Origin: Taibaiella koreensis
Lineage (GTDB): Bacteria > Bacteroidota > Bacteroidia > Chitinophagales > Chitinophagaceae
DNA: 64,000 bases
Direction: 5' to 3'
NCBI RefSeq assembly: GCF_003545715.1
Contig: NZ_QVNU01000001.1
Location: 1,419,962-1,483,961 of the forward strand
The notes under the pieces are model-generated. The model did not search any database, was not told the origin of the DNA, and saw only the letters and a list, made by a program, of their open reading frames with translations. Every line of letters starts with the position of its first letter. The first letter of the stretch is position 1. Position numbers and translations under genes: made by a program. This document shows, one piece after another, positions 1 through 64,000 of this stretch.

Positions 1-1053
1 CGGAAGGAGGTATTCTCTTCGGTAAGCAATGGTGCGCACTGGAACAATCACGTTCACCTGGGGCGCTGGGCCGATGCCTTGCTGGTGGCACCCTGCAGTG
101 CCAATTCCCTCGCAAAAATGGCGCATGGGATCTGTGACAATATGGTCATGGCCGTATACTTGTCCGCCGGATGCCCGGTATTGGTTGCACCGGCAATGGA
201 TGAGGATATGTGGCTGCATCCGGCCACAAGGGCAAACCTCGCAACCCTGGAATCTTACGGCCACCGCATACTGCCTGTAGAACATGGCGAGTTGGCCAGC
301 GGCATTATCGGGGCGGGGCGTATGGCCGAGCCGGAAGCCATACAGCAATACCTGGAAAACTTTTTTGAAGGGCAGCATGCCGATCCCGCTTATGCCCGGC
401 TTAAGGCGCTGGTTACTGCCGGTCCCACATACGAAGCATTGGACCCCGTACGTTTTATCGGTAACTTTTCAACCGGAAAGATGGGGATTGCCGTGGCCCG
501 GGCACTGGCGGCAAAGGGCATAGCGGTCGACCTGGTGCTGGGCCCCAGTCCCGAGCAGGTGTCGCATCCGCTCATCGCAGTGCACCGGGTCGTGAGCGCC
601 CAGGAAATGTATGATGCCTGCAATGGTATTTTTCCCGGTGTCGATATCGCCGTGCTGTCGGCAGCGGTAGCCGATTTCAGACCGAAGGAGAAGGCGGGTG
701 AGAAAATAAAAAAAGGACAGGAGGACAACCTGGTACTTACCCTGGTGAAAAATCCGGATATACTGGCCCACCTGGGTCAACTCAAGTCGAAGCGGCAGAT
801 CGTAGTGGGCTTTGCGCTGGAAACGCAGAACGAGCTGGAACATGCCCTGCAAAAGCTGGAACGAAAAAATGCCGATATGATCGTGCTGAATTCGCTCAGG
901 GAAGAAGGTGCAGGCTTCGGACATGATACCAATAAAGTACAAATATTACAACGCAATGGCGATACGCTTGCCTTGCCGCTGCAATCCAAGGACGGAATTG
1001 CCAAAAGTATTGTAGATTGCATATTGTCTTCTATAAAGAAAAAGGATGCGTAG
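1..1053 (+). CDS. coaBC: Bifunctional phosphopantothenoylcysteine decarboxylase / phosphopantothenate-cysteine ligase (5' end cut)
   Basis: Cytosolic enzyme of coenzyme A synthesis: it joins cysteine to 4'-phosphopantothenate and then decarboxylates the product to phosphopantetheine. The frame is open from base 1, so the gene begins upstream; about 350 residues are visible and roughly the first 50 of a normal 400 are missing. The CoaC half shows NNHVHLGRWAD, the flavin-site stretch VAPCSANSLAKMA and the PAMDEDMW motif (the PxMNxxMW substrate clamp, with Asp in place of Asn). The CoaB half begins at VTAGPTYEALDPVRFIGN and has the STGKMG nucleotide-site motif and KNPDIL further on. The stop overlaps the start of the next gene by 8 nt, which suggests translational coupling to porD. 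Identification is secure. Confidence 0.96.
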   Translation, partial: RKEVFSSVSNGAHWNNHVHLGRWADALLVAPCSANSLAKMAHGICDNMVMAVYLSAGCPVLVAPAMDEDMWLHPATRANLATLESYGHRILPVEHGELASGIIGAGRMAEPEAIQQYLENFFEGQHADPAYARLKALVTAGPTYEALDPVRFIGNFSTGKMGIAVARALAAKGIAVDLVLGPSPEQVSHPLIAVHRVVSAQEMYDACNGIFPGVDIAVLSAAVADFRPKEKAGEKIKKGQEDNLVLTLVKNPDILAHLGQLKSKRQIVVGFALETQNELEHALQKLERKNADMIVLNSLREEGAGFGHDTNKVQILQRNGDTLALPLQSKDGIAKSIVDCILSSIKKKDA

Positions 1054-1960
1054 CTTAATTTTTAGTGTTGTTTTATTTCTGTCGGCCTGCCGCCTGTATG
1101 CGCAGGAGCTGAACTGTAAGGTAGATGTGACCTTCGACAGGGTACAGAATGTGGATCCTAAAGTATTTCAGACCCTGAAGCGCTCCATGAACGAGTTTGT
1201 CAATAACCGGAAATGGACCAACGACAATTTCAGGCCTGCTGAGAAGATCGATTGCAGCTTCCAGCTGAACCTTACCGAAAAGGCGCCCGGCGACAATACT
1301 TATAAAGCAACCCTGAACATTCAATCATCAAGGCCGGTGTTCAATTCGGGTTATAATACTTCATTGGTCAATTTTATTGACCGCGATGTCGTGTTCCGCT
1401 TCGACGAAAGCCAGAACCTCCAGTTCGACGATAACCGTGTGGCCGGTAACGACGCCCTGGGATCCAATCTTACGGCCATCTTTGCTTATTATATCTATAT
1501 CATGCTGGGGCTTGACTACGATTCCTTTGCCCCCCGGGGCGGCAGCGAATACTTCAAGCGGGCGCAGAATGTGGTCAATAACGCTCCGGAGGATAAGCTG
1601 ATCAAAGGTTGGAAAGCGGCGGAGAATAACCGCAACCGTTACTGGCTTATAGACCAGATACTCAATCCCCGCTTCGACGCCTTCCGTCCCTTATACTATA
1701 GTTATCACCGTAAGGGTCTCGATCTGCTCAGCAGCAAGCCCGAGGAGGGCCGGAAAGCGATATTGGAATCTATTCCTGTGTTGACCAAGATCAACAACGA
1801 CAACCCGACCTCTATCCTGATGCAGTTCTTCTTTAATGCAAAAGCGAACGAATTCGTCAACACGTTGATGCAGACGCCCGCCGCCGACAGGAAAGACTAT
1901 ATCGATCAGCTGAGCAAGATGGACGTACCCAATACAGCCCGTTACCGCGGCATTAAATAA
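1046..1960 (+). CDS. porD: Type IX secretion protein PorD (DUF4835 family)
   Basis: A 304-residue exported protein of the DUF4835 family, now named PorD and linked to the T9SS/gliding apparatus; its molecular role is not well defined. Residues 1-19 form a signal peptide ending near LYAQ. The mature part starts ELNCKVDV and carries the family pattern of aromatic and Asn-rich stretches, including NFIDRDVVFRFDESQ and AYYIYIMLGLDYDSF. It overlaps the end of coaBC and is followed by a DUF4296 lipoprotein and gldD, so the gene order agrees with an envelope/secretion job. The product is expected in the periplasm or outer membrane. The family call rests on remembered sequence patterns, not on a search. 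Confidence 0.83.
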   Translation: MRSLIFSVVLFLSACRLYAQELNCKVDVTFDRVQNVDPKVFQTLKRSMNEFVNNRKWTNDNFRPAEKIDCSFQLNLTEKAPGDNTYKATLNIQSSRPVFNSGYNTSLVNFIDRDVVFRFDESQNLQFDDNRVAGNDALGSNLTAIFAYYIYIMLGLDYDSFAPRGGSEYFKRAQNVVNNAPEDKLIKGWKAAENNRNRYWLIDQILNPRFDAFRPLYYSYHRKGLDLLSSKPEEGRKAILESIPVLTKINNDNPTSILMQFFFNAKANEFVNTLMQTPAADRKDYIDQLSKMDVPNTARYRGIK

Positions 1961-1994
1961 AAACATTTTTCCGAGTTTCCTTCCGTATCAAATT

Positions 1995-2561
1995 TTGCGC
2001 CTGTTGACTTACCGTAGTGTATTCGTATTGCTCCTCTTGCTTGCCACAGTGCTGACCGCCTGCCGGCGTGGACAGGATTCGCCACCGGTGCCGGAAGCTA
2101 AGATGAAGCAGGTGCTCACCGATATGCACCTGGCCGAAGTCTACTGCCAGGGCCTGGGCGATAGCGCCCGTAACCGGTTCGACAAAAATTACGATAGCCT
2201 TACCGGGTTCTATATCTCTATTCTGAAGCATTACGACCTCAGCTTTGCGCAATTCAACGAAGCCCTTGACTGGTACAAGAAAAGGCCGGTATTGATGGAC
2301 TCACTCTATGCCAGAGTGCTGAGCCAGTTGATGGAAGTGAAAAGCAGGGCAGGCCTTAAAGACGTAGAACCATCGTCGGATCCTGCATCCTCTGCTACGG
2401 TAGGCTTGTCGAAGCCTGGGGAAGACACACTGGTGCAAGCCCCTAAAGACACACTCTCGCAGCGAAGCGACAAGAAGACAGGGCAAAAACGAGGCGACAC
2501 TTCCCTGGACCTGAATGACGGTAAAAAGAAGCAGGAAAAGAGCCCGCCCAAAATCAAATAA
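1995..2561 (+). CDS. DUF4296 lipoprotein
   Basis: A 188-residue lipoprotein. The N-terminus is a hydrophobic signal (VFVLLLLLATVLTAC) with a lipobox ending at Cys22. The next 80 residues match the DUF4296 pattern: a short helical domain with MHLAEVY and later YDLSFAQFNEALDWY. The C-terminal third is Lys/Ser/Asp-rich and looks disordered. The start is TTG, because no in-frame ATG lies upstream of the signal peptide and the first internal ATG (near 2103) would remove the lipobox. It sits 34 nt after porD and 5 nt before gldD in what looks like one transcription unit. The function of the family is unknown; the position suggests a link with gliding or T9SS. Confidence 0.8.
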   Translation: MRLLTYRSVFVLLLLLATVLTACRRGQDSPPVPEAKMKQVLTDMHLAEVYCQGLGDSARNRFDKNYDSLTGFYISILKHYDLSFAQFNEALDWYKKRPVLMDSLYARVLSQLMEVKSRAGLKDVEPSSDPASSATVGLSKPGEDTLVQAPKDTLSQRSDKKTGQKRGDTSLDLNDGKKKQEKSPPKIK

Positions 2562-2566
2562 GAACC

Positions 2567-3160
2567 ATGAGCAAATTTAAAACAGGGATCATTACCCTTA
2601 TTATCCCCTTGCTGGCTATTGCCTGCAGGCCCTCTGTCCCGGTGCCTAAACCACGGGGCTATTACCGTATAGAGCTACCCGAGCATGCCTACAGGACTTT
2701 CGACAGCACCGGCTTCCCTTTCCGCCTGGAATATCCGGTATATGGCCATATCGGCCAGGATGTAGATCTGAATAGAGAAGAGCATGCGCCTTACTGGGCC
2801 AACATAGAATTTCCCGGTATGAATGCCACCATATACCTCAGTTATAAGTCCATTACCGATGCGGAGCCGCTGAACAAGCTGATCGAAGAATCATACAAGC
2901 TCTCATATGCGCACGATATCCGCGCCGATTACATCAACACGCCGCAGTTCAGAACGCCTAACGGTCTGACGGGAGTGGCATATAATGTGGGTGGCGATGC
3001 TGCTTCGGCTTACCAGTTCTATGTTACTGACAACCAGCGGCATTTTTTAAGAGGCGCATTGTATTTCAATGTGTCGCCCAATGCCGATTCCCTGAAGCCG
3101 GCATCCGATTTTCTGAAAAAAGATATGGATCATATAATTCAGACCATACAGTTTAAATAA
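2567..3160 (+). CDS. gldD: Gliding motility lipoprotein GldD
   Basis: A 197-residue lipoprotein of the GldD family, which is needed for gliding motility and T9SS-linked secretion in flavobacteria. The signal peptide ends in a lipobox with Cys20 (LLAIAC). The mature chain opens with the family hallmark KPRGYYRIELPEHAYR, followed by FPFRLEYPVYG, the PYWANIEFP stretch and IYLSYKSI. Length agrees with the family (about 180-200). It is the last gene of the coaBC-porD-DUF4296-gldD run and starts 5 nt after the preceding stop. It is expected on the periplasmic side of the envelope. No gldE or other gld genes are in the window, so its partners must lie elsewhere. Confidence 0.92.
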   Translation: MSKFKTGIITLIIPLLAIACRPSVPVPKPRGYYRIELPEHAYRTFDSTGFPFRLEYPVYGHIGQDVDLNREEHAPYWANIEFPGMNATIYLSYKSITDAEPLNKLIEESYKLSYAHDIRADYINTPQFRTPNGLTGVAYNVGGDAASAYQFYVTDNQRHFLRGALYFNVSPNADSLKPASDFLKKDMDHIIQTIQFK

Positions 3161-3174
3161 TCGAGGGAATTGCT

Positions 3175-3182
3175 TACCTTTG
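3175..3182 (+). promoter_or_regulatory. -7 element (TACCTTTG) of the tRNA-Arg promoter
   Basis: TACCTTTG matches the Bacteroidota sigma-70 -7 consensus TAnnTTTG and lies 15 nt before the mature 5' end of the tRNA. No clear TTTG -33 box was seen. Confidence 0.7.
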
Positions 3183-3197
3183 CGACCCGTCCGTAAC

Positions 3198-3272
3198 GGC
3201 CCTGTAGTTCAATGGATAGAATAGAAGTTTCCTAAACTTTAGATACAAGTTCGATTCTTGTCGGGGCTACCA
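3198..3272 (+). tRNA. tRNA-Arg(CCU)
   Basis: A full cloverleaf can be folded by eye: acceptor GGCCCTG/CGGGGCT (with G-U pairs), D arm GTTC/GAAT, anticodon arm GAAGT/ACTTT with loop TTCCTAA (anticodon CCT), and T arm ACAAG/CTTGT with loop TTCGATT. The 3' CCA is encoded (3270-3272). A promoter -7 box precedes it and an intrinsic terminator follows directly, so it appears to be a single-gene unit. The anticodon reads AGG codons. Confidence 0.96.
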
Positions 3273-3274
3273 AA

Positions 3275-3300
3275 AGCACACTTTATAGTGTGCTTTTTTT
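3275..3300 (+). terminator. Intrinsic terminator of tRNA-Arg
   Basis: The stem AGCACACT/AGTGTGCT with loop TTAT is followed by at least six T residues, three bases after the tRNA CCA end. Confidence 0.9.
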
Positions 3301-3350
3301 GTTGTAGCGAGCCTATGTATAGGCAGTGGCGCTTTTCGCTAAATTTTATG

Positions 3351-3507
3351 ATCGCTCAATGTGATAGATAAAGGCTGTCTCAAAGGTATCAATCGGATCA
3401 CATTGAGCGATTCAAAATGTAAGCAGGCTTGAAGCGTAATTTTTGTCGTGCTGAGCGGAGTCGAAGCACGACAAAAATTACCACGTAGGAGACCTTTCGA
3501 GACAGCC
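3351..3507. repeat. MITE-like composite palindromic element
   Basis: Three nested inverted repeats are visible. A perfect 15-bp pair (ATCGCTCAATGTGAT) lies at 3351-3365 and 3397-3411. A near-perfect outer pair begins GGCTGTCTC at 3373-3387 and is mirrored at 3492-3507 with one extra base. A perfect 16-bp hairpin at 3436-3451/3466-3481 encloses the loop core TGAGCGGAGTCGAA. There is no coding capacity. A related core, CTGAGCCCGTCGAAGC, occurs near 20056, so this is probably a non-autonomous dispersed element. No target-site duplication was identified. Confidence 0.65.
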
Positions 3508-3546
3508 CCGTAGAACGGTACTGATCCTTTGAATTACGATACAATT

Positions 3547-3705
3547 CTAGCAAAGAGGTACCTTGGTGCAAAACGCGCTTTGTTGTTGGTTACTCGGAAC
3601 AGGGCTCCTGCCACCTACCATCCTTTGTTGTGCAGGTGCTGTCAGGCTGAAAACGATTAATGCCTTTTTGAGTTTTACTTTTTTAATTGTTTTTTTCCTT
3701 TTCAT
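3547..3705 (-). CDS. Short double-glycine leader peptide (putative RiPP/bacteriocin-like precursor)
   Basis: A 52-residue peptide, reading from ATG at 3705 to TAG. The leader is strongly basic (MKRKKTIKKVKLKK), then LIVFSLTAPAQQRMVGG, which has the shape of Bacteroidota 'natural product precursor'/class I lanthipeptide-type leaders: KxKLxLKK, a hydrophobic patch, QQ.M.GG. Gly31-Gly32 would be the cleavage site. The predicted core is 20 residues and ends SAFCTKVPLC with Cys46 and Cys52. A peptide at 37718-37873 ends in the closely similar SSFCSAAPIC with the same six-residue Cys spacing. No LanB, LanC, radical SAM or peptidase-transporter gene lies nearby. The reading frame, leader and paired homologue support a real gene; the modification type is unknown. 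Confidence 0.66.
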   Translation of the reverse strand: MKRKKTIKKVKLKKALIVFSLTAPAQQRMVGGRSPVPSNQQQSAFCTKVPLC

Positions 3706-4060
3706 ATGATTTTTAATTTAGTGTACGCTGAAATTACATCGTTAATCCCAAAAAAACCATATAGTCCGTTTTGCAATAACCATTAGAACAGTTCTTTTTA
3801 GTTTAAGAATTGAAGATATGTCTTAGCTTAATCCGTACAGCTTACAGCTAAGATTACCTGGTCGATGAACACTGTCTGGCCTTTTTTGCCTGTGCTTACA
3901 TCCATTTTGCAGCTGGTGGTTTTCCGCTATTTTAATACCGTTTATCAGGACATTTCCTAAATCAAATCCGGTAGTTCTATACACTTTCTATTGAGTAAAG
4001 GATTCTACATTTGATTGATGACATATCATTTTTCAAATTGAAACCTGTAAACACCGGACT
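3706..4060. other. AT-rich intergenic stretch, no gene recognised
   Basis: No convincing reading frame longer than about 30 codons, RNA or terminator was seen. A short minus-strand frame near 3836-3910 (ending VILAVSCTD) is open but stopped upstream, and could be a gene fragment. Promoters for the flanking divergent genes (the minus-strand leader peptide and the plus-strand gene at 4061) should lie here, but no clear TAnnTTTG box was identified. Confidence 0.4.
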
Positions 4061-4546
4061 ATGACTGACTATACTTACAATGGGGATTTCAACCAGGGAA
4101 TGACTTTTAGTACAATGGTCGCTAATGCCCGCCTGAACCATGGTGGTCCACAGCCCATCTCGGAGGAGAGGGTAAACGTTTATGTAAATGAAGGCGATGG
4201 CATAGCGGTGCCTTATGGTGAGCCCATAACCAGGTATGCCGCATGGCCTCTTCTATCATGCGCGGCTGTAATATTTGCCAGCGCAGACTCCCTGAATGCT
4301 TATATCTATCATGCATCAAGAGGGATCGTTCCGCTCCAAACATTTAATACGGCAATGGCTACGTTGGGAAATGTTCCTTTGCCCAGTGTTCAGGTGATAT
4401 ACACCTTTCCTGGAGCTTCAAATAATGGTTACCGGGAGTCGGCAAATAAAATTGCCTCATATGGCGTACCGGCACAGAATATTGTTTTCGCGCCCAATCT
4501 TTCTTTGCAGACTTTTGGTATTAATTCAGCGACAGTTATTGGATAA
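4061..4546 (+). CDS. Unknown 161-residue protein, possible CheD/CNF-like Cys-His deamidase fold
   Basis: Not recognised as a named family. It has no signal peptide. Its central block, WPLLSCAAVIFASADSLNAY then IYHASRGIV, places Cys67 after a hydrophobic strand and His84 after another, 17 residues apart. That Cys-then-His layout and spacing resemble CheD-type glutamine deamidases (Cys and His on adjacent strands of a beta-sandwich) and the related CNF1/BLF1 toxins. C-terminal residues 107-142 include VQVIYTFPGAS and a YRESANKIASYG helix. The gene stands alone between an AT-rich gap and a convergent membrane protein. A 16-bp perfect palindrome (AAAAGTGATCACTTTT, 4571-4586) follows the stop. The deamidase idea is inference from the motif only; expression as an ordinary cytosolic protein is equally possible. 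Confidence 0.6.
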   Translation: MTDYTYNGDFNQGMTFSTMVANARLNHGGPQPISEERVNVYVNEGDGIAVPYGEPITRYAAWPLLSCAAVIFASADSLNAYIYHASRGIVPLQTFNTAMATLGNVPLPSVQVIYTFPGASNNGYRESANKIASYGVPAQNIVFAPNLSLQTFGINSATVIG

Positions 4547-4659
4547 TGCCACCGTAAAAGAGAGGCTGTAAAAGTGATCACTTTTGTTCTGTTGCGCCAA
4601 GCCTGAATACGGCAAAAATGACCGCTAAGGTCTGTTTGCATTTATCTTTCTGGGCAAGC

Positions 4660-5598
4660 TTATATTATTATAGCTAAGACGACAATGTTCAATAGAACAA
4701 CCAGGGTCAAAGAGCCCATCCAAATCATTCTATTTCTCTTTTGCTGTTGGAGTGCATACATTCTGTAACAATAATACGCGGAAACGAAACAAAACACTTC
4801 TAAAAGTAAATAAGACAGCCAGACAAAATAGAACCCGCTTTTATTGGTGATATAAACCAACAGGTCAAAGTGATAATCGGATGATAATCGTTGGCGCGAT
4901 TGAGATTTAAGGTAGAAGAAATCTATCTTATCCTCAGCATTAAATAGCTTATGCTTGTCCGATTTGAATATATAAAAGCTGACTTTTTGCCCGGTCATGT
5001 CCGGGTTATACTGGCCGTCGACCGTAAATATCTCATCTATCTGACGGATGGGTGTATTCAATAAGGGCCTGTGATACTTCCTGTAAAATTGGGCACGATA
5101 CGGCGCAATGTTGAAGGTATACCTGTGAAAACCTTTGCTGCTCCTGTCCTGGTACAATGCAACACTGCCCTCCGTTTTAACCAGGCCGTCGCTCACATAG
5201 GAAATGCCTGACAAAAGGCCGCCTATAAAAAGTACAGGCAACAACAACAGGGCAGCTAAACATAAGGTGAATTTTGAAAAGTAACGGGACGGATGGTACA
5301 TGGTTCCGCTCACGATCACTTCGGCCTGTTGTCCGGGGTTATTGATGAATTCAAGCCTGGTGATCGTGCCGCTGATCGGCTTTATCTTGTTCAGGGCGCC
5401 TTCAAAATTGAGTGTAATGGGCTGGTATATGTATTTGCCGGCGTTATCTGCGCCAACAGAAAAGGGTGCACCAAACAAAGGTTGCCGAAACCTGAGCTCG
5501 AAAAAAAGCTGTTCCTTTATCTGTTGCCCGTATCTGAATCCCAGGATCGGGTCAATAACAATTCCCTTGATGACCGCGCTGGCCGGCTTGGCTTGCAT
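4660..5598 (-). CDS. Integral membrane protein of unknown function
   Basis: A 312-residue protein with three to four predicted membrane segments. One is at about residues 112-135 (LCLAALLLLPVLFIGGLLSGI) and the others lie near the C-terminus (FYFVWLSYLLLEVFCFVSAY and a final LTLVVLLNIVVLAIII). Between them lies a roughly 110-residue soluble domain rich in Tyr, Asp and Lys. The N-terminal 110 residues look beta-rich and contain IKGIVIDPILGF and an IVSGTMYHP stretch. The overall plan, short soluble part, helix, soluble loop and paired C-terminal helices, resembles DUF3592-like Bacteroidota proteins such as the one at 17444, but the resemblance is weak. It is convergent with the gene at 4061 and monocistronic. 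No function is proposed. Confidence 0.72.
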   Translation of the reverse strand: MQAKPASAVIKGIVIDPILGFRYGQQIKEQLFFELRFRQPLFGAPFSVGADNAGKYIYQPITLNFEGALNKIKPISGTITRLEFINNPGQQAEVIVSGTMYHPSRYFSKFTLCLAALLLLPVLFIGGLLSGISYVSDGLVKTEGSVALYQDRSSKGFHRYTFNIAPYRAQFYRKYHRPLLNTPIRQIDEIFTVDGQYNPDMTGQKVSFYIFKSDKHKLFNAEDKIDFFYLKSQSRQRLSSDYHFDLLVYITNKSGFYFVWLSYLLLEVFCFVSAYYCYRMYALQQQKRNRMIWMGSLTLVVLLNIVVLAIII

Positions 5599-5851
5599 GC
5601 TTTTTTCTTGTTTATTTAAATCTCAGATATAAAAAGGAAAGCCTGACTACCCCCCATACAGCAAACGTAATTTAACCCAAGTTAGGGGATATTATCTGGC
5701 GTTACCGCTTATAAAGAAGAAGCGCGATAAGAATACAATTTTATGCTGTTGTTTCCGCGATATCCGTCTTCAGTAGGATCACAGGACGATCTGCCCCGGG
5801 GCTGCCGGTCTGAACGGGAGACCGGTCTTAAAGTGGTTGATATAGCCTTCG

Positions 5852-5859
5852 TATATTTG
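5852..5859 (+). promoter_or_regulatory. -7 element (TATATTTG) upstream of the WYL regulator
   Basis: TATATTTG fits TAnnTTTG and lies 18 nt before ATG 5878. Its position decides against the upstream in-frame ATG at 5743, which would fall on the far side of the promoter. Confidence 0.55.
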
Positions 5860-5877
5860 AAGACAGATTACCAAGCA

Positions 5878-6612
5878 ATGAGCAATAGCACCGATATGAA
5901 GCGGCTTACCCGCCTGAGCGCCATCTTGCTGCAGCTGCAGACAAGGCGGTTGATCAATGCAACCGACCTGGCAGAACAGTTTGCTGTAAGTGTCCGGACC
6001 ATCTATCGCGATATCAGGGTATTGGAACAGATCGGCGTTCCCATAGCGACGCTTGAAGGAAAAGGCTACTCACTGGCTGAAGGGTATAAAGTGCCACCCA
6101 TAATGTTTACCGAACAAGAGGCCAATGCTTTGATCATGGCCGGACATTTGATCCGCCTGAACGAAGACAGCTCGTTGATCAGTTCGTATAGGCAAGCCGT
6201 GGATAAGGTAAAGGCTGTGCTCAAATACGCGGTGAAGGATAAGGCAGAGCTGCTTGCGGGCCGCGTCGCGGTAAGCCCCGCAAGCCTCAGGCAGCCTGCC
6301 AGCGAATCTTTATCCTCGATTCAGAGCGCGCTCACCAGTTTTACGGTGCTATGCATCACCTATCAGTCAGAAATCGAATCCGAAAGTACCGAAAGGTTTA
6401 TCGAGCCTTTTGCCTTTTATTATAGCCAGCAGCAGCATTGGACCCTGATCGCTTTTTGCAGGCTGAGAAATGATTTCCGGATGTTCCGGCTGGACAGGAT
6501 CAGAACGCTTTATCATACCGATCTCAGGTTCCGGCCGCATCAGCTCAATTTGCATGAATATTTACAGGAAAAAGAAAAAAACTTTACCAGCCCTGACAAA
6601 CAGCTGTCATAG
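5878..6612 (+). CDS. YafY-type HTH/WYL transcriptional regulator
   Basis: A 244-residue cytosolic DNA-binding regulator. Residues 7-65 are a winged HTH (DLAEQFAVSVRTIYRDIRVL, the recognition helix of the YafY group). They are followed by the family linker GKGYSLAEGYKVPPIMFTEQE. The C-terminal half is a WYL-type ligand-sensing domain: the segment FIEPFAFYYSQQQHWTLIAF replaces the canonical W-Y-L run, and FRMFRLDRI follows. The start at 5878 is preferred over an in-frame ATG at 5743 because a TATATTTG promoter box lies just upstream of it. The VOC-family gene at 6652 follows on the same strand after 39 nt and may be a target or an operon partner. WYL proteins usually bind small ligands or nucleic acid; the effector is unknown. 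Confidence 0.88.
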   Translation: MSNSTDMKRLTRLSAILLQLQTRRLINATDLAEQFAVSVRTIYRDIRVLEQIGVPIATLEGKGYSLAEGYKVPPIMFTEQEANALIMAGHLIRLNEDSSLISSYRQAVDKVKAVLKYAVKDKAELLAGRVAVSPASLRQPASESLSSIQSALTSFTVLCITYQSEIESESTERFIEPFAFYYSQQQHWTLIAFCRLRNDFRMFRLDRIRTLYHTDLRFRPHQLNLHEYLQEKEKNFTSPDKQLS

Positions 6613-6651
6613 CCTGCCGCTACCTTCGTTGCGTAATCAAATTAATACGCA

Positions 6652-7059
6652 ATGAACTTGACATCCCTACGGATCATTACCCTCAATGTAGCGGAGCTCA
6701 TCCGTTTTTATGAACAGGTAACAGGGATAACTGCCACCAGGTACACGCCCGACTTTGCCGAGATAAAGACCCCAACAGCAACCCTGGCTATTGGCAGCGT
6801 GCAGACCTTACAATTTTTTGGCGGTGATCGCGTGGCACAGCCCGGGCACAACCGCAGTGTCATCATCGAATTTATGGTCGATGACGTGCAGCAACTATTT
6901 GAAAAATCATCGGCCTTTTTAAAAGACTGTACCGTGCAGGAACCAACGATGATGCCCTGGGGAAACAGGTCTTTGCTTCTACGTGATCCAGATGGCAATC
7001 TGGTGAATCTCTTTACACCCGAAACGCCCGAAGCCATCGCAAAATTTAGCCGTAGCTAA
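6652..7059 (+). CDS. VOC-family (glyoxalase/bleomycin resistance fold) protein
   Basis: A 135-residue single-module vicinal oxygen chelate protein. It starts LRIITLNVAELIRFYEQVTG, the usual beta-alpha opening of the fold, and ends with the hallmark LLLRDPDGNLVNLFTP, where the acidic/metal-binding strand lies. It could be a dioxygenase, a glutathione-linked enzyme or a drug-binding protein; the metal ligands cannot be confirmed by eye (no clear N-terminal His). It is co-oriented with, and 39 nt after, the WYL regulator. A TACCTTCG sequence near 6621, close to the -7 consensus, could give it its own promoter. Family call is firm, substrate unknown. Confidence 0.88.
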   Translation: MNLTSLRIITLNVAELIRFYEQVTGITATRYTPDFAEIKTPTATLAIGSVQTLQFFGGDRVAQPGHNRSVIIEFMVDDVQQLFEKSSAFLKDCTVQEPTMMPWGNRSLLLRDPDGNLVNLFTPETPEAIAKFSRS

Positions 7060-7117
7060 GCCCTGAAACGAAGCGCCTTCAGGTTGCTTCTTCTGATCAC
7101 ACAAATTTGACCGGAAA

Positions 7118-7163
7118 GAAGGCTGTCCCCTGTATGCCTTGGCAGGCGCAGAGAACAGCCTTC
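7118..7163. terminator. Hairpin between convergent genes
   Basis: GAAGGCTGT (7118-7126) pairs with ACAGCCTTC (7155-7163) around a 28-nt loop with minor internal pairing. It lies between the VOC gene and the convergent reductase gene, and may end both. No long T run follows, so the call is moderate. Confidence 0.5.
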
Positions 7164-7221
7164 CTTGTATCGGGAAAAATATACCGTCGGTATCATCCGG
7201 CCCGGGTTATATATTTTCGGG

Positions 7222-7866
7222 CTACTGCTTTTTGATGAGAAGATGCGTCGCGTTTTCCCCCGCCGTACTTTCTATTTCTTTATAGCCCAGCGCCGCCATA
7301 TCGATGCCGGAGAACAGATGTTCTCCCTCTCCAAGGAACACGGGTGATACAGCCAGGTGCAATTCATCTATATAGCCGGCCTCCAGGCATTGCCTTATCG
7401 TCGATACGCCGCCACCGATACGGATGTCTTTGCCCTTCGCGGCTTTCCTGGCCTGCTCCATAGCAGATCCGAGCCCGTCCGTCACAAAATAGAAGGTTGT
7501 TCCGCCTTTCATCTCCAGGGGTTCCCTTGCGTGATGCGTCAGAACAAATACAGGCACATGATAAGGCGGCTCTTCACCCCACCAGCCTTTCCACTCATCA
7601 TTGGGCCAGGGACCGCGAACAGGACCGAACATGTTTCGTCCCAGAACCCAGGCGCCGAGGTTATCAAAGGATCTTTCTGCAAACGCATTATCTGTTCCTT
7701 CTGTTCCGTCATCTTTGCCTTGCATCTTCCGGAACGCCTTTGTCGGGAAGAACCACTGATGCAGCTTCTCTCCTTTTATACCCAAAGGATTGGTCATATC
7801 CTGCTCGATACCTGCGCCGAATCCGTCCAGGGAAATGGAGAACGCGGCTACTTTGACTTTGCTCAT
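7222..7866 (-). CDS. Dihydrofolate reductase/RibD C-terminal-like family protein
   Basis: A 214-residue cytosolic protein of the RibD_C/DHFR-like fold, common in Bacteroidota and Actinobacteria as 'dihydrofolate reductase family protein'. It opens VAAFSISLDGFGAG, the first strand and substrate loop. It continues with LGRNMFGPVRGPWP, FVLTHHAREPLEMKGGTTF and the nucleotide-binding strand DIRIGGGVSTIRQCLEAGYI. It ends DELHLAVSPVFLGEG. These are the expected landmarks in order. ATG 7866 is chosen; 17 additional in-frame codons upstream do not match the family. True folate reductase activity is unlikely; NADPH-linked reduction of an unknown substrate is the family expectation. It stands alone. Confidence 0.88.
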   Translation of the reverse strand: MSKVKVAAFSISLDGFGAGIEQDMTNPLGIKGEKLHQWFFPTKAFRKMQGKDDGTEGTDNAFAERSFDNLGAWVLGRNMFGPVRGPWPNDEWKGWWGEEPPYHVPVFVLTHHAREPLEMKGGTTFYFVTDGLGSAMEQARKAAKGKDIRIGGGVSTIRQCLEAGYIDELHLAVSPVFLGEGEHLFSGIDMAALGYKEIESTAGENATHLLIKKQ

Positions 7867-8138
7867 ATTGAAATCGTTTTTGTTTAGGTTATCTCTTTGG
7901 ATACAAAGTTGGATCAAAAAAGCGAAGTTGCTACAGTGCAGATGCGACGATCTTGGGGGCCGGCTACGACAGCCAAGCGAAATGTTAGGAAGTGTCGCAG
8001 TGCCTTTTCAGTGCTGTATCAGAGTCCCGTTCCGGGCCTTTTACCTGCACTTTAAGTGAAACTAATGAAAAGTTTCTTAATCAAGATTAAGCAGTAAGGT
8101 ATTTCTGTTTTCCATCTTTGCTTTAAAAAGGAGGATAT

Positions 8139-8783
8139 ATGATAACAGGTAAAATAATTGCCGGGATCGCTATGCCTGATAGTGCTATCGCAAGGCAGGC
8201 GACGGAACTGTTGCGCGAACATGGTACTGCGCTCTTGTACAACCATTCTTTGCGCACCTTTCTCTTTGCCGCTTTACAGGGAAAGCAGCATAAAGTCCGT
8301 TACGATCCCGAGCTTTTATACATCAGCTCAGTGTTCCATGATCTGGGCCTTACGACGCATTACCGCAGCGAGGACAAGCGATTTGAAGTTGACGGAGCCA
8401 ATGCCGCAAGAGCCTTTCTTAAAGGCCATGGTATTGCGCCACAGCTGCTTCAGCTGGTCTGGGACGCCATTGCCTTGCACACCTCGCCGGGTATTGCCGA
8501 ATACAAAGAACCCGAAGTGGCCTTACTGAACTATGGCGTAGCGCTGGATGTGGTCGGAAAGGGTTACGATAGCTTGTCTGCAAATGATCGTGAGGAGATA
8601 CTGAATGCATTTCCCCGGCTGGGCTTGAAGACACATATTATCCCGGCCTTTTTTGAGGGCTTCAAGCATAAGCCACATACGACCTATGGCAGCATCAACG
8701 CAGATATTTGCGCCTGCATGATACCCGGATACCAAAGGCTGGATTTCTGCGAAGCCATACGGCAATCGCCCTGGGCCGAATAA
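8139..8783 (+). CDS. HD-domain hydrolase (cyanamide hydratase-like group)
   Basis: A 214-residue HD-superfamily metal hydrolase. The motif chain is visible: LYNHSLRTFLFAALQG (first His), then LYISSVFHDLGLT (the HD pair), then WDAIALHTSPGIAEY (further His), and ALDVVGKGYDSLS (C-terminal Asp region). This order matches the small HD proteins related to cyanamide hydratase and other uncharacterised HD domain proteins. The start is supported by an unusually strong ribosome-binding site, AAAGGAGGA, 6 nt before ATG, which is uncommon in Bacteroidota. A CATCTTTG sequence at about 8113 may be the -7 box. It is monocistronic and ends before the hairpin at 8869. Substrate unknown. Confidence 0.86.
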   Translation: MITGKIIAGIAMPDSAIARQATELLREHGTALLYNHSLRTFLFAALQGKQHKVRYDPELLYISSVFHDLGLTTHYRSEDKRFEVDGANAARAFLKGHGIAPQLLQLVWDAIALHTSPGIAEYKEPEVALLNYGVALDVVGKGYDSLSANDREEILNAFPRLGLKTHIIPAFFEGFKHKPHTTYGSINADICACMIPGYQRLDFCEAIRQSPWAE

Positions 8784-8868
8784 TTTAATGTGAAAAGGGC
8801 GACTTTGCTGCAGACGCCAGTGGCTTAAGAAAACCATTCGCGCCTGGCCATAGCTGGTTAGGCTATAG

Positions 8869-8905
8869 CGCTCCCTTGCTGCATCAGCGGCGGGGGAGCG
8901 TTTTT
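8869..8905 (+). terminator. Intrinsic terminator
   Basis: CGCTCCC (8869-8875) pairs with GGGAGCG (8894-8900). An inner GCTG/CAGC stem sits in the loop, and TTTTT follows. It lies 85 nt after the HD-domain gene. Confidence 0.75.
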
Positions 8906-9110
8906 ATGTTGGTTAAAGCATGCCAATATGGGCCTCCGGCGGGCGAAAATCGGGTGTTTTAACGGGGTGATTTTCCGTAAAAACACGCGCGTCCGATCCA
9001 TAGTTGTTGTGCAATTTTACAAGAGAATTATCGCCTTGCCGCTGCTTATAGTAGCGGTCTGCCGCGAGACGTTTAAACCAACCAACACGATAATTTTTAA
9101 ACCAATTTCT

Positions 9111-9611
9111 ATGGCAAAGCTATTCATCTTCATCCCATTTGAAGAAAATGAAGTGGACAAGAGCAAAGACCTTCCGGAGCAGGCAATTGAATTTGCCGGA
9201 ACGTTTGCAAAAATGTCGAATAAGCGGATCGGTGAAAACATTGACGCTGAAATAAGAGAAGGTATCGAGGTCGTATACCTGGACTCAGATTTTACGGTTA
9301 GTGCGGCAGATTATATCATTGTCTTTGCGCACGGCAGCAAAAACACAGCCGGTAAGCTGTATTCAAACGATCCCCAATTGTCCGTCGCTACCAGTATCGT
9401 GATCGATCAGCTCAAAGAAGCCCAGGCACAACGCGCACAGAAAATATTGTTTATGTGCTGTTTTAGCGCATTGGCCGGCCATGTAGCAGCGGCCTGGAAA
9501 GGTGAATACCGGAACCAGGTTGTTTATGGTGGCGATGCTGCTATTTCCAATTTATATTCCGCTACACGCACACAAATAAGGGCCTGTTGTAAAGCCCTTT
9601 TTCAGTTGTGA
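9111..9611 (+). CDS. Small caspase-like (clan CD) protein, function unknown
   Basis: A 166-residue protein with no signal peptide. It starts MAKLFIFIPFEEN, which an upstream open stretch to 8928 would only extend with unlikely residues. Two hydrophobic strands end in candidate catalytic residues. YIIVFAHGSKNTAG carries His74-Gly75, and KILFMCCFSALAGH carries Cys116-Cys117. A His-Gly after one strand and a Cys after the next is the signature layout of caspases, gingipains and CHAT proteases. It is far shorter than typical proteases, so it might be a minimal peptidase or a degenerate domain. It is followed within 80 nt by a small membrane peptide and a double-glycine leader peptide on the same strand. 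A link (for example leader cleavage) is possible but unproven. Confidence 0.6.
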   Translation: MAKLFIFIPFEENEVDKSKDLPEQAIEFAGTFAKMSNKRIGENIDAEIREGIEVVYLDSDFTVSAADYIIVFAHGSKNTAGKLYSNDPQLSVATSIVIDQLKEAQAQRAQKILFMCCFSALAGHVAAAWKGEYRNQVVYGGDAAISNLYSATRTQIRACCKALFQL

Positions 9612-9688
9612 ATCAATACGCGCACCTGAATATAAGGCGCCTGCTTACCGTATAGCTGTCATTGACAACAATTCAAAACGCAGCAGGC

Positions 9689-9823
9689 ATGAGCAATGAC
9701 TACTTTACCATCTCCAAAAGATGGTCCTGTGTCTATACAATGGCAGTAGCCGTCTGTACAATCATTGCGGTCATTTATACAAAGCCATTTCTACACACAT
9801 GTGCTGCCCTGTATATTCGGTGA
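9689..9823 (+). CDS. 44-residue putative membrane peptide
   Basis: A short frame from ATG to TGA. It has a single hydrophobic segment (VYTMAVAVCTIIAVIYT) between a polar N-terminus (MSNDYFTISKRW) and a short tail with Cys and His. It ends 6 nt before the leader peptide gene at 9830, which argues for translational coupling and is the main reason to list it. No family was recognised. It could be an immunity-type or accessory membrane peptide for the neighbouring precursor, or a chance frame. Confidence 0.35.
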   Translation: MSNDYFTISKRWSCVYTMAVAVCTIIAVIYTKPFLHTCAALYIR

Positions 9824-9829
9824 AAAAGG

Positions 9830-10072
9830 ATGTTTATGAAAAAACAAAACGTAAGAGTGGCGAAATTATCGTTGCAAAAGAAGACGATCATTAAGCTGCA
9901 GGCTTTTGATCCGACCAAGGTTGTTGGCGGTGCGCCTTTTACCAGCGTTCCCGCAGGGTGTGCTCCGGGATCTCCCTGCAACAATACGCGCAATCATGAG
10001 ACCTGCCGTTGCCAGCGTCTGACAGACAATTGTGTGAGCTTTGCGGTGAATACCGCTACGGCCTGCATCTGA
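9830..10072 (+). CDS. Cysteine-rich double-glycine leader peptide (class I lanthipeptide-type precursor family)
   Basis: An 80-residue peptide (or 78 if ATG 9836 is used). The leader KLSLQKKTIIKLQAFDPTK then VVGG matches the Bacteroidota precursor pattern KLxLxKxxIxxL...GG; cleavage would fall after Gly34. The 46-residue core has six Cys (44, 50, 59, 61, 68, 79) with many Thr, Ser and Asn, suitable for thioether or disulfide formation. A perfect GC-rich hairpin (10090-10125) follows the stop. The gene lies downstream of the caspase-like gene and the 44-residue membrane peptide. No lanthionine synthase or transporter is nearby, so processing enzymes, if any, must be encoded elsewhere. Confidence 0.72.
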   Translation: MFMKKQNVRVAKLSLQKKTIIKLQAFDPTKVVGGAPFTSVPAGCAPGSPCNNTRNHETCRCQRLTDNCVSFAVNTATACI

Positions 10073-10089
10073 TCCGGTAATAACTGTAT

Positions 10090-10125
10090 CTCATTGGCCC
10101 CGGTCATTACCCCGGGGCCAATGAG
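10090..10125. terminator. Strong GC-rich hairpin after the leader peptide gene
   Basis: CTCATTGGCCCCGG (10090-10103) pairs perfectly with its complement at 10112-10125 around an 8-nt loop. No T run follows, so it may act as an RNA 3' stabiliser or a weak terminator instead of a canonical one. Confidence 0.55.
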
Positions 10126-10387
10126 GTATAATGCCGTCCCGCAATGCATGTATGCTGTTCCGTTTTTACATCAATTCACAGTAATTAACACTGGTTAACA
10201 CGCAAATCGATCTGATGTCGGGATATTTGAGCTGATGGATTGAATTGGCTTCTTAGCCTGTTCGGTTATTGGTTATTTGGTTAAAACAGTTGCTCAATCC
10301 TGGGCAGCTTTTTTTATTCCGGTGCTTTCGCCCCGGATGCAAAAGAACCCTTGCCGGTAAGGCCGCTTGGCGCATCTTATATATCGC

Positions 10388-11317
10388 CTATGCCGGCACA
10401 GCCTTCTGTTTGTTGGGCAGGCTCACCATCACTTTTTTGAACAGGCTCTTGATCAGCGCGATCTCCTTTTGATAAGTGGTCTTTTTGCGGCAGGCAAAAT
10501 AAAGCGTATTGACCAGCCTGGGACTGCCTTCCCATACCAGTTTGATCTGGCCACTCTTTACTTCTTTACGGCAAAGGAAATCGGGTACTACGGCCAGCCC
10601 CTGGCCGCCCGTGAGGCACCTTACTATGGAGCTGAGATTCGGGACGATATAATTAGGCCTGAAATCGGGCTGATGGCCGAAATTCAGCTTCCAGAACCGC
10701 ATCAGGTGTTCCATATCGCCGGCAGTGCCATACCATTTCTGGCGCTTGAGCCAATCCTCTGCCGCCGCTTTATCTTTTTTCCGGAGTATCTGCCGGAAGG
10801 CCTGTTCATCAGTACCATTGCCGCCTACCAGCACAACCGTTTCGGAGGAGAATGCCTCATGCTCGATTGATGATGAAGTGCCCTTTTGCGGGGTAATGAT
10901 GAGGTCCAGGATACCTTTGTCGAGCTTGTCCAGCATTTCGGGGTATTCGCCAAAGCTGATGATCACATTGAACGGTAGCGAAGAAATATATTGTTCCAGC
11001 GTGATCTGGAACGTCTCAAAGCACATACCCACGCTGAGTGTAGGTGTATGCTGTTCCGTACTCCGCTGGAAATTCAGCTCCGCTTCTTCCAGCTTGGCCA
11101 GCCCGTCGGCAATCACGTTATACAATACCTTGCCCCGTTCGGTCGGTACCATCTTTCGCCCGGTACGGTCGAAGAGCTTATAGCCCACATAATTTTCGAG
11201 TGAGCTTAAATGCAGGCTTACCCCAGGCTGGGAGATGAACAGGGTTTCGGCTGCGCCGGTGAGTGTACCGGTCTTATAGATGGCTTTAAAGGTGCGGTAC
11301 CATTCAAGGTTGACCAT
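10388..11317 (-). CDS. LysR-family transcriptional regulator
   Basis: A 309-residue LysR regulator. The N-terminal HTH is clear: FKAIYKTGTLTGAAETLFIS, then QPGVSLHLSSLENYVGYKLF and DRTGRKMVPTERG. The rest is a periplasmic-binding-protein-like effector domain (TLSVGMCFETF; LIITPQKG; GLAVVPDFLC). It is transcribed divergently from mdaB across a 93-bp AT-rich gap containing -7 boxes for both directions. This is the classical layout for a LysR protein that controls the neighbouring genes, here a quinone/aldehyde reduction module. A redox or electrophile effector is plausible by context only. Confidence 0.93.
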   Translation of the reverse strand: MVNLEWYRTFKAIYKTGTLTGAAETLFISQPGVSLHLSSLENYVGYKLFDRTGRKMVPTERGKVLYNVIADGLAKLEEAELNFQRSTEQHTPTLSVGMCFETFQITLEQYISSLPFNVIISFGEYPEMLDKLDKGILDLIITPQKGTSSSIEHEAFSSETVVLVGGNGTDEQAFRQILRKKDKAAAEDWLKRQKWYGTAGDMEHLMRFWKLNFGHQPDFRPNYIVPNLSSIVRCLTGGQGLAVVPDFLCRKEVKSGQIKLVWEGSPRLVNTLYFACRKKTTYQKEIALIKSLFKKVMVSLPNKQKAVPA

Positions 11318-11339
11318 ATGAACTATTATTTTTCTGATG

Positions 11340-11347
11340 CAAAGGTA
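11340..11347 (-). promoter_or_regulatory. -7 element for the LysR gene
   Basis: Read on the minus strand the sequence is TACCTTTG, lying 22 nt upstream of the LysR start codon. Confidence 0.65.
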
Positions 11348-11383
11348 TAAATTATATTGTTTTTATAATAATAGTAACCGTCC

Positions 11384-11391
11384 TAATTTTG
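11384..11391 (+). promoter_or_regulatory. -7 element for mdaB
   Basis: TAATTTTG fits TAnnTTTG and lies 19 nt before the mdaB ATG. The AT-rich stretch between the two divergent boxes (11348-11383) is where a LysR dimer would be expected to bind. Confidence 0.65.
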
Positions 11392-11410
11392 CCTTGTAAA
11401 TCAAAAGCAA

Positions 11411-12037
11411 ATGAAAAATATACTCATTATCAATGGCGGTCAGCAATTCGAACACTCCGGCGGCCTGTTCAACAATACAGTGACCCGGGCAACAGCCGAT
11501 TTTTTTGCGCAAGCAGGCGACTATAATGTACAGATCACTAATGTAGAAGAAGGCTATGATCCGGATGCAGAGGTGCAAAAATTTGTGTGGGCCGATATCA
11601 TTATCTACCATACACCCATCTGGTGGTTCCAGGTTCCCTTTGCCTTCAAGCGTTACCTGGACGAGGTCTTTACGGCAGGTCATCAAAAAGGGATCTATCG
11701 CAGCGATGGGCGCAACATGGACAACCCCGGGATTAATTATGGTACCGGTGGTATGCTGCACGGCCGTCGCTATATGCTGACAAGCAGCTGGAATGCACCG
11801 GCAACAGCGTTTACGCTGCCAGGCGAATTTTTTAAGGAAAAAAGTGTGGATGAAGGACCGATGTTCGGCTTTCATCGTATGAATGCCTTTACCGGCATGA
11901 TACCACTGGAAAGCTTCCATTTTCATGATGTAGAGAAGAATGCCGATGTGCCCCGCGATATGATGCTGTACAGAAAGCACCTGGAACAGGTATTTGACAC
12001 CATAGCAGCAGAAAGCCGGGAGCGGCTTTGCGCTTAA
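11411..12037 (+). CDS. mdaB: NAD(P)H quinone oxidoreductase, MdaB family
   Basis: A 208-residue flavodoxin-fold FAD enzyme that reduces quinones by two electrons. Landmarks of the MdaB family are visible: KNILIINGGQQFEHSGG, DIIIYHTPIWWFQVPFAFKRY, LDEVFTAGH, GTGGMLHGRRYMLTSSWNAP and the Phe/His-rich end MFGFHRMNAFTGM. Length is normal. It heads a three-gene run with a YgiN-like monooxygenase (6 nt later) and an aldo/keto reductase (21 nt later), and is divergent from a LysR regulator. In Escherichia coli mdaB also pairs with ygiN, where quinone and quinol are cycled, so the pairing strengthens both calls. Confidence 0.9.
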   Translation: MKNILIINGGQQFEHSGGLFNNTVTRATADFFAQAGDYNVQITNVEEGYDPDAEVQKFVWADIIIYHTPIWWFQVPFAFKRYLDEVFTAGHQKGIYRSDGRNMDNPGINYGTGGMLHGRRYMLTSSWNAPATAFTLPGEFFKEKSVDEGPMFGFHRMNAFTGMIPLESFHFHDVEKNADVPRDMMLYRKHLEQVFDTIAAESRERLCA

Positions 12038-12043
12038 CCTTCA

Positions 12044-12346
12044 ATGAAAATAGCTATGAACATACATCTGACGGCCATTATCCGGAGCAAGCCGGCCTAC
12101 ATTGACAACGTAAAGGCTTTACTCGAAAATATGGTGCTGCATTCCCGGCAGGAAGCCGCCTGCCTGCAATACGATTTGCACCAGGGTACAGACGATCCGG
12201 CGCTGTTTACCTTTTACGAAATATGGGAAAACGCAGCTGCGCTGGAGCAGCACAATACGCAACCGTATATCCGTGCCTTTGCCGCTATAGCCGGCGAACA
12301 ATTGCAGGAACCGCCTGCGATCTATACCACAACATTGATCTCATAA
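12044..12346 (+). CDS. YgiN-like antibiotic biosynthesis monooxygenase (ABM) family protein
   Basis: A 100-residue ABM-fold protein (dimeric ferredoxin-like), the family of E. coli quinol monooxygenase YgiN. The typical progression is seen: NIHLTAIIRSKPAYIDNVKA, CLQYDLHQGTDDPALFTFYE then IWENAAALEQHN, and a YIRAFA helix. An alternative start at ATG 12056 would give a length closer to the family's usual 95. It lies between mdaB and an aldo/keto reductase in one apparent operon. It likely acts on a quinol or related aromatic, by analogy. Confidence 0.87.
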   Translation: MKIAMNIHLTAIIRSKPAYIDNVKALLENMVLHSRQEAACLQYDLHQGTDDPALFTFYEIWENAAALEQHNTQPYIRAFAAIAGEQLQEPPAIYTTTLIS

Positions 12347-12367
12347 ACAATCATAACAAAATAAGAT

Positions 12368-13381
12368 ATGGAATACAGGACATTGGGCGACACAACGCTG
12401 AAACTCTCAGCGATTGGTTACGGCGCTTTTGCCATCGGCGGCAATATGTGGGGCGGCAATGAGCAGAAGGACTCCGTAGCCGCAGTACAGGCTTCGCTTG
12501 ATCATGGCGTTACCACGCTGGATACCGCTCCTTTCTATGGGTTTGGCCTCAGCGAAGAAATGATCGGTGAAGCGATCAAAGGTCGTGACCGCAGTAAGAT
12601 CCAGCTCCTGACGAAATTCGGCCTGGTATGGGACGGCAGCAATGAAGGCAAGGGCCAGTTCTTTTTCGATGCAGACGACCAGGGACGGAAGGTGCCGGTA
12701 TACCGCTTCGCCGGCCGGCAGAGCGTGATCAGTGAGGTGGAGGCCAGCCTGAAGCGCCTGGGCACCGACTATATAGACCTGCTGCAGCTGCACTGGCCCG
12801 ATGCAACAACACCTATTGATGAAACGATGGAAGCCCTGGCTTTGCTTTTGCAGCAAGGGAAAATAAAGGCGGCCGGTGTGAGCAACTACGATCTGGCGCA
12901 AGTACAGGAAGCCCGGCAGACCCTCGCTATTGCCAGCAACCAGGTTTCGTATAGCATGCTGAACCGGGGCATCGAATCGTCGCTGGTACCCTATGCTTTG
13001 AAAAATAGCCTGGGTATTATTGCTTATAGTCCCATGGAGCGCGGCTTATTGACCGGGAAATATCTTACCGGCAACCAATTGAAGGCTGATGACCATCGTA
13101 ATGGCTATTTCGGGCAATTTGACCGGCAAAAAGTGCAGACCCTGCTGGGCACGATACATCCTATAGCAGAAAACAAAAACGTTACGCTGGCGCAGCTGGT
13201 CCTTCGTTGGACTACCTTACAGCCGGGTATTACTACAGTACTGGCCGGAGCCCGCAACGCGGCGCAGGCCAGTACCAATGCCGGGTCTATGGCATTGGAC
13301 CTGTCGACAGCAGAGCTGGCGGCTATTGGCCAAGCGCTGGCGGTACTGACTTTACCGGCCGTGGCAGCGCAAGGCGCCTAA
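12368..13381 (+). CDS. Aldo/keto reductase
   Basis: A 337-residue NADPH-dependent aldo/keto reductase with the TIM-barrel landmarks. These are YRTLGDTTLKLSAIGYGAFA, then LDTAPFYGFGLSEEMIGEAI (catalytic Asp and Tyr), QLLTKFGL (Lys), LLQLHWPDATTPIDETMEAL (His) and AAGVSNYDLAQV. YSMLNRGIE and AYSPMERGLLTGK follow. All four catalytic positions (Asp, Tyr, Lys, His) are present. It is the third gene of the mdaB run and is followed by a strong intrinsic terminator. The likely role is reduction of reactive aldehydes or ketones, alongside MdaB. Confidence 0.93.
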   Translation: MEYRTLGDTTLKLSAIGYGAFAIGGNMWGGNEQKDSVAAVQASLDHGVTTLDTAPFYGFGLSEEMIGEAIKGRDRSKIQLLTKFGLVWDGSNEGKGQFFFDADDQGRKVPVYRFAGRQSVISEVEASLKRLGTDYIDLLQLHWPDATTPIDETMEALALLLQQGKIKAAGVSNYDLAQVQEARQTLAIASNQVSYSMLNRGIESSLVPYALKNSLGIIAYSPMERGLLTGKYLTGNQLKADDHRNGYFGQFDRQKVQTLLGTIHPIAENKNVTLAQLVLRWTTLQPGITTVLAGARNAAQASTNAGSMALDLSTAELAAIGQALAVLTLPAVAAQGA

Positions 13382-13421
13382 GCTTTTTATGCGGACTTGA
13401 TCAAAAAGCACGACATTTGCA

Positions 13422-13458
13422 GGATACCGGGGAGTAGTTTTTCCGGTATCCTTTTTTT
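13422..13458 (+). terminator. Intrinsic terminator of the mdaB operon
   Basis: GGATACCGG (13422-13430) pairs with CCGGTATCC (13443-13451) and is followed by seven T residues. Confidence 0.9.
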
Positions 13459-13475
13459 CGACCGATAGATTGATT

Positions 13476-13988
13476 ATGACCTTTAAGCTGGAAACACCCC
13501 GACTGATCATCCGTTCTTTTATACCCGAAGATGAGGCGCCCTATATTGGTACCCATCTCGATCCTGTTGTGAATGTGTACCTGCCTGTTCGCAGCGCAGA
13601 ACAATACCATGAGCTTTTTCATCAGGCGATGGCGCAAGCAGATGCGCCCCTGAACCGTTGGACGATAGCGGACCGGGATAATAATGCGTTTATTGGCTCC
13701 TGTCTGCTGCGGGAGTTTGATCCGGGAACGACGCACACCATTGAGCTGGGCTATAGCCTGGCTGCGGACGCCTGGGGTAGGGGCTATGCCACCGAAATGA
13801 TCGCACGGATGATCGAATATGCTTTCTCATTGCCGCAAACCCATAAGCTGGTGGCGGTGACCGACCCGGATAATAAAGGCTCGCAAGCCGTATTGCTGAA
13901 AAATGGTTTCGTGTACCAGGGAGAAGTGCAGCGCTACGAAGATCTGCGGCTATCCTATTTTGAGTATATACCCGGAAGCGATAAGTAG
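13476..13988 (+). CDS. GNAT-family N-acetyltransferase (RimJ/RimL-like)
   Basis: A 170-residue acetyl-CoA-dependent transferase. It has the RimJ/RimL-type opening LETPRLIIRSFIPEDEAPY, a strand region ending HTIELGYSLA, the acetyl-CoA loop WGRGYATEMIARMIEYAF, and the closing VTDPDNKGSQAVLLKNGF. ATG 13476 is used; an in-frame TTG two codons earlier is less likely. It begins 18 nt after the preceding terminator's T run and is convergent with the TPR-LuxR gene, the stops being 7 nt apart. The substrate cannot be told from sequence; ribosomal protein, antibiotic or small amine are all possible. Confidence 0.9.
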   Translation: MTFKLETPRLIIRSFIPEDEAPYIGTHLDPVVNVYLPVRSAEQYHELFHQAMAQADAPLNRWTIADRDNNAFIGSCLLREFDPGTTHTIELGYSLAADAWGRGYATEMIARMIEYAFSLPQTHKLVAVTDPDNKGSQAVLLKNGFVYQGEVQRYEDLRLSYFEYIPGSDK

Positions 13989-13995
13989 CGCCGGA

Positions 13996-15861
13996 TTACA
14001 CCGGCTCCGTCAATCCCTGGAGAAAAGTATTCAGGTCCTCATCCTTATTCAGTCCCAGTTTCTGTTTGATACGGTAGCGGCTCATGCGCACGCTCTTCAC
14101 TTCGACATGCATCATGCGCGCTATATGTCGCGTATCCATTTTCAGGTACAGGTAAGCGCAGAGCTTGAGGTCGAGCAAGGTGAGCTTCTTTTGTGCCCTG
14201 GCGCTCAGCTGCTGGAAAAAGCCGGGATGCACCTGTAGGATCTGCATCCGGGCCTGTTCAAAATCATCGTCCAGCACTTCTTCTTCCTTCAACACCTTTT
14301 GCATATCCTGGGCATCGTCGTCGTTCAGTCTGTCTTTGAGCTGGTGGAGCATTTTGTTTTTATGATCCAGCAGCAGCATATTGGCCATTGCTTCTGTGTT
14401 TAGCTGCTGTTGGCGTAGCTCCAGCAGTTGTTGCTCTGCTCTCAGGCGAGCCTGTTCCTCCCGCTCCAGCTTAATCAGTGTCTCCGACTCCTGCTTCTCC
14501 AGCGCCAGTTGTTTTTCACGCTGCAGGGAATACCGTAGCCGGAAGTGATAGGACCGGAACATAAACACGAGGCCGAGCAGGGAGACCAGCGCGATGCTGC
14601 CATACAGATAGTTTTGCCGGGTATGACTTTTTTCCCGCTCTTTCAATACCTGCATTTCCTGTTCCTTCTTTGTCGTTTCGTATTGTGCTTCCAGCTTTTG
14701 TGTATTGAGCGCCTGTTGCTGATCAAAATACTTGCTGTTGTAGCCTGTTACCTCCTTTTGAAAGGTCAATGCCTGAGGGTAATCGCCTTGTTGTTTATAA
14801 AAGTCGGCAAGTGATTGGGTAATATTGATCAGGGTGGGGGTATAAGGTTGGTCGGCGCTCAGCATCACCTGGTAAGCCTGCCGCAGGTATAGCTCCGTAC
14901 CGCGATAGTTGCCGGACCGTTGCGCATAAGCGCCGAGAATACCCAGGCTGCTGGCGACCACCTCCTCGCTGTTGGGCATGGCATGAAGCAACTCGCCGGC
15001 AGTGCGGGCATAATAAAGCGCCGTGTCCCTGGCATTATTGTCGGCAGCCGGAAAATGCCTCAGGTAGCAATCTGCGATATTGATACAGATAATGCCATAG
15101 GCTTGCGGCGCTACCTGTCCGGGGTGTTGACGATAAAGTTGTGCTGCCTGGCGAAGATAGAATAAGATACTGTCGCGGTAGCGCTGATTGCCGGAGCCGT
15201 TATAATGATACTCGTGCGCGGTAGCCAGTGCCGCATAGCAATTGCTCATTGTATTATAGTCATCTGTCCTCAGTGCATTTTCCAACGCTTTCCGGGCGTA
15301 GAGGTCCACTTTGGGTGCATTGTTCCAGTTGGCATTGACCGCGTATAACTGGTAATACAGTTTAGCCGCAAGATGCGGATCATCTTCCAGCTCCAGTTGC
15401 TTCAGGCCGGCAAGACAGGAGCGGACCATGTTTTCCGTGCTATCAAAGGCTTTGGCAAAAAGCGCCCTGGCATAGCAGGCATAGGCTTCGGCGCGCGGAT
15501 TTCCGGCCCGGCGGGCCATATCCGTCGCCGAATCGCAAACCGCTTTCATGTTGCCGAAGGCATGGGTGTTTACCAGCACATTCAGCAGCGCGGTATATGC
15601 TCTTGTGGCTTCCATATAGTTGCGCCGGCTTACAGCAAGGGCGGCGCCTTGCCGGGCGTACCGACGGGCGTCGTCATACTGCTTTGCCGTACGGTAAAAT
15701 TCGGCCAGCCGGTTGAACAGCGCGGCTCGCGTACTTTCTCCCGTGTTGCCATTGCTGATCGCTGTTTTTATGCTGTCGGTAAAACCCTGCTGGGAATAGC
15801 CCTTCAGCGTCGGGATACACAGGATGCCCGCAAGGCATAGCAGACGACACAAAAACTTCAT
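13996..15861 (-). CDS. TPR and coiled-coil sensor with C-terminal LuxR-type HTH
   Basis: A 621-residue membrane regulator of a type common in Bacteroidota. Residues 1-24 are a signal peptide. About 25-400 hold tetratricopeptide repeats (LYYQLYAVNANWNNAPKVDL, TELYLRQAYQVML and others). A membrane helix follows (YLYGSIALVSLLGLVFMF), then a long cytoplasmic coiled coil rich in Glu, Gln, Leu and Arg. The last 60 residues are a LuxR/GerE-like HTH (LKLCAYLYLKMDTRHIARMM, VKSVRMSRYRIKQKLGL). It has no kinase domain, so it probably couples an envelope signal directly to DNA binding. It is convergent with the GNAT gene and divergent from the DUF4870 operon, which is a candidate target. Confidence 0.9.
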   Translation of the reverse strand: MKFLCRLLCLAGILCIPTLKGYSQQGFTDSIKTAISNGNTGESTRAALFNRLAEFYRTAKQYDDARRYARQGAALAVSRRNYMEATRAYTALLNVLVNTHAFGNMKAVCDSATDMARRAGNPRAEAYACYARALFAKAFDSTENMVRSCLAGLKQLELEDDPHLAAKLYYQLYAVNANWNNAPKVDLYARKALENALRTDDYNTMSNCYAALATAHEYHYNGSGNQRYRDSILFYLRQAAQLYRQHPGQVAPQAYGIICINIADCYLRHFPAADNNARDTALYYARTAGELLHAMPNSEEVVASSLGILGAYAQRSGNYRGTELYLRQAYQVMLSADQPYTPTLINITQSLADFYKQQGDYPQALTFQKEVTGYNSKYFDQQQALNTQKLEAQYETTKKEQEMQVLKEREKSHTRQNYLYGSIALVSLLGLVFMFRSYHFRLRYSLQREKQLALEKQESETLIKLEREEQARLRAEQQLLELRQQQLNTEAMANMLLLDHKNKMLHQLKDRLNDDDAQDMQKVLKEEEVLDDDFEQARMQILQVHPGFFQQLSARAQKKLTLLDLKLCAYLYLKMDTRHIARMMHVEVKSVRMSRYRIKQKLGLNKDEDLNTFLQGLTEPV

Positions 15862-16090
15862 GCCGGCAAATTACACCATAAATACATCGCTTGCTTGTCG
15901 CCAAACTCATTGTAAGTTTTTTGGCAATTATTTATAATCTCTTCAAAGGCAGAAAATTAAGAAACTTGTAGACGTATTGTAGTAGGCCTTGTATGGTTGT
16001 AGTAGCTGTTCTGTAGGATACACAAGTTTGGAGCAAGCTTCCTTTTGACCTGAAATTTGTATCCTGTTATTCACTCCAATAAAAATCTAT

Positions 16091-16414
16091 ATGAACAACA
16101 AAACGCTCTCCATTATCTCCTATTTTACCTTGCTGGGATGGCTAATCGCTTATATAGCCGGCGGCAAAAATGCCGATGCCTTACTTAAGTATCATTTACG
16201 CCAATCGCTTGGCCTGGCCATTGTCAGCATCCTGTTTAGCCTCGTGCTCAATATACTCGGCTGGATGATCCCGGCTTTGTCCTTTCTCGGCCTTCTGGGA
16301 CTGGTATTGCTGGTCTTCTGGGTGCTGGGTATTATTAATGCAGCCAATGGCGCATTGCGGCCGGTACCCGTTTTTGGAAAGACTTTTGAACGCAAATTTT
16401 CATTTATCGGCTAA
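16091..16414 (+). CDS. DUF4870 small membrane protein
   Basis: A 107-residue membrane protein with the DUF4870/Tic20-like layout. It has a first helix (IISYFTLLGWLIAYIAGG), a conserved ALLKYHLRQSLGLAI amphipathic turn, and two further helices (LFSLVLNILGWMI; LGLVLLVFWVLGIINAANG). It ends with the typical VPVFGKTFERKFSFIG. It is the first gene of a five-gene run to 19142, with a 23-nt gap to the next. Function unknown; the family sits in the inner membrane. Confidence 0.87.
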   Translation: MNNKTLSIISYFTLLGWLIAYIAGGKNADALLKYHLRQSLGLAIVSILFSLVLNILGWMIPALSFLGLLGLVLLVFWVLGIINAANGALRPVPVFGKTFERKFSFIG

Positions 16415-16437
16415 GAGCGCTAAAAATCATTATCATT

Positions 16438-16920
16438 ATGCATCAGGAATGGAATCACTTCGTTAGAGAAGGTAACGTGTACCGCTGGAAAGGGCAGAAG
16501 TTCTTTTATTATGGACTGGCCTTGTTCCTGCTGCTCATTATGATCGCCTGCTTCGTTTATGGCGCCAATAAAGGTGTGCGCATCATGGGCGTTTTTGTCG
16601 GTCTGCTGAGCCTGGCGGGCATTTTACGCAGCACAGCATTTATAGGCATCGATGTCGCTAACCGGCGCATCATCAGCCGGAATTTCTTTTTCAGCCCTGA
16701 GCGCAGCTACGATTTCGATGCCTTCAGTCATTTCCGCATCGTTAAGAGCCGCTATATGATACTGACCATTAATGTATCGGCCTTCATGATCTTTAACCAG
16801 GACGGGAAGGAAAAAAGCTTTCTATTACAGCAAGGGCTTTTTACCGCCCGTCCTTTGCAGCGGCTGACAGAAGAAATGGAGGGGATCATGGCTACTGCCG
16901 CAAAAACCACTGTCGTATGA
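16438..16920 (+). CDS. Membrane protein of unknown function
   Basis: A 160-residue protein with two adjacent membrane helices (FFYYGLALFLLLIMIACFVY; GVRIMGVFVGLLSLAGIL) and a cytoplasmic C-terminal half that looks like a PH-like beta domain. That half begins GIDVANRRIISRNFFFSP. The layout, two helices followed by a small beta domain of the 'this element is stored as...' type (FIGIDVANRRI), is shared with the next gene product, suggesting a paralogous pair. Its stop overlaps the next start (ATGA). Confidence 0.78.
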   Translation: MHQEWNHFVREGNVYRWKGQKFFYYGLALFLLLIMIACFVYGANKGVRIMGVFVGLLSLAGILRSTAFIGIDVANRRIISRNFFFSPERSYDFDAFSHFRIVKSRYMILTINVSAFMIFNQDGKEKSFLLQQGLFTARPLQRLTEEMEGIMATAAKTTVV

Positions 16921-17447
16921 AGCTGCCCCCTAAGGCGGGCCACCGTTTCCTGGCCCAGGGGGAAAAGCTGTACTTGCAGCCCAATCGCGTATACCGGTTT
17001 AAGGTAGCCGGGTGTATCTTATTGGCCCTGGCAGGATTTGGTGTGGCATTAACGAAGATAGTGAGCTACGACATGCAGGTGCTCTGCCAGGTGCTTAGCA
17101 TTATTGTACTGGCTTATGCGGTTTTTGATACTTTGTTCCGCGTTAACCTGACCTATATTTTCGATGGCGGGCAGCAGCAGGTATACCGCAAATTTCCCGG
17201 TTTGTTCACACAAAAGCTCATGCCTTTCAACGAAGTTTGCATCTTACCGGAAACAGAACACGGGTCTTTGCGGTACAGCTTGTCCCGTAAAAGAAATAAA
17301 TTCGGCAAAAGCTTCCCGCTTAGCGATTTCTTTTCCGGTAGTAAAAAGGGAGAAAAGCGGCAGCTGCAATTTGAAGAGGAGATACTGGCTACTATCGTAA
17401 CCTTTGTGGAAGCCAGGAGCACTTCTACGCCAAATCTTTCTTTATGA
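16917..17447 (+). CDS. Membrane protein of unknown function, related in layout to the preceding gene product
   Basis: A 176-residue protein with two membrane helices (VAGCILLALAGFGVALTKI; QVLCQVLSIIVLAYAVFDTL) and a C-terminal soluble beta-rich domain (TYIFDGGQQQVYRKFPGLF). Both ends overlap neighbours by the ATGA arrangement (16917-16920 and 17444-17447), so the three proteins are probably made in step. No named family was recognised. Confidence 0.78.
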   Translation: MKLPPKAGHRFLAQGEKLYLQPNRVYRFKVAGCILLALAGFGVALTKIVSYDMQVLCQVLSIIVLAYAVFDTLFRVNLTYIFDGGQQQVYRKFPGLFTQKLMPFNEVCILPETEHGSLRYSLSRKRNKFGKSFPLSDFFSGSKKGEKRQLQFEEEILATIVTFVEARSTSTPNLSL

Positions 17448-18424
17448 AAAGACCAGTGATCGGTTTCTGGGCCATATATACGCTGGGCTTCACAGTAGCC
17501 TTACCTACTTTTCTGTATTATACTGCCGACGACTTGCCCAATGCAGGGCCGCTGCCGGGGCAGAGCGCTGCTGCCAGTTTTTTTTACCTGGGTCTGGGGG
17601 CGCTTTTGTGGCTGATAGCGATTGTGCTGTATGGTCGTTTCTTCCTGCTACAGACCGTATGGGGAAAGCGAAAACTGCTGCGTACGATCGATAAAGGCAT
17701 CTCGATCCCGGCAAGAATTAAAGAGAAGACGGTAAAGAAAGTACGGGGTGGAATGGAAGTGCTGGACCTCAATTTGTCCTTTACCAACCTTTCGGGTACA
17801 CCGGTAACGGCCCGTTACGAGCTGAACGATGCACGGCCGGCCGAAAGACGATTTGAGCCGGGAAGCAGTCTGGACCTTCGTGCTTATGACGATGGGAACG
17901 AAATACACCTGCTGCCGGCCACCGTACAAGTATCTGTACGATTGTGGGCGGTGGTAATCTATACCCTGGGCTTCCTGCTCATCCTCGCTTTCGCTTTGGG
18001 CTACCCATTGTGGTCCTACCAGTGGGAAAGCCAGGGATACGGCTGGCGGTTCCTTAAGCTCTGGCATCCCTGGTTGCTGGTACTGGCCATTAACCTGGGT
18101 TGTGTCTTTCTGCTGCGTCTTTTCTTTTTGTTTCTTAGTAAGGCTACAGGATCGGCATCGCAGCTGAAATGGGCACTGTATGGCATACGGACTACAGCCA
18201 CAATAACGGATTACCGCCAAACGGGGTTAACGATCAACGACCAGCCCCAGATACAATTTGAAGTACACTTCACCGACAAGTGGGGTGCACGACAACAAGC
18301 GACACACAAAGAAATCGTTACACTCGTCGATCTGCACCGGTTGCAGACAGGCGATAAGGAAATTATTTACCTGCCCGACAAGCCCCTTGCATTCCTGTTC
18401 TATGAAAACCTTTCTCTATCCTGA
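17444..18424 (+). CDS. DUF3592-type membrane protein
   Basis: A 326-residue protein with four predicted helices in two pairs: residues about 6-26 and 46-68, then 168-190 and 210-232. Each pair is followed by a soluble segment that starts alike (RTIDKGISIPARIKEKTVKK; GIRTTATITDYRQTGLTIND). The duplicated 'xxATITxxxxT' strands are typical of DUF3592. The last 23 nt overlap the start of the lipoprotein gene at 18402. Probably an inner-membrane protein; role unknown. Confidence 0.78.
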   Translation: MKRPVIGFWAIYTLGFTVALPTFLYYTADDLPNAGPLPGQSAAASFFYLGLGALLWLIAIVLYGRFFLLQTVWGKRKLLRTIDKGISIPARIKEKTVKKVRGGMEVLDLNLSFTNLSGTPVTARYELNDARPAERRFEPGSSLDLRAYDDGNEIHLLPATVQVSVRLWAVVIYTLGFLLILAFALGYPLWSYQWESQGYGWRFLKLWHPWLLVLAINLGCVFLLRLFFLFLSKATGSASQLKWALYGIRTTATITDYRQTGLTINDQPQIQFEVHFTDKWGARQQATHKEIVTLVDLHRLQTGDKEIIYLPDKPLAFLFYENLSLS

Positions 18425-19142
18425 AGTCAGCCCGGTCTTACATAGCCTGCGCCGCAGCGCTGCCCGGTTGATGGGCCTGGGGATGCTGTGCCTGCTGGGA
18501 AGTTGTCAGCAGCTGTCCGACAGCTTTGAAGAAACACGGCATCCCCGGCCGGAGAAGGCCGCCACAAAACCTGTCCCCAAGCAAACCGTTACCAGTACCC
18601 ATACCAGCAGCACCTACACTACTAGTACTTCGGTTACTGTTTCCGATACTGTGACGGCGCCGGAGCGGTCTTTTTTTGAAACCAGCGCGGCGGGCTGGGA
18701 TAGTATCCGGCAGCAGCTCTACGATATGCCCGGGTTGAAAGGCCGGAAGCTGTATTTGTATCAGGGCTTCTATTTGTACGACTATCAGGGAGGGATCATC
18801 GGCATCAGCCTGCAGGATCCCGATCGTCGCGAAAATGTAGATGCCTACCGTTATCGCAAAGGCATATGGCAACGGGAAGAGCCGGTAAAGGTTACGGGCA
18901 ATATACCGATGAAAGAATGGTTGCTGCCGCTGGATGAGGTGCACTGGAACGTGATCCCTGAAATATGGGCTACCGCGAAGAAGAAAGCGGCGACCATAGA
19001 AGACGCCGGTAGCATCACGCACATTTATTTCAATTACATGGAGCGGGGGCATATAAAGGAATGGTACCTGGGCATTCGCAGCCCCAGGCGCGACTATTAC
19101 CTGTATTTTGATCTTCTGGGCAATTTGAAAAAGACGCGCTGA
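18402..19142 (+). CDS. Lipoprotein of unknown function
   Basis: A 246-residue lipoprotein. The start at ATG 18402 gives a signal (LMGLGMLCLLGSC) with lipobox Cys. In-frame codons to 18258 lie inside the previous gene and would spoil the signal. Residues 45-85 are a Thr/Ser-rich spacer (about 18 Thr or Ser, e.g. TSTHTSSTYTTSTSV), likely an unstructured tether. The rest is a compact domain with many Tyr and Trp (YLYQGFYLYDYQGGIIGISL and a YYLYFDLLGNL end). It is the last gene of the operon 16091-19142. No family recognised. Confidence 0.78.
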   Translation: MKTFLYPEVSPVLHSLRRSAARLMGLGMLCLLGSCQQLSDSFEETRHPRPEKAATKPVPKQTVTSTHTSSTYTTSTSVTVSDTVTAPERSFFETSAAGWDSIRQQLYDMPGLKGRKLYLYQGFYLYDYQGGIIGISLQDPDRRENVDAYRYRKGIWQREEPVKVTGNIPMKEWLLPLDEVHWNVIPEIWATAKKKAATIEDAGSITHIYFNYMERGHIKEWYLGIRSPRRDYYLYFDLLGNLKKTR

Positions 19143-19176
19143 TCAGATAGCTGATATCGCTTCCCGCGGGATTTAT

Positions 19177-19184
19177 TATCTTTG
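19177..19184 (+). promoter_or_regulatory. -7 element (TATCTTTG) for the DUF4920 gene
   Basis: TATCTTTG fits TAnnTTTG and lies 22 nt before ATG 19207. Confidence 0.65.
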
Positions 19185-19206
19185 CGACACTTTATTATCC
19201 TTGTAT

Positions 19207-19686
19207 ATGAAAAAACTAATTGCCATTGCCCTCTTGTCCTGCGCTGCCTTGACGGTAAAAGCCCAGGAAGAGCGCAAGCCCGCTACACCCGGTCAGACCT
19301 ATGGAGAAACGATCGATACCAAAGGCGCTATGGATATTGCGGCGTTGCCGGCTTTACTGGAGAAGAACAATGGTCAGAAAACAGCAGCCAAGATCAAAGC
19401 CAAAGTGGTGGACGTATGTCCTAAAAAGGGCTGCTGGATGAACCTTTATATCAACGATAGCACCACCGCCTTCGTTAAGATGAAGGATTATGGCTTCTTC
19501 GTGCCTATGGATATGATCGGCAAAACGGTGGTGCTGGAAGGCGAGGCTATGGAAAAGATCACCTCGGTAAACGAGCTGCGCCACTATGCGGAAGATGCTA
19601 AAAAGCCGCAATCGGAGATCGATGCGATCACGCAGCCCCAAAAGAGCATTCGCTTTATGGCAAAGGGGATCAAGGTTCCCGAATAA
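19207..19686 (+). CDS. DUF4920 exported protein
   Basis: A 159-residue exported protein. It has a signal peptide (MKKLIAIALLSCAALTVKAQ), then the DUF4920 domain: YGETIDTKGAMDIAALPALL, KAKVVDVCPKKGCWMNLYIN (paired Cys), VKMKDYGFFVPMDMIGKTVV and LEGEAMEK. The family often carries a CxxxxCW motif that could bind metal or form a disulfide; here it reads CPKKGCW. ATG 19207 is used, since an in-frame TTG two codons earlier adds nothing. It is preceded by its own promoter box and followed by the repeat element at 19763. Periplasmic location is expected. Confidence 0.88.
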   Translation: MKKLIAIALLSCAALTVKAQEERKPATPGQTYGETIDTKGAMDIAALPALLEKNNGQKTAAKIKAKVVDVCPKKGCWMNLYINDSTTAFVKMKDYGFFVPMDMIGKTVVLEGEAMEKITSVNELRHYAEDAKKPQSEIDAITQPQKSIRFMAKGIKVPE

Positions 19687-19762
19687 ACAGATAAAGAGAA
19701 AAGAGATAGTACAGGCCGGCACTTTGCTGGCCTGTTTGTGTATATATTTAAATGACTTCCGC

Positions 19763-20212
19763 ATATAGGAATCAGCCCCAAAATAGGAGCAATGAAAAAT
19801 GATCCTTTTGGCTAATGTTAAAATGTTGATCTATGGTCATATGCCCGGCAATGCTGAATTGAAGTTGATATCTGTTGTTAAGCCGGGGTGCGCAGGCCAC
19901 AAAAAAACAGCGGAGCATTGTTTTTTTGCCGCCTTTTTTGTTTCTTTTTTGGCGGACAAAAAAAGAAAAAGATATGAAACCAAGTACAATGACGAATAAA
20001 ATAAACTGACTATCCCGATATAGGAAACATTAGCCAATTCGTCTTGATAACGGTTGCTGAGCCCGTCGAAGCACCATTTATATCTGTCCTTTCGACATGC
20101 TCAAGGACCGAAGATTACTTTGTTTCCTATATCGGGATAGTCACTTAAAATAAAGCATGTTAGCTAGTACTTATAGACGTACAAAACTTTGTTTCCTTTA
20201 TCCGGATAGTAA
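19763..20212. repeat. Dispersed repeat element, copy A (second copy at 33003-33356)
   Basis: The sequence runs closely parallel to 33003-33356. Shared blocks include a leading ATATAGGAA, AAATGTTGATCTATG, GGCAATGCTG, and a roughly 40-bp identical block around GGTGCGCAGGCCACAAAAAA. An end block TATAGACGTACAAAACTTTG is followed by GTTTC(C/T)TTTATCCGGATAG. A hairpin with A7/T7 arms lies in the centre. Copy A differs by the insert at 20007-20143, bounded by perfect inverted repeats. No transposase is encoded; short peptides on the minus strand look like a by-product of sequence identity. It is most likely a non-autonomous mobile or REP-type element. Confidence 0.75.
20007..20143. mobile_element. 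MITE-like insert with perfect 22-bp terminal inverted repeats inside repeat copy A
   Basis: The left end (20007-20028, starting TGACTATCCCGATATAGG) and the right end (20122-20143) are perfect inverse complements. The roughly 90-bp interior carries the palindromic core CTGAGCCCGTCGAAGC. The ends resemble the decayed ends of the host repeat (GTTTCCTTTATCCGGATAG), which suggests that both belong to one family of elements with these termini. Confidence 0.65.
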
Positions 20213-20223
20213 CTTATTTATAT

Positions 20224-21207
20224 TTAGTGGCTGAGGTCCCAGGCCAGGGCTGCCGCACCCAATATCGCTGCATCCCGCTCCGACAGTCCGGAAGGGATGA
20301 TATCGATCTTATTCTGGTATACCGAAAGCAGGTTGGCTTCCATATGCCTTTTGGTCGGTTTTAAGATAAAATCACCCGCCTTGGCCAGTCCGCCAAAGAG
20401 AATAATGGCTTCGGGGCTGGTGATGGCTACAGCATTGGCCAGCGTTTCGCCCAGTATTTTACCTGTAAGTTCAAATATCTCTATGGCCAGCGGGTCGCCG
20501 GCAACAGCGGCTTTGTAGATACCGCTGGAGCTGATCTCGCCACCCTCCCGGTAAATCTTCAGCAACCAGTCGTCCTGTTCCGGTTTGGGATCATCGCGGT
20601 GTGTCTCCAGCAGTTCCATTGCTGTACGCACGATGCCGGTAGCGGAGGCATAGGTCTCCATGCAGCCCCTGCGGCCGCAGCCGCACAGCCGTCCGTCGCG
20701 CACGGCTATCGTATGCCCCAGCTCACCGGCAAAGCCATCGTGACCGTAGATCAGCTGCCCGTTGGCCACGAAGCCGCTGCCCACGCCTGTTCCGAGTGTG
20801 ATGATGATAAAATCCCTCATGCCTTTAGCCGCACCATAGGTCATTTCGCCTATAGCAGTGGCATTGGCATCATTGGTAATGGTCGCCGGCAGGTCAAAGG
20901 CATCATGAAGCAGCTGTTGCAGCGGGATGGCGCCTTTCCACAGGAGGTTGGCCGACATCAGTATCTCGCCGGTGTAGTGATTGGCGATCGGCGCTCCGGC
21001 GCCTATGCCATTGATCTGGTCTTTGCCATATTGTTCGATATGCGGTTGCAGGCTTTTGTGTATGGCTTGTACAAAAAGCTCCGGGCTGGCGTAGTCCTGT
21101 GTGCGCAGCCGGTCCTGTACCAGTATGTCGCCACGACGATTGACCAGGCCAAAGGCAGTGTTGGTGCCGCCGATATCGATGCCTATGGAAAAACTTTTGG
21201 GTTGCAT
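20224..21207 (-). CDS. ROK-family sugar kinase (glucokinase-like)
   Basis: A 327-residue cytosolic ATP-dependent sugar kinase of the ROK family. Phosphate-binding DIGGTNTAFGLV opens the chain. The catalytic Asp lies in ITNDANATAIGEMTYGAAKG, the second nucleotide loop in TLGTGVGSGFV, and the substrate/zinc motif is GELGHTIAVRDGRLCGCGRR then GCMETYAS (CxCGxxGCxE). Absence of an HTH marks it as a kinase, not a ROK repressor. It is divergent from the sugar MFS transporter with a 51-bp gap, so import and phosphorylation of one sugar is the natural reading. Glucose is the usual substrate of this group; fructose or N-acetylglucosamine cannot be excluded. Confidence 0.93.
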   Translation of the reverse strand: MQPKSFSIGIDIGGTNTAFGLVNRRGDILVQDRLRTQDYASPELFVQAIHKSLQPHIEQYGKDQINGIGAGAPIANHYTGEILMSANLLWKGAIPLQQLLHDAFDLPATITNDANATAIGEMTYGAAKGMRDFIIITLGTGVGSGFVANGQLIYGHDGFAGELGHTIAVRDGRLCGCGRRGCMETYASATGIVRTAMELLETHRDDPKPEQDDWLLKIYREGGEISSSGIYKAAVAGDPLAIEIFELTGKILGETLANAVAITSPEAIILFGGLAKAGDFILKPTKRHMEANLLSVYQNKIDIIPSGLSERDAAILGAAALAWDLSH

Positions 21208-21258
21208 GCGGGTATGTTGAAAAAAGGATTTAAGTTTATCTCCTAATTAATTTTTTGA

Positions 21259-22542
21259 ATGGGGTACAATAATACAAAGAATAAAAGTTACGGCTTCGCT
21301 CTTTTCCTCATCGGCTGCCTGTTCTTTATTTTCGGCTTCATTACCTGGAGCAACAGCCAGCTGATCCCTTATCTGAAGATCGCTTGCGAATTGACCGATG
21401 CCCAATCGTACCTCGTCGCTACCGCTTTCTTTGCCGCTTATTTTGTTATGGCCATCCCTTCGTCGTTTGTGCTGAAAGCCACAGGCTTTAAGAAAGGCAT
21501 GTCGCTGGGCCTGCTGGTGATGGCCCTGGGAGCGCTACTGTTCATTCCGGCAGCAGGAAGCCGTAATTATCCTTTGTTCCTTACCGGTTTATTCATTATC
21601 GGCACCGGCCTGGCGCTGCTGCAGACAGCCTCCAATCCCTATGTCACTGTGCTGGGGCCTATAGAAAGCGCTGCCAGCCGTATCAGCATTATGGGTATCT
21701 GCAACAAGGTAGCGGGTATCCTTGCCGTATTCATATTGGGGCGCATTACCCTCAGCAACGTAGATGAGCTGAAAGCGCGGTTGCTGACGCTGGATCCAGC
21801 CGCCAAAGCAACTGAGCTGGATCAGCTGGCCGCCAAAGTAGTGATGCCCTATACCATTATCGCCATCGCGCTTACGGTGCTGGCGGTGATCCTGTATTTC
21901 ATTCACCTGCCCGAGATCAAAGAAGAAGAGGAAAATGTCGCACCTGCCGCCGGTGTAAAGCCCTCGTCATCGGCCGATACCATCTGGGCTTACCCACACA
22001 TGATCCTGGGCGCTGTAGCGATCTTCTTTTATGTGGGTGTGGAAGTCATGAGCTATGATACCTTCGCCGGTTTTGGCGAAGCCCTGGGTTATAAGCTGGA
22101 AACGGCTAAGCATTTTGCTTCTTATACCGGCTATGGCTTGCTGATCGGATATGTATTCAGCATATTCGGCATTCCTTCGGTCATCAGCCAGCGTAAGGCC
22201 CTGGTGATCGCGGCCGTGCTGAGTATGATCATGGTGCTCCTGGCTATGTTTACCTCGGGCAATGTTGCAGTAGTCTGCTTTGCCGTTCTGGGCTTTTCCA
22301 ATTCAGTCATGTGGCCCGCGATATGGCCATTGGCACTTACCGGGGTAGGGCGCTTTACCAAGCTCGGCGGCGCGTTGCTGGTGATGGGCATTGTTGGTGG
22401 TGCGGTATTGCCGCCTCTATATGGCAAGCTGGCTGAAGCATTACATTCCCGGCAAATGGCCTATGTGCTGATGATCCCATGCTATTTATATATCCTGTAT
22501 TATGCGCTGAAAGGATACCGGCCGCGTGTGGAAAAAGTATAG
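21259..22542 (+). CDS. Sugar MFS transporter (FucP/GluP type)
   Basis: A 427-residue inner-membrane transporter with about 12 helices. It opens GFALFLIGCLFFIFGFITWS, then NSQLIPYLKIACELTDAQSY, the family's signature first helix, and GTGLALLQTASNPYVTVLGP follows near helix 4. SRISIMGICNKVAGI and a large charged loop (LPEIKEEEENV) separate the two halves. The signatures fit the sugar:proton symporters of the fucose/glucose-galactose group. It is divergent from the ROK kinase at 20224. Substrate is likely glucose or galactose by context. Confidence 0.93.
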   Translation: MGYNNTKNKSYGFALFLIGCLFFIFGFITWSNSQLIPYLKIACELTDAQSYLVATAFFAAYFVMAIPSSFVLKATGFKKGMSLGLLVMALGALLFIPAAGSRNYPLFLTGLFIIGTGLALLQTASNPYVTVLGPIESAASRISIMGICNKVAGILAVFILGRITLSNVDELKARLLTLDPAAKATELDQLAAKVVMPYTIIAIALTVLAVILYFIHLPEIKEEEENVAPAAGVKPSSSADTIWAYPHMILGAVAIFFYVGVEVMSYDTFAGFGEALGYKLETAKHFASYTGYGLLIGYVFSIFGIPSVISQRKALVIAAVLSMIMVLLAMFTSGNVAVVCFAVLGFSNSVMWPAIWPLALTGVGRFTKLGGALLVMGIVGGAVLPPLYGKLAEALHSRQMAYVLMIPCYLYILYYALKGYRPRVEKV

Positions 22543-22572
22543 GAGCAGGACGAACGAATATTCTTCTTATAA

Positions 22573-22602
22573 ACGAGACTGCGTACGGGGTATGCAGTCT
22601 CG
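22573..22602 (+). terminator. Hairpin after the MFS gene
   Basis: ACGAGACTGC (22573-22582) pairs with GCAGTCTCGT (22593-22602). A short T run (ATTTTT) follows after 6 nt, so it may be a weak terminator. Confidence 0.6.
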
Positions 22603-22720
22603 TCTGCATTTTTGGACAAGCGCTTCTTTATACAGTAGGATCATATATGTCAAAAAGGGAGGCAAATATGAATTGATCCCCGGCAAGCCTCTTCTTTTCA
22701 GGACTTTTACACCAAACAAT

Positions 22721-23299
22721 ATGATAATGATGAAACAATTCCTGGTCATAGGTGCTCTGCTCCTTGGCAATACGTCTTTTGGACAAAATCAGCAACAGGC
22801 TCATGTCGTTGAGGCCGATAACTTATCGGAGGCAGAACTGCAGCACCTGAATACGATCGCTCCCAAAGACGGTTGGGTGTTGGTGAAATATAAAGGTGGA
22901 ACGTACATCGAAAATTTTTCCAACAAGGATTACATGCTGTCCTTATTTATGCAATGCGCCGATGCCACACAAACACCCGGCTATCTGATCGAGTATTCAA
23001 ATGAGTATGGTGACAAAGAGATGGGAGGCTTAGACTTCCTGAATTCATCTGACAATCACTTTGCCAAAGTGATCTTTTACCTCGATGGTAAAAGTTTCGG
23101 CGATCCTTTCTCAAATATAAAAAGTAAAAGCTTCACCGATTTTTACCAGGCCGTAAAGACGGCCCAAACGCTGAAGATCGAAGCTTTTGACGAGGAATTG
23201 AACCCCGACACAGGTAAGCAGGAATTAAGACTGAACCGGGGTATCGATTTTAAATTAGCGAACGGAGCACTCCTGGATAAGCCTGTGACCTGCCGGTAA
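22721..23299 (+). CDS. Exported protein of unknown function
   Basis: A 192-residue protein. It starts MIMMKQFLVIGALLLGNTSF, then GQNQQQ, a signal peptide with a likely cleavage after FG. ATG 22721 is chosen because the open frame back to 22526 overlaps the preceding MFS gene and hairpin. The mature part has repeated aromatic-Asp stretches (WVLVKYKGGTYIENFSNKDY; MGGLDFLNSSDNHFAKVIFY) and a C-terminal Cys. No family was recognised. It has a strong shared terminator with the convergent sucD. Confidence 0.75.
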   Translation: MIMMKQFLVIGALLLGNTSFGQNQQQAHVVEADNLSEAELQHLNTIAPKDGWVLVKYKGGTYIENFSNKDYMLSLFMQCADATQTPGYLIEYSNEYGDKEMGGLDFLNSSDNHFAKVIFYLDGKSFGDPFSNIKSKSFTDFYQAVKTAQTLKIEAFDEELNPDTGKQELRLNRGIDFKLANGALLDKPVTCR

Positions 23300-23307
23300 G
23301 ATCATAA

Positions 23308-23355
23308 CATAAAACAGAAGCGCTGCCCTTTATGAGGCAGCGCTTCTGTTTTATA
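23308..23355. terminator. Bidirectional intrinsic terminator
   Basis: ATAAAACAGAAGCGCTGCC pairs with its complement (23336-23354) across a short loop. With A and T runs on both sides, it can end both the exported-protein gene and sucD. Confidence 0.9.
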
Positions 23356-23367
23356 AGACAAAGTAGC

Positions 23368-24252
23368 TTAAGCTACCGCTTCTTTTTTCAATACTTCGGC
23401 CATAGTTTTACCGATATCCGCAGGGCTGGCCACTACGTGGATGCCACATTCGCCCATGATCTTCATCTTCGCAGCAGCAGTGTCATCGGCGCCGCCAACG
23501 ATAGCGCCGGCGTGGCCCATACGGCGGCCGGGAGGCGCTGTTTGCCCGGCGATAAAGCCGACAACCGGCTTGCGCATGTTTTCTTTCAGCCACATGGCAG
23601 CTTCAGCTTCCATGTTACCGCCGATCTCACCGATCATGATGATGCCATCAGTCTCCGGATCGTTCATCAGCATTTCAACCGCTTCTTTGGTTGTGGTACC
23701 GATAATGGGATCGCCGCCGATACCGATAGCGGTAGAGATACCCAGGCCAGCTTTTACGCTCTGGTCGGCAGCTTCATAGGTCAGCGTACCTGATTTGGAT
23801 ACGATACCGATGCGGCCGGGTTTAAATACGAAGCCGGGCATGATGCCTACTTTGGCCTCGCCGGCGGTGATCACACCGGGACAGTTGGGGCCTATAAGGC
23901 GGCATTCGCGGCCCTTGATATATTCACGGGCTTTCACCATATCCTGAACGGGAATGCCCTCGGTAATGCAAATAATTACTTTAATACCTGCATCAGCTGC
24001 TTCCATGATCGCATCGGCAGCAAACGCCGGGGGAACGAAAATGATAGAGGTATCGGCGCCGGCCTGCTCCACGGCATCCTTTACGGTATTGAATACAGGG
24101 CGCTCCAGGTGAGTGTTGCCGCCTTTGCCGGGCGTAACGCCGCCTACGACATTCGTTCCGTATTCGATCATCTGGCTGGCGTGAAAAGTGCCTTCAGTAC
24201 CGGTAAAGCCCTGTACGATTACTTTGGAGTTTTTATTGACTAATACAGCCAT
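23368..24252 (-). CDS. sucD: Succinate-CoA ligase, alpha subunit
   Basis: A 294-residue alpha subunit of succinyl-CoA synthetase, the TCA-cycle enzyme that makes ATP or GTP from succinyl-CoA. Landmarks: [20 protein letters not shown] (CoA-binding Rossmann loop), [10 protein letters not shown], the substrate-binding [20 protein letters not shown] and the phospho-His loop [12 protein letters not shown]. Length is normal. The beta subunit (sucC) is not next to it in this window, which is common in Bacteroidota. It stands alone between a terminator and an AT-rich promoter region. Confidence 0.97.
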
Positions 24253-24443
24253 TGCTTGAATTTTGAGATTTACATAATTGCGACCGGCGGGCAGCCCGGG
24301 CGGGACCTGCCGGAAAAGTGCCGCAAATATACGATAAGATAGGAAAAAGGCAAATCATTAATCCCGGTAAAAGTCCTTGATCTTTATCACGAAATACAAG
24401 CCCGGGTAATACAGTGAACCTGTTTATACACTATTTTGGTGCT

Positions 24444-25907
24444 ATGAGCAATCCTATTATCCTGCTGCAAAAGCGTTGGCAAGTGCTATGCTGCCTATGT
24501 TTTCTTTTGCCCCTAATGCCGGCTTTCGGCCAGGAAGCACGTAAAGGCCGCGTGACAGACGGGACTACCGGTGAGCCCATAGCCGGCGCCTCTGTCTTTA
24601 TCAACAATACCACCTATATGGGCCTGTGCGATGTGGACGGTAATTTTGATTGGTCTGCCTTTCCGCCGCCGCCCTTCGAAGTCACCGTTACAGCAGTAGG
24701 CTACCAGGCTACGGTATTGCCGGTCGCCGGCACTGGTCCACTGGCGATAAAATTAAGGGCCAAGGCCGTAGGCCTGGCGGAAGTAACGGTACTCAGCGCC
24801 GAAAATGATGGCTGGCGCAAATACGGTAAGGAATTCACCGACGATTTTATCGGCTACTCTCCGTTTGCCGCCAGGTGTACGATCCGGAACAAAGAAGTGC
24901 TGCAATTCCGGTACAGCCAACAAGATAATACCCTGACAGTATGGGCAGACAAGCCACTACTGATCCAAAATGAAGCCACCGGTTACCAGATCACTTACTG
25001 GCTCGAAGATTATACAAAGAACTATACCACCCGGCGCCTGTTCTTTAAAGGTTATACCCAGTTTGCCGCGCTCACTTCGCCAAAAGAACGGAAGCAGGAA
25101 ACCTGGCAAAAGAACAGGCAAACCGCCTATCGGGGTTCACTAAACCATTTTCTGCGCAGCTTGTATAGCGGTACTACCGCAGATGAAGGGTTTGGGGTGC
25201 GGAAACTGAAAAGAGTCCCGGCTTCGGAATATGGTAAGTATGTACCGCTATGGTCCGATACGATTGCCCTGCAGGATAGCCTACGCCTGAAAATGCTGGT
25301 GCAGCAGATCGATACGACTGACCCGGTATGGACAGCCGAAGCCTGGCGCGTTGTACGCCTTTGGTGCGATACGGGCGTCACGCCTATCCGCCTGGCGCCG
25401 CCGGCCGCGGGGAATCCGCCGGAGCAGGAATACCTGTTTGTGAAACCGGATACCAGCAGGAAGGATATATTAGTGCGCTATTTCGACCACAACCGGTTAT
25501 CGCCCGCCGACAGCCTGATGATGGCCCGTATACGGCCACTGAATGCGGAAGGGAAGCCAGTACGGCTGCCACCGCGCAACGGCGCCGTCGACATACTGGA
25601 CCCCAGGTTGATCAATGCCGCCACCTTTGTCTCCGACAGGATGGCCGGCAGAATACGGTTCCATTTTCCCGATTACCTTATGATCACCTATATCGGCGAG
25701 CGGGAAGAGCAGGCATACCTGGACAGAAGGATCGGTTCCGGCAAAACCACTCCGGGAGCGCAGGGTAGTGTCATCAGCCTTGCGACAGGAAATGGGATTA
25801 CGATATTTCCCGACGGTAATTTTGCGCCGGCCTACGACCTGATGCTGGAAGAGTACTGGGCTTACGAAAAATTGGATAAGCTGCTGCCGCTCGATTACCG
25901 GCCCTGA
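24444..25907 (+). CDS. Exported protein with carboxypeptidase regulatory-like domain
   Basis: A 487-residue exported protein (start at ATG 24444; a further 10 codons to 24414 are possible). A signal peptide ends at AFGQ. Residues about 36-120 form a CarboxypepD_reg-like beta sandwich (GRVTDGTTGEPIAGASVFIN, VTVTAVGYQATVLPV) as seen at the N-terminus of TonB-linked proteins. The remaining 360 residues carry no plug or barrel; they are polar with many Tyr and Trp (RRLFFKGYTQFAALTSPKER; MMARIRPLNAEGKPVRLPPR). Cys residues are scarce. This matches the large set of uncharacterised Bacteroidota 'carboxypeptidase-like regulatory domain' proteins. Periplasmic or outer-membrane location is inferred. 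Confidence 0.82.
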   Translation: MSNPIILLQKRWQVLCCLCFLLPLMPAFGQEARKGRVTDGTTGEPIAGASVFINNTTYMGLCDVDGNFDWSAFPPPPFEVTVTAVGYQATVLPVAGTGPLAIKLRAKAVGLAEVTVLSAENDGWRKYGKEFTDDFIGYSPFAARCTIRNKEVLQFRYSQQDNTLTVWADKPLLIQNEATGYQITYWLEDYTKNYTTRRLFFKGYTQFAALTSPKERKQETWQKNRQTAYRGSLNHFLRSLYSGTTADEGFGVRKLKRVPASEYGKYVPLWSDTIALQDSLRLKMLVQQIDTTDPVWTAEAWRVVRLWCDTGVTPIRLAPPAAGNPPEQEYLFVKPDTSRKDILVRYFDHNRLSPADSLMMARIRPLNAEGKPVRLPPRNGAVDILDPRLINAATFVSDRMAGRIRFHFPDYLMITYIGEREEQAYLDRRIGSGKTTPGAQGSVISLATGNGITIFPDGNFAPAYDLMLEEYWAYEKLDKLLPLDYRP

Positions 25908-25972
25908 TCCTCAGTTAATTATTTAATATAGCTACCAGGCAGGCCCGCTTAGTATAATCCCGGTAATCTTCG

Positions 25973-25980
25973 TACCTTTG
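25973..25980 (+). promoter_or_regulatory. -7 element (TACCTTTG) for the ABC-F gene
   Basis: TACCTTTG fits TAnnTTTG and lies 65 nt before ATG 26046. The long leader is typical of ABC-F genes, but no peptide leader was identified. Confidence 0.65.
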
Positions 25981-26045
25981 CGCCCCGGAAAGTGGGTTTT
26001 GACCTGCTTCCGTTTTCCCCACATTTCAATTTATCAGAGACAACA

Positions 26046-27674
26046 ATGATCAACGTATCTAATTTATCGCTCCGTTACGGAAAAAGGATCTTATTTGAAG
26101 ATGTCAATCTCCGGTTTACCGAAGGCAATTGCTACGGTGTGATCGGGGCCAATGGCGCCGGCAAGTCCACCTTTATCAAGATACTGTCGGGCGATATAGA
26201 ACCCACTACCGGTAAGGTAGAGATACCCAAAGGGCAACGAATGAGCGTGTTGAAACAGGATCACCATAAATATGATGAAGTGCAGGTGCTGCAGGCGGTG
26301 ATCATGGGCAACGAGGTGCTATACAATATCATGCAGGAAAAAGATGCGATCTACGCCAAGGAAGACTTTACCGAAGAGGATGGTATGCGTGCCGGTGAGC
26401 TGGAAGCGACTTTTGGTGAAATGGACGGTTGGAACGCGGAAAGCGATGCCGCTACCTTGCTGAGCAGCCTTGGCGTGAAGGAAGATAAACACAACATGCA
26501 GGTAAAAGACCTGGACGGTAACGAGAAAGTAAGGGTGCTGCTTGCTCAGGCGCTCTTTGGTAACCCCGACATCCTGCTGTTGGATGAACCGACCAACGAC
26601 CTGGACCTGCAAACCATCGGCTGGCTGGAAAATTTCCTGGCCGATTACGATAAGGTGGTCCTGGTTGTATCGCACGATCGTCACTTCCTCGATACTGTAT
26701 GTACCCATGTGGCCGACATCGATTTTGGTAAGATCAATATCTTCACGGGGAACTATTCGTTCTGGTACGAATCCAGCCAGCTGTTGCTGAGGCAGCGCTC
26801 GGAGCAAAACCGTAAGGCAGAAGATAAGATCGCCGAGCTGAAAGAATTTATTGCGCGCTTCTCGGCCAATGCTTCTAAGTCCAAGCAGGCGACCAGCCGT
26901 AAAAAGGCGCTTGATAAGATCAAGCTGGATGAGATGCAGCCTTCCAACCGTAAATATCCGGCGATCCTGTTCAATAACCAGGTGCGTGAAGCCGGCGATC
27001 AGATACTGGAAACGAAAGGCCTGAGCAAGACGCTTAACGGCCAGGTGTTGTTCAAAGATATCAGCTTCGACCTGAAGCGTGGTCAGAAAGTGACTGTGAT
27101 CTCCGATAACAGCCTTGCGACCACAGCCTTTTATAAGATCATCAACGGAGAAGACACCGACTTTGGCGGCGAGTACAAGTGGGGTGTAACCACAGTAAAT
27201 ACCTATCTCCCCGCCGATAATACCGGCTATTTCGAAGGCAAGGACCTTAACCTGGTAGATTGGCTGCGCCAGTATTCCGAAGAAAAGGATGAGACTTTTA
27301 TCCGCGGCTTCCTGGGCCGTATGCTGTTCAGCGGCGAAGAGACCCAGAAAAAGTGTACGGTATTGAGCGGTGGCGAAAAAGTACGTTGCATGCTGAGCCG
27401 GATGATGATGCAGAAAGGCAATGTGCTTACCTTCGATGAGCCTACCAACCACCTGGACCTGGAATCCATTACCGCCTTGAACAACGGTATGAAGGACTTC
27501 AGGGGTACTATTGTCTTCACTTCGCGTGACCATGAGCTGACCCAGACGGTATGTGACCGTATACTAGAAATTACTCCGGGCGGTCTTATCGACCGCGAAA
27601 TGTCATTTGACGAATACATTGCCGATGAGCGTGTAAAGCAGCTTCGCGCCGAACTTTACGGTGTGAGTGTGTAA
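26046..27674 (+). CDS. ABC-F family ribosome-associated ATPase (YbiT-like)
   Basis: A 542-residue cytosolic protein with two ATPase domains and no membrane segment. NBD1: VIGANGAGKSTFIKILSGDI (Walker A), a degenerate signature DLDGNEKVRVLLAQALF, Walker B ILLLDEPTNDLDLQT. A linker rich in charged helices (RSEQNRKAEDKIAELKEFIA) follows. NBD2 has Walker B NVLTFDEPTNHLDLESI and signature VLSGGEKVRCMLS. NBD2 lacks a normal Walker A lysine loop (VISDNSLATTAFYKIING), as in YbiT-group proteins. ATG 26046 is favoured, since the family begins MINVSNLSLRYGKR; the ATG-less open frame to 25992 precedes it. ABC-F proteins act on ribosomes, mostly in translation rescue or antibiotic protection. Confidence 0.94.
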   Translation: MINVSNLSLRYGKRILFEDVNLRFTEGNCYGVIGANGAGKSTFIKILSGDIEPTTGKVEIPKGQRMSVLKQDHHKYDEVQVLQAVIMGNEVLYNIMQEKDAIYAKEDFTEEDGMRAGELEATFGEMDGWNAESDAATLLSSLGVKEDKHNMQVKDLDGNEKVRVLLAQALFGNPDILLLDEPTNDLDLQTIGWLENFLADYDKVVLVVSHDRHFLDTVCTHVADIDFGKINIFTGNYSFWYESSQLLLRQRSEQNRKAEDKIAELKEFIARFSANASKSKQATSRKKALDKIKLDEMQPSNRKYPAILFNNQVREAGDQILETKGLSKTLNGQVLFKDISFDLKRGQKVTVISDNSLATTAFYKIINGEDTDFGGEYKWGVTTVNTYLPADNTGYFEGKDLNLVDWLRQYSEEKDETFIRGFLGRMLFSGEETQKKCTVLSGGEKVRCMLSRMMMQKGNVLTFDEPTNHLDLESITALNNGMKDFRGTIVFTSRDHELTQTVCDRILEITPGGLIDREMSFDEYIADERVKQLRAELYGVSV

Positions 27675-27700
27675 GCTTAAAGCGGTTAAGTAATATATGG

Positions 27701-27733
27701 AATAAGGGAGCGGTTTTAAGTCGCTCCCTTATT
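27701..27733. terminator. Bidirectional intrinsic terminator
   Basis: AATAAGGGAGCG (27701-27712) pairs with CGCTCCCTTATT (27722-27733). It lies between the ABC-F gene and the convergent RES toxin gene. Confidence 0.85.
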
Positions 27734-27756
27734 GCTTTAGATGGCATTTAAATGTG

Positions 27757-28221
27757 CTAGGCATTGGCACGTTTGATCAGCCTTTCGTCAAAGCGTATCT
27801 TGCTTTTGACCAGTGTTCTCAGCTTTTTGAACCCGGCATGCTGCGGGTTGAGCAAGTAGTTGGATTCGTCGGGGACCAATACCGATGGCACTTTTAGCAT
27901 CAGGTATTTGCCCGCTGCGATAAACCGGTTGCCGTAGGCTTTCAGTACATCGGGTGCCGGGTTTTCCCGCCAGTTGTCGGGGAGATCTTCAAGGCGCAGC
28001 TCCTGTATGCTCTCTTCCGGTATTTCCAGCGCGATCTGGCAATAATCGCCTACTACCCGTCCGCCGAAGTGGACCAGGCATTCCAGCATAGCCAGCGAAG
28101 GGCTGCCCGCAGTATACAGGATATATACACCTTCGCCGTTCCACCTGCCGCCATATAAAGCAGCGCCCGTGCCCGACAGATCGTCGATGTACCGGCAACT
28201 GCTGATGCGGTATAAAACCAT
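27757..28221 (-). CDS. RES-domain toxin (NAD+ phosphorylase type)
   Basis: A 154-residue RES-domain protein, the toxin of type II RES/Xre pairs, which kills or arrests cells by depleting NAD+ through phosphorolysis. The expected conserved points are visible: Arg5 in VLYRISSC, GGRWNGEGVYILYTAGSPSL (24-43, the GRWN NAD-binding loop), Glu47 in SLAMLECLVHFGG, and an N-Y-LLNPQH block near residue 125. It lies 40 nt downstream of its antitoxin gene on the same strand, the usual antitoxin-first order. Cytosolic. Confidence 0.92.
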   Translation of the reverse strand: MVLYRISSCRYIDDLSGTGAALYGGRWNGEGVYILYTAGSPSLAMLECLVHFGGRVVGDYCQIALEIPEESIQELRLEDLPDNWRENPAPDVLKAYGNRFIAAGKYLMLKVPSVLVPDESNYLLNPQHAGFKKLRTLVKSKIRFDERLIKRANA

Positions 28222-28261
28222 AATAATGTTGTTTGGATTGATAGTGCTGCAGTGCCTTTAA

Positions 28262-28789
28262 TCAGGCAAATACACCGTGCTCGATACGGCCCAGGGTTTT
28301 CATGAGCAGGTCAATGCCCAGCGAGGTGTCCAGGAATTCTTTGGGTCTTTTATCGCCTAAGGGAATCAGTTTGGTACTCATCCAGTCTTTGAAATAGTCG
28401 AGCCCCCCAAGCACCTCGCTGCCCCGGCTGTATAGGCGGGCCAGCTCGATTACCCGCTCCGATTGTTCCTGCGGAAGCCGGTCTCCGCTTTCGTAACGGC
28501 GCAGCGTACGGTCGGAGGTATGTGTGATGCTGGCCATTTCGGTATTGGTAATGCCGGTTTTGTGCATGAGGTTGTTCATGGCTTCTTTGGGCACACCTTC
28601 CCTGATGAGCTCGATAAAGTCATTGTCGCTGCTCACCGACCGGAACTGGGCGTTCTTTTGCATGCCCAGCATGGCTACCGTATGCGCTGCGGGTAAAGTA
28701 AGGTAGGCTTCGCCCGGCTCTTCTACGATAAGCGGCGTGGCTTCCTTTTCCTCATATTTCCGGGTTGCCTTTTCCCTTGCTTTTTTCAT
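28262..28789 (-). CDS. Xre/MbcA/ParS-type antitoxin
   Basis: A 175-residue antitoxin that pairs with RES toxins. The central part is an Xre-like HTH (MHKTGITNTEMASITHTSDR, TLRRYESGDRLP), followed by a ParS/MbcA toxin-binding region (RVIELARLYSRGSEVLGGLD, FKDWMST and GIDLLMKTLGRIEHGVFA). The start at 28789 is chosen: a TAACTTTG promoter box (28808-28815, minus strand) lies 19 nt upstream, so longer in-frame starts to 28903 would be upstream of the promoter. It precedes the toxin gene and probably represses the shared promoter, as the family does. Confidence 0.9.
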   Translation of the reverse strand: MKKAREKATRKYEEKEATPLIVEEPGEAYLTLPAAHTVAMLGMQKNAQFRSVSSDNDFIELIREGVPKEAMNNLMHKTGITNTEMASITHTSDRTLRRYESGDRLPQEQSERVIELARLYSRGSEVLGGLDYFKDWMSTKLIPLGDKRPKEFLDTSLGIDLLMKTLGRIEHGVFA

Positions 28790-28807
28790 TTTGTTTGTAA
28801 TTTGTCC

Positions 28808-28815
28808 CAAAGTTA
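28808..28815 (-). promoter_or_regulatory. -7 element of the RES/Xre operon
   Basis: Reads TAACTTTG on the minus strand, 19 nt before ATG 28789. Its position fixes the antitoxin start. Confidence 0.7.
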
Positions 28816-28873
28816 CGGACATTTTTCCGTTTTTCAAATTTTTCCCGCATTCATTTTTTATTAGCGATTTACC

Positions 28874-28881
28874 TAACTTTG
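28874..28881 (+). promoter_or_regulatory. -7 element for the cysteine desulfurase gene
   Basis: TAACTTTG lies 53 nt before ATG 28935. Divergent from the antitoxin promoter only 58 bp away. Confidence 0.65.
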
Positions 28882-28934
28882 CGCACCCTTCCGGGATGCG
28901 CAAACACAGAGCCGGATGGTTTTTATCGCTTATT

Positions 28935-30062
28935 ATGGAAAGGATTTATTTTGACAATGCTGCTACTACAGCACTCGATCCCCAGGTGCTGGAAGTGATG
29001 ATGCCTTACCTGACTGAAAAATTCGGTAATCCTTCTTCGATCTATTCTTACGGAAGGGAAACGAAGCTGGCAATAGAAAATGCGCGCAAGTCAGTAGCCA
29101 AGCTGTTGAATGCTCATCCGGGAGAGATCTTTTTTACTTCCGGAGGAACTGAAAGCAGCAATACCGCCATTGCGGCGGCGATCCGCGACCTGGGTTGCCG
29201 GCATATTATCAGCTCGCCCATCGAGCACCACGCCACCCTGCATTCTGTTGAGTTCTGGGGACGGCAGGACGGTATCCGGCTCAGCTTTGTAGCGCTGGAT
29301 GCCAAGGGTCATGTTTCCCTGGACAGCCTGAGGGCATTGCTGGCAGGCTCCAAAGAGCGTTGCCTGGTAAGCCTGATGCATGCCAATAACGAGATAGGCA
29401 ACCTGCTGGATATACATGCCGTAGGTAACCTGTGTAAAGAGTACGACGCTATTTTCCACTGCGATACGGTGCAAACGGTGGGTCATTATCCCATCAGCCT
29501 GCGCGATACGCCGGTACACTTTATCAACGGCGCAGGACATAAATTTCATGGCCCCAAGGGCGTCGGTATCCTGTATGTTAACGAAAATGTGAGCATCAAG
29601 CCCATGATCAATGGGGGAGGGCAGGAGCGCAACATGCGCGCAGGTACCGAGAACCTATACGGTATCATCGGTTTTGCCAGAGCACTGGAAATAGCTATGG
29701 AACGTTACGAGCAGGATAGCGCCTACGTTTCGGAGCTGAAGCAATATATGGCCGGTCAGCTAAAGGCGCAGGTGCCTGGCGTCAGCTTTAACGGTGATTA
29801 CGATGGCCGTTGCCTGTATACCGTGCTGAATGTCTCTTTCCCTAAAACGGAAAAGTCGGAAATGATCCTGTTCAACCTGGATATGGCCGGCATTTGTGTA
29901 TCGGGTGGCAGCGCCTGCAGCAGCGGCGCCAATGCCGGCAGCCACGTGATCAACGCCATCAATAACGATCCCAACAAAGTACCCGTGCGCTTCTCTTTCA
30001 GCCGTCACAATACAAAAGCGGAGGTGGATGCGGTGGTCGCTAAGGTAAAAGAATCCATCTGA
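28935..30062 (+). CDS. Cysteine desulfurase (NifS/IscS type)
   Basis: A 375-residue PLP enzyme that takes sulfur from cysteine for Fe-S cluster or tRNA modification. Landmarks: IYFDNAATTALDPQVLEVMM, FTSGGTESSNTAIAAA (PLP phosphate loop), SPIEHHATLHSVEFW, DTVQTVGHYPI, PLP Lys in GAGHKFHGPKGVG, and catalytic Cys in VSGGSACSSGANAG with a short active-site loop. The CSSGA loop suggests the IscS-like group. ATG 28935 is chosen; the in-frame stretch to 28737 lies across the divergent promoter region. No iscU or sufB partner is in the window. Confidence 0.95.
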   Translation: MERIYFDNAATTALDPQVLEVMMPYLTEKFGNPSSIYSYGRETKLAIENARKSVAKLLNAHPGEIFFTSGGTESSNTAIAAAIRDLGCRHIISSPIEHHATLHSVEFWGRQDGIRLSFVALDAKGHVSLDSLRALLAGSKERCLVSLMHANNEIGNLLDIHAVGNLCKEYDAIFHCDTVQTVGHYPISLRDTPVHFINGAGHKFHGPKGVGILYVNENVSIKPMINGGGQERNMRAGTENLYGIIGFARALEIAMERYEQDSAYVSELKQYMAGQLKAQVPGVSFNGDYDGRCLYTVLNVSFPKTEKSEMILFNLDMAGICVSGGSACSSGANAGSHVINAINNDPNKVPVRFSFSRHNTKAEVDAVVAKVKESI

Positions 30063-30080
30063 TAGTCACTTGACAAAATA

Positions 30081-30120
30081 CATAAAGAAGCCTTCCGGTT
30101 ATCCGGAAGGCTTCTTTATG
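30081..30120. terminator. Bidirectional intrinsic terminator
   Basis: CATAAAGAAGCCTTCCGG (30081-30098) pairs perfectly with CCGGAAGGCTTCTTTATG (30103-30120) across loop TTAT. It lies between the cysteine desulfurase and the convergent beta-barrel gene. Confidence 0.9.
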
Positions 30121-30133
30121 TAAACTAATATAC

Positions 30134-30763
30134 TTAAAGGATATTGAATCCGACGTGGATCTGGAAATGGCTGGTGCGCCAGGAGTCGGAAACGTTGGTA
30201 TTGTTACGGTCGGATATGCCGAAGATATAACGGATACCGGCATTAAGACTGAAAGGCAGCTCCAGTTCGGCGCCGACAACGCCTGACAGGTAACCGCTTT
30301 TGAATACGTCTTTGGTTGCCTTTACGAGACCGTCCACATCTTTGATCGAAGCTACAGCGGTATACTGGGGGCCGGCATGTATCCACAGCAATTTGGGCAA
30401 CAGGTTGAAGCCAACGGTAACCGGTATGGACAGCTCGTTCATCTTGAATGTTCCTTCTTTGGCGCTGCTTACGCCGTCTTTCAGGTAGGTTTTGAAAGCG
30501 TCGCCGAAGTTATTGCCGGTAGTTACTTTTCCCTGGGAAAACAACAGCTCTCCCTGTACTTTGATCTTGGTCATCTTTACACCTACGAAGGCGCCGCCGA
30601 GGAAGCTCCCTGCAAATTTGCCGTCGAGGTGATCGCCGCCGGTACGGTCCAGGTTCACACCCGCCTTGAGGCCGAGCAGCAGCTTTTGTGCCTGCGTTTG
30701 AGTTGCGGGTAATAGGGCGCAGCAGAATAGGGCTGCCGCTACAGTAGATTTCAGAAATTTCAT
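30134..30763 (-). CDS. Outer-membrane beta-barrel protein (PorT/OmpW-like small barrel)
   Basis: A 209-residue outer-membrane protein. A signal peptide (MKFLKSTVAAALFCCALLPA, then QTQAQ) is followed by alternating polar and hydrophobic strands (GLKAGVNLDRTGGD; GGAFVGVKMTKIKVQGELLF; GIRYIFGISD) and a C-terminal aromatic end (FQIHVGFNIL). This is the small-barrel plan called 'outer membrane beta-barrel protein' or 'porin family protein' in Bacteroidota. The exact group (PorT, OmpW or OMP_b-brl) cannot be decided by eye. It stands alone; neighbouring metallophosphoesterase is on the same strand, 127 nt upstream. Confidence 0.85.
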   Translation of the reverse strand: MKFLKSTVAAALFCCALLPATQTQAQKLLLGLKAGVNLDRTGGDHLDGKFAGSFLGGAFVGVKMTKIKVQGELLFSQGKVTTGNNFGDAFKTYLKDGVSSAKEGTFKMNELSIPVTVGFNLLPKLLWIHAGPQYTAVASIKDVDGLVKATKDVFKSGYLSGVVGAELELPFSLNAGIRYIFGISDRNNTNVSDSWRTSHFQIHVGFNIL

Positions 30764-30889
30764 GCTATCTGATTTTTGGTATAGAGAATCAGCCGGAAAA
30801 TTACATTACTCCGGCCATATAATCTAAAGCTTTGGGCAGACTTTAATATTTAGGCAGCCGTTTCGCATACAGGTGCGGGGCAGGAAGCC

Positions 30890-32146
30890 TTATACCAGCT
30901 CGATTACGGTGAGCTCGGGCAAAATGCCCAGGCGACCGGGATAGCCCAGGAACCCATAGCCCACATTCACGTTCAGGTACTGGTTGCCTTCCTGGTACAG
31001 GCCTGCCCATTGCTTATACACGTATTGCACAGGACTCCATTTCATCCAGGGCAGGCGCAGTCCGAACTGCATGCCGTGGGTATGCCCGGCAAGTGTAAGG
31101 TCGATATCGCCGAAGAGTGGTCTTATTTGCGCATCCCAGTGCGTAGGATCATGGCTCATCAGTATCTTCACAGGTACCTGCTCGGTGCCTTTATGCGCTT
31201 TGGCCAGGTCGCCGTGCTTGGGAAAGCGGGCCATATTGCTCCAGTTCTCCACGCCTATCAGGGCGATCTGCTGTCCTTCGCGCTCCAGCAGCACATGTTC
31301 GTTCATCATCAGTTTCCAGCCCATGGCCGCATGGTGCCTTTTCAGGGTTTCCAGGTTCTCCGCTTTAGCGGCAGCCGAAGGCCATTCCACATAGTCGCCA
31401 TAATCGTGGTTGCCCAGGGTGGAATAGATGCCCATAGGGGCGTGCAGCTTGCTGAAAATGGACATATAGGGCTCGATCTCCGAAGACTTGTTGTTGACCA
31501 GGTCGCCGGTAAACAGGATCAGGTCGGGCTTTTCACGCATGATCATATCCACGCCGTGGGCCACCGCTTCAGGGTTGTCGAAGCTGCCCGAATGGATATC
31601 GGATATCTGGATGATCTTTAGCCCCTTAAAAGCGGGTGGGAGCTTAGCCAGTGGAATCTTGTAACGTTTAAAGATATAGCGGTACCGGTTGCTGGGCCCA
31701 TAAAGAAAACCGCTGAAGAGCAGGCCGCCGGCCAGGATGGCCATGCGCGCGATAAAGGTGGAGCGGGAAATGCCGTGTGGCATCTCTACCGGATCTTTAG
31801 GGGTTTGGGGGAAGAAGCCGCTGATCTGGCGGATGGCCCAGGTAACCAGGCGGCGCAGGTCGTCGATAAGCATGAAGGTGGCAACAAGCACCTTGGAAGC
31901 GATAAAGCCCAATACAAAAGAGATGAGCAATACCCGGAAAGAAGGATGCCAATCGGTGAGGCTCCAGCTGCGGAAGGTGAACAAGCTGAGCCACACGGCA
32001 ATGGTCGCCAGGATATACAGTACAAAAATAATGGTCCTGAAAAGTGTATTGTAATTCCGCATGGACACGTTCACTGCAATGAAGCTATAATACTCGAGCA
32101 CTGCAAAGATGGCCAGGGAGATAATGATTCCGTATTGACTGCGCAT
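30890..32146 (-). CDS. Membrane-anchored metallophosphoesterase
   Basis: A 418-residue protein. The N-terminal 150 residues hold three to four membrane helices (QYGIIISLAIFAVLEYYSFI; TLFRTIIFVLYILATIAVWL; LLISFVLGFIASKVLVATFM), followed by a further hydrophobic segment. The C-terminal half is a calcineurin-like phosphoesterase with the full motif series: KIIQISDIHSGSF, LILFTGDLVNN, STLGNHDYGDYVEW, LMSHDPTHWD and LAGHTHGMQFGL. These bind two metals. The layout matches YkuE/YaeI-type enzymes that act on lipid-linked or membrane substrates. It is monocistronic and upstream of tRNA-His. Confidence 0.93.
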   Translation of the reverse strand: MRSQYGIIISLAIFAVLEYYSFIAVNVSMRNYNTLFRTIIFVLYILATIAVWLSLFTFRSWSLTDWHPSFRVLLISFVLGFIASKVLVATFMLIDDLRRLVTWAIRQISGFFPQTPKDPVEMPHGISRSTFIARMAILAGGLLFSGFLYGPSNRYRYIFKRYKIPLAKLPPAFKGLKIIQISDIHSGSFDNPEAVAHGVDMIMREKPDLILFTGDLVNNKSSEIEPYMSIFSKLHAPMGIYSTLGNHDYGDYVEWPSAAAKAENLETLKRHHAAMGWKLMMNEHVLLEREGQQIALIGVENWSNMARFPKHGDLAKAHKGTEQVPVKILMSHDPTHWDAQIRPLFGDIDLTLAGHTHGMQFGLRLPWMKWSPVQYVYKQWAGLYQEGNQYLNVNVGYGFLGYPGRLGILPELTVIELV

Positions 32147-32214
32147 TCCGTACGATTATGAGATCTTTAAGTGTTTAACAACCAAAAATAAGCAGAATAG
32201 TTTTCGAAAAATTG

Positions 32215-32247
32215 TTTGGAAAATTGCGGGCATATTTCTTACCTTTG
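32215..32247 (+). promoter_or_regulatory. Full Bacteroidota promoter of tRNA-His
   Basis: TTTG (32215-32218) is followed after 21 nt by TACCTTTG (32240-32247), matching the TTTG/TAnnTTTG -33/-7 consensus. The tRNA begins 16 nt later. Confidence 0.8.
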
Positions 32248-32263
32248 CATTCCTTTCAAACAT

Positions 32264-32338
32264 GGAGGTAGTAGCTCAGTAGGTTAGAGCGTTGGATTGT
32301 GGTTCCAAAGGTCGAGGGTTCGAGACCCTTTTACCTCC
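32264..32338 (+). tRNA. tRNA-His(GUG)
   Basis: Folds as a cloverleaf with anticodon arm TTGGA/TCCAA and loop TTGTGGT (anticodon GTG). The D arm is AGCTC/GAGC and the T arm GAGGG/CCCTT with loop TTCGAGA. The acceptor reads GAGGTAG/TTACCTC, with an encoded extra G at -1 pairing C73, the identity element of tRNA-His. The genomic sequence after C73 is CA, so the CCA tail is not fully encoded. Promoter and terminator flank it directly. Confidence 0.95.
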
Positions 32339-32340
32339 CA

Positions 32341-32375
32341 GGCGGAAACAGCGTAACAGCGGTTTCCGCCTTTTT
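32341..32375 (+). terminator. Intrinsic terminator of tRNA-His
   Basis: GGCGGAAAC (32341-32349) pairs with GTTTCCGCC (32362-32370), followed by TTTTT. Confidence 0.88.
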
Positions 32376-32379
32376 CTTT

Positions 32380-33000
32380 CTCATGTATAGTTTGTTTCTT
32401 TTCGTATAGTTCTATATTTTCTGGAACGCAAATCCCAAGCACATACCACAGGGATGGGGGAGACTTAAAATTTAAGGGATCAAGCGGAAAAGTTGGAGAG
32501 AGATGTGTCACGATGATCTTGTGAAAGTTCAGCGCTAAAGAGTGAGATAGACGGTAGCGTCAAGACTTAATCAAACAATTTTTAGATGTGTACCTATTGT
32601 GACCCGCCGTTATGGACGCCAGGCGAAGCCAAACTGCCAAAGACGCGTAGCCATTTGGAATGTGGCAGCTATGGACAATACTCCTTCTGAAATACCAGAT
32701 AGTGCAGTGTTTTTCTGTTCTTTTGCTTAGATGCAAAAGAACCAAAAGATCAAGGCCATTGGAAAAATGAGCTAAAAATGGCTTGCCGGACTGAAAATTT
32801 TTAAACTCGTCCTTCGTCCTCAGACAGTAAAAATTTCTTAACCGTCCGGTTCGCCATTTTCTTAACGCCATTGGGGATGCTAGCACTGTATGTTTAACCG
32901 CCAGGACCTCCGTATAAATGTCCTTCAATCTTACACGAATTCGGCTTGATCCGGTAAAGGACAACTATAAAATGATACTTCGACAAGCGCTGCAACTATG
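32380..33000. other. Non-coding or decayed stretch before repeat copy B
   Basis: No gene was recognised. The minus-strand frame 32560-32964 (134 residues, containing LAHFSNGLDLLVLLHLSK then RTEKHC) has the look of a translated dispersed repeat: stretches of this kind recur in intergenic DNA of Chitinophagaceae, as I recall, without an experimentally known product. It is adjacent to repeat copy B, so the whole 32.5-33.4 kb segment may be a cluster of repeat remnants. Confidence 0.4.
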
Positions 33001-33002
33001 AT

Positions 33003-33356
33003 AGTGCTATATAGGAAACCAGCCAAAACAGGATCAATGAAAAAAGATCCATTTGGTTAATGATTAAATGTTGATCTATGATCCTATGTCCGGCAATGCT
33101 GCATTAAAGTTGCTACCTGTTTTTAAGCCCGGGTGCGCAGGCCACAAAAAAACAGCGGAGCATTGTTTTTTTGTGGCCTTTTTTGCTTCTTTTTTGGCGG
33201 AGCAACTTTTCTCATGAGCACCATAACAAGCAATAAACATAGATGCGAATAAAAAAGAAGAAGATGGTGACACCAAATAAAAAATAGATAAAGCAAAAGC
33301 GTGCCAGCTAGTATCTATAGACGTACAAAACTTTGTTTCTTTTATCCGGATAGCCA
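33003..33356. repeat. Dispersed repeat element, copy B (see 19763-20212)
   Basis: Parallel to 19763-20212 through most of its length, without the 137-bp insert. It begins at CTATATAGGAAACC and ends GTTTCTTTTATCCGGATAG, decayed inverted termini of the same kind as those at 20007-20143. The central A7/T7 hairpin is extended here to a perfect CCACAAAAAAACA stem. No protein is convincingly encoded. Confidence 0.75.
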
Positions 33357-33657
33357 TTTACTTTTTTATCATCCCCAGATATTCCGCTTGATCCAATTTA
33401 AGCTCATATAGCGGACCTAGGGCTATATAAGTAAATATACATTTGGGGCCTATTGTAGAAAGCCTCCTACCAGAGGGGAAAGTACTGCGAGACGATCAGA
33501 TTGCAGCATGGAAGAGCGTGCAAGATGTAATAAACGATATTTCAATATTAATGGTACCCAGTTAAATACCAAAGCAACCGGCCGCTCCTTTTGTAGAGCG
33601 GCCGATCGGTTTTTCATACCCCATTTGCCGTTGCTAATGGCCGTTGGGAATCGTGGT

Positions 33658-33954
33658 TTAACATCTTGGCGGTGTGGTCAATACACAGAAAGCTGTTGCC
33701 TCAGCGCACCCAGGACCAGCCTTGCAGGAGGCATTGGTTCCGACTATGCACCATTCGATTTGACAAGTCGCTTGTTGCGGATCAGCGGTAAGGCAAAGAA
33801 ACGATGGCGTAGGCTCCCAGCACAGGCAATTCTGGGCAATGGCATAAGATTCGGTGGCGCCTCCTACCATTGCTTGTTGCTGTTGGGAATTCAAAGAGCC
33901 AATCATTGATTTGTTGAGGCTCAGCTTTTTCAGGCTCAGGTTTTTCTTTTTCAT
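33658..33954 (-). CDS. Cysteine-rich double-glycine leader peptide, 98 residues (lanthipeptide-type precursor family)
   Basis: Leader MKKKNLSLKKLSLNKSMIGS, LNSQQQQAMVGG matches the Bacteroidota pattern KxxLSLKKxxI..L..QQ.xM.GG, with cleavage expected after Gly32. The 66-residue core is rich in Cys (43, 45, 54, 64, 69, 77, 83, 90, 98; nine in all), Thr and Ser, and contains Trp47 and Trp68. The odd Cys count and length exceed typical lantibiotics, so disulfide-bonded or thioether-bridged products are both possible. It is the last gene of a minus-strand run (LytTR regulator, two unknown genes, peptide). No modification enzyme or transporter is nearby. Confidence 0.74.
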   Translation of the reverse strand: MKKKNLSLKKLSLNKSMIGSLNSQQQQAMVGGATESYAIAQNCLCWEPTPSFLCLTADPQQATCQIEWCIVGTNASCKAGPGCAEATAFCVLTTPPRC

Positions 33955-34097
33955 TTGGTTCTATGTATTTAAAGTGAACGACAAAACTCGTTCCAGCCAC
34001 TGCAAGTTTTTTTCAGTTATCTACAATCTTTTACTATCGGTATCATTAAATTAATAAGCGGCAAAAAGCCACCCATGGTAAAGGGCGGCTTCTTAGC

Positions 34098-34460
34098 TCA
34101 TTGATACCTCGCCTTAGGTCTCATTATATACGGATCTATTTCTTCTTGTGAGAATCTGGGAATATCTTCCAAAACCATTCTAAGGCATTTCAGCGTATTA
34201 TGAATTTGGTCGCAATGATAGTATTCATACCCGGTAAAAGCATTGGTTCTAGTAAAAACTATGTAATAGTCGTCTTCTAGTGAAAAGACATAGATGATCC
34301 TAACAGAATCCTCAAGCCTAATGCCACCTATCTTTGGCGTAAATACTATTCTACCGAAATCTGACAAGTGAGCTCGTATTTCATTCACGTCCTCTTCTGA
34401 CATTACAATAGCTTGCTTAGCGATATATTCAGACTGAGAGATGGGTTTCACTGGTGGCAT
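34098..34460 (-). CDS. Unknown 120-residue protein
   Basis: No family recognised. It is a soluble, mixed-charge protein with a central pattern of strands (IRLEDSVRIIYVFSLEDDYY, IVFTRTNAFTGYEYYHCD) and a helical C-terminus ending RPKARYQ. No signal peptide. It is 87 nt downstream of the membrane-protein gene 34548-35447 and 143 nt upstream of the leader peptide gene at 33658, all on one strand. Codon usage is like the neighbours. Possibly a small partner or inhibitor of the membrane protein; that is inference from position. Confidence 0.65.
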   Translation of the reverse strand: MPPVKPISQSEYIAKQAIVMSEEDVNEIRAHLSDFGRIVFTPKIGGIRLEDSVRIIYVFSLEDDYYIVFTRTNAFTGYEYYHCDQIHNTLKCLRMVLEDIPRFSQEEIDPYIMRPKARYQ

Positions 34461-34547
34461 AAATCTTCTTTTGGTTTTGATCTAGGGTTTGGCGCCTCTT
34501 TGTGGTTGATGGGCGCTTGATGGATAATATAGCTTATCCTTAAGGAC

Positions 34548-35447
34548 TTATTTATCTCCCTGCGTAATTTGTTTTGTAATTGATTCAATGAGCATGGGAT
34601 CGGTACTTGCGGGGAAAGCAAGCTTAACCGCTTCCTTTCCATCTTCACTAACTTTCCCTGCCTTTATTTGAAGGCCTTCGCTTGACATTTTCTGAATTGT
34701 CTCTAATGACAGCTTTAACCTTTCGGTTATCTCCGGATCATTAGGGTCAAAGTAATCATTTTGGATTGCTTTGGCCTCAGCTTCTAAAATGTTATTAATG
34801 GCCACTTTGTGAGCATCAGCAACGGTCTGTAATACTTCCGTTCCGATTTTTAACCGTTTCATGCCCTCCAGCATGGCTTGCATTTCCACATAATGTTTTA
34901 CCACCACAAAGGCACCTCTTACAAGGAGACCAACCAGCGTAACTGCAGAAGCGGTATATAATGAGATTGTAAGCCAGATTGATCCTTTTTCTACCGACAG
35001 TATTTCGACTTTTCCGCCTGTATTGCTGGCGAGTATCGGAGTTTGTAAAGCGTGCTTAAGGTCATTGCTTACCTTGGCTAAATCCTCGAAATTAAGGACG
35101 CTCGGCAGGCGGACATGAATAACATTCTCGTCATCAGGAATTGCTTGCCTCGCAAATGTAAGTAGGCTCAAGAACTTACCATTTATCGACTCTATTATAG
35201 ACTTTAACACCTTCCATTCGTTTTCTTCTATTAATAATGTTCCATTTAAATCTATTTTGTTTAATATACTTGACATAGCTTCCACCTCTGAACCTAAACC
35301 AGGTATCCTGCTTATTGTACCAAAGTCTAATAGGAGCTTTTCTGCTCCTCTAATAAATGGCAATCCATCAGGCGTCCGATAGCCGTCAGTCAATTTAATG
35401 GGAAATGTTCCCGAATTGCCAATTTTAATAATGTCTGATAGGTTCAT
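34548..35447 (-). CDS. Unknown 299-residue protein with one membrane-associated hydrophobic stretch
   Basis: No family recognised. Residues 1-155 are soluble (IKIGNSGTFPIKLTDGYRTP, DGLPFIRGAEKLLLDFGTIS). Residues 157-184 are a hydrophobic segment (GSIWLTISLYTASAVTLVGL, then LVRGAFVVVKHYVEM) that could be one long helix or a hairpin. The remaining part is helical and Lys/Glu-rich (RLKIGTEVLQTVADAHKVAI; RLKLSLETIQKMSSEGLQIK). It lies between the LytTR regulator remnant and the 120-residue gene. Such a membrane-flanked helical protein could be a sensor or effector, but no motif shows it. Confidence 0.65.
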   Translation of the reverse strand: MNLSDIIKIGNSGTFPIKLTDGYRTPDGLPFIRGAEKLLLDFGTISRIPGLGSEVEAMSSILNKIDLNGTLLIEENEWKVLKSIIESINGKFLSLLTFARQAIPDDENVIHVRLPSVLNFEDLAKVSNDLKHALQTPILASNTGGKVEILSVEKGSIWLTISLYTASAVTLVGLLVRGAFVVVKHYVEMQAMLEGMKRLKIGTEVLQTVADAHKVAINNILEAEAKAIQNDYFDPNDPEITERLKLSLETIQKMSSEGLQIKAGKVSEDGKEAVKLAFPASTDPMLIESITKQITQGDK

Positions 35448-35537
35448 GGATATAGTTTAATATGGTGCGGTAATGGATATGTAGGGGTTAAACTTAAAAA
35501 TTGACCGGCTAAACCAGTAAAGGGGGTCCCATATCTA

Positions 35538-36223
35538 TTAGGGGAAATTATATTTGTAGGTCCTGCCTACAGGTAGCGCTGTGCCATCCTTTAGGATCAC
35601 CTTAGTAGCATTTGATTTCGATATTTGGTCGATTGCGACGATATGGGACCTGTGGATGCGCACAAATAGGCTGGCCGGCAGCAACTCTTCAACTTTCATC
35701 AGCGAAATGGTAGCAAGCTTTACTGCTTTACCGCAGTAGATAGCGGAGTAGTTTTTTTTAGCCTGGATGTATGTTATCGAAGTCAAGGGGATCATCTCAT
35801 TCCCCCGATTTGTGACTAAAGTTAATGTATCTGGTTCTGTGGTTGGTGCCTCTATTATGTGTGGTGCCCCATTATATCTGGCTTCTACTTTTTTTACAGC
35901 CGTTAGTACCCGGTCAAAATTTATCGGCTTAACGATGCAGTCGATTGCGTTTTCGTGATCAAGGACTTCATATATTACCTCCCTGTGCGCTGTAACAAAT
36001 ATGGTATTTATTCTAAGGTGCTTTAATATCTCTAGGCCAGTCATGGGATGCATATTATAGTCCAGGAAAAGTAGATCTACAGGATTTGCATTTATATATT
36101 CAAACGCCGCCTGATACTCGATAAATGTTCCTACAATTTGAATGCTTGGTATTTTTTCACCTCTCTCAAAAGAAGGTTGATGGCCGCTCTTTCTTGGTCG
36201 ATAATCAGTCCCCGTATTTTCAT
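35538..36223 (-). pseudogene. LytTR-family response regulator, interrupted by a one-base frameshift
   Basis: Two frames together make a normal LytR/AgrA-type regulator of about 228 residues. From ATG 36223 the chain reads MKIRGLIIDQERAAINLLLR then EVKK before a stop. From the shifted frame it continues IPSIQIVGTFIEYQAAFEYI, NPVDLLFLDYNMHPMTGLEI (phospho-acceptor Asp55), FVTAH and IDCIVKPI (receiver Thr and Lys). A LytTR domain follows (NEMIPLTSITYIQAKKNYSA; LFVRIHRSHIVAIDQISKS). The break is at a run of six T (36152-36157 on the plus strand; A6 in the gene): A7 would restore the frame. It may be a sequencing artefact, a dead gene, or slippage-controlled. No sensor kinase gene is adjacent. Confidence 0.85.
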
Positions 36224-36512
36224 GGTTTAGTTTTTTTAATTGTCTATTCTTTGGTTTGCTAAGAAAGCTTCAGCATTATCGTCTATTGCGAAATTAGGGC
36301 AAGCACTATAAATGTACTTTTCATGATATTATGCCTCTTAGGTAGCTAAACTAAAGATACCTAAGCGAAAAATATCAGGTGTTTTTACGTATTTACCGGG
36401 TGTAAAAAAAGTCTCTCGCATATTTTTTATTGCATCGATGCGTTTTTCTGAAAAATAGTAAGGGTTACTTAATGTGTTGCATCGAAAATGCTTAGCTTTA
36501 ATGCATCCTCCT

Positions 36513-37601
36513 ATGAAAATGATCCTGGCCCCATTCTTGAAACGATTATACTTGTCCCTATTGTTATGCTGCGGCGTTCTTTCTGTAAAGGCTCAGGTCA
36601 ACAGGCTGGATAGTTTTCCTTCATTAGGACAACATAAAGGAGCGCTTATTTTCATCAATGAAATGCATGGCTGCGTTTCCAACGCCATTGCTTACCTGGA
36701 TGTGTTGCAGCACATAAGCCGGCAGCTAAGTGCAGGCGATACGATTAACCTGTTCCTTGAAATTCCTTTTTCCGCCTCGGTGATGCTGAACGATCTTTTT
36801 GCCGATACGGGCGGAGATAGCACAGACCGTTTTGCCGCCTTCCCGAATTTCCGCAATTTTTTGGATGAGCTTTACCAGTCAGGAATACCCGTCCGGTTTT
36901 TTGGTTGTGATTTTGAATATGATGAAAAGTACCGGCGAAACGGTTCGCTGGTCTATCTTTTGGAAAAGCTGCAAAAAGATCTCGGCAGTAGCATCGATCG
37001 CACTTTGCTGCAGGAATATATATCGCTGGTAAAAACCTTCCGGCTGAAAGCCCATGATACGAAAGGCATGATCGAATGGCTACGGCAGCAGACCAAGGTA
37101 CCTGAAGCTGTGCAGCGGGAGATCGGGCAGCTGATCTTTGCCTTGCAGGCGCCACAGCAATACAGCCCGGGAAGGGACCAATTTATATTTGAACGTGCAG
37201 CGCGCGCGATAGCGCTGCATTATTTTGAGCCCCGCGACCGGTTCAATATAACCATTCATGGTGGGGCACATGTCAATCCTTCTTTCAAGGGAAGCTTGTT
37301 CAACCGTTTCCGGAAAGATCGGCGTTCTTCCTTCCGGGACAAGTGCCGTATCATCGGCAATGTTTATGTTGATTGTAAAAACAATGCCGGCATATTCGAT
37401 CATGAAAATATTGCTTCCGCATCCTTTTATGTGATGGATACGGCGCGCGATCCTGTCATTACTTATTACAAAAAACAAGCCAGGGGCAGGGGACAGGTCT
37501 TCTTTCAATTGCCGCCCGGTACAGGCATGCTTTTGCCCGATCTGATGCCAGGAGTGTTGCTGGGCATTTACCTGCATGACAAGACGGGCTTGGCGCTGTA
37601 A
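36513..37601 (+). CDS. Exported protein of EreA/ChaN-like fold, unknown function
   Basis: A 362-residue exported protein (start at ATG 36513; in-frame ATGs at 36474 and 36501 would lengthen the pre-signal part). A signal ends near VKAQ. The mature part begins with an EreA/ChaN-type motif: ALIFINEMHGCVSNAIAYLD, where NEMHG holds an acidic residue and His as in erythromycin-esterase and TIKI/ChaN proteins. LFLEIPFSASVMLNDLF and IPVRFFGCDFEYDEKYRR follow with further acidic and aromatic sites. The C-terminal third has FNITIHGGAHVNPSF (His) and SASFYVMDTAR. These could be the other ligands. A periplasmic hydrolase or haem/metal-binding protein is possible. A short hairpin (GCGCTGTA/TACAGCGC, 37594-37615) spans the stop. 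Confidence 0.7.
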   Translation: MKMILAPFLKRLYLSLLLCCGVLSVKAQVNRLDSFPSLGQHKGALIFINEMHGCVSNAIAYLDVLQHISRQLSAGDTINLFLEIPFSASVMLNDLFADTGGDSTDRFAAFPNFRNFLDELYQSGIPVRFFGCDFEYDEKYRRNGSLVYLLEKLQKDLGSSIDRTLLQEYISLVKTFRLKAHDTKGMIEWLRQQTKVPEAVQREIGQLIFALQAPQQYSPGRDQFIFERAARAIALHYFEPRDRFNITIHGGAHVNPSFKGSLFNRFRKDRRSSFRDKCRIIGNVYVDCKNNAGIFDHENIASASFYVMDTARDPVITYYKKQARGRGQVFFQLPPGTGMLLPDLMPGVLLGIYLHDKTGLAL

Positions 37602-37717
37602 GTGAGTACAGCGCAAACCGAATAGCCATATCGTGTTGGCCATTTGCAATTTTGTAAAACTGAAATAAGACGGCCCGCCTTCTATGCTACAGATAGTGAG
37701 TAACGATCTTGTTATAT

Positions 37718-37873
37718 TCAGCAGATTGGAGCGGCTGAGCAAAACGAGCTTTGCTGGCTATCATTATTCTTAATTTTTCCCACCTTATTTGTGCTTACCG
37801 GCGATCCGTCCAGGCGATGGAAGATCCGGATCTTTTTCAGGTTGATTTTCGGCGACGTATTTCCTGTCTTCAT
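37718..37873 (-). CDS. Short leader-like peptide paired with the 3547 peptide (putative precursor)
   Basis: A 51-residue peptide from ATG 37873 to TGA. The N-terminal part contains KINLKKIRIF, the same kind of basic/hydrophobic patch seen in the double-glycine leaders at 3547 and 33658, though the GG itself is replaced by LDGS. The C-terminal decapeptide SSFCSAAPIC resembles SAFCTKVPLC of the 52-residue peptide: same length, same Cys spacing (Cys45 and Cys51 here), a shared S-F-C and P-[IL]-C, and both follow a QQ pair. The frame could extend upstream to 37909, but those residues do not resemble a leader. It lies in an otherwise gene-poor gap. Confidence 0.5.
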   Translation of the reverse strand: MKTGNTSPKINLKKIRIFHRLDGSPVSTNKVGKIKNNDSQQSSFCSAAPIC

Positions 37874-39160
37874 ATCGGTTTTGGTTTGGCTGCATCCATA
37901 GACATGCACTATTCCGGAAACGTTTGGTCAGGTAGAAAAACGGTGGTATAAGCCTGGTGCTGTATAGATCTAAGACCCGGGTTGCCTGCGCCTGCTGTGA
38001 AAATGACCTTTAGACGGATAGAGAAGTCGATTTCGATCAAGGCTGAATGGAATGGTAGGTGATTATCTGTTATGGGAGTAGTTTATCGGTATATTATTTG
38101 AGGAACAAGGTTAGTCTATAATTGTAGTTTGATTACTCCAGGCCTTAAAGAAAAGGCATGAGATTTGCAGTTGGATTTTATATTTCAAATAGACGTATTC
38201 AATAAACTAAGAATTTTAATAAATAATTTTCTTTGTTGCAAACAAGAAAATAAAATTCAAATAAGACATAAAGCCGAGGCTGTAGCGGTGGAAAACCTGC
38301 AGGTGTATGGATCGTATGTAATATTACTATTCGGGTAATATCTTATTCCTATGCTGGCGGTTCAACCGGTCGGGACCAATAGTATCTTTTTTGGTAAGTA
38401 TGCTAAGCTTCATACTTCCTGGTGTTTGTAACAACTCTCGTTGTTGTCATCAGGATCAACTGATCCCACTCCTGGTCTTACACTGTTGCTGCGAGCGATT
38501 CTATTGTACCGCGAACTTAATTTTCACCCTTTAGGGTTATAGGCGGGTAAACGATCTCATCGGAATTTTGCATTATTGTCAACAAGGGAATTTTTTCATC
38601 GACATCACAGTATCGACATTGCCGAATTGTATTTGCAGGCAGGCGCTACCAGGCTGGTAACAATACGCCGGCAGCTATCGAAACTAAAGCGGAAGCTTTG
38701 CCGCCAGCCTGTAAGGGGCTTGTATGTCCGGAAGCCGGTGTTCTTATTACAGCAGCCTTTTTGTTGACAGGAGTTTTGTACGCAGAAGCTTCTTGTGCTA
38801 TTCCTGTATGTGGTTTTGCCGGTTGTTTACTTGTTACAGAATGGTGTTGGCATTGCTGTGAGCGATCATCATACGACGCTAAAAAGTCTGCCGGTTTGTT
38901 GGAATGGATTCCTGCGGCAAAGAAAGCCTGTGGCAAATCTCTTTCGGCACCGATAACGCTATTCTGTTCTTCCGGGAAGAATGCCTGATTATGCCTTGAA
39001 TTCACCCTGTAAGGTGAGTGCCTTCTGTCAGAAGGGGGTCGAACTTTGCCGGTAAGTTCTCCGGGGTACGATGTATACATCATCTCCTGCGCCGGCAAAA
39101 GGAAAGGCAGAATGTTTTACAGATAAAATCATCATTGTTAATCTTAAGCTAAGTAAAATT
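37874..39160. other. Gene-poor gap, nothing recognised
   Basis: The first half (to about 38570) is AT-rich, with no frame over 60 codons. The second half (38576-39098) is nearer 50% GC and open on both strands for up to 150 codons, but the translations have no recognisable domain and no supporting promoter or ribosome-binding site. It may contain decayed coding sequence. The promoter for the gene at 39161 should lie at its right end; no clear TAnnTTTG was seen. Confidence 0.4.
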
Positions 39161-42100
39161 ATGAACAAAATGAACGACCCCTTGAATGGTACCATCCCCG
39201 TTCCAGGTGGTCCGGGCCCGGCCAATCTCCTCCCTGCAGAGGCACACAGGCCTACCGGACCGGACCATCGGCTAAGGCCGAACCACCAGGTGAAGCTGCA
39301 CTTATACCGTGAAACGGCGAAAACGCAAGCCGGTTTTTATTTGCGCCGGTTTTTCCTGCTTTTTTGTATTGTTTTTTTTGCAAAAGGTCCTTTGATATAC
39401 GGTCAGGCAGTTACGCCTTTTGACTGCAGTAACATGGGCTATCAGACTGTAGCCACGCAATCAGGTTCTAATTGGACTACTGCCCTGTATGCATATAATG
39501 TAGCTACGGGCATCCGCCAGCAGGTAGGTAGTAGCATACATTCGAGCTTAATGCGGTAGGTTATTCAAACATCGACAATATGATTTATGCTTATAGACTT
39601 AGCAGCAGCCAAATCGTAAAAATTGATGGCAACGCCCAATATACACTCATTACCGTACCTAACCTGCCTGCCACCATTCGGTTCAATGCCGGTGAAGTGA
39701 CGCCGGACGGTTATTTACTTTTAACCTTTAATGCAAACGCCGGCTATTATTATGTTGATGTAAATCCTAACCGCCCGGCTTCTTATGGCCGGATTGTAAA
39801 TCCCCAAAGCGCCACTTACCCTTACCCGGTGATTACCACGGCGCCTTTTGACAGGACATTTACAAATACCCCTAATGCTAATGACCTGGCTTATAATCCT
39901 GCTGACGGACTTTTTTATGGTATAACCAATGCCAACCTGACCGATCCTACTCTTAGATATAGAATTGTAGTGGTCAATCCTAAAACTGGAGTGGCTACTT
40001 ACCTGTCGCCTGCTGTTTCGGGAGGCAATATCCAGACGGAAGCAAGTGCTTATGGCGCTACTTTCTTTGACGCCAGTGGCGGATTTTATGTCTTCGCCAA
40101 TAGTCTGGGCCGGTTTTTCCGGGTGAATATCGCCGCCAGGACGGCGGCAACCGTAGGGCCGGTTTTTGCAGCATCAGCCAGTAACGATGGCGCGATTTGC
40201 CCGGCTGCCCTGTTTGTGAACGTTACCCTATCAGGCAATGTATACAACGATATGAACGGACTTTCCGATAATACCGTAAATGGTACAGGCGTCAATCCCG
40301 GCGGTTTGTATGCTGTGCTTTGGGATGTGACTGCCGGCAAGGTACTGGATACAGTATCTGTAGCGGCTAATGGCACTTATACGTTGGCTGCTACTCCGAG
40401 CAAAAATTATAATGTAATCATTACCACGCAGACCGTAGCTATAGGCGCTACCACGCAGCCGGCTTCCGCGCTTCCTTCCGGATGGCGGAGCAGGGGAGAG
40501 AACCTGGGCGCCGGCGCGGGCAGTGATGGCAATGTCAACGGTGTACTGACTGTAGCGGTGGGCACGACCAATGTGACCGATGCCAACTTCGGCATCAACC
40601 AGGTGCCGGTAGTGAGCAACGACACCTTAACGAACCAGACGCCCGGCACGCCGGCTACAGTACCCAATGTGCTGGCCAATGATAATGATCCGGGCGGCGG
40701 TACCTTATCGCCCGATAGCATCAGCCTGGTACCGCCTGCCGGCGCAACCGGCTTTGTTGTCGACGCGCAGGGCGATACAACCGGCTTCGCCGTGCCCGGG
40801 CAAGGTACCTGGACCCTGAATGCCAACGGCAGCGTGACCTTTACGCCCGAACCGGGCTTTACCGGCGATCCCACGCCGATAGGCTACACGGTTACCGATA
40901 ATGCCGGTCTGCCCGGCAACACCGGCACGATTTTTATCGATTTCACCCCGCCACCGGCACCTATAGCGGTGAATGACACGGCTACGACGACGATCAATAC
41001 GCCCCTGAATGGAACGGTAGCAGGCAATGATACCTGCGGCATCGGCGGCGGGGCCTGTAGCTACAGCCCTCTGGCATCTGATCCGCCTGCGAACGGCACG
41101 TTGAGCCTGAACCCGGACGGTACCTATACTTATACACCCAATCCGGGTTTCATGGGCGCCGATACCTTCAGTTATACGATCTGCAAAAACGGCCCGCCGG
41201 TATTGTGCGATACGGCTATGGTGTTCCTCACGATTACCGGCCCTCCTGTAGCAGTAAACGATACGGCAAGTACACCAATGAATACGCCGCTGAATGGTAC
41301 GGTAACGGCTAATGATGTCTGTGGTCCCGACGGCCCCTGCAGCTATAGCCCCCTGGCTTCGGACCCGCCCACAAACGGTACGGTAACCGTGAACCCTGAT
41401 GGAACGTATACCTATACACCCAACCCCGGCTTTAGCGGCACAGATACCTTCAGCTATGTGGTGTGTAATAGCGCTACACCGGTGGCATGCGATACGGCCA
41501 TGGTATTCCTTACCGTGACTGGTCCTCCTGTAGCGGTGAACGATACGGTAAGCACTCCGATGAATACACCGCTGAACGGCATCGTAACAGATAATGATAC
41601 CTGCCGTATAGGCCCTTGTAACTACAGTCCGTTGGCTTCTGATCCGCCCACGAATGGTACGGTAACCATAAACCCCGATGGTACCTATACCTATACACCC
41701 AACCCTGGCTTTAGCGGCACAGATACCTTCAGCTATGTGGTGTGTAACAGCGCCACACCCGTGGCATGCGATACGGCTATGGTGTTCCTTACCGTAACTG
41801 GTCCTCCTGTAGCGGTGAACGATACGGTAAGCATACCGATGAATACACCGCTCAATGGCACAGTAACGACCAACGATACCTGCCGTATGGGACCCTGTAG
41901 CTACAGCCCGCTGGCCTCTGACCCGCCCACGAACGGTACGGTAACGGTGAATCCCGATGGTACCTATACCTATACACCCAATCCTGGCTTTAGCGGCACA
42001 GATACCTTCAGCTATGTGGTGTGTAACAGTGCTACGCCTGTGGCATGCGATACGGCTATGGTGTTCCTTACCGTAACCGGCCCTCCTGTAGCGGTGAATG

Positions 42101-43737
42101 ATACGGTAAGTACCCCAATGAATACGCCGCTCAATGGTACGGTAACTGCCAACGACACCTGCCGTATGGGACCTTGTAATTACAGTCCGCTGGCTTCCGA
42201 TCCGCCCACGAACGGTACGGTAACCGTGAACCCTGATGGAACGTATACCTATACACCCAACCCCGGCTTTAGTGGAACAGATACCTTTAGCTATGTGGTG
42301 TGTAATAGTGCTACGCCAGTGGCATGCGATACGGCTATGGTATTCCTTACCGTGACCGGTCCTCCTGTAGCGGTGAATGATACAGTAAGTACCCCAATGA
42401 ATACCCCGCTCAATGGTACAGTAACGACCAACGATACCTGCCGTATGGGACCTTGCAGCTATAGCCCATTGGCTTCCGATCCGCCTACGAACGGTACGCT
42501 GAGCCTGAATCCAGACGGTACCTATACTTATACGCCCAATCCCGGCTTTAGCGGAACGGATACCTTCAGCTATGTGGTGTGCAACAGCGCTAGTCCTGTG
42601 GCGCTGTGCGATACGGCACAAGTGTTGCTTACGATCACCAGTCCTGCGGCTGTTAATGACACGGCGACTACACCGATGAACACACCCGTGAACGGCACCG
42701 TTACCACTAACGATGTTTGTGGTCCCGATGGGCCCTGCAGCTATAGCCCCCTGGCTTCTGAACCACCCACAAACGGCACGTTGAATCTGAACCCGGACGG
42801 TACCTATACTTATACGCCCAACCCTGGCTTCAGCGGAACAGACACCTTCAGCTATGTGGTGTGCAACAGCGCTGTGCCAACGCCCGTTTGTGATACGGCG
42901 CAAGTATTTTTAACAATTACAGGAGCGCCCGTAGCTGTGGATGATACGGTAACCACGCCCATAAATACGCCGCTCAATGGTACGGTGACTGCCAATGATA
43001 CCTGCCGTACAGGACCCTGTAGCTATAGCCCACTGGCTTCGGATCCACCTACCAGCGGGACGCTGAGCCTGAACCCGGACGGTACCTATACTTATACGCC
43101 CAATCCCAGCTTTAGCGGCACAGATACCTTCAGCTATGTGGTGTGCAACAGCGCTGTGCCGGATGCTCTTTGTGATACGGCACAAGTAATCGTACGGGTA
43201 GGTAATATTGTCCCTGTTGACCTGCTGTCCTTTACTGCCAAGGCCGAAGCGGATTGCGATGTGCAGTTGAGCTGGCGCACTGGAGTGGAGTTGAACTTTG
43301 ATTACTTCGAGATCGGTTGGAGCAGCAACGGCGCCAGCTTTACCGGGGCGGGCAGGGTAGCGGCACGTGGCTCCGGCAATAGCTACAGCTATTCGTTCGG
43401 CCATGGTGTAAAAGGTATGAACTACTTCCGCCTGAAAGAGGTAGACCGCGATGGCAGCTATCACTACAGCCGCATTGTATCGGCCAACCTGGGTTGTGCA
43501 CCACAACGGCATATCAAGGTTTACCCGACGGTTCATAAAGGGCTTGTTACAGTAGAAGGCCTGCAGGCAGGAGAGTCGGTGATGGTATACGATATGAAAG
43601 GTATTGCTGTGTTGCAGACCAAAGCAGCGGGCCCTGTGGCTGAGCTGAACCTATCGCATACTACAGCGGGTAGCTATACGGTGATCGTGATATTGCAGAC
43701 CGGCGAACGGATGCATTATAAGATCGTGAAGCAATAG
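39161..43737 (+). pseudogene. T9SS-secreted repeat protein with eight Ig-like domains, frameshifted near 39540
   Basis: Two overlapping frames form one exported protein. Frame 2 (39161-39559, 132 residues) has an unusual roughly 57-residue polar extension (MNKMNDPLNGTIPVPGGPGP, Pro/Arg/His-rich) before the signal helix FYLRRFFLLFCIVFFAKGPL and YGQA. It continues to GIRQQVGSSIHSS and stops. Frame 1 takes over at FELNAVGYSNIDNMIYAYRL and runs 1385 further residues or more to 43737. It contains a DUF6923-like region, one SdrD_B/SpaA-like linker region, a first Ig-like module, eight near-identical Ig/cadherin-like modules, and a C-terminal T9SS sorting domain (YPTVHKGLVTVEGLQ ... MHYKIVKQ). A single missing T (CATTCGAG in place of CATTTCGAG) would restore the frame. 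It may be a sequencing error or a real inactivating change. Confidence 0.85.
40963..43200 (+). repeat. Eight tandem Ig/cadherin-like coding repeats of about 280 bp
   Basis: Each unit starts [IV]AVNDT...NTPLNGTV, continues C-(x)-GPC[SN]YSPLASDPP and ends with GTYTYTPNPGFSGTDTFSYV, then VCNSA...CDTAMVFLT. Units begin near 40963, 41242, 41527, 41806, 42085, 42364, 42643 and 42928. Units 3-6 are nearly identical in DNA and protein; the outer units are more diverged, as expected for recent internal duplication. Each has four conserved Cys in the order C-C-C-C (NDTC, GPC, VVC, CDTA). Confidence 0.93.
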
Positions 43738-43787
43738 TCATAAACGATTCCTGGCGTCTGAGCCATAGCCTCTTTTATATTTAGTGC

Positions 43788-43819
43788 AAAAAATCCCTGT
43801 CTCCGGCAGGGATTTTTTG
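43788..43819 (+). terminator. Intrinsic terminator
   Basis: AAAAAATCCCTG (43788-43799) pairs with CAGGGATTTTTT (43807-43818) across TCTCCGG. It ends the repeat-protein gene. Confidence 0.88.
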
Positions 43820-43923
43820 TATTTCTTTGATATGGTGGAATCACCTGATTTTAAATCCTGCCGGTTGAGGAGCGCCTGCGATAGCGAGTCCAAATGGCAG
43901 GGAAGGGCTAATTGCTAAAGGAA

Positions 43924-44412
43924 ATGAGACAAAAAGAATTTGTAGCGGCGCACCGTGGTGGTAGCCTGTCTTTGCACCATCAGCAACAGCTGATGAACTG
44001 GGCAATAGACTGCGTTGAGCATGTCCTGCTACTGGTTCCTGGCCGTATGCCTGATCAGCGGTTGACACATGCAATTCATGTTGCCAAAGAATGGAAAAAA
44101 GGAAATCTGAAAACCGGCGCAGCGATGCAGGCTGCTTATGGGGCACATGCTGCTGCCCGTGATATACCGGACCCGGTATGGAAAGCCATCGCCCAATCGA
44201 TCGGGCAAGCCGTTTCCACTGCCCATATGGCCGACCATTGTGTGGGCGCTGCTTTGTACGCCCTAAAAGCTGTTAAGCAATCTGGCGGCTCGGTAGCTGA
44301 GGAGCGGGCATGGCAGGATAAGCAAATGGCAAGCCTGCCACCTGAATTGACCCACCTGGTGAAGGAGACTCGTAATGAAAAGCAGCGGGGCTTCAAAGAT
44401 TTGCATTGTTAG
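43924..44412 (+). CDS. Imm5-family putative immunity protein (orphan)
   Basis: A 162-residue soluble alpha-helical protein. The Imm5 pattern is visible: GGSLSLHHQQQLMNWAIDCV, EHVLLL, MPDQRLTHAIHVAKEWKKGN, AAYGAHAAARDIPDPVWKAI, and AVSTAHMADHCVGAALYALK with its conserved His residues. ATG 43924 is used; an upstream in-frame TTG (43912) is less likely. In polymorphic-toxin systems Imm5 proteins neutralise a cognate toxin, but no toxin domain is encoded beside it; the preceding gene is an adhesin-like repeat protein without a recognised toxin tip. It stands between two terminators as a single gene. Confidence 0.85.
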   Translation: MRQKEFVAAHRGGSLSLHHQQQLMNWAIDCVEHVLLLVPGRMPDQRLTHAIHVAKEWKKGNLKTGAAMQAAYGAHAAARDIPDPVWKAIAQSIGQAVSTAHMADHCVGAALYALKAVKQSGGSVAEERAWQDKQMASLPPELTHLVKETRNEKQRGFKDLHC

Positions 44413-44488
44413 ATTTTATCCCGCCGTTTTTTAGGTGTAATAGCCTGGCAGAATGGATCCGGAAGCTTGGCGTCGGATCAGAAAAAAC

Positions 44489-44514
44489 AGGGCGCCAATG
44501 AAGGCGCCCTTTCT
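44489..44514 (+). terminator. Intrinsic terminator
   Basis: AGGGCGCC (44489-44496) pairs with GGCGCCCT (44503-44510), followed by TTCTT. It ends the Imm5 gene. Confidence 0.8.
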
Positions 44515-44823
44515 TATACCAACTACACGTACCCTTTTAAACCCTCTTTATTATCCTGTTTTACGGCCCGCAGCTATTATGCGTCCGGGCCCCTGGACGA
44601 GACACTGTTACGACTGATATAACTGCAGGGCACTGCAAAATACTGTCGATTTTGCGGGTCGTTTGTAGAAATATAGCCACGGTTATATTTTATGGTAATT
44701 TCTCATGATGCCAGGCCCTACCTTTATGCCTTGGGCTATGCATACAGATTTTAAGGTTCCTGGCGCCGGTTTGCTTTAGCTTGCCCGATCGTTACCAACA
44801 TCAATTACTAAACGGATGCCTTT

Positions 44824-45477
44824 ATGAATATACTCATTGCCGATGACCATTCTATTGTTCGCCGGGGACTGGCTTTGCTCACCCGGAAAGCCCTGGGCGA
44901 AGATTGTGTCATAGATTTTGCTGAATCCGGTGACGAAGTGCTGGAGCTCCTGCAGCAAAAGAGCTATACGATGCTGCTCAGCGACCTGATGATGCCCGAC
45001 CAGAAAGGCACAGCATTGATATGGCAGGCTTTGAATGTACAGCCAGGGCTCCGGGTCGTTATTGTCAGTGTAGCCCCCGAAAGGGACTTTGCTCCCCAGT
45101 GTTTGTATAACGGCGCCTGTGCTTACATCAATAAAAACGTATCTGACGAGGCCTTTACCAAGGTGATCCGTTCCGTAATATACGATAGCAGCGACTATCA
45201 CGCTTACAAGAAAAAGGAAACTTACAAGGAACAAAATATTAAAGACGGGGATATAAAGTCTTTCTCGTTGTTGTCGCAACGGGAGAATGAAATAGTCTTG
45301 TTATTATTGCAGGGACTGGGGATAGTGGCGATCGCGAAAATCCTGTTGATAAGTCCCTCTGCCGCCGGTACGCTTAAGGGGCGGGCATTTACGAAGCTGA
45401 ATGTGCAATCGGTGATCGAGCTTAGCCGTCTGGCCCATTATCAGGGGCTTCATCCTGCCGGGGCAATATCACGCTGA
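44824..45477 (+). CDS. NarL/FixJ-type response regulator
   Basis: A 217-residue regulator. The receiver domain opens MNILIADDHSIVRRGLALLT (acidic pair at 7-8), and holds LLSDLMMPDQKGTAL (phospho-acceptor Asp in LLSDLMMP), VIVSVAP and AYINKNVSDEAF (Lys). The C-terminal LuxR-type HTH reads SLLSQRENEIVLLLLQGLG, KILLISPSAAGTLKGRAFTK and LNVQSV; its recognition helix (SAAGTLKGRA) deviates from the usual S-x-T-V-x-x-H. A TACCTTTA box lies near 44720. Its last 56 nt overlap the 3' end of the convergent histidine kinase gene at 45422. The two likely form one system. Confidence 0.9.
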   Translation: MNILIADDHSIVRRGLALLTRKALGEDCVIDFAESGDEVLELLQQKSYTMLLSDLMMPDQKGTALIWQALNVQPGLRVVIVSVAPERDFAPQCLYNGACAYINKNVSDEAFTKVIRSVIYDSSDYHAYKKKETYKEQNIKDGDIKSFSLLSQRENEIVLLLLQGLGIVAIAKILLISPSAAGTLKGRAFTKLNVQSVIELSRLAHYQGLHPAGAISR

Positions 45478-48439
45478 ATGTTGTACCCCTGCCGGGTTCG
45501 GAAACAGCTTCCAGGTGCCCTCCTATAAGCTCAAGCAGGCTCAATATGATATAACCACCCCTTCCCTTGCGGGGATCCGTTTTATTTTTGTCCAGGAAGG
45601 CGCTGAGCGCTTCCGGCTTAAAGCCTTTCCCTGTATCGCTTATGGTTATGATCACGTTGTCGTCCGACAGAGTTGCCGCAAGCTTTATGACACCTTTGCT
45701 GGTATATTTGTTGGCATTATCCAGCAGGTTCCTGATAATAATAGACAACAGCTGTGGGTCGGTGTAGCAATACAATGCAGGCGATGCTACAATCAGCTTG
45801 TTGCCGTTGGCGCTCATGATATCGGCATAGAGCGTTTCTGTTTCCTGGAAAATAGCTGCCAGCGCTTCTCTGGAATATTTTGCCGAAAAGGACCGATGCT
45901 GGCTAAGCGCCCAGGTGAAAAACTGATCTGTAAAGTTGTTTAAGGATGCGGTGCTGCTCCTGAGCTCCTGCAGGTACATATCCAGCGCATCTTGTTGCAT
46001 GGTCCGGTGATCGGAAGCGATATGCCTGCTGATGGTATAAATAAACCGTATAGGAGAACGCAGGTCATGCAGTACTGTGGTAATGATATTATCTTTAGTC
46101 TGGTTGCTTTGTTTCAACGCATCCTCAGAGTGTATCAGCTGGCGGATAACACGGTTGAGATCGCGCGTCTGCAAGGCTACCTGCATTTCTAATTTACGGT
46201 TACGCACTTGTAGCAGTCGTGTCCGTAATTTTACCAGCCAGTAAACAAAGACGATCAAAAGGAACAGGAGAAGCAAGTAAAATAGTCGTGTATGGTACCA
46301 GTAGGGACGGACTTGTATCGGTAACCTGACATGAATATACTGTCCTGGTTCCATGCCCGTTATTTTTTTGACGATTAATGCAAATGTGCCTGCAGGCAAC
46401 CTGTCGATGATGATCTCACCACTTTCCGGTACATCGTGCCAGTCATCGTCCAGTCCTTCTATCTTAAACTGGAGCTGCATGTTCTCTTTATTGCCAAAAT
46501 AGGGGCTGCTCACCTTCAGGCTGAGCCTGCCATGATCCGGGGGCAGGCTAAGGTTTCCGTCTGTAGGCTCTATCACAGTTTCATTCAGACGGATATACTC
46601 GATGTATATACTTTTATCAGGTAGGAAAACGGGCGTTTTATGAGGATAAAACCATACCAGGCCCTTAAGGCTGGGCAGCGACAGCATACTGTCGGGAAGC
46701 CATACATACGAAGGGTTGCTGGCGTTGAATTCATTGGTGGGTAAATGATCCTGTGTGGTAAAAGCATAGAAGTATACCTCTTCCGCTCTGTGTTCTGCAT
46801 AATCAATCAATGCCTGTCTGCTTACCTTAAACAGCCCGTTGTTGGAGCTGAGCCAGAAATAGCCTCGTCCGTCATCGATAATGGCATTTACCGTTTTTAA
46901 TGCATCCCGTGGTCCATCCGGCATCCTGATGACACGGCCCATGTTGTAGAGATACCAGCCCTTTCCATAGCTGGCGATCCATATACGCTGCGAGCCTTCT
47001 GCGTAGAGCTGCCTTACCATAAGGGAATCCAATATTGACCGGTAGATTCTGTTGTGCCGGTAATCGTACCACTTTACCCCGGACCATGTAGCCAGCAGAA
47101 AGGTGTCGTTTCCGGCAGGATAGCACGCAAACAGTTCTTGTCCTTTGCGCAGACCCGATATCTTTTGCAGCCCGGTAACCGTGTCATCGACTATTTTACC
47201 CATAGCGAAGCTGGTGCTGAATATCAGGTCTTCTTTTCGTCCCGGATCGGGAAAGATCGAAGATACAGGGGTTGGAAAGGTGGCCAGATGATGTGTTTTC
47301 CCTGTAGGGAGATGAAACCGCAGCAGGGACAGATCGGGTGCATAGTATAAGTTCCCGGTTCCGGGCCGGTACCAGGTGGCCTTCATCTGTGGTATGAGCG
47401 GATACTCTTTATGCGTGCCGTCTTTGCGGAACAGAAAGCGTTGGCTAAGGATACCTTCCTCCGTTACAGATTGGCTGTAAAAGCCCTGATAGAAGCCTGC
47501 CAGGGGTACAGGAGGTGTATAAAATTCAGTTGGGGTAATGATAAACAAGCCCGATACGCCCGATCCGATGTAGAGCCTGTTATTGGGCTTATCAACATAA
47601 ATACAGGATACGGCGGGGATCTCAATGTGCTCCAATACGACCTCGCTGCAGAGCTTATTGCGGACCAGAGATAGCTGGTACAAGGTTTTCCCTGCATAGA
47701 TATAGGCGCCGCCTGCATTTACCGGGGTTGTAAAATTACCTTTTTTAAAATCCGGATCTGTCCAGAGCGGTCCCCGTAATTGCGGCGCCGGTTGCTCTGC
47801 CGCTCCTGTCCATACGGAGACTTCGTTCCGGTCTCCAAGCACCACCAGGTTTTCGTCGACCAGCAATATCCGGTCCCGTTCATAGGGGCCTTTAAAAGGA
47901 AGCTGCGTTTTTTGTTGGGCTTTGATATAATAGCTGCCGGTAGAACGGATAAAATACATACTACCCATAGGGGTACCTAAGGACATCTCGAAGGCAGGGT
48001 GGCTCTTTATCGTGTCGGCATGTACAAGCGGCGTTACGAAGCCCCGTGTCGGAATCTCGGGTGCAGATTGCCTGAGCAGGACCGGTACGGGAGCCGTTAA
48101 AGAAGGATTGTCGTCTATTTTTAATATATTGACAATGCCTCCGGTGCTCGCAAACAGATTGCCTGCCTTGTCCCGGGTTACATTGAATATCCTGTCTGAT
48201 CTGAGTCCCTTTGTATTATCCGAGCCATAAAGGCTGAATCGTTGCCCGTCGAAGCGTACCAATCCCATTTGTGTGCCCAGCCAGCAATAACCTTTACGAT
48301 CAAACTGAATAGCGGTAATGCTGTTTTGCGGCAGGCCGTTATCTGTATTATAATTAATAATGTCGTAATGCTTGCGCTGGGCGTATGATAAACCTGGAAA
48401 TAGGAAAAGTAATAGCAGAAGAGCTAAGCGTGCGGTCAT
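45422..48439 (-). CDS. Propeller-sensor histidine kinase (hybrid-type sensor without receiver)
   Basis: A 1005-residue inner-membrane sensor kinase. Signal peptide (MTARLALLLLLFLFPGLSYA; start at ATG 48439, as in-frame codons to 48493 spoil it). The periplasmic part has a two-component regulator propeller: IINYNTDNGLPQNSITAIQF, DRKGYCWLGTQMGLVRFDG, YLYNMGR and a WLSSNNGLFKVS blade. It is followed by a Y_Y_Y-like domain (LQFKIEGLDDDWHDVPESGE). A membrane helix (LFYLLLLFLLIVFVYWLVKL) leads to HisKA (NIITTVLHDLRSPIRFIYTI, phospho-His) and an ATPase (IIRNLLDNANKYTSKGVIKL, ISDTGKGF, GRGGYIILSLLEL). No receiver or HTH is fused. The response regulator at 44824 is convergent and overlaps it by 56 nt, so it is the natural partner. 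Confidence 0.93.
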   Translation of the reverse strand: MTARLALLLLLFLFPGLSYAQRKHYDIINYNTDNGLPQNSITAIQFDRKGYCWLGTQMGLVRFDGQRFSLYGSDNTKGLRSDRIFNVTRDKAGNLFASTGGIVNILKIDDNPSLTAPVPVLLRQSAPEIPTRGFVTPLVHADTIKSHPAFEMSLGTPMGSMYFIRSTGSYYIKAQQKTQLPFKGPYERDRILLVDENLVVLGDRNEVSVWTGAAEQPAPQLRGPLWTDPDFKKGNFTTPVNAGGAYIYAGKTLYQLSLVRNKLCSEVVLEHIEIPAVSCIYVDKPNNRLYIGSGVSGLFIITPTEFYTPPVPLAGFYQGFYSQSVTEEGILSQRFLFRKDGTHKEYPLIPQMKATWYRPGTGNLYYAPDLSLLRFHLPTGKTHHLATFPTPVSSIFPDPGRKEDLIFSTSFAMGKIVDDTVTGLQKISGLRKGQELFACYPAGNDTFLLATWSGVKWYDYRHNRIYRSILDSLMVRQLYAEGSQRIWIASYGKGWYLYNMGRVIRMPDGPRDALKTVNAIIDDGRGYFWLSSNNGLFKVSRQALIDYAEHRAEEVYFYAFTTQDHLPTNEFNASNPSYVWLPDSMLSLPSLKGLVWFYPHKTPVFLPDKSIYIEYIRLNETVIEPTDGNLSLPPDHGRLSLKVSSPYFGNKENMQLQFKIEGLDDDWHDVPESGEIIIDRLPAGTFALIVKKITGMEPGQYIHVRLPIQVRPYWYHTRLFYLLLLFLLIVFVYWLVKLRTRLLQVRNRKLEMQVALQTRDLNRVIRQLIHSEDALKQSNQTKDNIITTVLHDLRSPIRFIYTISRHIASDHRTMQQDALDMYLQELRSSTASLNNFTDQFFTWALSQHRSFSAKYSREALAAIFQETETLYADIMSANGNKLIVASPALYCYTDPQLLSIIIRNLLDNANKYTSKGVIKLAATLSDDNVIITISDTGKGFKPEALSAFLDKNKTDPRKGRGGYIILSLLELIGGHLEAVSEPGRGTTFSVILPRQDEAPDNGPDG

Positions 48440-48694
48440 TCTTACGGGTGGTTGGTTGACTGGTCGGTTACGGAAAGGCAAAAGTATAAACAAGGTACTA
48501 TTAATACCGGTGCTTTTTGCCTCACGGTGATGGCTGCTCAGGCCGGAATTTTCCTTTTTCTTAGTGTAGATCTATTCCGTTTTTTTAAGTAGATAGCGGT
48601 CATAGCATTAAATGTTCGGCATTAGATTCATGCCTCTTTATTTTTATGCAAATAGTGTGGCTCGATTTCTACAAGAGTGCGCTTGCCTATAGGT

Positions 48695-48702
48695 TAAGTT
48701 TG
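48695..48702 (+). promoter_or_regulatory. -7 element (TAAGTTTG) for the large exported protein gene
   Basis: TAAGTTTG fits TAnnTTTG and lies 29 nt before ATG 48732. No -33 box is clear. Confidence 0.5.
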
Positions 48703-48731
48703 TATCCTCTTTTAACCAACAAGCACCTTTT

Positions 48732-51700
48732 ATGAGAAAAAATCTACTCTTATTTTTTCTGACACTTACCGTTTTGAACGCCAGCGCCGCAGATTATTAC
48801 TGGGTGGGCGGCGGTGGGTCGTGGAGCGATCTGAATCACTGGCGCCTGGGCAGCAGCGCCGGTAGTATTCCCAGCATTGTACCTGCAGCCGCGGACAATG
48901 TGTTCTTTACCAATCAAAGTGGCTTTGGCACAACGGCGGCAACCAGTACTGTAAGCCTCGATGCCAATGGCTTTTGTAACAACATGACCTGGAGTGCTGT
49001 ACCCAACAGCCCCAGCTTCAATGCCGCCAACGCCTCATTTAAGGTACAGGTAAGCGGCAACCTGGTACTTTCTCCCGCGACTACTTACAATGTATTCTTT
49101 GCATTTAAAGGAGCAACGCCGGCAACCCTCACCGCCAACGGCAACGTGCTGGGTGAACTGGGCATGGAGATCGACAAGCCCGGTAGCAGTCTTACCCTGG
49201 CTGACAATCTGATGGTACCGGCAACGACCACCGCATTTGGCACGGGCGGGACAACGTTGACATCGGGTACGTTTGATCTGTCAGGAAAAACAGTCACGCT
49301 GTACAATTTTATGAGTGACAATACCAATATGCGTACGCTGCAAATGACCAACGCCAATGTAACATTTAATTCAGCTTATCGCTATGCAGGCCTTAATAAA
49401 ACCCTGAATGCGACAGGTTCCACCTTACTTGTTAGCGGCATGGCAACCGATGGCGGTACCTATAATAAAGCAACGGTGACGACAGCGGGCGGGCCGAATA
49501 CCAATGTGATCAACGGTACGACATTCAGCTCGCTGACTTTTACGTCGACTACACAAATCTATTCAGATATTGAAGGTAACAACACCGTAGACACCCTCGT
49601 TTTTTACGGGCAAGGTGCGCTTAACAACAGCAATAATATTGTTGGAAGCGTTCAGTTTAATGGGCCGCAAGGCAACATTGCCTCCAATAACACGGTTCAG
49701 AACGTTTTGTTTGTTGGGAGAGGCGCCGTCAACGGCGGCAATACTATTGGCACATTAACCGCTCAAAGTAATTTGCAGATATCAGGTGTGAATACAATAG
49801 ACAGCCTGCTGCTGGCACCTAATAAAACCACCACACTGGCAGGCACGATCAACATCAATAAATACATGAGGGCGCAAGGCCTCCCCTGCCAGGCCTTTAC
49901 CGAGATTATCGCTACCGATACAGCGCATTTATACTTCGCCCCTGCCGCAACCGCCTCGATCGACAACGTTAATCTGACTTATATCGCCGCGCATGGTAAT
50001 ATTACCCCCATAGCTGTTTCAGGTGTAGATGGCGACGGCAATGCCGGTTTCAACATTACGGAACCCTCTTCCCTGTCGGGCGCCAACCTGTATTGGGTAG
50101 GCGGCGCCGGCGACTGGAACGACAACACACACTGGAGCTATAGCAGCGGTGGTCCCGGCGGGGCTTGTATCCCCTTTATCGCCGATACCGTTATCTTTAA
50201 TTCGGCCAGCGGGCTGGGCTCCAGCCGCATTGTGACCACCAGCGGCAATTCCTATTGCTACAACATGAACTGGCTTGCCGGTGTAGGTACCACTACTTTT
50301 AATGAAGCGGGCGCTTCAGCTATGAGTATCTATGGTTCAGTAGTGCTCAATTCCGCTGTGACGATGAATGCGATGCTTGAATTTGCCGGAACCAATGCTG
50401 CTTCGACCATTACTACTAATGGCAGCACTCTGGGCTCCCTGCAACTCCATACCCGTAAAAAGGGCGCCGGTGCGGTAACCCTGCTGGACAACTGGTCCAA
50501 TCCCAACAATGGCATTCTTACCCTGGTAAGTGGCAGCTTCAATATGCCCGGCCGTACGATCTCCATTAACCGCTTTACCGGTAATACTAACGGTGTACGG
50601 TCGCTCGATATTTCCAATGCCAATATTACCGTATCCAATACCTGGGCGTATGTAGGCGCTAACAAAACGATTAACGCCACCGGTTCTTACATTAATACTG
50701 CTTATGCCTTAAACGTCGATGGCTTGAGCTATCCGAAAATAGATGCCACTTATACCGGTGCCGGCAATCCCCAGGCTTTCACCATTATCAATACGACCTT
50801 TGGCGCCCTCACCTTTACCGGAACCAATGCCACAGCCGGGGTGAATATCGATAGCAACAATATCGTTCGCCGCCTGGAATTTAAAGGCGCCGGCGCTATT
50901 GCGGGACCAGGCAATGTTATCGATACTATGATTTTCGCTGCTTCCCGTAATTACCAGGTCACGGGTACCAGTACGATCAACAAATACCTTTTGGCGCAAT
51001 CGCCTACCTGTACCGGTCTGCTCGAAATGAGGGGCAATACTACAGGTGGCTTCGCTTTTAATCCTGCAGCGAACATTCAAATGGCCAATGTTTACCTGCA
51101 GAATATGAGCGCTACCGGCGTGCCCGCGGTGGCTGTAAGCGGCGCCGATGCCGGCGGCAACTCGGGTTGGAATATTTCTTCTGCCGCAGGAACACCCCGC
51201 TATTGGATCGGCGGTGCGGGCGACTGGAACGACAACACCCACTGGAGCACTGCAAGCGGGGGCACAGGCGGCGCCTGTATCCCTACGGTATACGACAATG
51301 TATATTTTGATGCGAACAGTGGTTTTACAGCAAGCAGCAAAACAGTCACCGTGAATAATGGTAATGCTTACTGCCGTAACCTAGACTGGTCGGCAGCTAC
51401 AAACGCTCCTGTCTGGAATAAGGCCGCAGCCTGGAATATAGAGGTGTGGGGCGATACAACCGTGCTTAATGCTGCAGCTACGTTTACCGTATCACCGTTG
51501 ACCTTTAAAGGAAATAACAATGCGGTCATCAGTGGCAGCGCATTGGGTAATTTCGATATCCGTATGTCAAAAGCCGGTGGCAGCCTCCGGTTCCTGAATA
51601 ACTACACCAATATACTAACAGATATTTATGTCAACGACGGCACGTTGAATTTAGCCGGCCGTACGATGTCTTTATCCGGCATTAGCAACGAAGGGCTAGC

Positions 51701-53084
51701 CAATACGATGAGTGTTAACCTCGCTGGCGCTGCTGTCACCCTGGATACCTTATGGCGATATGACGGAACGGCTACAGCGCATACGCTGATCGCCGATACC
51801 TCAACCATCAATACAGAAACATTCCAGGCAGCGGGTATGACGTACAATAAGGTAAATGCAAGCGGTGTACTGAATTCGAATGCAGTGTTTAGTGGTACGA
51901 CAATAGGACAGCTTACTTTTACCAACACGAATACCGCTTCGAAGATAGGCATCAATGGTACCAACAATACCATAGGTATCCTGGATTATAAAGGCAGTGG
52001 TGGTATTTACGGTACCGGCAATACGATCGATACCCTGATCTTCTTCCCGGGTAATACGTACACGCTGACCAATGGTACCAACACGACCATCACCGGTGAA
52101 TGGTTTGGCAGCGGTACACCCTGCAGGCTTACCGATATCGTGAGTAGCAGTGCATCGGCCAATGCTACGGTGACCAAGACCAGTGGAAGCGTGGTGTTTG
52201 ATTATGTAAGGTTGCGTCGTATTACGGCCGCCGGAGCAGCACAGCCCTTTACCGCGCAGCAGCATACAACCGACCAGGGCAACAACCTTAACTGGAATAT
52301 TGCGCCTTACAATGGTGCGGCCCCTATCTACGGTTTGGGACCCGATACAGCACTGCTGGCTACGGCTTTCCCCTATACACTGGGCACAGAAGGCTTCTTC
52401 GGCGTACCCTCGTCGCAGTATACCTGGAACAACAGCAGCACGGCAGACTCTCTTGTGATCACCGATACCGGCAGCTACAGCGTAACCGTGAATTTTGTAG
52501 ATGGCTGTACGATCAGCGATACAATACATGTCAGTCTGAGAACACCATTGCCGGTAACACTTGCGGGCTTTGCCGCGCATGTACAGAACTGCCAGGCCTA
52601 CCTGGATTGGAAGGTTACCAACGCTGTCAATTTCAGCCAGTTTGTTGTTGAACGCAGCGGCGACGGCCGCAACTTTTCCGATCTTGCCCGTGTGGCTTAT
52701 GCAAGCGGCACTGGGGAGTATGCTTATGTCGACAAAAATATAGGCAGCGGCGCATTCTATCGCCTGAGATTGATCGATGTCGATGGCAGGTATCAATACA
52801 GTACAGTGATACCCGTAACATCGGATTGTGGTGGCAAGACGGTTTCAGTGTATCCTACGGTTACCAACGGAATAGTGCTTGTAGACCTTCCGGTTGGCTA
52901 TGAAGGCGCTAAAATTGAAGTATTCACCAGCCTGGGCCAATTGGTGCAACTGCCCAACAGCGATAAGGCGGGCTATGCAGGCATACATCGTATTTCCTTT
53001 AACGGACTTGCCCAGGGTCAATACCTGCTGCGGGTAAGCAATGGTGGCGAAATGCGGACCTTCAAGTTGTTCTATCAGCCTTAG
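48732..53084 (+). CDS. Large T9SS-secreted surface protein with three repeated modules
   Basis: A 1450-residue exported protein. Signal peptide MRKNLLLFFLTLTVLNASAA. Three repeats open alike: DYYWVGGGGSWSDLNHW (residue 21), LYWVGGAGDWNDNTHW (about 452) and RYWIGGAGDWNDNTHW (about 823). Each is followed by a Cys-containing segment (FCNNMTW, YCYNMNW, YCRNLDW) and a long beta-rich, Thr/Asn-rich stretch of parallel-beta or adhesin type. The last 190 residues hold a fibronectin-like LPVTLAGFAAHVQNCQAYLD WK region and a T9SS sorting tail (VYPTVTNGIVLVDL ... LRVSNGGEMRTFKLFYQ). It probably sits on the cell surface or is released. It lies between two regulatory systems that may control it. Confidence 0.93.
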   Translation: MRKNLLLFFLTLTVLNASAADYYWVGGGGSWSDLNHWRLGSSAGSIPSIVPAAADNVFFTNQSGFGTTAATSTVSLDANGFCNNMTWSAVPNSPSFNAANASFKVQVSGNLVLSPATTYNVFFAFKGATPATLTANGNVLGELGMEIDKPGSSLTLADNLMVPATTTAFGTGGTTLTSGTFDLSGKTVTLYNFMSDNTNMRTLQMTNANVTFNSAYRYAGLNKTLNATGSTLLVSGMATDGGTYNKATVTTAGGPNTNVINGTTFSSLTFTSTTQIYSDIEGNNTVDTLVFYGQGALNNSNNIVGSVQFNGPQGNIASNNTVQNVLFVGRGAVNGGNTIGTLTAQSNLQISGVNTIDSLLLAPNKTTTLAGTININKYMRAQGLPCQAFTEIIATDTAHLYFAPAATASIDNVNLTYIAAHGNITPIAVSGVDGDGNAGFNITEPSSLSGANLYWVGGAGDWNDNTHWSYSSGGPGGACIPFIADTVIFNSASGLGSSRIVTTSGNSYCYNMNWLAGVGTTTFNEAGASAMSIYGSVVLNSAVTMNAMLEFAGTNAASTITTNGSTLGSLQLHTRKKGAGAVTLLDNWSNPNNGILTLVSGSFNMPGRTISINRFTGNTNGVRSLDISNANITVSNTWAYVGANKTINATGSYINTAYALNVDGLSYPKIDATYTGAGNPQAFTIINTTFGALTFTGTNATAGVNIDSNNIVRRLEFKGAGAIAGPGNVIDTMIFAASRNYQVTGTSTINKYLLAQSPTCTGLLEMRGNTTGGFAFNPAANIQMANVYLQNMSATGVPAVAVSGADAGGNSGWNISSAAGTPRYWIGGAGDWNDNTHWSTASGGTGGACIPTVYDNVYFDANSGFTASSKTVTVNNGNAYCRNLDWSAATNAPVWNKAAAWNIEVWGDTTVLNAAATFTVSPLTFKGNNNAVISGSALGNFDIRMSKAGGSLRFLNNYTNILTDIYVNDGTLNLAGRTMSLSGISNEGLANTMSVNLAGAAVTLDTLWRYDGTATAHTLIADTSTINTETFQAAGMTYNKVNASGVLNSNAVFSGTTIGQLTFTNTNTASKIGINGTNNTIGILDYKGSGGIYGTGNTIDTLIFFPGNTYTLTNGTNTTITGEWFGSGTPCRLTDIVSSSASANATVTKTSGSVVFDYVRLRRITAAGAAQPFTAQQHTTDQGNNLNWNIAPYNGAAPIYGLGPDTALLATAFPYTLGTEGFFGVPSSQYTWNNSSTADSLVITDTGSYSVTVNFVDGCTISDTIHVSLRTPLPVTLAGFAAHVQNCQAYLDWKVTNAVNFSQFVVERSGDGRNFSDLARVAYASGTGEYAYVDKNIGSGAFYRLRLIDVDGRYQYSTVIPVTSDCGGKTVSVYPTVTNGIVLVDLPVGYEGAKIEVFTSLGQLVQLPNSDKAGYAGIHRISFNGLAQGQYLLRVSNGGEMRTFKLFYQP

Positions 53085-53145
53085 TCTTAACCGATCCCTT
53101 CCTTGAACCAGGAGCGATCATTGCAGTGAAGTATAGCTTAAGCAC

Positions 53146-53177
53146 AGCGCCCGGGTATGTTTACCCGGGCGCTTTTT
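53146..53177. terminator. Intrinsic terminator
   Basis: AGCGCCCGGGTA (53146-53157) pairs perfectly with TACCCGGGCGCT (53162-53173), followed by a T run. It ends the large exported protein gene. Confidence 0.9.
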
Positions 53178-53234
53178 ATGTAACGATCGATAACCTTGAA
53201 ATGGCGTAGCCTATTGTTGGTGCCCGGGCGCCTG

Positions 53235-53912
53235 TTACAGTTCTTCCAGCTGAATGACGCCGTGTTGCAAAGCAAATTTGATCACCCCTGCAAGATTCTT
53301 GGCCCCGATACGGCGGGTAATATTGCTCCTGTATTGCTCTACCGTCCGTTCGGAGAGATGTAAATGCTTGCTGATCTCCTTGGTCGTTCTCTGTTTGCAT
53401 AGCAGCCGTACCAGTTCCAATTCTTTGCCCGAAAACTTTGTATTGGCGATCAGGTGGTTGTTCACATAGTCGTCTGGCGAACCAGAGAACCGGTTGACGA
53501 TATGTATGCGGGCTTCCTTGCAAAAGTAATCCCGGCCTTCCATGAGCAAGTGTATCGCGCGTATAAACTCGTCATCCTCATCCTTCTTGATCACATAGCC
53601 ATTAATGCCTGCCTGCAGCATTTTTATAATTGCGTCGGGAGAATAAGAAAAGGAATAGGCCAGCATTTTGGCAGAAGGTATTTTACATTTCAACTCGCGC
53701 ACCAGCAAATCGCCCGTAATGTCGGGCAACAAAAAATCGACGATCACCAATTGTGGGAAATGTTGGAGCGCTTTGCTCATGCCGCTGGCGCCATCATGGG
53801 CCATATGAAAATTGTCGAACATAGGCCCGATGAGCAGCTTTATGCCGTTCGCTACCATTTTATGGTCGTCTATTATCAGTACAGAGTTATAAGTGTTTTT
53901 CTTTTCGTTCAT
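53235..53912 (-). CDS. NarL/FixJ-type response regulator
   Basis: A 225-residue regulator. Receiver: SVLIIDDHKMVANGIKLLIG (acidic pair), LVIVDFLLPDITGDLLVREL (phospho-acceptor Asp), AYSFSYSPDAI and GYVIKKDEDDEF (Lys). LuxR HTH: FSGKELELVRLLCKQRTTKE, ISKHLHLSERTVEQYRSNIT, which fits the S-x-R-T-V recognition helix well. ATG 53912 is preferred to in-frame ATG 53936. It follows the histidine kinase gene at 53972 on the same strand (59-nt gap), so the two make one operon. Targets are unknown; the flanking exported-protein genes are candidates. Confidence 0.93.
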   Translation of the reverse strand: MNEKKNTYNSVLIIDDHKMVANGIKLLIGPMFDNFHMAHDGASGMSKALQHFPQLVIVDFLLPDITGDLLVRELKCKIPSAKMLAYSFSYSPDAIIKMLQAGINGYVIKKDEDDEFIRAIHLLMEGRDYFCKEARIHIVNRFSGSPDDYVNNHLIANTKFSGKELELVRLLCKQRTTKEISKHLHLSERTVEQYRSNITRRIGAKNLAGVIKFALQHGVIQLEEL

Positions 53913-53971
53913 AGCATGATTATTTATTTTGAACATTGTGGGCTATAATGCTTGAGCGCCAACAGGCCGGC

Positions 53972-55822
53972 TTATCTCAGCAAACAGGATATGTTTATCC
54001 GGTACCCGTTGGGGTAATTATTGTCCAGCTGCCAATCTCCGTTTATTTGCCGGATACGTTCTTCCATATTTCGGATACCTATACCAGTGCCTGTCCGCTG
54101 TGTTTCCCAGCCTTTGCCGTTGTCGTAATAAGTTACCGTTAATTTATTGCCGCTATTCGCAAAGGTTATGTTTATCTTTTCGAATGAAGCGTGCTTAATG
54201 GTATTGGTAATGCACTCATTTAATATCGATACTAAATTTGAGAACTGGTAGTGGCTGATAAACCGTTTTTTGTCGATGCTCGTTTGAACGTTGGCCGTAA
54301 AGTCGCCGCCCTTGCTTAGTTTCTCCAGCGTCTGCTCCGTCGTGCTTACCAGGTCGTGCAGTACATACTGCTTATCCGATTTAAGGTCGTGTGATAAGCT
54401 GCGGATAAGCGCCATGGTATGGCTTATATGGCTTTCCAGCTCGGCATTAGCCGCATCTCTGTCCCCGTCTGACCGGGAGGCTTTTATCAATGCTTTGGCG
54501 TACAATAATGCGGGATTGGTTTCATCATGTATATTGCGCGCCATATTAAGCTTGAAGGTCATAAGCTTGTTCTTCTGTCTCCTGCGGGTATATTGTATCA
54601 TAAAAGCTCCGGTTATAAGTAATAATGCGATGACGGCGCCTGCTATAAAGAGCCGTTTTTCTGCTTGCCTGTTGCGGGCTGCCGCCTCTGCCAGCAATAA
54701 TTGTTGTTCCTCCGTTTCGGCACGGGCGTACATCATGTCGTCAATATCTTTTACCAGTATGGAACGGGAGCTATCCAGGATGTTCATCGCTGTTTCATAG
54801 GTGTTGCCGCTCTCTTTATATTTTCCTTCTGTGTAGAGCAGCCGTGCTTTGTATTTCTTCAATACAAACGCATGATAAAGGTTCTGGTTTCCATTTATCA
54901 TGGTTGCGTACCTATCCAGGTAAAAAGAAGCGCTGTCGATATTGGTATAATGGATATAGTAAGCCGTTTTTATATCTGCTAGAGTCACCTGAAGATAAGG
55001 TTTCATGTATCCAGGTGTGTTCTTGCCGGCCAGCAACGCATCCAGGCTCCGGAATGCCTCCAGCATCAAGCCGGGATTATTTAATGCAACGGCTCGGCGA
55101 TAGAAGGAAAGGATCTGTGAAACGGTAATTCTCGTCGTTACGTCAAGCTGATCTTTGTATTTGGCTTTGGTTATCGCAGCTATTTTTTCGAGAATGCCTT
55201 CAGCCTCCTTGCCCGAAAGCGTATCATTTAATTCATATAGTGCTCTTGTCGACTGCTCCAATACCATAGCGGCCTGCACAAGGTCGTTTTCATCCAACTT
55301 TTCTTTGTCGATATTTGCAGGAATGCTTTTCAGGTAAGCTTTTTCTCTTTCATAAAGGGCTTTTATTTTTCCATCGGCGCCCTGACCTTCATAATAGAGG
55401 ACAATAATGGATAGTGCAGTAAGCGATTGCCGGTTCTTTGTTTCCCTTTCTAACTTTTCAATTTTTTCTGCATAATAGAGCATTTCCCCATCCCTGTCTG
55501 CCATCTGGGCCTGGTTGCTCATGATACCATAGTAAACACGCTTGTGCGCTTCGTTTTTTTTATCTTTCCATGCCACCCGTCGGTATAGATCCAGCATTTT
55601 GAGCAGCTCTTTATGTGTGAAAAGGATATTCTCCGACAAAAATGTACGCATGCTGGTATAAACTGTATCGAGATAAACCTTTTCCGATAGCTTCCCTTTT
55701 TGATATGCTTCAGATAGGCTGTATAATATCCCCGCTGCTGAGTCTTTTGCATTCCTGCTGTATGCTGCATGATAAGAAAATCCGAAAAAGAGTATGAATA
55801 AGCAACTGAGCCGGCGCTTCAT
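53972..55822 (-). CDS. TPR-type sensor histidine kinase (NarX/DesK-like)
   Basis: A 616-residue kinase. Signal peptide (MKRRLSCLFILFFGFSYHAA), a periplasmic helical part of about 370 residues with TPR-like repeats, one membrane helix (LFIAGAVIALLLITGAFMI), then the catalytic part. The His box is MARNIHDETNPALLYAKALI, i.e. the HisKA_3/DesK type with phospho-His in NIHDE. The ATPase N box is VSILNECITNTIKHASFEKI, and G boxes are YYDNGKGWETQRTGTGIGIR. It is followed by the response regulator at 53235. A NarL-type phosphorelay is clear; the signal is unknown. Confidence 0.93.
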   Translation of the reverse strand: MKRRLSCLFILFFGFSYHAAYSRNAKDSAAGILYSLSEAYQKGKLSEKVYLDTVYTSMRTFLSENILFTHKELLKMLDLYRRVAWKDKKNEAHKRVYYGIMSNQAQMADRDGEMLYYAEKIEKLERETKNRQSLTALSIIVLYYEGQGADGKIKALYEREKAYLKSIPANIDKEKLDENDLVQAAMVLEQSTRALYELNDTLSGKEAEGILEKIAAITKAKYKDQLDVTTRITVSQILSFYRRAVALNNPGLMLEAFRSLDALLAGKNTPGYMKPYLQVTLADIKTAYYIHYTNIDSASFYLDRYATMINGNQNLYHAFVLKKYKARLLYTEGKYKESGNTYETAMNILDSSRSILVKDIDDMMYARAETEEQQLLLAEAAARNRQAEKRLFIAGAVIALLLITGAFMIQYTRRRQKNKLMTFKLNMARNIHDETNPALLYAKALIKASRSDGDRDAANAELESHISHTMALIRSLSHDLKSDKQYVLHDLVSTTEQTLEKLSKGGDFTANVQTSIDKKRFISHYQFSNLVSILNECITNTIKHASFEKINITFANSGNKLTVTYYDNGKGWETQRTGTGIGIRNMEERIRQINGDWQLDNNYPNGYRINISCLLR

Positions 55823-56286
55823 TTTGGTCTTGTGATTGTTAGCTGTTTAATTATAGTATTACCTATATCCATGGGATACAAAATATAGGTTATCGCACAA
55901 ATGTACCAACAACTTTAATTGGCTTGCCTATGTGTAGTACTTATTGTATCGCTGTATTGAATATCTTCTATGAAAGCAGTGCATGTTATAGCCGGGGAGC
56001 ATAATGTATCGTCATTGATTAACGATTAAGCGCTGGTCCGGTGGGCAATGCAAGTAACAGGAGATGTTTTGATAGCAGTAAGCCAGTATGTATTTCGGAT
56101 AAGCAATAATGGCTCTAGTTGTGATTGTTTAATTGTTGCCTTCGGGTATTACGGCACTTTTTTGACCAGGCTGATGACAGTATTACTTTAGTGATCGTAA
56201 AGAAATAATAGTATACCGGTAAAGCATATGGCACCCGGCACGGAGCCGGTCATAACGCTCCTAACTTATCCCAAGAAAACAGAACG
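55823..56286. other. 464-bp gap, no gene recognised
   Basis: AT-rich, with short TGTGATTGTT repeats near 55830 and 56117. It must contain divergent promoters for the sensor kinase gene and the 125-residue protein gene; no box could be assigned with confidence. Confidence 0.4.
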
Positions 56287-56664
56287 ATGCTGACTTTTTT
56301 GATCACATGCAAAATGGAAATTATGCTCCTCGGAATCACTTCGGTTATCCGCGATCTCTTTCCCAATGCTATTTTACTGCATGCCAATAGCCGGCAGGAT
56401 TGCCTGCGCATTATTAAAAATAAAAAAATAGGGTTAATGATCTCAGACGGAACGGTGGATGAAAGACCCAACCTGAGCATGATCCGTGATCTCCGTGCAT
56501 TGCAGCCGGATATTAAGGTAATGATGTTGGTGGAGGGTGTACGGGCCGATCATCTCAGATCGCTATCCCGGCCCGGAGAAATCGATGTGTGCATCAGGAA
56601 AAATGCTCCTATTGAACGGATATATGAGGCGATTCTGAGTGTGCTTGCTGTAGCCGAGGCATAA
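56287..56664 (+). CDS. Stand-alone degenerate receiver (pseudo-receiver), 125 residues
   Basis: Resembles the receiver domain of a response regulator without an output domain. The chain reads MEIMLLGITSVIRDLF, LLHANSRQDCLRIIKNKKIG then LMISDGTVDERPN, with the candidate acceptor Asp in ISDGT. The VMMLVEG strand and CIRKNAP (Lys) follow. The N-terminal acidic pair expected after the first strand is missing (CKMEIML), so phosphorylation may be lost. It may work as an adaptor or be degenerate. It has no promoter element close by and stands alone between the kinase operon and a large exported protein gene. Frame is long and intact; function is uncertain. Confidence 0.72.
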   Translation: MLTFLITCKMEIMLLGITSVIRDLFPNAILLHANSRQDCLRIIKNKKIGLMISDGTVDERPNLSMIRDLRALQPDIKVMMLVEGVRADHLRSLSRPGEIDVCIRKNAPIERIYEAILSVLAVAEA

Positions 56665-56945
56665 GCGCAGGGTCTGGACGCTCCGGGCGTATCCGCTACC
56701 GGTGATAAGAAGCTCTTGCAGGCACCGGCTATTGCATATCAGGTAACGTTGAGTTTCTATTGAACTTCTTCAATCAGGAAGATCGGGATCTGCAACAGTT
56801 TGGAAGAGGCATGTAACGTGGTTCTATTTTTGTAAGCACTTGGAAGGCGGTTATCTATAACGTACAGAACCACCATCTCGTTGACTGGTCCGGGTTAAGA
56901 TGGTACAAGCACACCTATTCTCATCAACAAAATCACTACATAACC

Positions 56946-59483
56946 ATGAATGTAACATCTACTTTTAGGGCAGTACTGCTCACGGCTGCCGGTATGCTGT
57001 CTGGCGCCGGCATAGCCCTGGCCCAGGATTGTACTGCCAATGCGGGCGGCAATGCGATCGTATGCGGTTCCACAACCACCTTAACCGGCGGTGTATCGGG
57101 TACGGTTGGCGTGGGCGGTGGTCCCAGCTGGTCTTTTGTATCGGGACCTGTGACACCCGTCATCGTATCGCCGGGCTCCCTTACCACTAATGTAACAGGG
57201 ATGACCGCAGACGGGGATTATGTGTTCCAGCTGATGCAGCCCTGTAGTACAGGTGTGGCGCAATCGCAGGTCACGATCACCGCCCACCCCAGGCCAGCTT
57301 CCTTTACTGCCGGGCCGGATAAGACAGGCATTTGTGCCACCGTTGGAACAACTACGCTCAATGGCGTTATTCCCGCAGGCTTTACGGGAACCTGGTCGGC
57401 TGTCAATATTTTCAATGCCCAGAATTTCGGTACTGTAGTTACGACCAATTCCTCTTTCAGCAACAATACGATAGCTAATCCTGTTTTTTCACTGATCAAT
57501 AAGGCAAATCACGATGTTGATCCCGCGTATTACGCTATTCTTACTATTGTGTCCAACGATGGTATCTGTTCCTATAAGGATACCGCGGTGGTAAGGTTTT
57601 GCCCCAATCCGGCCCTGAACGTCAGTAATACGATAACCTGTATCGATGATGTCTCTTCCCAGTATTTTGATTTTGATTCCGGGCCGGCCTTCAATAGCGC
57701 TACTTCCGGCTCGGCAGGCGCTGCTGTTAATGGCACGACGATCACCTTAAATGTAAGCAGCCAGCCTGCCGGCGGCAATATCACCTTTAGCCGGATTGCC
57801 GAACGCAGGATTTACGTAACGGGCGCCGGCATTATAGGTACCTATACCTTCACCATTACGGTAAGCAATTGTTGCGGTACGGTAACTTCACCGCCGATGA
57901 GCTTTACGGTGACCGGTATCAACGGCCATTCCCTCAATTTCCAGCCCGCCGGGCATGGTGCGCCGGAGCAGCTCGCGCTTTATGCGGCCGGAAGTTCGGG
58001 TGGGGAAGTGCATTGCGGCATTGCCGGAACCGCGACGCCGGAATTGTTTTATTTTAGCATTAATCCTGCCGATAATCCTGCTACTACCGTGACTAGTATC
58101 ACCAGCGAGGGCGTATTGCCGCCCGGCGCGAGCACACCTATCATTACGCAAACCGGTGCCGGTACGGCGAATCGTACAGTGAGCGTTAACCCCGGCGCGA
58201 GCGGATGGAAAGTGGGTACATATGCATTTAATATCCAGTCGGGGACAGCGCCGTGCTTTATTTCCCAGGACTACTATATTCATGTTTCGGACAATAACCG
58301 CCCGCCACTTTTTGTGCCCGATACTACGGCTTGTTATCCGGGAACAGGCAGTGTGAGCGCCACGATCAGGCTTCCCGCTATTTACCAGGGCGTGGTCAAT
58401 TCCAGCTATTTCCAGGAATTTAGCGGATATTATAATTTCCAGGTCATATCCAAACCGGCCGGTTCTTCAACGCCTGTATTCCCGGCCAGCAACCTGCGGC
58501 GCATCACACAGGCAACTACCACTGTATCCAACCTGGACAAACCGGGAGACTATGTGATCCGCATCATACCCTTTTCCGGTAATGGCGCAGGTCCCTTCCT
58601 GGAGCAGGAATATGCCTGTTCGGGTATTCCGGGACCGCTGCAATATAATTTTACGATACATTTGAACCAGGTCATTAATTCCAATGCCGGCAGCGATCAA
58701 ACGGGTGTATGCGCCAATACCGTATCGCTTTTGGGTAATGCCACCGGCGCCGGTACCGGCCTGTGGACGGTGGCTTCGGCGCCGGTAGGGGCCAGCCCGA
58801 TTATTGTTGCGCCTGCCAATCCCTCCACGACAGCCAATCATCTTACGGTAGTAGGACAATACCGCTTTGTATGGACGATCACCACACCATCGGGAGAATG
58901 TAAGAGCAGCGATACGGTTTCCTTCAACGTGACCTGCGCCATATTCCCGGTGCGCCTGTCCTCCTTCACGGCAAGCAGGAAGGGTGCCACGGCGCTTCTT
59001 GAATGGGTTACAGCATCCGAAGCGAATAATAAAGGCTTTGCCATCGAACGCAGCGCAGATGGTCTGACATGGAGCAGCATCGGTTTTATCGGCAGCAAAG
59101 GCCCAGGTGGCAATAGCCAGGAAAAGCTGGCCTATAGTTATACCGATAAAGTTCCTCTTGGCGGCGCTAATTATTATCGCCTGAAACAAACAGACAGAGA
59201 TGGTACATACGAATACAGCACAATAAAACAAGTGTCTTTCGAAAACGCTGGTAGCATCAACATACATCCCAATCCTGCTAAGGACTACGTCATTATCGAT
59301 GGCCTGGCCGGCGGCGAAACCATCAAGCTGTATGACGCTACCGGACGTATGGTAAAAGAAATGAGACCGGCTTCTTCATCCACAATGGTTCAGCTGGATG
59401 CTTTAAACGAAGGCTTATACCAGGTTTCGATTATCGATGTGAACGGAAATACGGTTTCAAAAAAGATCATGAAAGCGAAGTAA
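56946..59483 (+). CDS. T9SS-secreted protein with PKD/Ig-like beta repeats
   Basis: An 845-residue exported protein. Signal peptide: AVLLTAAGMLSGAGIALAQ, cleavage before DCTANAGGN. The mature part holds several PKD/Ig-like sections that open alike, e.g. DCTANAGGNAIVCGSTTTLT, AGPDKTGICATVGTTTLNGV and NAGSDQTGVCANTVSLLGNA, each with a Cys. The last 170 residues are FPVRLSSFTASRKGATALLE, EWVTASEANNKGFAIERSAD, then a T9SS type A sorting tail (INIHPNPAKDYVIIDGLAGG, IKLYDATGRMVKEM). A TATTTTTG box at 56825 may be a distant promoter. An intrinsic terminator follows. Confidence 0.93.
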   Translation: MNVTSTFRAVLLTAAGMLSGAGIALAQDCTANAGGNAIVCGSTTTLTGGVSGTVGVGGGPSWSFVSGPVTPVIVSPGSLTTNVTGMTADGDYVFQLMQPCSTGVAQSQVTITAHPRPASFTAGPDKTGICATVGTTTLNGVIPAGFTGTWSAVNIFNAQNFGTVVTTNSSFSNNTIANPVFSLINKANHDVDPAYYAILTIVSNDGICSYKDTAVVRFCPNPALNVSNTITCIDDVSSQYFDFDSGPAFNSATSGSAGAAVNGTTITLNVSSQPAGGNITFSRIAERRIYVTGAGIIGTYTFTITVSNCCGTVTSPPMSFTVTGINGHSLNFQPAGHGAPEQLALYAAGSSGGEVHCGIAGTATPELFYFSINPADNPATTVTSITSEGVLPPGASTPIITQTGAGTANRTVSVNPGASGWKVGTYAFNIQSGTAPCFISQDYYIHVSDNNRPPLFVPDTTACYPGTGSVSATIRLPAIYQGVVNSSYFQEFSGYYNFQVISKPAGSSTPVFPASNLRRITQATTTVSNLDKPGDYVIRIIPFSGNGAGPFLEQEYACSGIPGPLQYNFTIHLNQVINSNAGSDQTGVCANTVSLLGNATGAGTGLWTVASAPVGASPIIVAPANPSTTANHLTVVGQYRFVWTITTPSGECKSSDTVSFNVTCAIFPVRLSSFTASRKGATALLEWVTASEANNKGFAIERSADGLTWSSIGFIGSKGPGGNSQEKLAYSYTDKVPLGGANYYRLKQTDRDGTYEYSTIKQVSFENAGSINIHPNPAKDYVIIDGLAGGETIKLYDATGRMVKEMRPASSSTMVQLDALNEGLYQVSIIDVNGNTVSKKIMKAK

Positions 59484-59507
59484 AAGGATTTATTGGTTGG
59501 TTCGTGT

Positions 59508-59538
59508 AAGCAGTCGCGGAAACGGGGCTGCTTTTTTT
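59508..59538 (+). terminator. Intrinsic terminator
   Basis: AAGCAG (59508-59513) pairs with CTGCTT (59528-59533) around a 14-nt loop, followed by a T run. It ends the T9SS protein gene. Confidence 0.75.
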
Positions 59539-59757
59539 ACACAGGATTGTCCGAAAGCCGCATGCTCTGATTATTGTACAGAGCATACCGGTCGATTGTG
59601 TTTCGGTTGATAAGCATCATTACACAACTACTTCAATCGAAAACTTCAAGAAGTACTATACTTTTTTATTAAGTGTGCCCGGGGCGCTAATTTGGCCGAC
59701 AAAGTGCTCCGCTTTCCAATATAGTCCTCATTTAACCCGATTGTAAAACCAAACATT

Positions 59758-62700
59758 ATGAGCAAACTGTACCCATTACCTTTTATGGGGCAAGCTGCAG
59801 GAAGCCGGCGATTCCGAGTCCCGCTGGCATTACTGTTCTTATCTCCGGCCCTGTTGACAGGCCCTCTTTCTCATGCGCAAATCGTGCCCTCGAGTCCGGG
59901 AGGTATCACCACACGGCCTTCCGTATGGTATAAGCCGGATGGCGCTACAACAACCGCATGGACAGACGCCTCTGCCAACAGCATCGATTTGTCGACAAAC
60001 GGGACCAACACGGTTACCGTAAATGCGGGCGATGCAGCGCACAATTTTAACTCCTGGACAACCGGTTACTCATCGGCTAAGTATTACCTGTACACAAGCA
60101 ACACAAACGCGGTGTTCGGCGCCTACGGCGATACAGCCGGAGGCTATCGTTACACACCGTTGACTGTCTTTGGTGCGGCAAGAGCGACTTCAACTGCCAG
60201 CGGGGCTATTACCGGCCTGGACAATGATGCTTCGTATGCTGCTGAGCCAGGGTTTGGCGTGAGGGCAGGCGGCGGTGTGCTCAATCCGCGATTCTACCGC
60301 TTTGGCAATGGCTACGATGCCATTTCGACAACACAAAACATCCCGCTGGGGCAAACCTCCGTTTACCTGTACCAGCCACCGTCTGCCAGTGCAGGAACGG
60401 GCGATCTGACCTTCGGGTTGAATGGTGCCCACTCGGTAACCTCCGGCGTTACTGCCAGAAGCAGTGTAGCGGGGCCTCATTTAAATATCGGTAACGATGG
60501 CTTCACCTTCGGCGCCTTCCCGGGCGATATCCAGGAAGTAGTATGGTATAAGGCCACCCTGGCTGCAGCCGACATCAACAAAGTAGAAACGTATCTGGCA
60601 ATCAAATACGGCGCCACACTCACTCATGATTATGTAAACAATAGCGGTACGTTATATAGCCTCAGCACCAATAGCGGCTATACTTCCAGTATTGCGGGTA
60701 TCATGAGGGACGATGCGTCCACATTGCATCAGAAGCAATCCAATAGTATTAATACCGGTAAAGAAGTGTTGATCGGCATTGGCGGACTTGCCAATACGAA
60801 TGACGCGAATACAGGAAGCCTTACCAACGGGCAGTCGCTTATGTGGGGAGATAATGGTCTGGCAAAGATACCTTCCCTTTCTGTAACCAATATCCCGGGA
60901 GCCAACTATCGTTTTCCTGCTGTATGGAAAGTACAGAATACGGCGTCTGTAGGCGTTGTGCGTGTCGCCTGGCCTTCGGTATGGACAAGCTTTAAGCTGG
61001 TACAGAGTAGTGATCCTACCTTCACTGCGGGGAATACCGTTACTGATATGACGGCCAATACCCAAACGATTAACGGTGTGACTTATAGCTATGCAGATGT
61101 AACGCTTGCTGACGGACAGTATTTCACCTTCGCTGCATTTGTGCAAACGCCGGGTGGGGTTGCCTTGCCGGCCGTATGGCTGAAGGCCGATGCCGGGACA
61201 GATACTTCTGTAGCCAACGGAAGAGTGAGTGGATGGCAAAACTATGGTTATTCGGGCGGCATAGCCGGTCAGCTAAGCCAGTCTCCGGGTACTACTTACG
61301 ACTATCCCTATCTCAAAAGCAACATCCACAATTTTAATCCCTCCCTCGTTGACAGTACTACGAACGCAAATGGAGGGTTGTTGCTGGCCAATGTATTCCC
61401 CGATTATGCACAGAGGGCCTTATCCACCTTTGTACTGCAAAGCCAGCCGGATATTACCCAACAAAGAGTAATGCTATCGTTTGGGAATAATATCAATTTC
61501 CAAAGCAGCAACGAATACCCCTGGTTTGCGAGTCAAAGCGCTACGCAGCTTTATTTCTGGTGGGATGGCAGCTACCAGTCGGCCCCTGTTTTGCCCAATT
61601 CCCTGAGGCGCTATAACAATATACCTACTATCAATGCCTATTACCGGCGCCAGTGGACCAGTAATCCGGACACGACTACGCTGAGCATGAATGGCGCGAC
61701 AACCATAGCGACTGGTAATTCCAATGCCAGCCTGGGTATCGGCAATCATCTTTATATCAATGCCGATGGCGGCAATAACAATCCATCGGGCGGTAATATT
61801 TCCGAGATCATAAGCTACGACAGGTATTTGACTGCTGAGGAAAGACAACGCGTAAACTCTTACTTCAGCATTAAATACGGGATTACCTTGCTGACAGGAA
61901 ATGGTACGGGTGTAGCCAGCTACCTGAACAGCGCTGGAGATACGGTATGGCATGCCGGCAATAACAGCAGCTATGCCAAAAATATCGCCGGTATTGCTTA
62001 CGATTATAATTCGGGGTTGAATCAGAAGCAGTCGATAAGCGAAAATGCCGGGAAGCAGGTGCTTATCGGTACTACTGGTCTGGCCAATACCAATGCGTTG
62101 AACACGACCGCATTTTCAACAGATAAGCAATTTTTGGTATGGGGCGATAACGGCCTGGAAAGGTCCCCGGCAGTTGCCATTGCGGGCGTTTCCGGTGCCA
62201 ACTACCGCTTCAAGGCGATCTGGAAGGTACAAAACACCGGTACGGTTGGAACGGTGCGTGTCGCCTGGCCGAAGAATTGGGACAACATAACACTCATCCA
62301 GAGCGCTGATACCACTTTTGACGGAGGCGATGTGGCTACGGATATGAGCACTCATACCCAGACCATTAATGGTGTAGCCTACAATTATGCCGATGTGACC
62401 TTTACCAATGGTCAATATTTTACTTTTGCTATCCAGGCACAGTCTCCCGGTGGCATTGCTGCGCTGCCCGCAGTCTGGTACCGTCCTGATAATGCGGATT
62501 CTTCCCAATGGAAAGATGCTTCCATCAACAGCCTGGATTTGACCAGCGAAAACGGAGCAACGGTAAAGAACGGCGATCAGGCGCATAACTTCCACAGCTG
62601 GACTACCCGTTATTCGGCAACCAGCTACTATAATTATCTCGATCCCGCTGCAACCAATACAGACCTTGAAGTCAATCCTGTCTTTGGTAATTTTAATACC

Positions 62701-64000
62701 AATAGCTTTTCCTATATGCCGTTAACGATCTTCGGTGTTGCCCGCGACACGTTAACTACCGGTGGGTCGGGATTGATTACGGGGATAGATAACGAAAAAG
62801 CTAATGCTTCCGAACCTGGTTTTGGCGTATATGGCGCGCAGCAACGGTTTTACCGGTTCAGCTATGGTGCTGCCGTTTCGGGTGCTGCTGCTCCGGTTGA
62901 TATGTCTGCCGTTTATATGTGGCGTCCGACCACAGGCGGCGCAACCGCCGGGGGCACAGATACGCTTTTAATGGGATTGAATGGTGTGTACACTACCTCA
63001 CAGATCAATAAGGTGGGCAGTGTTGTCGGCCCTTATCTGAAAATCGGTTACTCTGCATCCGATTGGGGTGCATTTCCCGGAGATATCCAGGAAGTGATAT
63101 GGTATAAAGACTCCCTCGGTTACAGCGATATCCAAAAGGTAGAAACTTATCTTGCGCTGAAATATGGCACCACGCTGGGCCATAATTATGTGGCAGCATC
63201 GGGCGCTACTATTTACAACCTGAGCTCAGATACTACTTACCGCTATAATATTGCCGGGATCGGCCGTGAGGCTGCTAACGGCGGATTGGATCAGCGCCAG
63301 AGCAATTCTGTCCGGACGGGAAAGCAGGTATTGATCGGCACGACAGGTTTGAGCAATACCAATGACAGCAACGCTGTTCAATTGACAGATGCGCAATACC
63401 TTGTATGGGGCGATAACGGTCGGGCCAAGTCTCCCTCTGTTTATATGCCCGGAATGGCCAATGTGAACGTACGGTTCAAGTCGATATGGAAAGTGCAGAA
63501 TACCGGCAGCATAGGTACCGTACGTGTTGCCTGGCCGGCAACAGATTTGAACAACCTGTCGTTGATCCAAAGCGCCGATACCACATTCGATGCTTCTGAC
63601 GTGGTGACCGGTATGCAGGCCAATACCCAAACCATCAACGGTGTGACCTATAACTATGCAGATGTGACCTTGTCCAACGGACAGTACTTCACCTTCGCCG
63701 GTCATATCGCGCATGCACCGGGAGGCGTTTTTGCAGGCTTGTCCTATTGGTACAGGGCCGATAAAGATGCCGTAAATACAGGAGATAGCACCAGTGTGAC
63801 CTCATGGACAGACTATGCTATGGGAACTGTGGCTAGCCAGGTAGGCGCCAACCCCTATCCTTTATATCATGTGGGCGCTGCCACTTACTTCAACTTTAAT
63901 CCGGGAATCAACTTCACCGACGGAAATCAATCCCTGGGTAATCTGGTGGCGCAGGCTGTAGCCGATACTGCCTATGATATCTTTACCCTGACCAAGGAAG
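59758..64000 (+). CDS. Giant exported surface protein with three DUF8202-like modules (3' end cut)
   Basis: Open from ATG 59758 to the window end, so at least 1414 residues; the end is missing. It has a signal region MSKLYPLPFMGQAAGSRRFR, VPLALLFLSPALLTG and SHAQ. Three modules of about 420 residues share IAGI, a QKQS or QRQS core, GKQVLIG or GKEVLIG, and WGDNG (near residues 311, 741 and 1163). Each ends with a VWKVQNT ... RVAWP block and [NS]GQYFTFA. Between them are LamG-like and jelly-roll-like stretches (YYLYTSNTNAVFGAYGDTAG and similar). The modules resemble what is catalogued as DUF8202, from memory. A T9SS sorting tail is expected beyond the window. Confidence 0.9.
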   Translation, partial: MSKLYPLPFMGQAAGSRRFRVPLALLFLSPALLTGPLSHAQIVPSSPGGITTRPSVWYKPDGATTTAWTDASANSIDLSTNGTNTVTVNAGDAAHNFNSWTTGYSSAKYYLYTSNTNAVFGAYGDTAGGYRYTPLTVFGAARATSTASGAITGLDNDASYAAEPGFGVRAGGGVLNPRFYRFGNGYDAISTTQNIPLGQTSVYLYQPPSASAGTGDLTFGLNGAHSVTSGVTARSSVAGPHLNIGNDGFTFGAFPGDIQEVVWYKATLAAADINKVETYLAIKYGATLTHDYVNNSGTLYSLSTNSGYTSSIAGIMRDDASTLHQKQSNSINTGKEVLIGIGGLANTNDANTGSLTNGQSLMWGDNGLAKIPSLSVTNIPGANYRFPAVWKVQNTASVGVVRVAWPSVWTSFKLVQSSDPTFTAGNTVTDMTANTQTINGVTYSYADVTLADGQYFTFAAFVQTPGGVALPAVWLKADAGTDTSVANGRVSGWQNYGYSGGIAGQLSQSPGTTYDYPYLKSNIHNFNPSLVDSTTNANGGLLLANVFPDYAQRALSTFVLQSQPDITQQRVMLSFGNNINFQSSNEYPWFASQSATQLYFWWDGSYQSAPVLPNSLRRYNNIPTINAYYRRQWTSNPDTTTLSMNGATTIATGNSNASLGIGNHLYINADGGNNNPSGGNISEIISYDRYLTAEERQRVNSYFSIKYGITLLTGNGTGVASYLNSAGDTVWHAGNNSSYAKNIAGIAYDYNSGLNQKQSISENAGKQVLIGTTGLANTNALNTTAFSTDKQFLVWGDNGLERSPAVAIAGVSGANYRFKAIWKVQNTGTVGTVRVAWPKNWDNITLIQSADTTFDGGDVATDMSTHTQTINGVAYNYADVTFTNGQYFTFAIQAQSPGGIAALPAVWYRPDNADSSQWKDASINSLDLTSENGATVKNGDQAHNFHSWTTRYSATSYYNYLDPAATNTDLEVNPVFGNFNTNSFSYMPLTIFGVARDTLTTGGSGLITGIDNEKANASEPGFGVYGAQQRFYRFSYGAAVSGAAAPVDMSAVYMWRPTTGGATAGGTDTLLMGLNGVYTTSQINKVGSVVGPYLKIGYSASDWGAFPGDIQEVIWYKDSLGYSDIQKVETYLALKYGTTLGHNYVAASGATIYNLSSDTTYRYNIAGIGREAANGGLDQRQSNSVRTGKQVLIGTTGLSNTNDSNAVQLTDAQYLVWGDNGRAKSPSVYMPGMANVNVRFKSIWKVQNTGSIGTVRVAWPATDLNNLSLIQSADTTFDASDVVTGMQANTQTINGVTYNYADVTLSNGQYFTFAGHIAHAPGGVFAGLSYWYRADKDAVNTGDSTSVTSWTDYAMGTVASQVGANPYPLYHVGAATYFNFNPGINFTDGNQSLGNLVAQAVADTAYDIFTLTKE

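Follow-up and report, generated by a model that had tools for sequence, protein, structure and literature searches.

Three short peptide genes of Taibaiella koreensis, two of them in the window (the whole 64,000-nucleotide stretch of DNA that was analysed) and one just outside it, are probably divergent short precursors of class I lanthipeptides. They would be putatively modified in trans and belong to a set of about 128 precursor-like genes scattered over the same genome. We put the probability of this reading, which is built on comparisons of sequence, at roughly 0.7.

Three related short peptides

The features on which the argument depends are given below by coordinates in the window, except for the third copy, which is given by its position in the genome.

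2567..3160, (+): gldD (PF25593 GldD_lipo, 203.7 bits), synteny anchor of the 3547 peptide
3198..3272, (+): tRNA-Arg(CCT), which lies between gldD and the 3547 peptide and serves as a synteny anchor
3547..3705, (-): short Cys-ended peptide of 52 aa (MKRKKTIKKVKLKK...VGGRSPVPSNQQQSAFCTKVPLC), a divergent precursor-like copy with GG
9836..10072, (+): canonical class I lanthipeptide precursor of 78 aa with a GG leader and a Cys-containing core (NF038153 26.1 bits, over the cut-off)
33658..33954, (-): canonical class I lanthipeptide precursor of 98 aa with a GG leader and a Cys/Ser/Thr-rich core (NF038153 32.1 bits, over the cut-off)
37718..37873, (-): short Cys-ended peptide of 51 aa (MKTGNTSPKINLKK...QQSSFCSAAPIC) with an ATG start
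G000:C10:1416645-1416800, (-): third copy, 51 aa (MKKQNTQKKIQLKKISIVSRLEKPTQEQVKGGSDAVSCNQQSSFCSKVPLC), with a leader that ends in GG

The original prediction described two frames 34 kb apart that end in SAFCTKVPLC (3547) and SSFCSAAPIC (37718), and both are present as described. They share the C-terminus S-[SA]-F-C-[ST]-x-x-P-[LI]-C, and the QQ pair and N-terminal Lys patch ascribed to them are found in both, with QQ directly ahead of the shared C-terminus and KxxLKK close to the N-terminus. The signature S-F-C-x3-P-[IL]-C that had been proposed for them holds as a shared C-terminal pattern, in which the common part is [SA]-F-C and not S-F-C. The 3547 peptide is convergent with gldD and lies downstream of tRNA-Arg, and the longest open frame of the 37718 peptide extends to a GTG at 37909.

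The agreement between the two frames had been judged unlikely to arise by chance, and the alignments bear this out. Over the whole peptide the local BLOSUM62 score is 69, against a shuffle mean of 21.0 (sd 3.9, maximum 46), and none of 5,000 shuffles reaches it, nor does any in a separate set of 2,000. The C-terminal parts alone score 50, likewise reached by 0/5,000 shuffles, and the leader parts alone score 37, a value matched by 4/5,000. Among the 519 window ORFs of 30-120 aa the two peptides are each other's best match, the second-best score being 34 for 37718 and 59 for 3547, the latter to the canonical precursor at 33658-33954. At the DNA level, clear likeness between the 37718 and 3547 regions is limited to about 18 bp, so the pair does not represent a recent DNA repeat. 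Searches of the two peptides against Pfam and NCBIfam returned no more than two matches, to DBR1 (E 0.086) and to DUF6209 (E 0.18), both taken as chance and rejected as identities.

When the 37718 region was searched as DNA against the T. koreensis genome (G000; 5.94 Mb in 24 contigs), a 75% match across 52 bp came up 3.2 kb beyond the window, at the site of the third copy. This peptide is 53% identical to the 3547 peptide and 47% identical to the 37718 peptide, scoring 128 against the former (shuffle maximum 49) and 100 against the latter (shuffle maximum 45). The three peptides are homologous across leader and core. In their alignment a conserved Ser and a conserved Ser/Thr precede two conserved Cys, and the potential ring residues are thus kept; the cores have 19-20 aa and two or three Cys, the median for other cores in the genome being six.

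Several further features of the window were recorded. Adjoining the 3547 peptide, positions 3448-3469 carry a hairpin-forming sequence, GTGCTGAGCGGAGTCGAAGCAC, that occurs as a single copy in the window at up to three mismatches and that we take to be REP-like. A scan around 37718 found no promoter-like site and one terminator-like site, which is at chance level. A similar stretch of about 190 bp, probably non-coding, occurs twice, at ~19765-19960 and 33040-33240. At 39580-43737 (+) lies a gene for a 1385-aa protein with long internal repeats, in which internal short ORFs recur at about 280 bp.

A dispersed stock of precursor-like genes

The whole genome was searched with NF038153, the class I lanthipeptide leader family, which has a curated cut-off of 22 bits. 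There are 129 places that match at E<=10, 124 that match at E<=1 and 90 that reach 22 bits; the same search in 14 control genomes gave matches at E<=10 in five of them and none over the cut-off. When the two window copies are added, 128 of the 131 places yield an intact ORF of 50-109 aa that starts with MK. The places left out are C16:549447 (a 201-aa protease-like frame), C17:536789 (an ORF that starts with MEE and is probably a real precursor) and C16:155127 (a 26-aa frame). The last, at G000:C16:155127-155225 (+), is a precursor leader with an in-frame stop. The 128 precursors are spread over 96 places, 73 of which are single genes.

These genes have a strongly uneven composition. The 125 cores that can be split at GG contain 13.6% Cys, 12.2% Thr and 1.6% Lys, and the corresponding leaders contain 0.2%, 5.2% and 21.1%, values calculated from a set of 129 that includes C16:155127, with n=128 for the other counts. 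Two or more Cys are present in 124/125 GG-split cores, and overall 124/128 genes have a Cys-bearing core in which Ser/Thr at least equal Cys. GG is found in 125/128, including the 3547 peptide and the third copy, and is missing from 37718. The sequence TAnnTTTG, the Bacteroidota -7 motif, lies within 80 bp upstream of 21/128 precursors (4.0 in shuffles), and is not used as evidence because it is paired with a -33 box in 3/128 only (1.0 in shuffles).

The three peptides differ in how closely they approach this stock. The third copy matches NF038153 at 17.8 bits (E 0.0028), which is under the curated cut-off, and the window copies have no match at E<=1, a result that counts against the lanthipeptide reading. 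A leader model was then built from 125 precursors, namely the 128 minus the trio. The third copy scores 26.8 bits on this model (E 2.5e-7). At 6.7 bits each, the window copies score about as high as the top shuffle out of 400 (7.0), and the model does not support their membership. The canonical precursors at 33658-33954 and 9836-10072 score 54.8 and 42.9 bits, both being among the training rows.

Each member of the trio was also aligned pairwise to the 125 precursors with 300 shuffles each, a procedure that tolerates an extra residue better than the leader model. The best and mean scores are 68 and 43.0 for the third copy and 64 and 37.1 for the 3547 peptide, and 0/300 shuffles reach any of these values. 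The 37718 peptide is marginal, with a best score of 47 (reached by 9/300 shuffles) and a mean of 25.2 (5/300). The alignments therefore tie 3547 to the precursors directly and 37718 mainly via the other two copies. The small family of dispersed peptide genes that had been proposed gains a member in the third copy, which shares the C-terminal signature, but it is not an orphan family, since the third copy and 3547 align far above shuffles with class I lanthipeptide-type precursors of the genome.

Walker et al. (2020, PMC7268733) report the leader motif LxLxKx5L in several class I precursors from Bacteroidota. All three copies of the trio need six residues in place of the five. Among the 125 other precursors the strict x5 form occurs in 107/125 and the relaxed form in 124/125; the strict x6 form occurs in none and the relaxed x6 form in seven. 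Judged by the curated NF038153 cut-off or by the published motif, 0/3 trio copies belong to the family. With its altered leader spacing and no GG, the 37718 copy is, on these leader features, the least certain member.

The genome encodes the enzymes that such precursors would need. LanB (PF04738) occurs at two loci, on C16 and C20. The C16 locus combines a full-length LanB with genes for a precursor, an HlyD protein and a C39-peptidase ABC transporter, and on C20 the second LanB adjoins a LytTR regulator and a histidine kinase. LanC (PF05147) is represented by four genes located away from the LanB loci, and precursors adjoin the three that were inspected. Counting the two LanB loci and four LanC genes, 10/128 precursors lie within 10 kb of LanB or LanC and the remaining 118 do not. 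Neither enzyme is encoded near the trio (1.416-1.458 Mb of C10), the sole enzyme gene of that contig being a LanC at 0.625 Mb. Some precursors and LanB/LanC genes have a LytTR-type regulator or a histidine kinase nearby (L159; L267, by eye; window 35538-36053; L017:225-1496), which may reflect a regulatory link or coincidence.

Conservation in relatives and competing explanations

Four genomes of the genus were compared. Leader matches at E<=1 number 124 in G000, 79 in G001, 71 in G002 and 0 in G003, and LanC genes number 4, 6, 4 and 0; that G003 is without both leaders and LanC counts in favour of the lanthipeptide reading. Of the 150 leader places in G001 and G002, three weak ones were omitted from the sequence reading. 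In a family sample of 98 genomes, which does not contain G001 and G003, seven genomes match at E<=0.001, with at least 71 matches in G000, at least 46 in G002 and between 1 and 7 in each of the remaining five. LanB is present in 13/98 of these genomes, so six LanB genomes are without such a leader. A search with the C16 LanB returned 14 Bacteroidota LanB loci, the nearest from Taibaiella helva (89%) and T. chishuiensis (56%) and the remainder from other Bacteroidota, several of them metagenome-assembled. The leader model is positive within 10 kb on either side at 12/14 of these loci (all except L278 and L279, with L281 weak at 15.3 bits), and in 0/1,632 ORFs of the reversed loci used as a control.

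Precursors were paired between species as reciprocal best matches, and pairs under the score limits were removed (8/52 for G002, leaving 44, and 18/34 for G001, leaving 16); the pairs are selected by whole-peptide score, which biases them toward conserved cores. For the 44 pairs of G000 and G002, median identity is 0.84 in cores versus 0.77 in leaders, and the core is better kept in 31/44. The corresponding dN/dS is about 0.08 for the core and 0.14 for the leader, of which the direction alone is used because silent sites are near saturation (dS above 1). Core residues kept in these pairs are Cys 263/266, Thr 215/242, Ser 115/133 and Pro 151/176, with Pro equal to Ser. For the 16 pairs of G000 and the more distant G001, the core is better kept in 10/16 and Cys is kept in 78/91 (0.86). 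Here Ser (32/54, 0.59) and Thr (48/88, 0.55) are kept no better than Gly (0.63) and Pro (0.61), which counts against the lanthipeptide reading. The retention of Cys looks as expected of thioether-forming cores, and disulfide cores would show the same.

The trio itself has a narrow distribution. The original prediction envisaged a search of related genomes, and this places the SFC..PLC subfamily in its own genome only: no ortholog is found at E<=1e-4 in the three congeners G001, G002 and G003 (1/4 genus genomes positive), none at E<=1e-5 among the remaining 393 of the 394 family genomes sampled (1/394 positive), and none is confirmed in a wider genome-contig collection that may omit the T. koreensis genome. 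Orthologs of gldD are present in all three congeners, and the same tRNA-Arg(CCT) follows gldD in two of the three. In G002 this site carries an intact leader-like ORF of 55 aa, a possible ortholog of the 3547 peptide with the same order and orientation. It scores 13.6 bits on the leader model and has a different C-terminus, one Cys, and AG replacing GG. Its likeness to 3547 is weak over the whole peptide (score 32, matched by 57/5,000 shuffles) and in the leader (49/5,000), and is at shuffle level in the core. In G001, where gldD and the tRNA are present, no such peptide was seen among the ORFs by eye; in G003 gldD is present and the tRNA was not found within the stretch examined. Decay of the frames by stop codons in relatives, which the prediction had raised, was looked for at the gldD/tRNA-Arg site alone and none was seen, the frame being either absent or replaced by another peptide.

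A precursor of the canonical kind also lies close to the third copy. An adjoining ORF on the other strand scores 25.3 bits with NF038153, over the 22-bit cut-off. The canonical precursor at L017:1794-2030 (+) is oriented divergently to the third SFC..PLC copy, and its core is almost identical to a G002 core (C30:161471 on) that lies on the other side of gldD in G002.

These distributions bear on whether the window copies are genes in use. It is unlikely that the third copy works while the window copies, or at least 37718, are old duplicates that are losing their leaders and stay open through shortness. Such decay would suit the shuffle-like leader-model scores of both window copies, the lost GG and marginal resemblance of 37718 to other precursors, the lack of orthologs in congeners, and a syntenic G002 peptide that is also without GG and has one Cys. 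It is opposed by the pattern of substitution: the best-kept part of the trio is the peptide end, and over the last 12 codons pS (0.70-0.84) exceeds pN (0.11-0.32) in all three pairs, a contrast based on few sites and on a stretch chosen after the likeness had been noticed. This contrast is the outcome, in the tail, of the test for purifying selection that had been proposed for the core residues. Over the whole core, as compared between the third copy and 37718, pS is 0.70 and pN is 0.49, and the core beyond the tail is not kept.

It is more doubtful again that the trio forms a functional family derived from lanthipeptide precursors but no longer using LanB/LanC, for example as a disulfide peptide or as a decoy or regulator of the machinery. 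The x6 leader spacing shared by all three copies and so rare among the other 125 precursors, the one copy without GG and the small number of core Cys would all fit a departure of this kind, but Ser/Thr are conserved at the positions that thioether rings would need. That the likeness arose by chance between non-coding frames, or that the peptides are a misread repetitive DNA element, is hardly credible and was rejected, for although the window frames lie outside larger ORFs and their short DNA match is near-palindromic, whole-length protein homology is far above shuffles, a third copy exists, and the protein likeness is held while silent sites differ widely.

Proposed pathway and comparison with known systems

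As divergent lanthipeptide precursors, the peptides of the trio would each be made as a leader plus a core, with the leader serving as the binding site for a LanB dehydratase whose gene lies elsewhere in the genome. LanB would dehydrate Ser/Thr of the core to dehydroamino acids, and LanC, also encoded elsewhere, would join Cys to the dehydrated residues. The predicted product of the trio has two rings, the smaller formed by S-x-F-C and the larger by [ST]-x-x-P-[LI]-C. The C39-peptidase ABC transporter would then cut after GG and export the core. Expression, modification in trans, ring pattern and export are all predicted from the genes, and the biological role of the peptides is perhaps in competition or signalling.

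A broader proposal, which we regard as evenly poised, extends this to Taibaiella-type bacteria as a group. They would hold a larger-scale class I counterpart of the prochlorosin system, with some 70-130 dispersed precursors in each genome being modified in trans by very few LanB and a small number of LanC. Between species, many cores would individually be under purifying selection, so that each peptide would have its own job. The trio would represent a young lineage limited to the strain, and its altered leader spacing would reflect changed recognition by the enzymes. Provided that the enzymes act in trans, the stock offers class I enzymes a natural set of substrates. The conservation of cores from one species to another would permit a direct test of the purpose of dispersed lanthipeptides, which is still open for the prochlorosins.

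Pinensins originate from Chitinophaga. Together with the class I lanthipeptides of Pedobacter lusitanus, they are named in PMC12328550, where Pedobacter class I lanthipeptides are cited, and in PMC7268733; both groups belong to the same phylum as Taibaiella and are also class I. The literature search found no paper naming both Taibaiella and lanthipeptide, subscription literature being mostly outside its scope. Among the matches listed, judged by their titles and the opening of their abstracts, no description of a dispersed class I stock of comparable size was recognised, which is weak evidence of absence, and the available portions of PMC10609062 and PMC11251773 contain nothing on one.

Compared with the Bacteroidota class I precursors described in PMC7268733 and by NF038153, the trio is alike in its Lys-rich start, LxLxK-type leader, Cys/Ser/Thr-rich core and GG before the core (except in 37718), and in the presence of a C39 transporter and LanB in the genome. 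It differs in having x6 rather than x5 spacing, a short core (19-20 aa, two or three Cys), no GG in one of the copies, and enzyme genes that are not nearby. The stock as a whole differs from those precursors in that 118 of its about 128 genes have none of the LanB/LanC found here within 10 kb. Precursor mining in PMC7268733 covers seven genes on either side of LanC-like genes, and mining tied to the enzyme neighbourhood would therefore largely miss such a stock.

The nearest parallel in organization is found in class II. PMC10783134 describes dispersed sets of 29 prochlorosins (ProcA) per one ProcM and 79 synechococsins (SyncA) per one SyncM, and calls the function of prochlorosins unknown. 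The Taibaiella stock resembles these systems in its many scattered precursors, few enzymes, GG leaders and presumed action in trans, and differs in relying on class I LanB and a separate LanC, not LanM, and on another leader family. Within each strain, prochlorosin leaders are conserved and cores less so according to the same text, whereas in the pairs compared here Taibaiella cores are kept at least as well as leaders between species, the within-strain comparison of PMC10783134 being of another kind.
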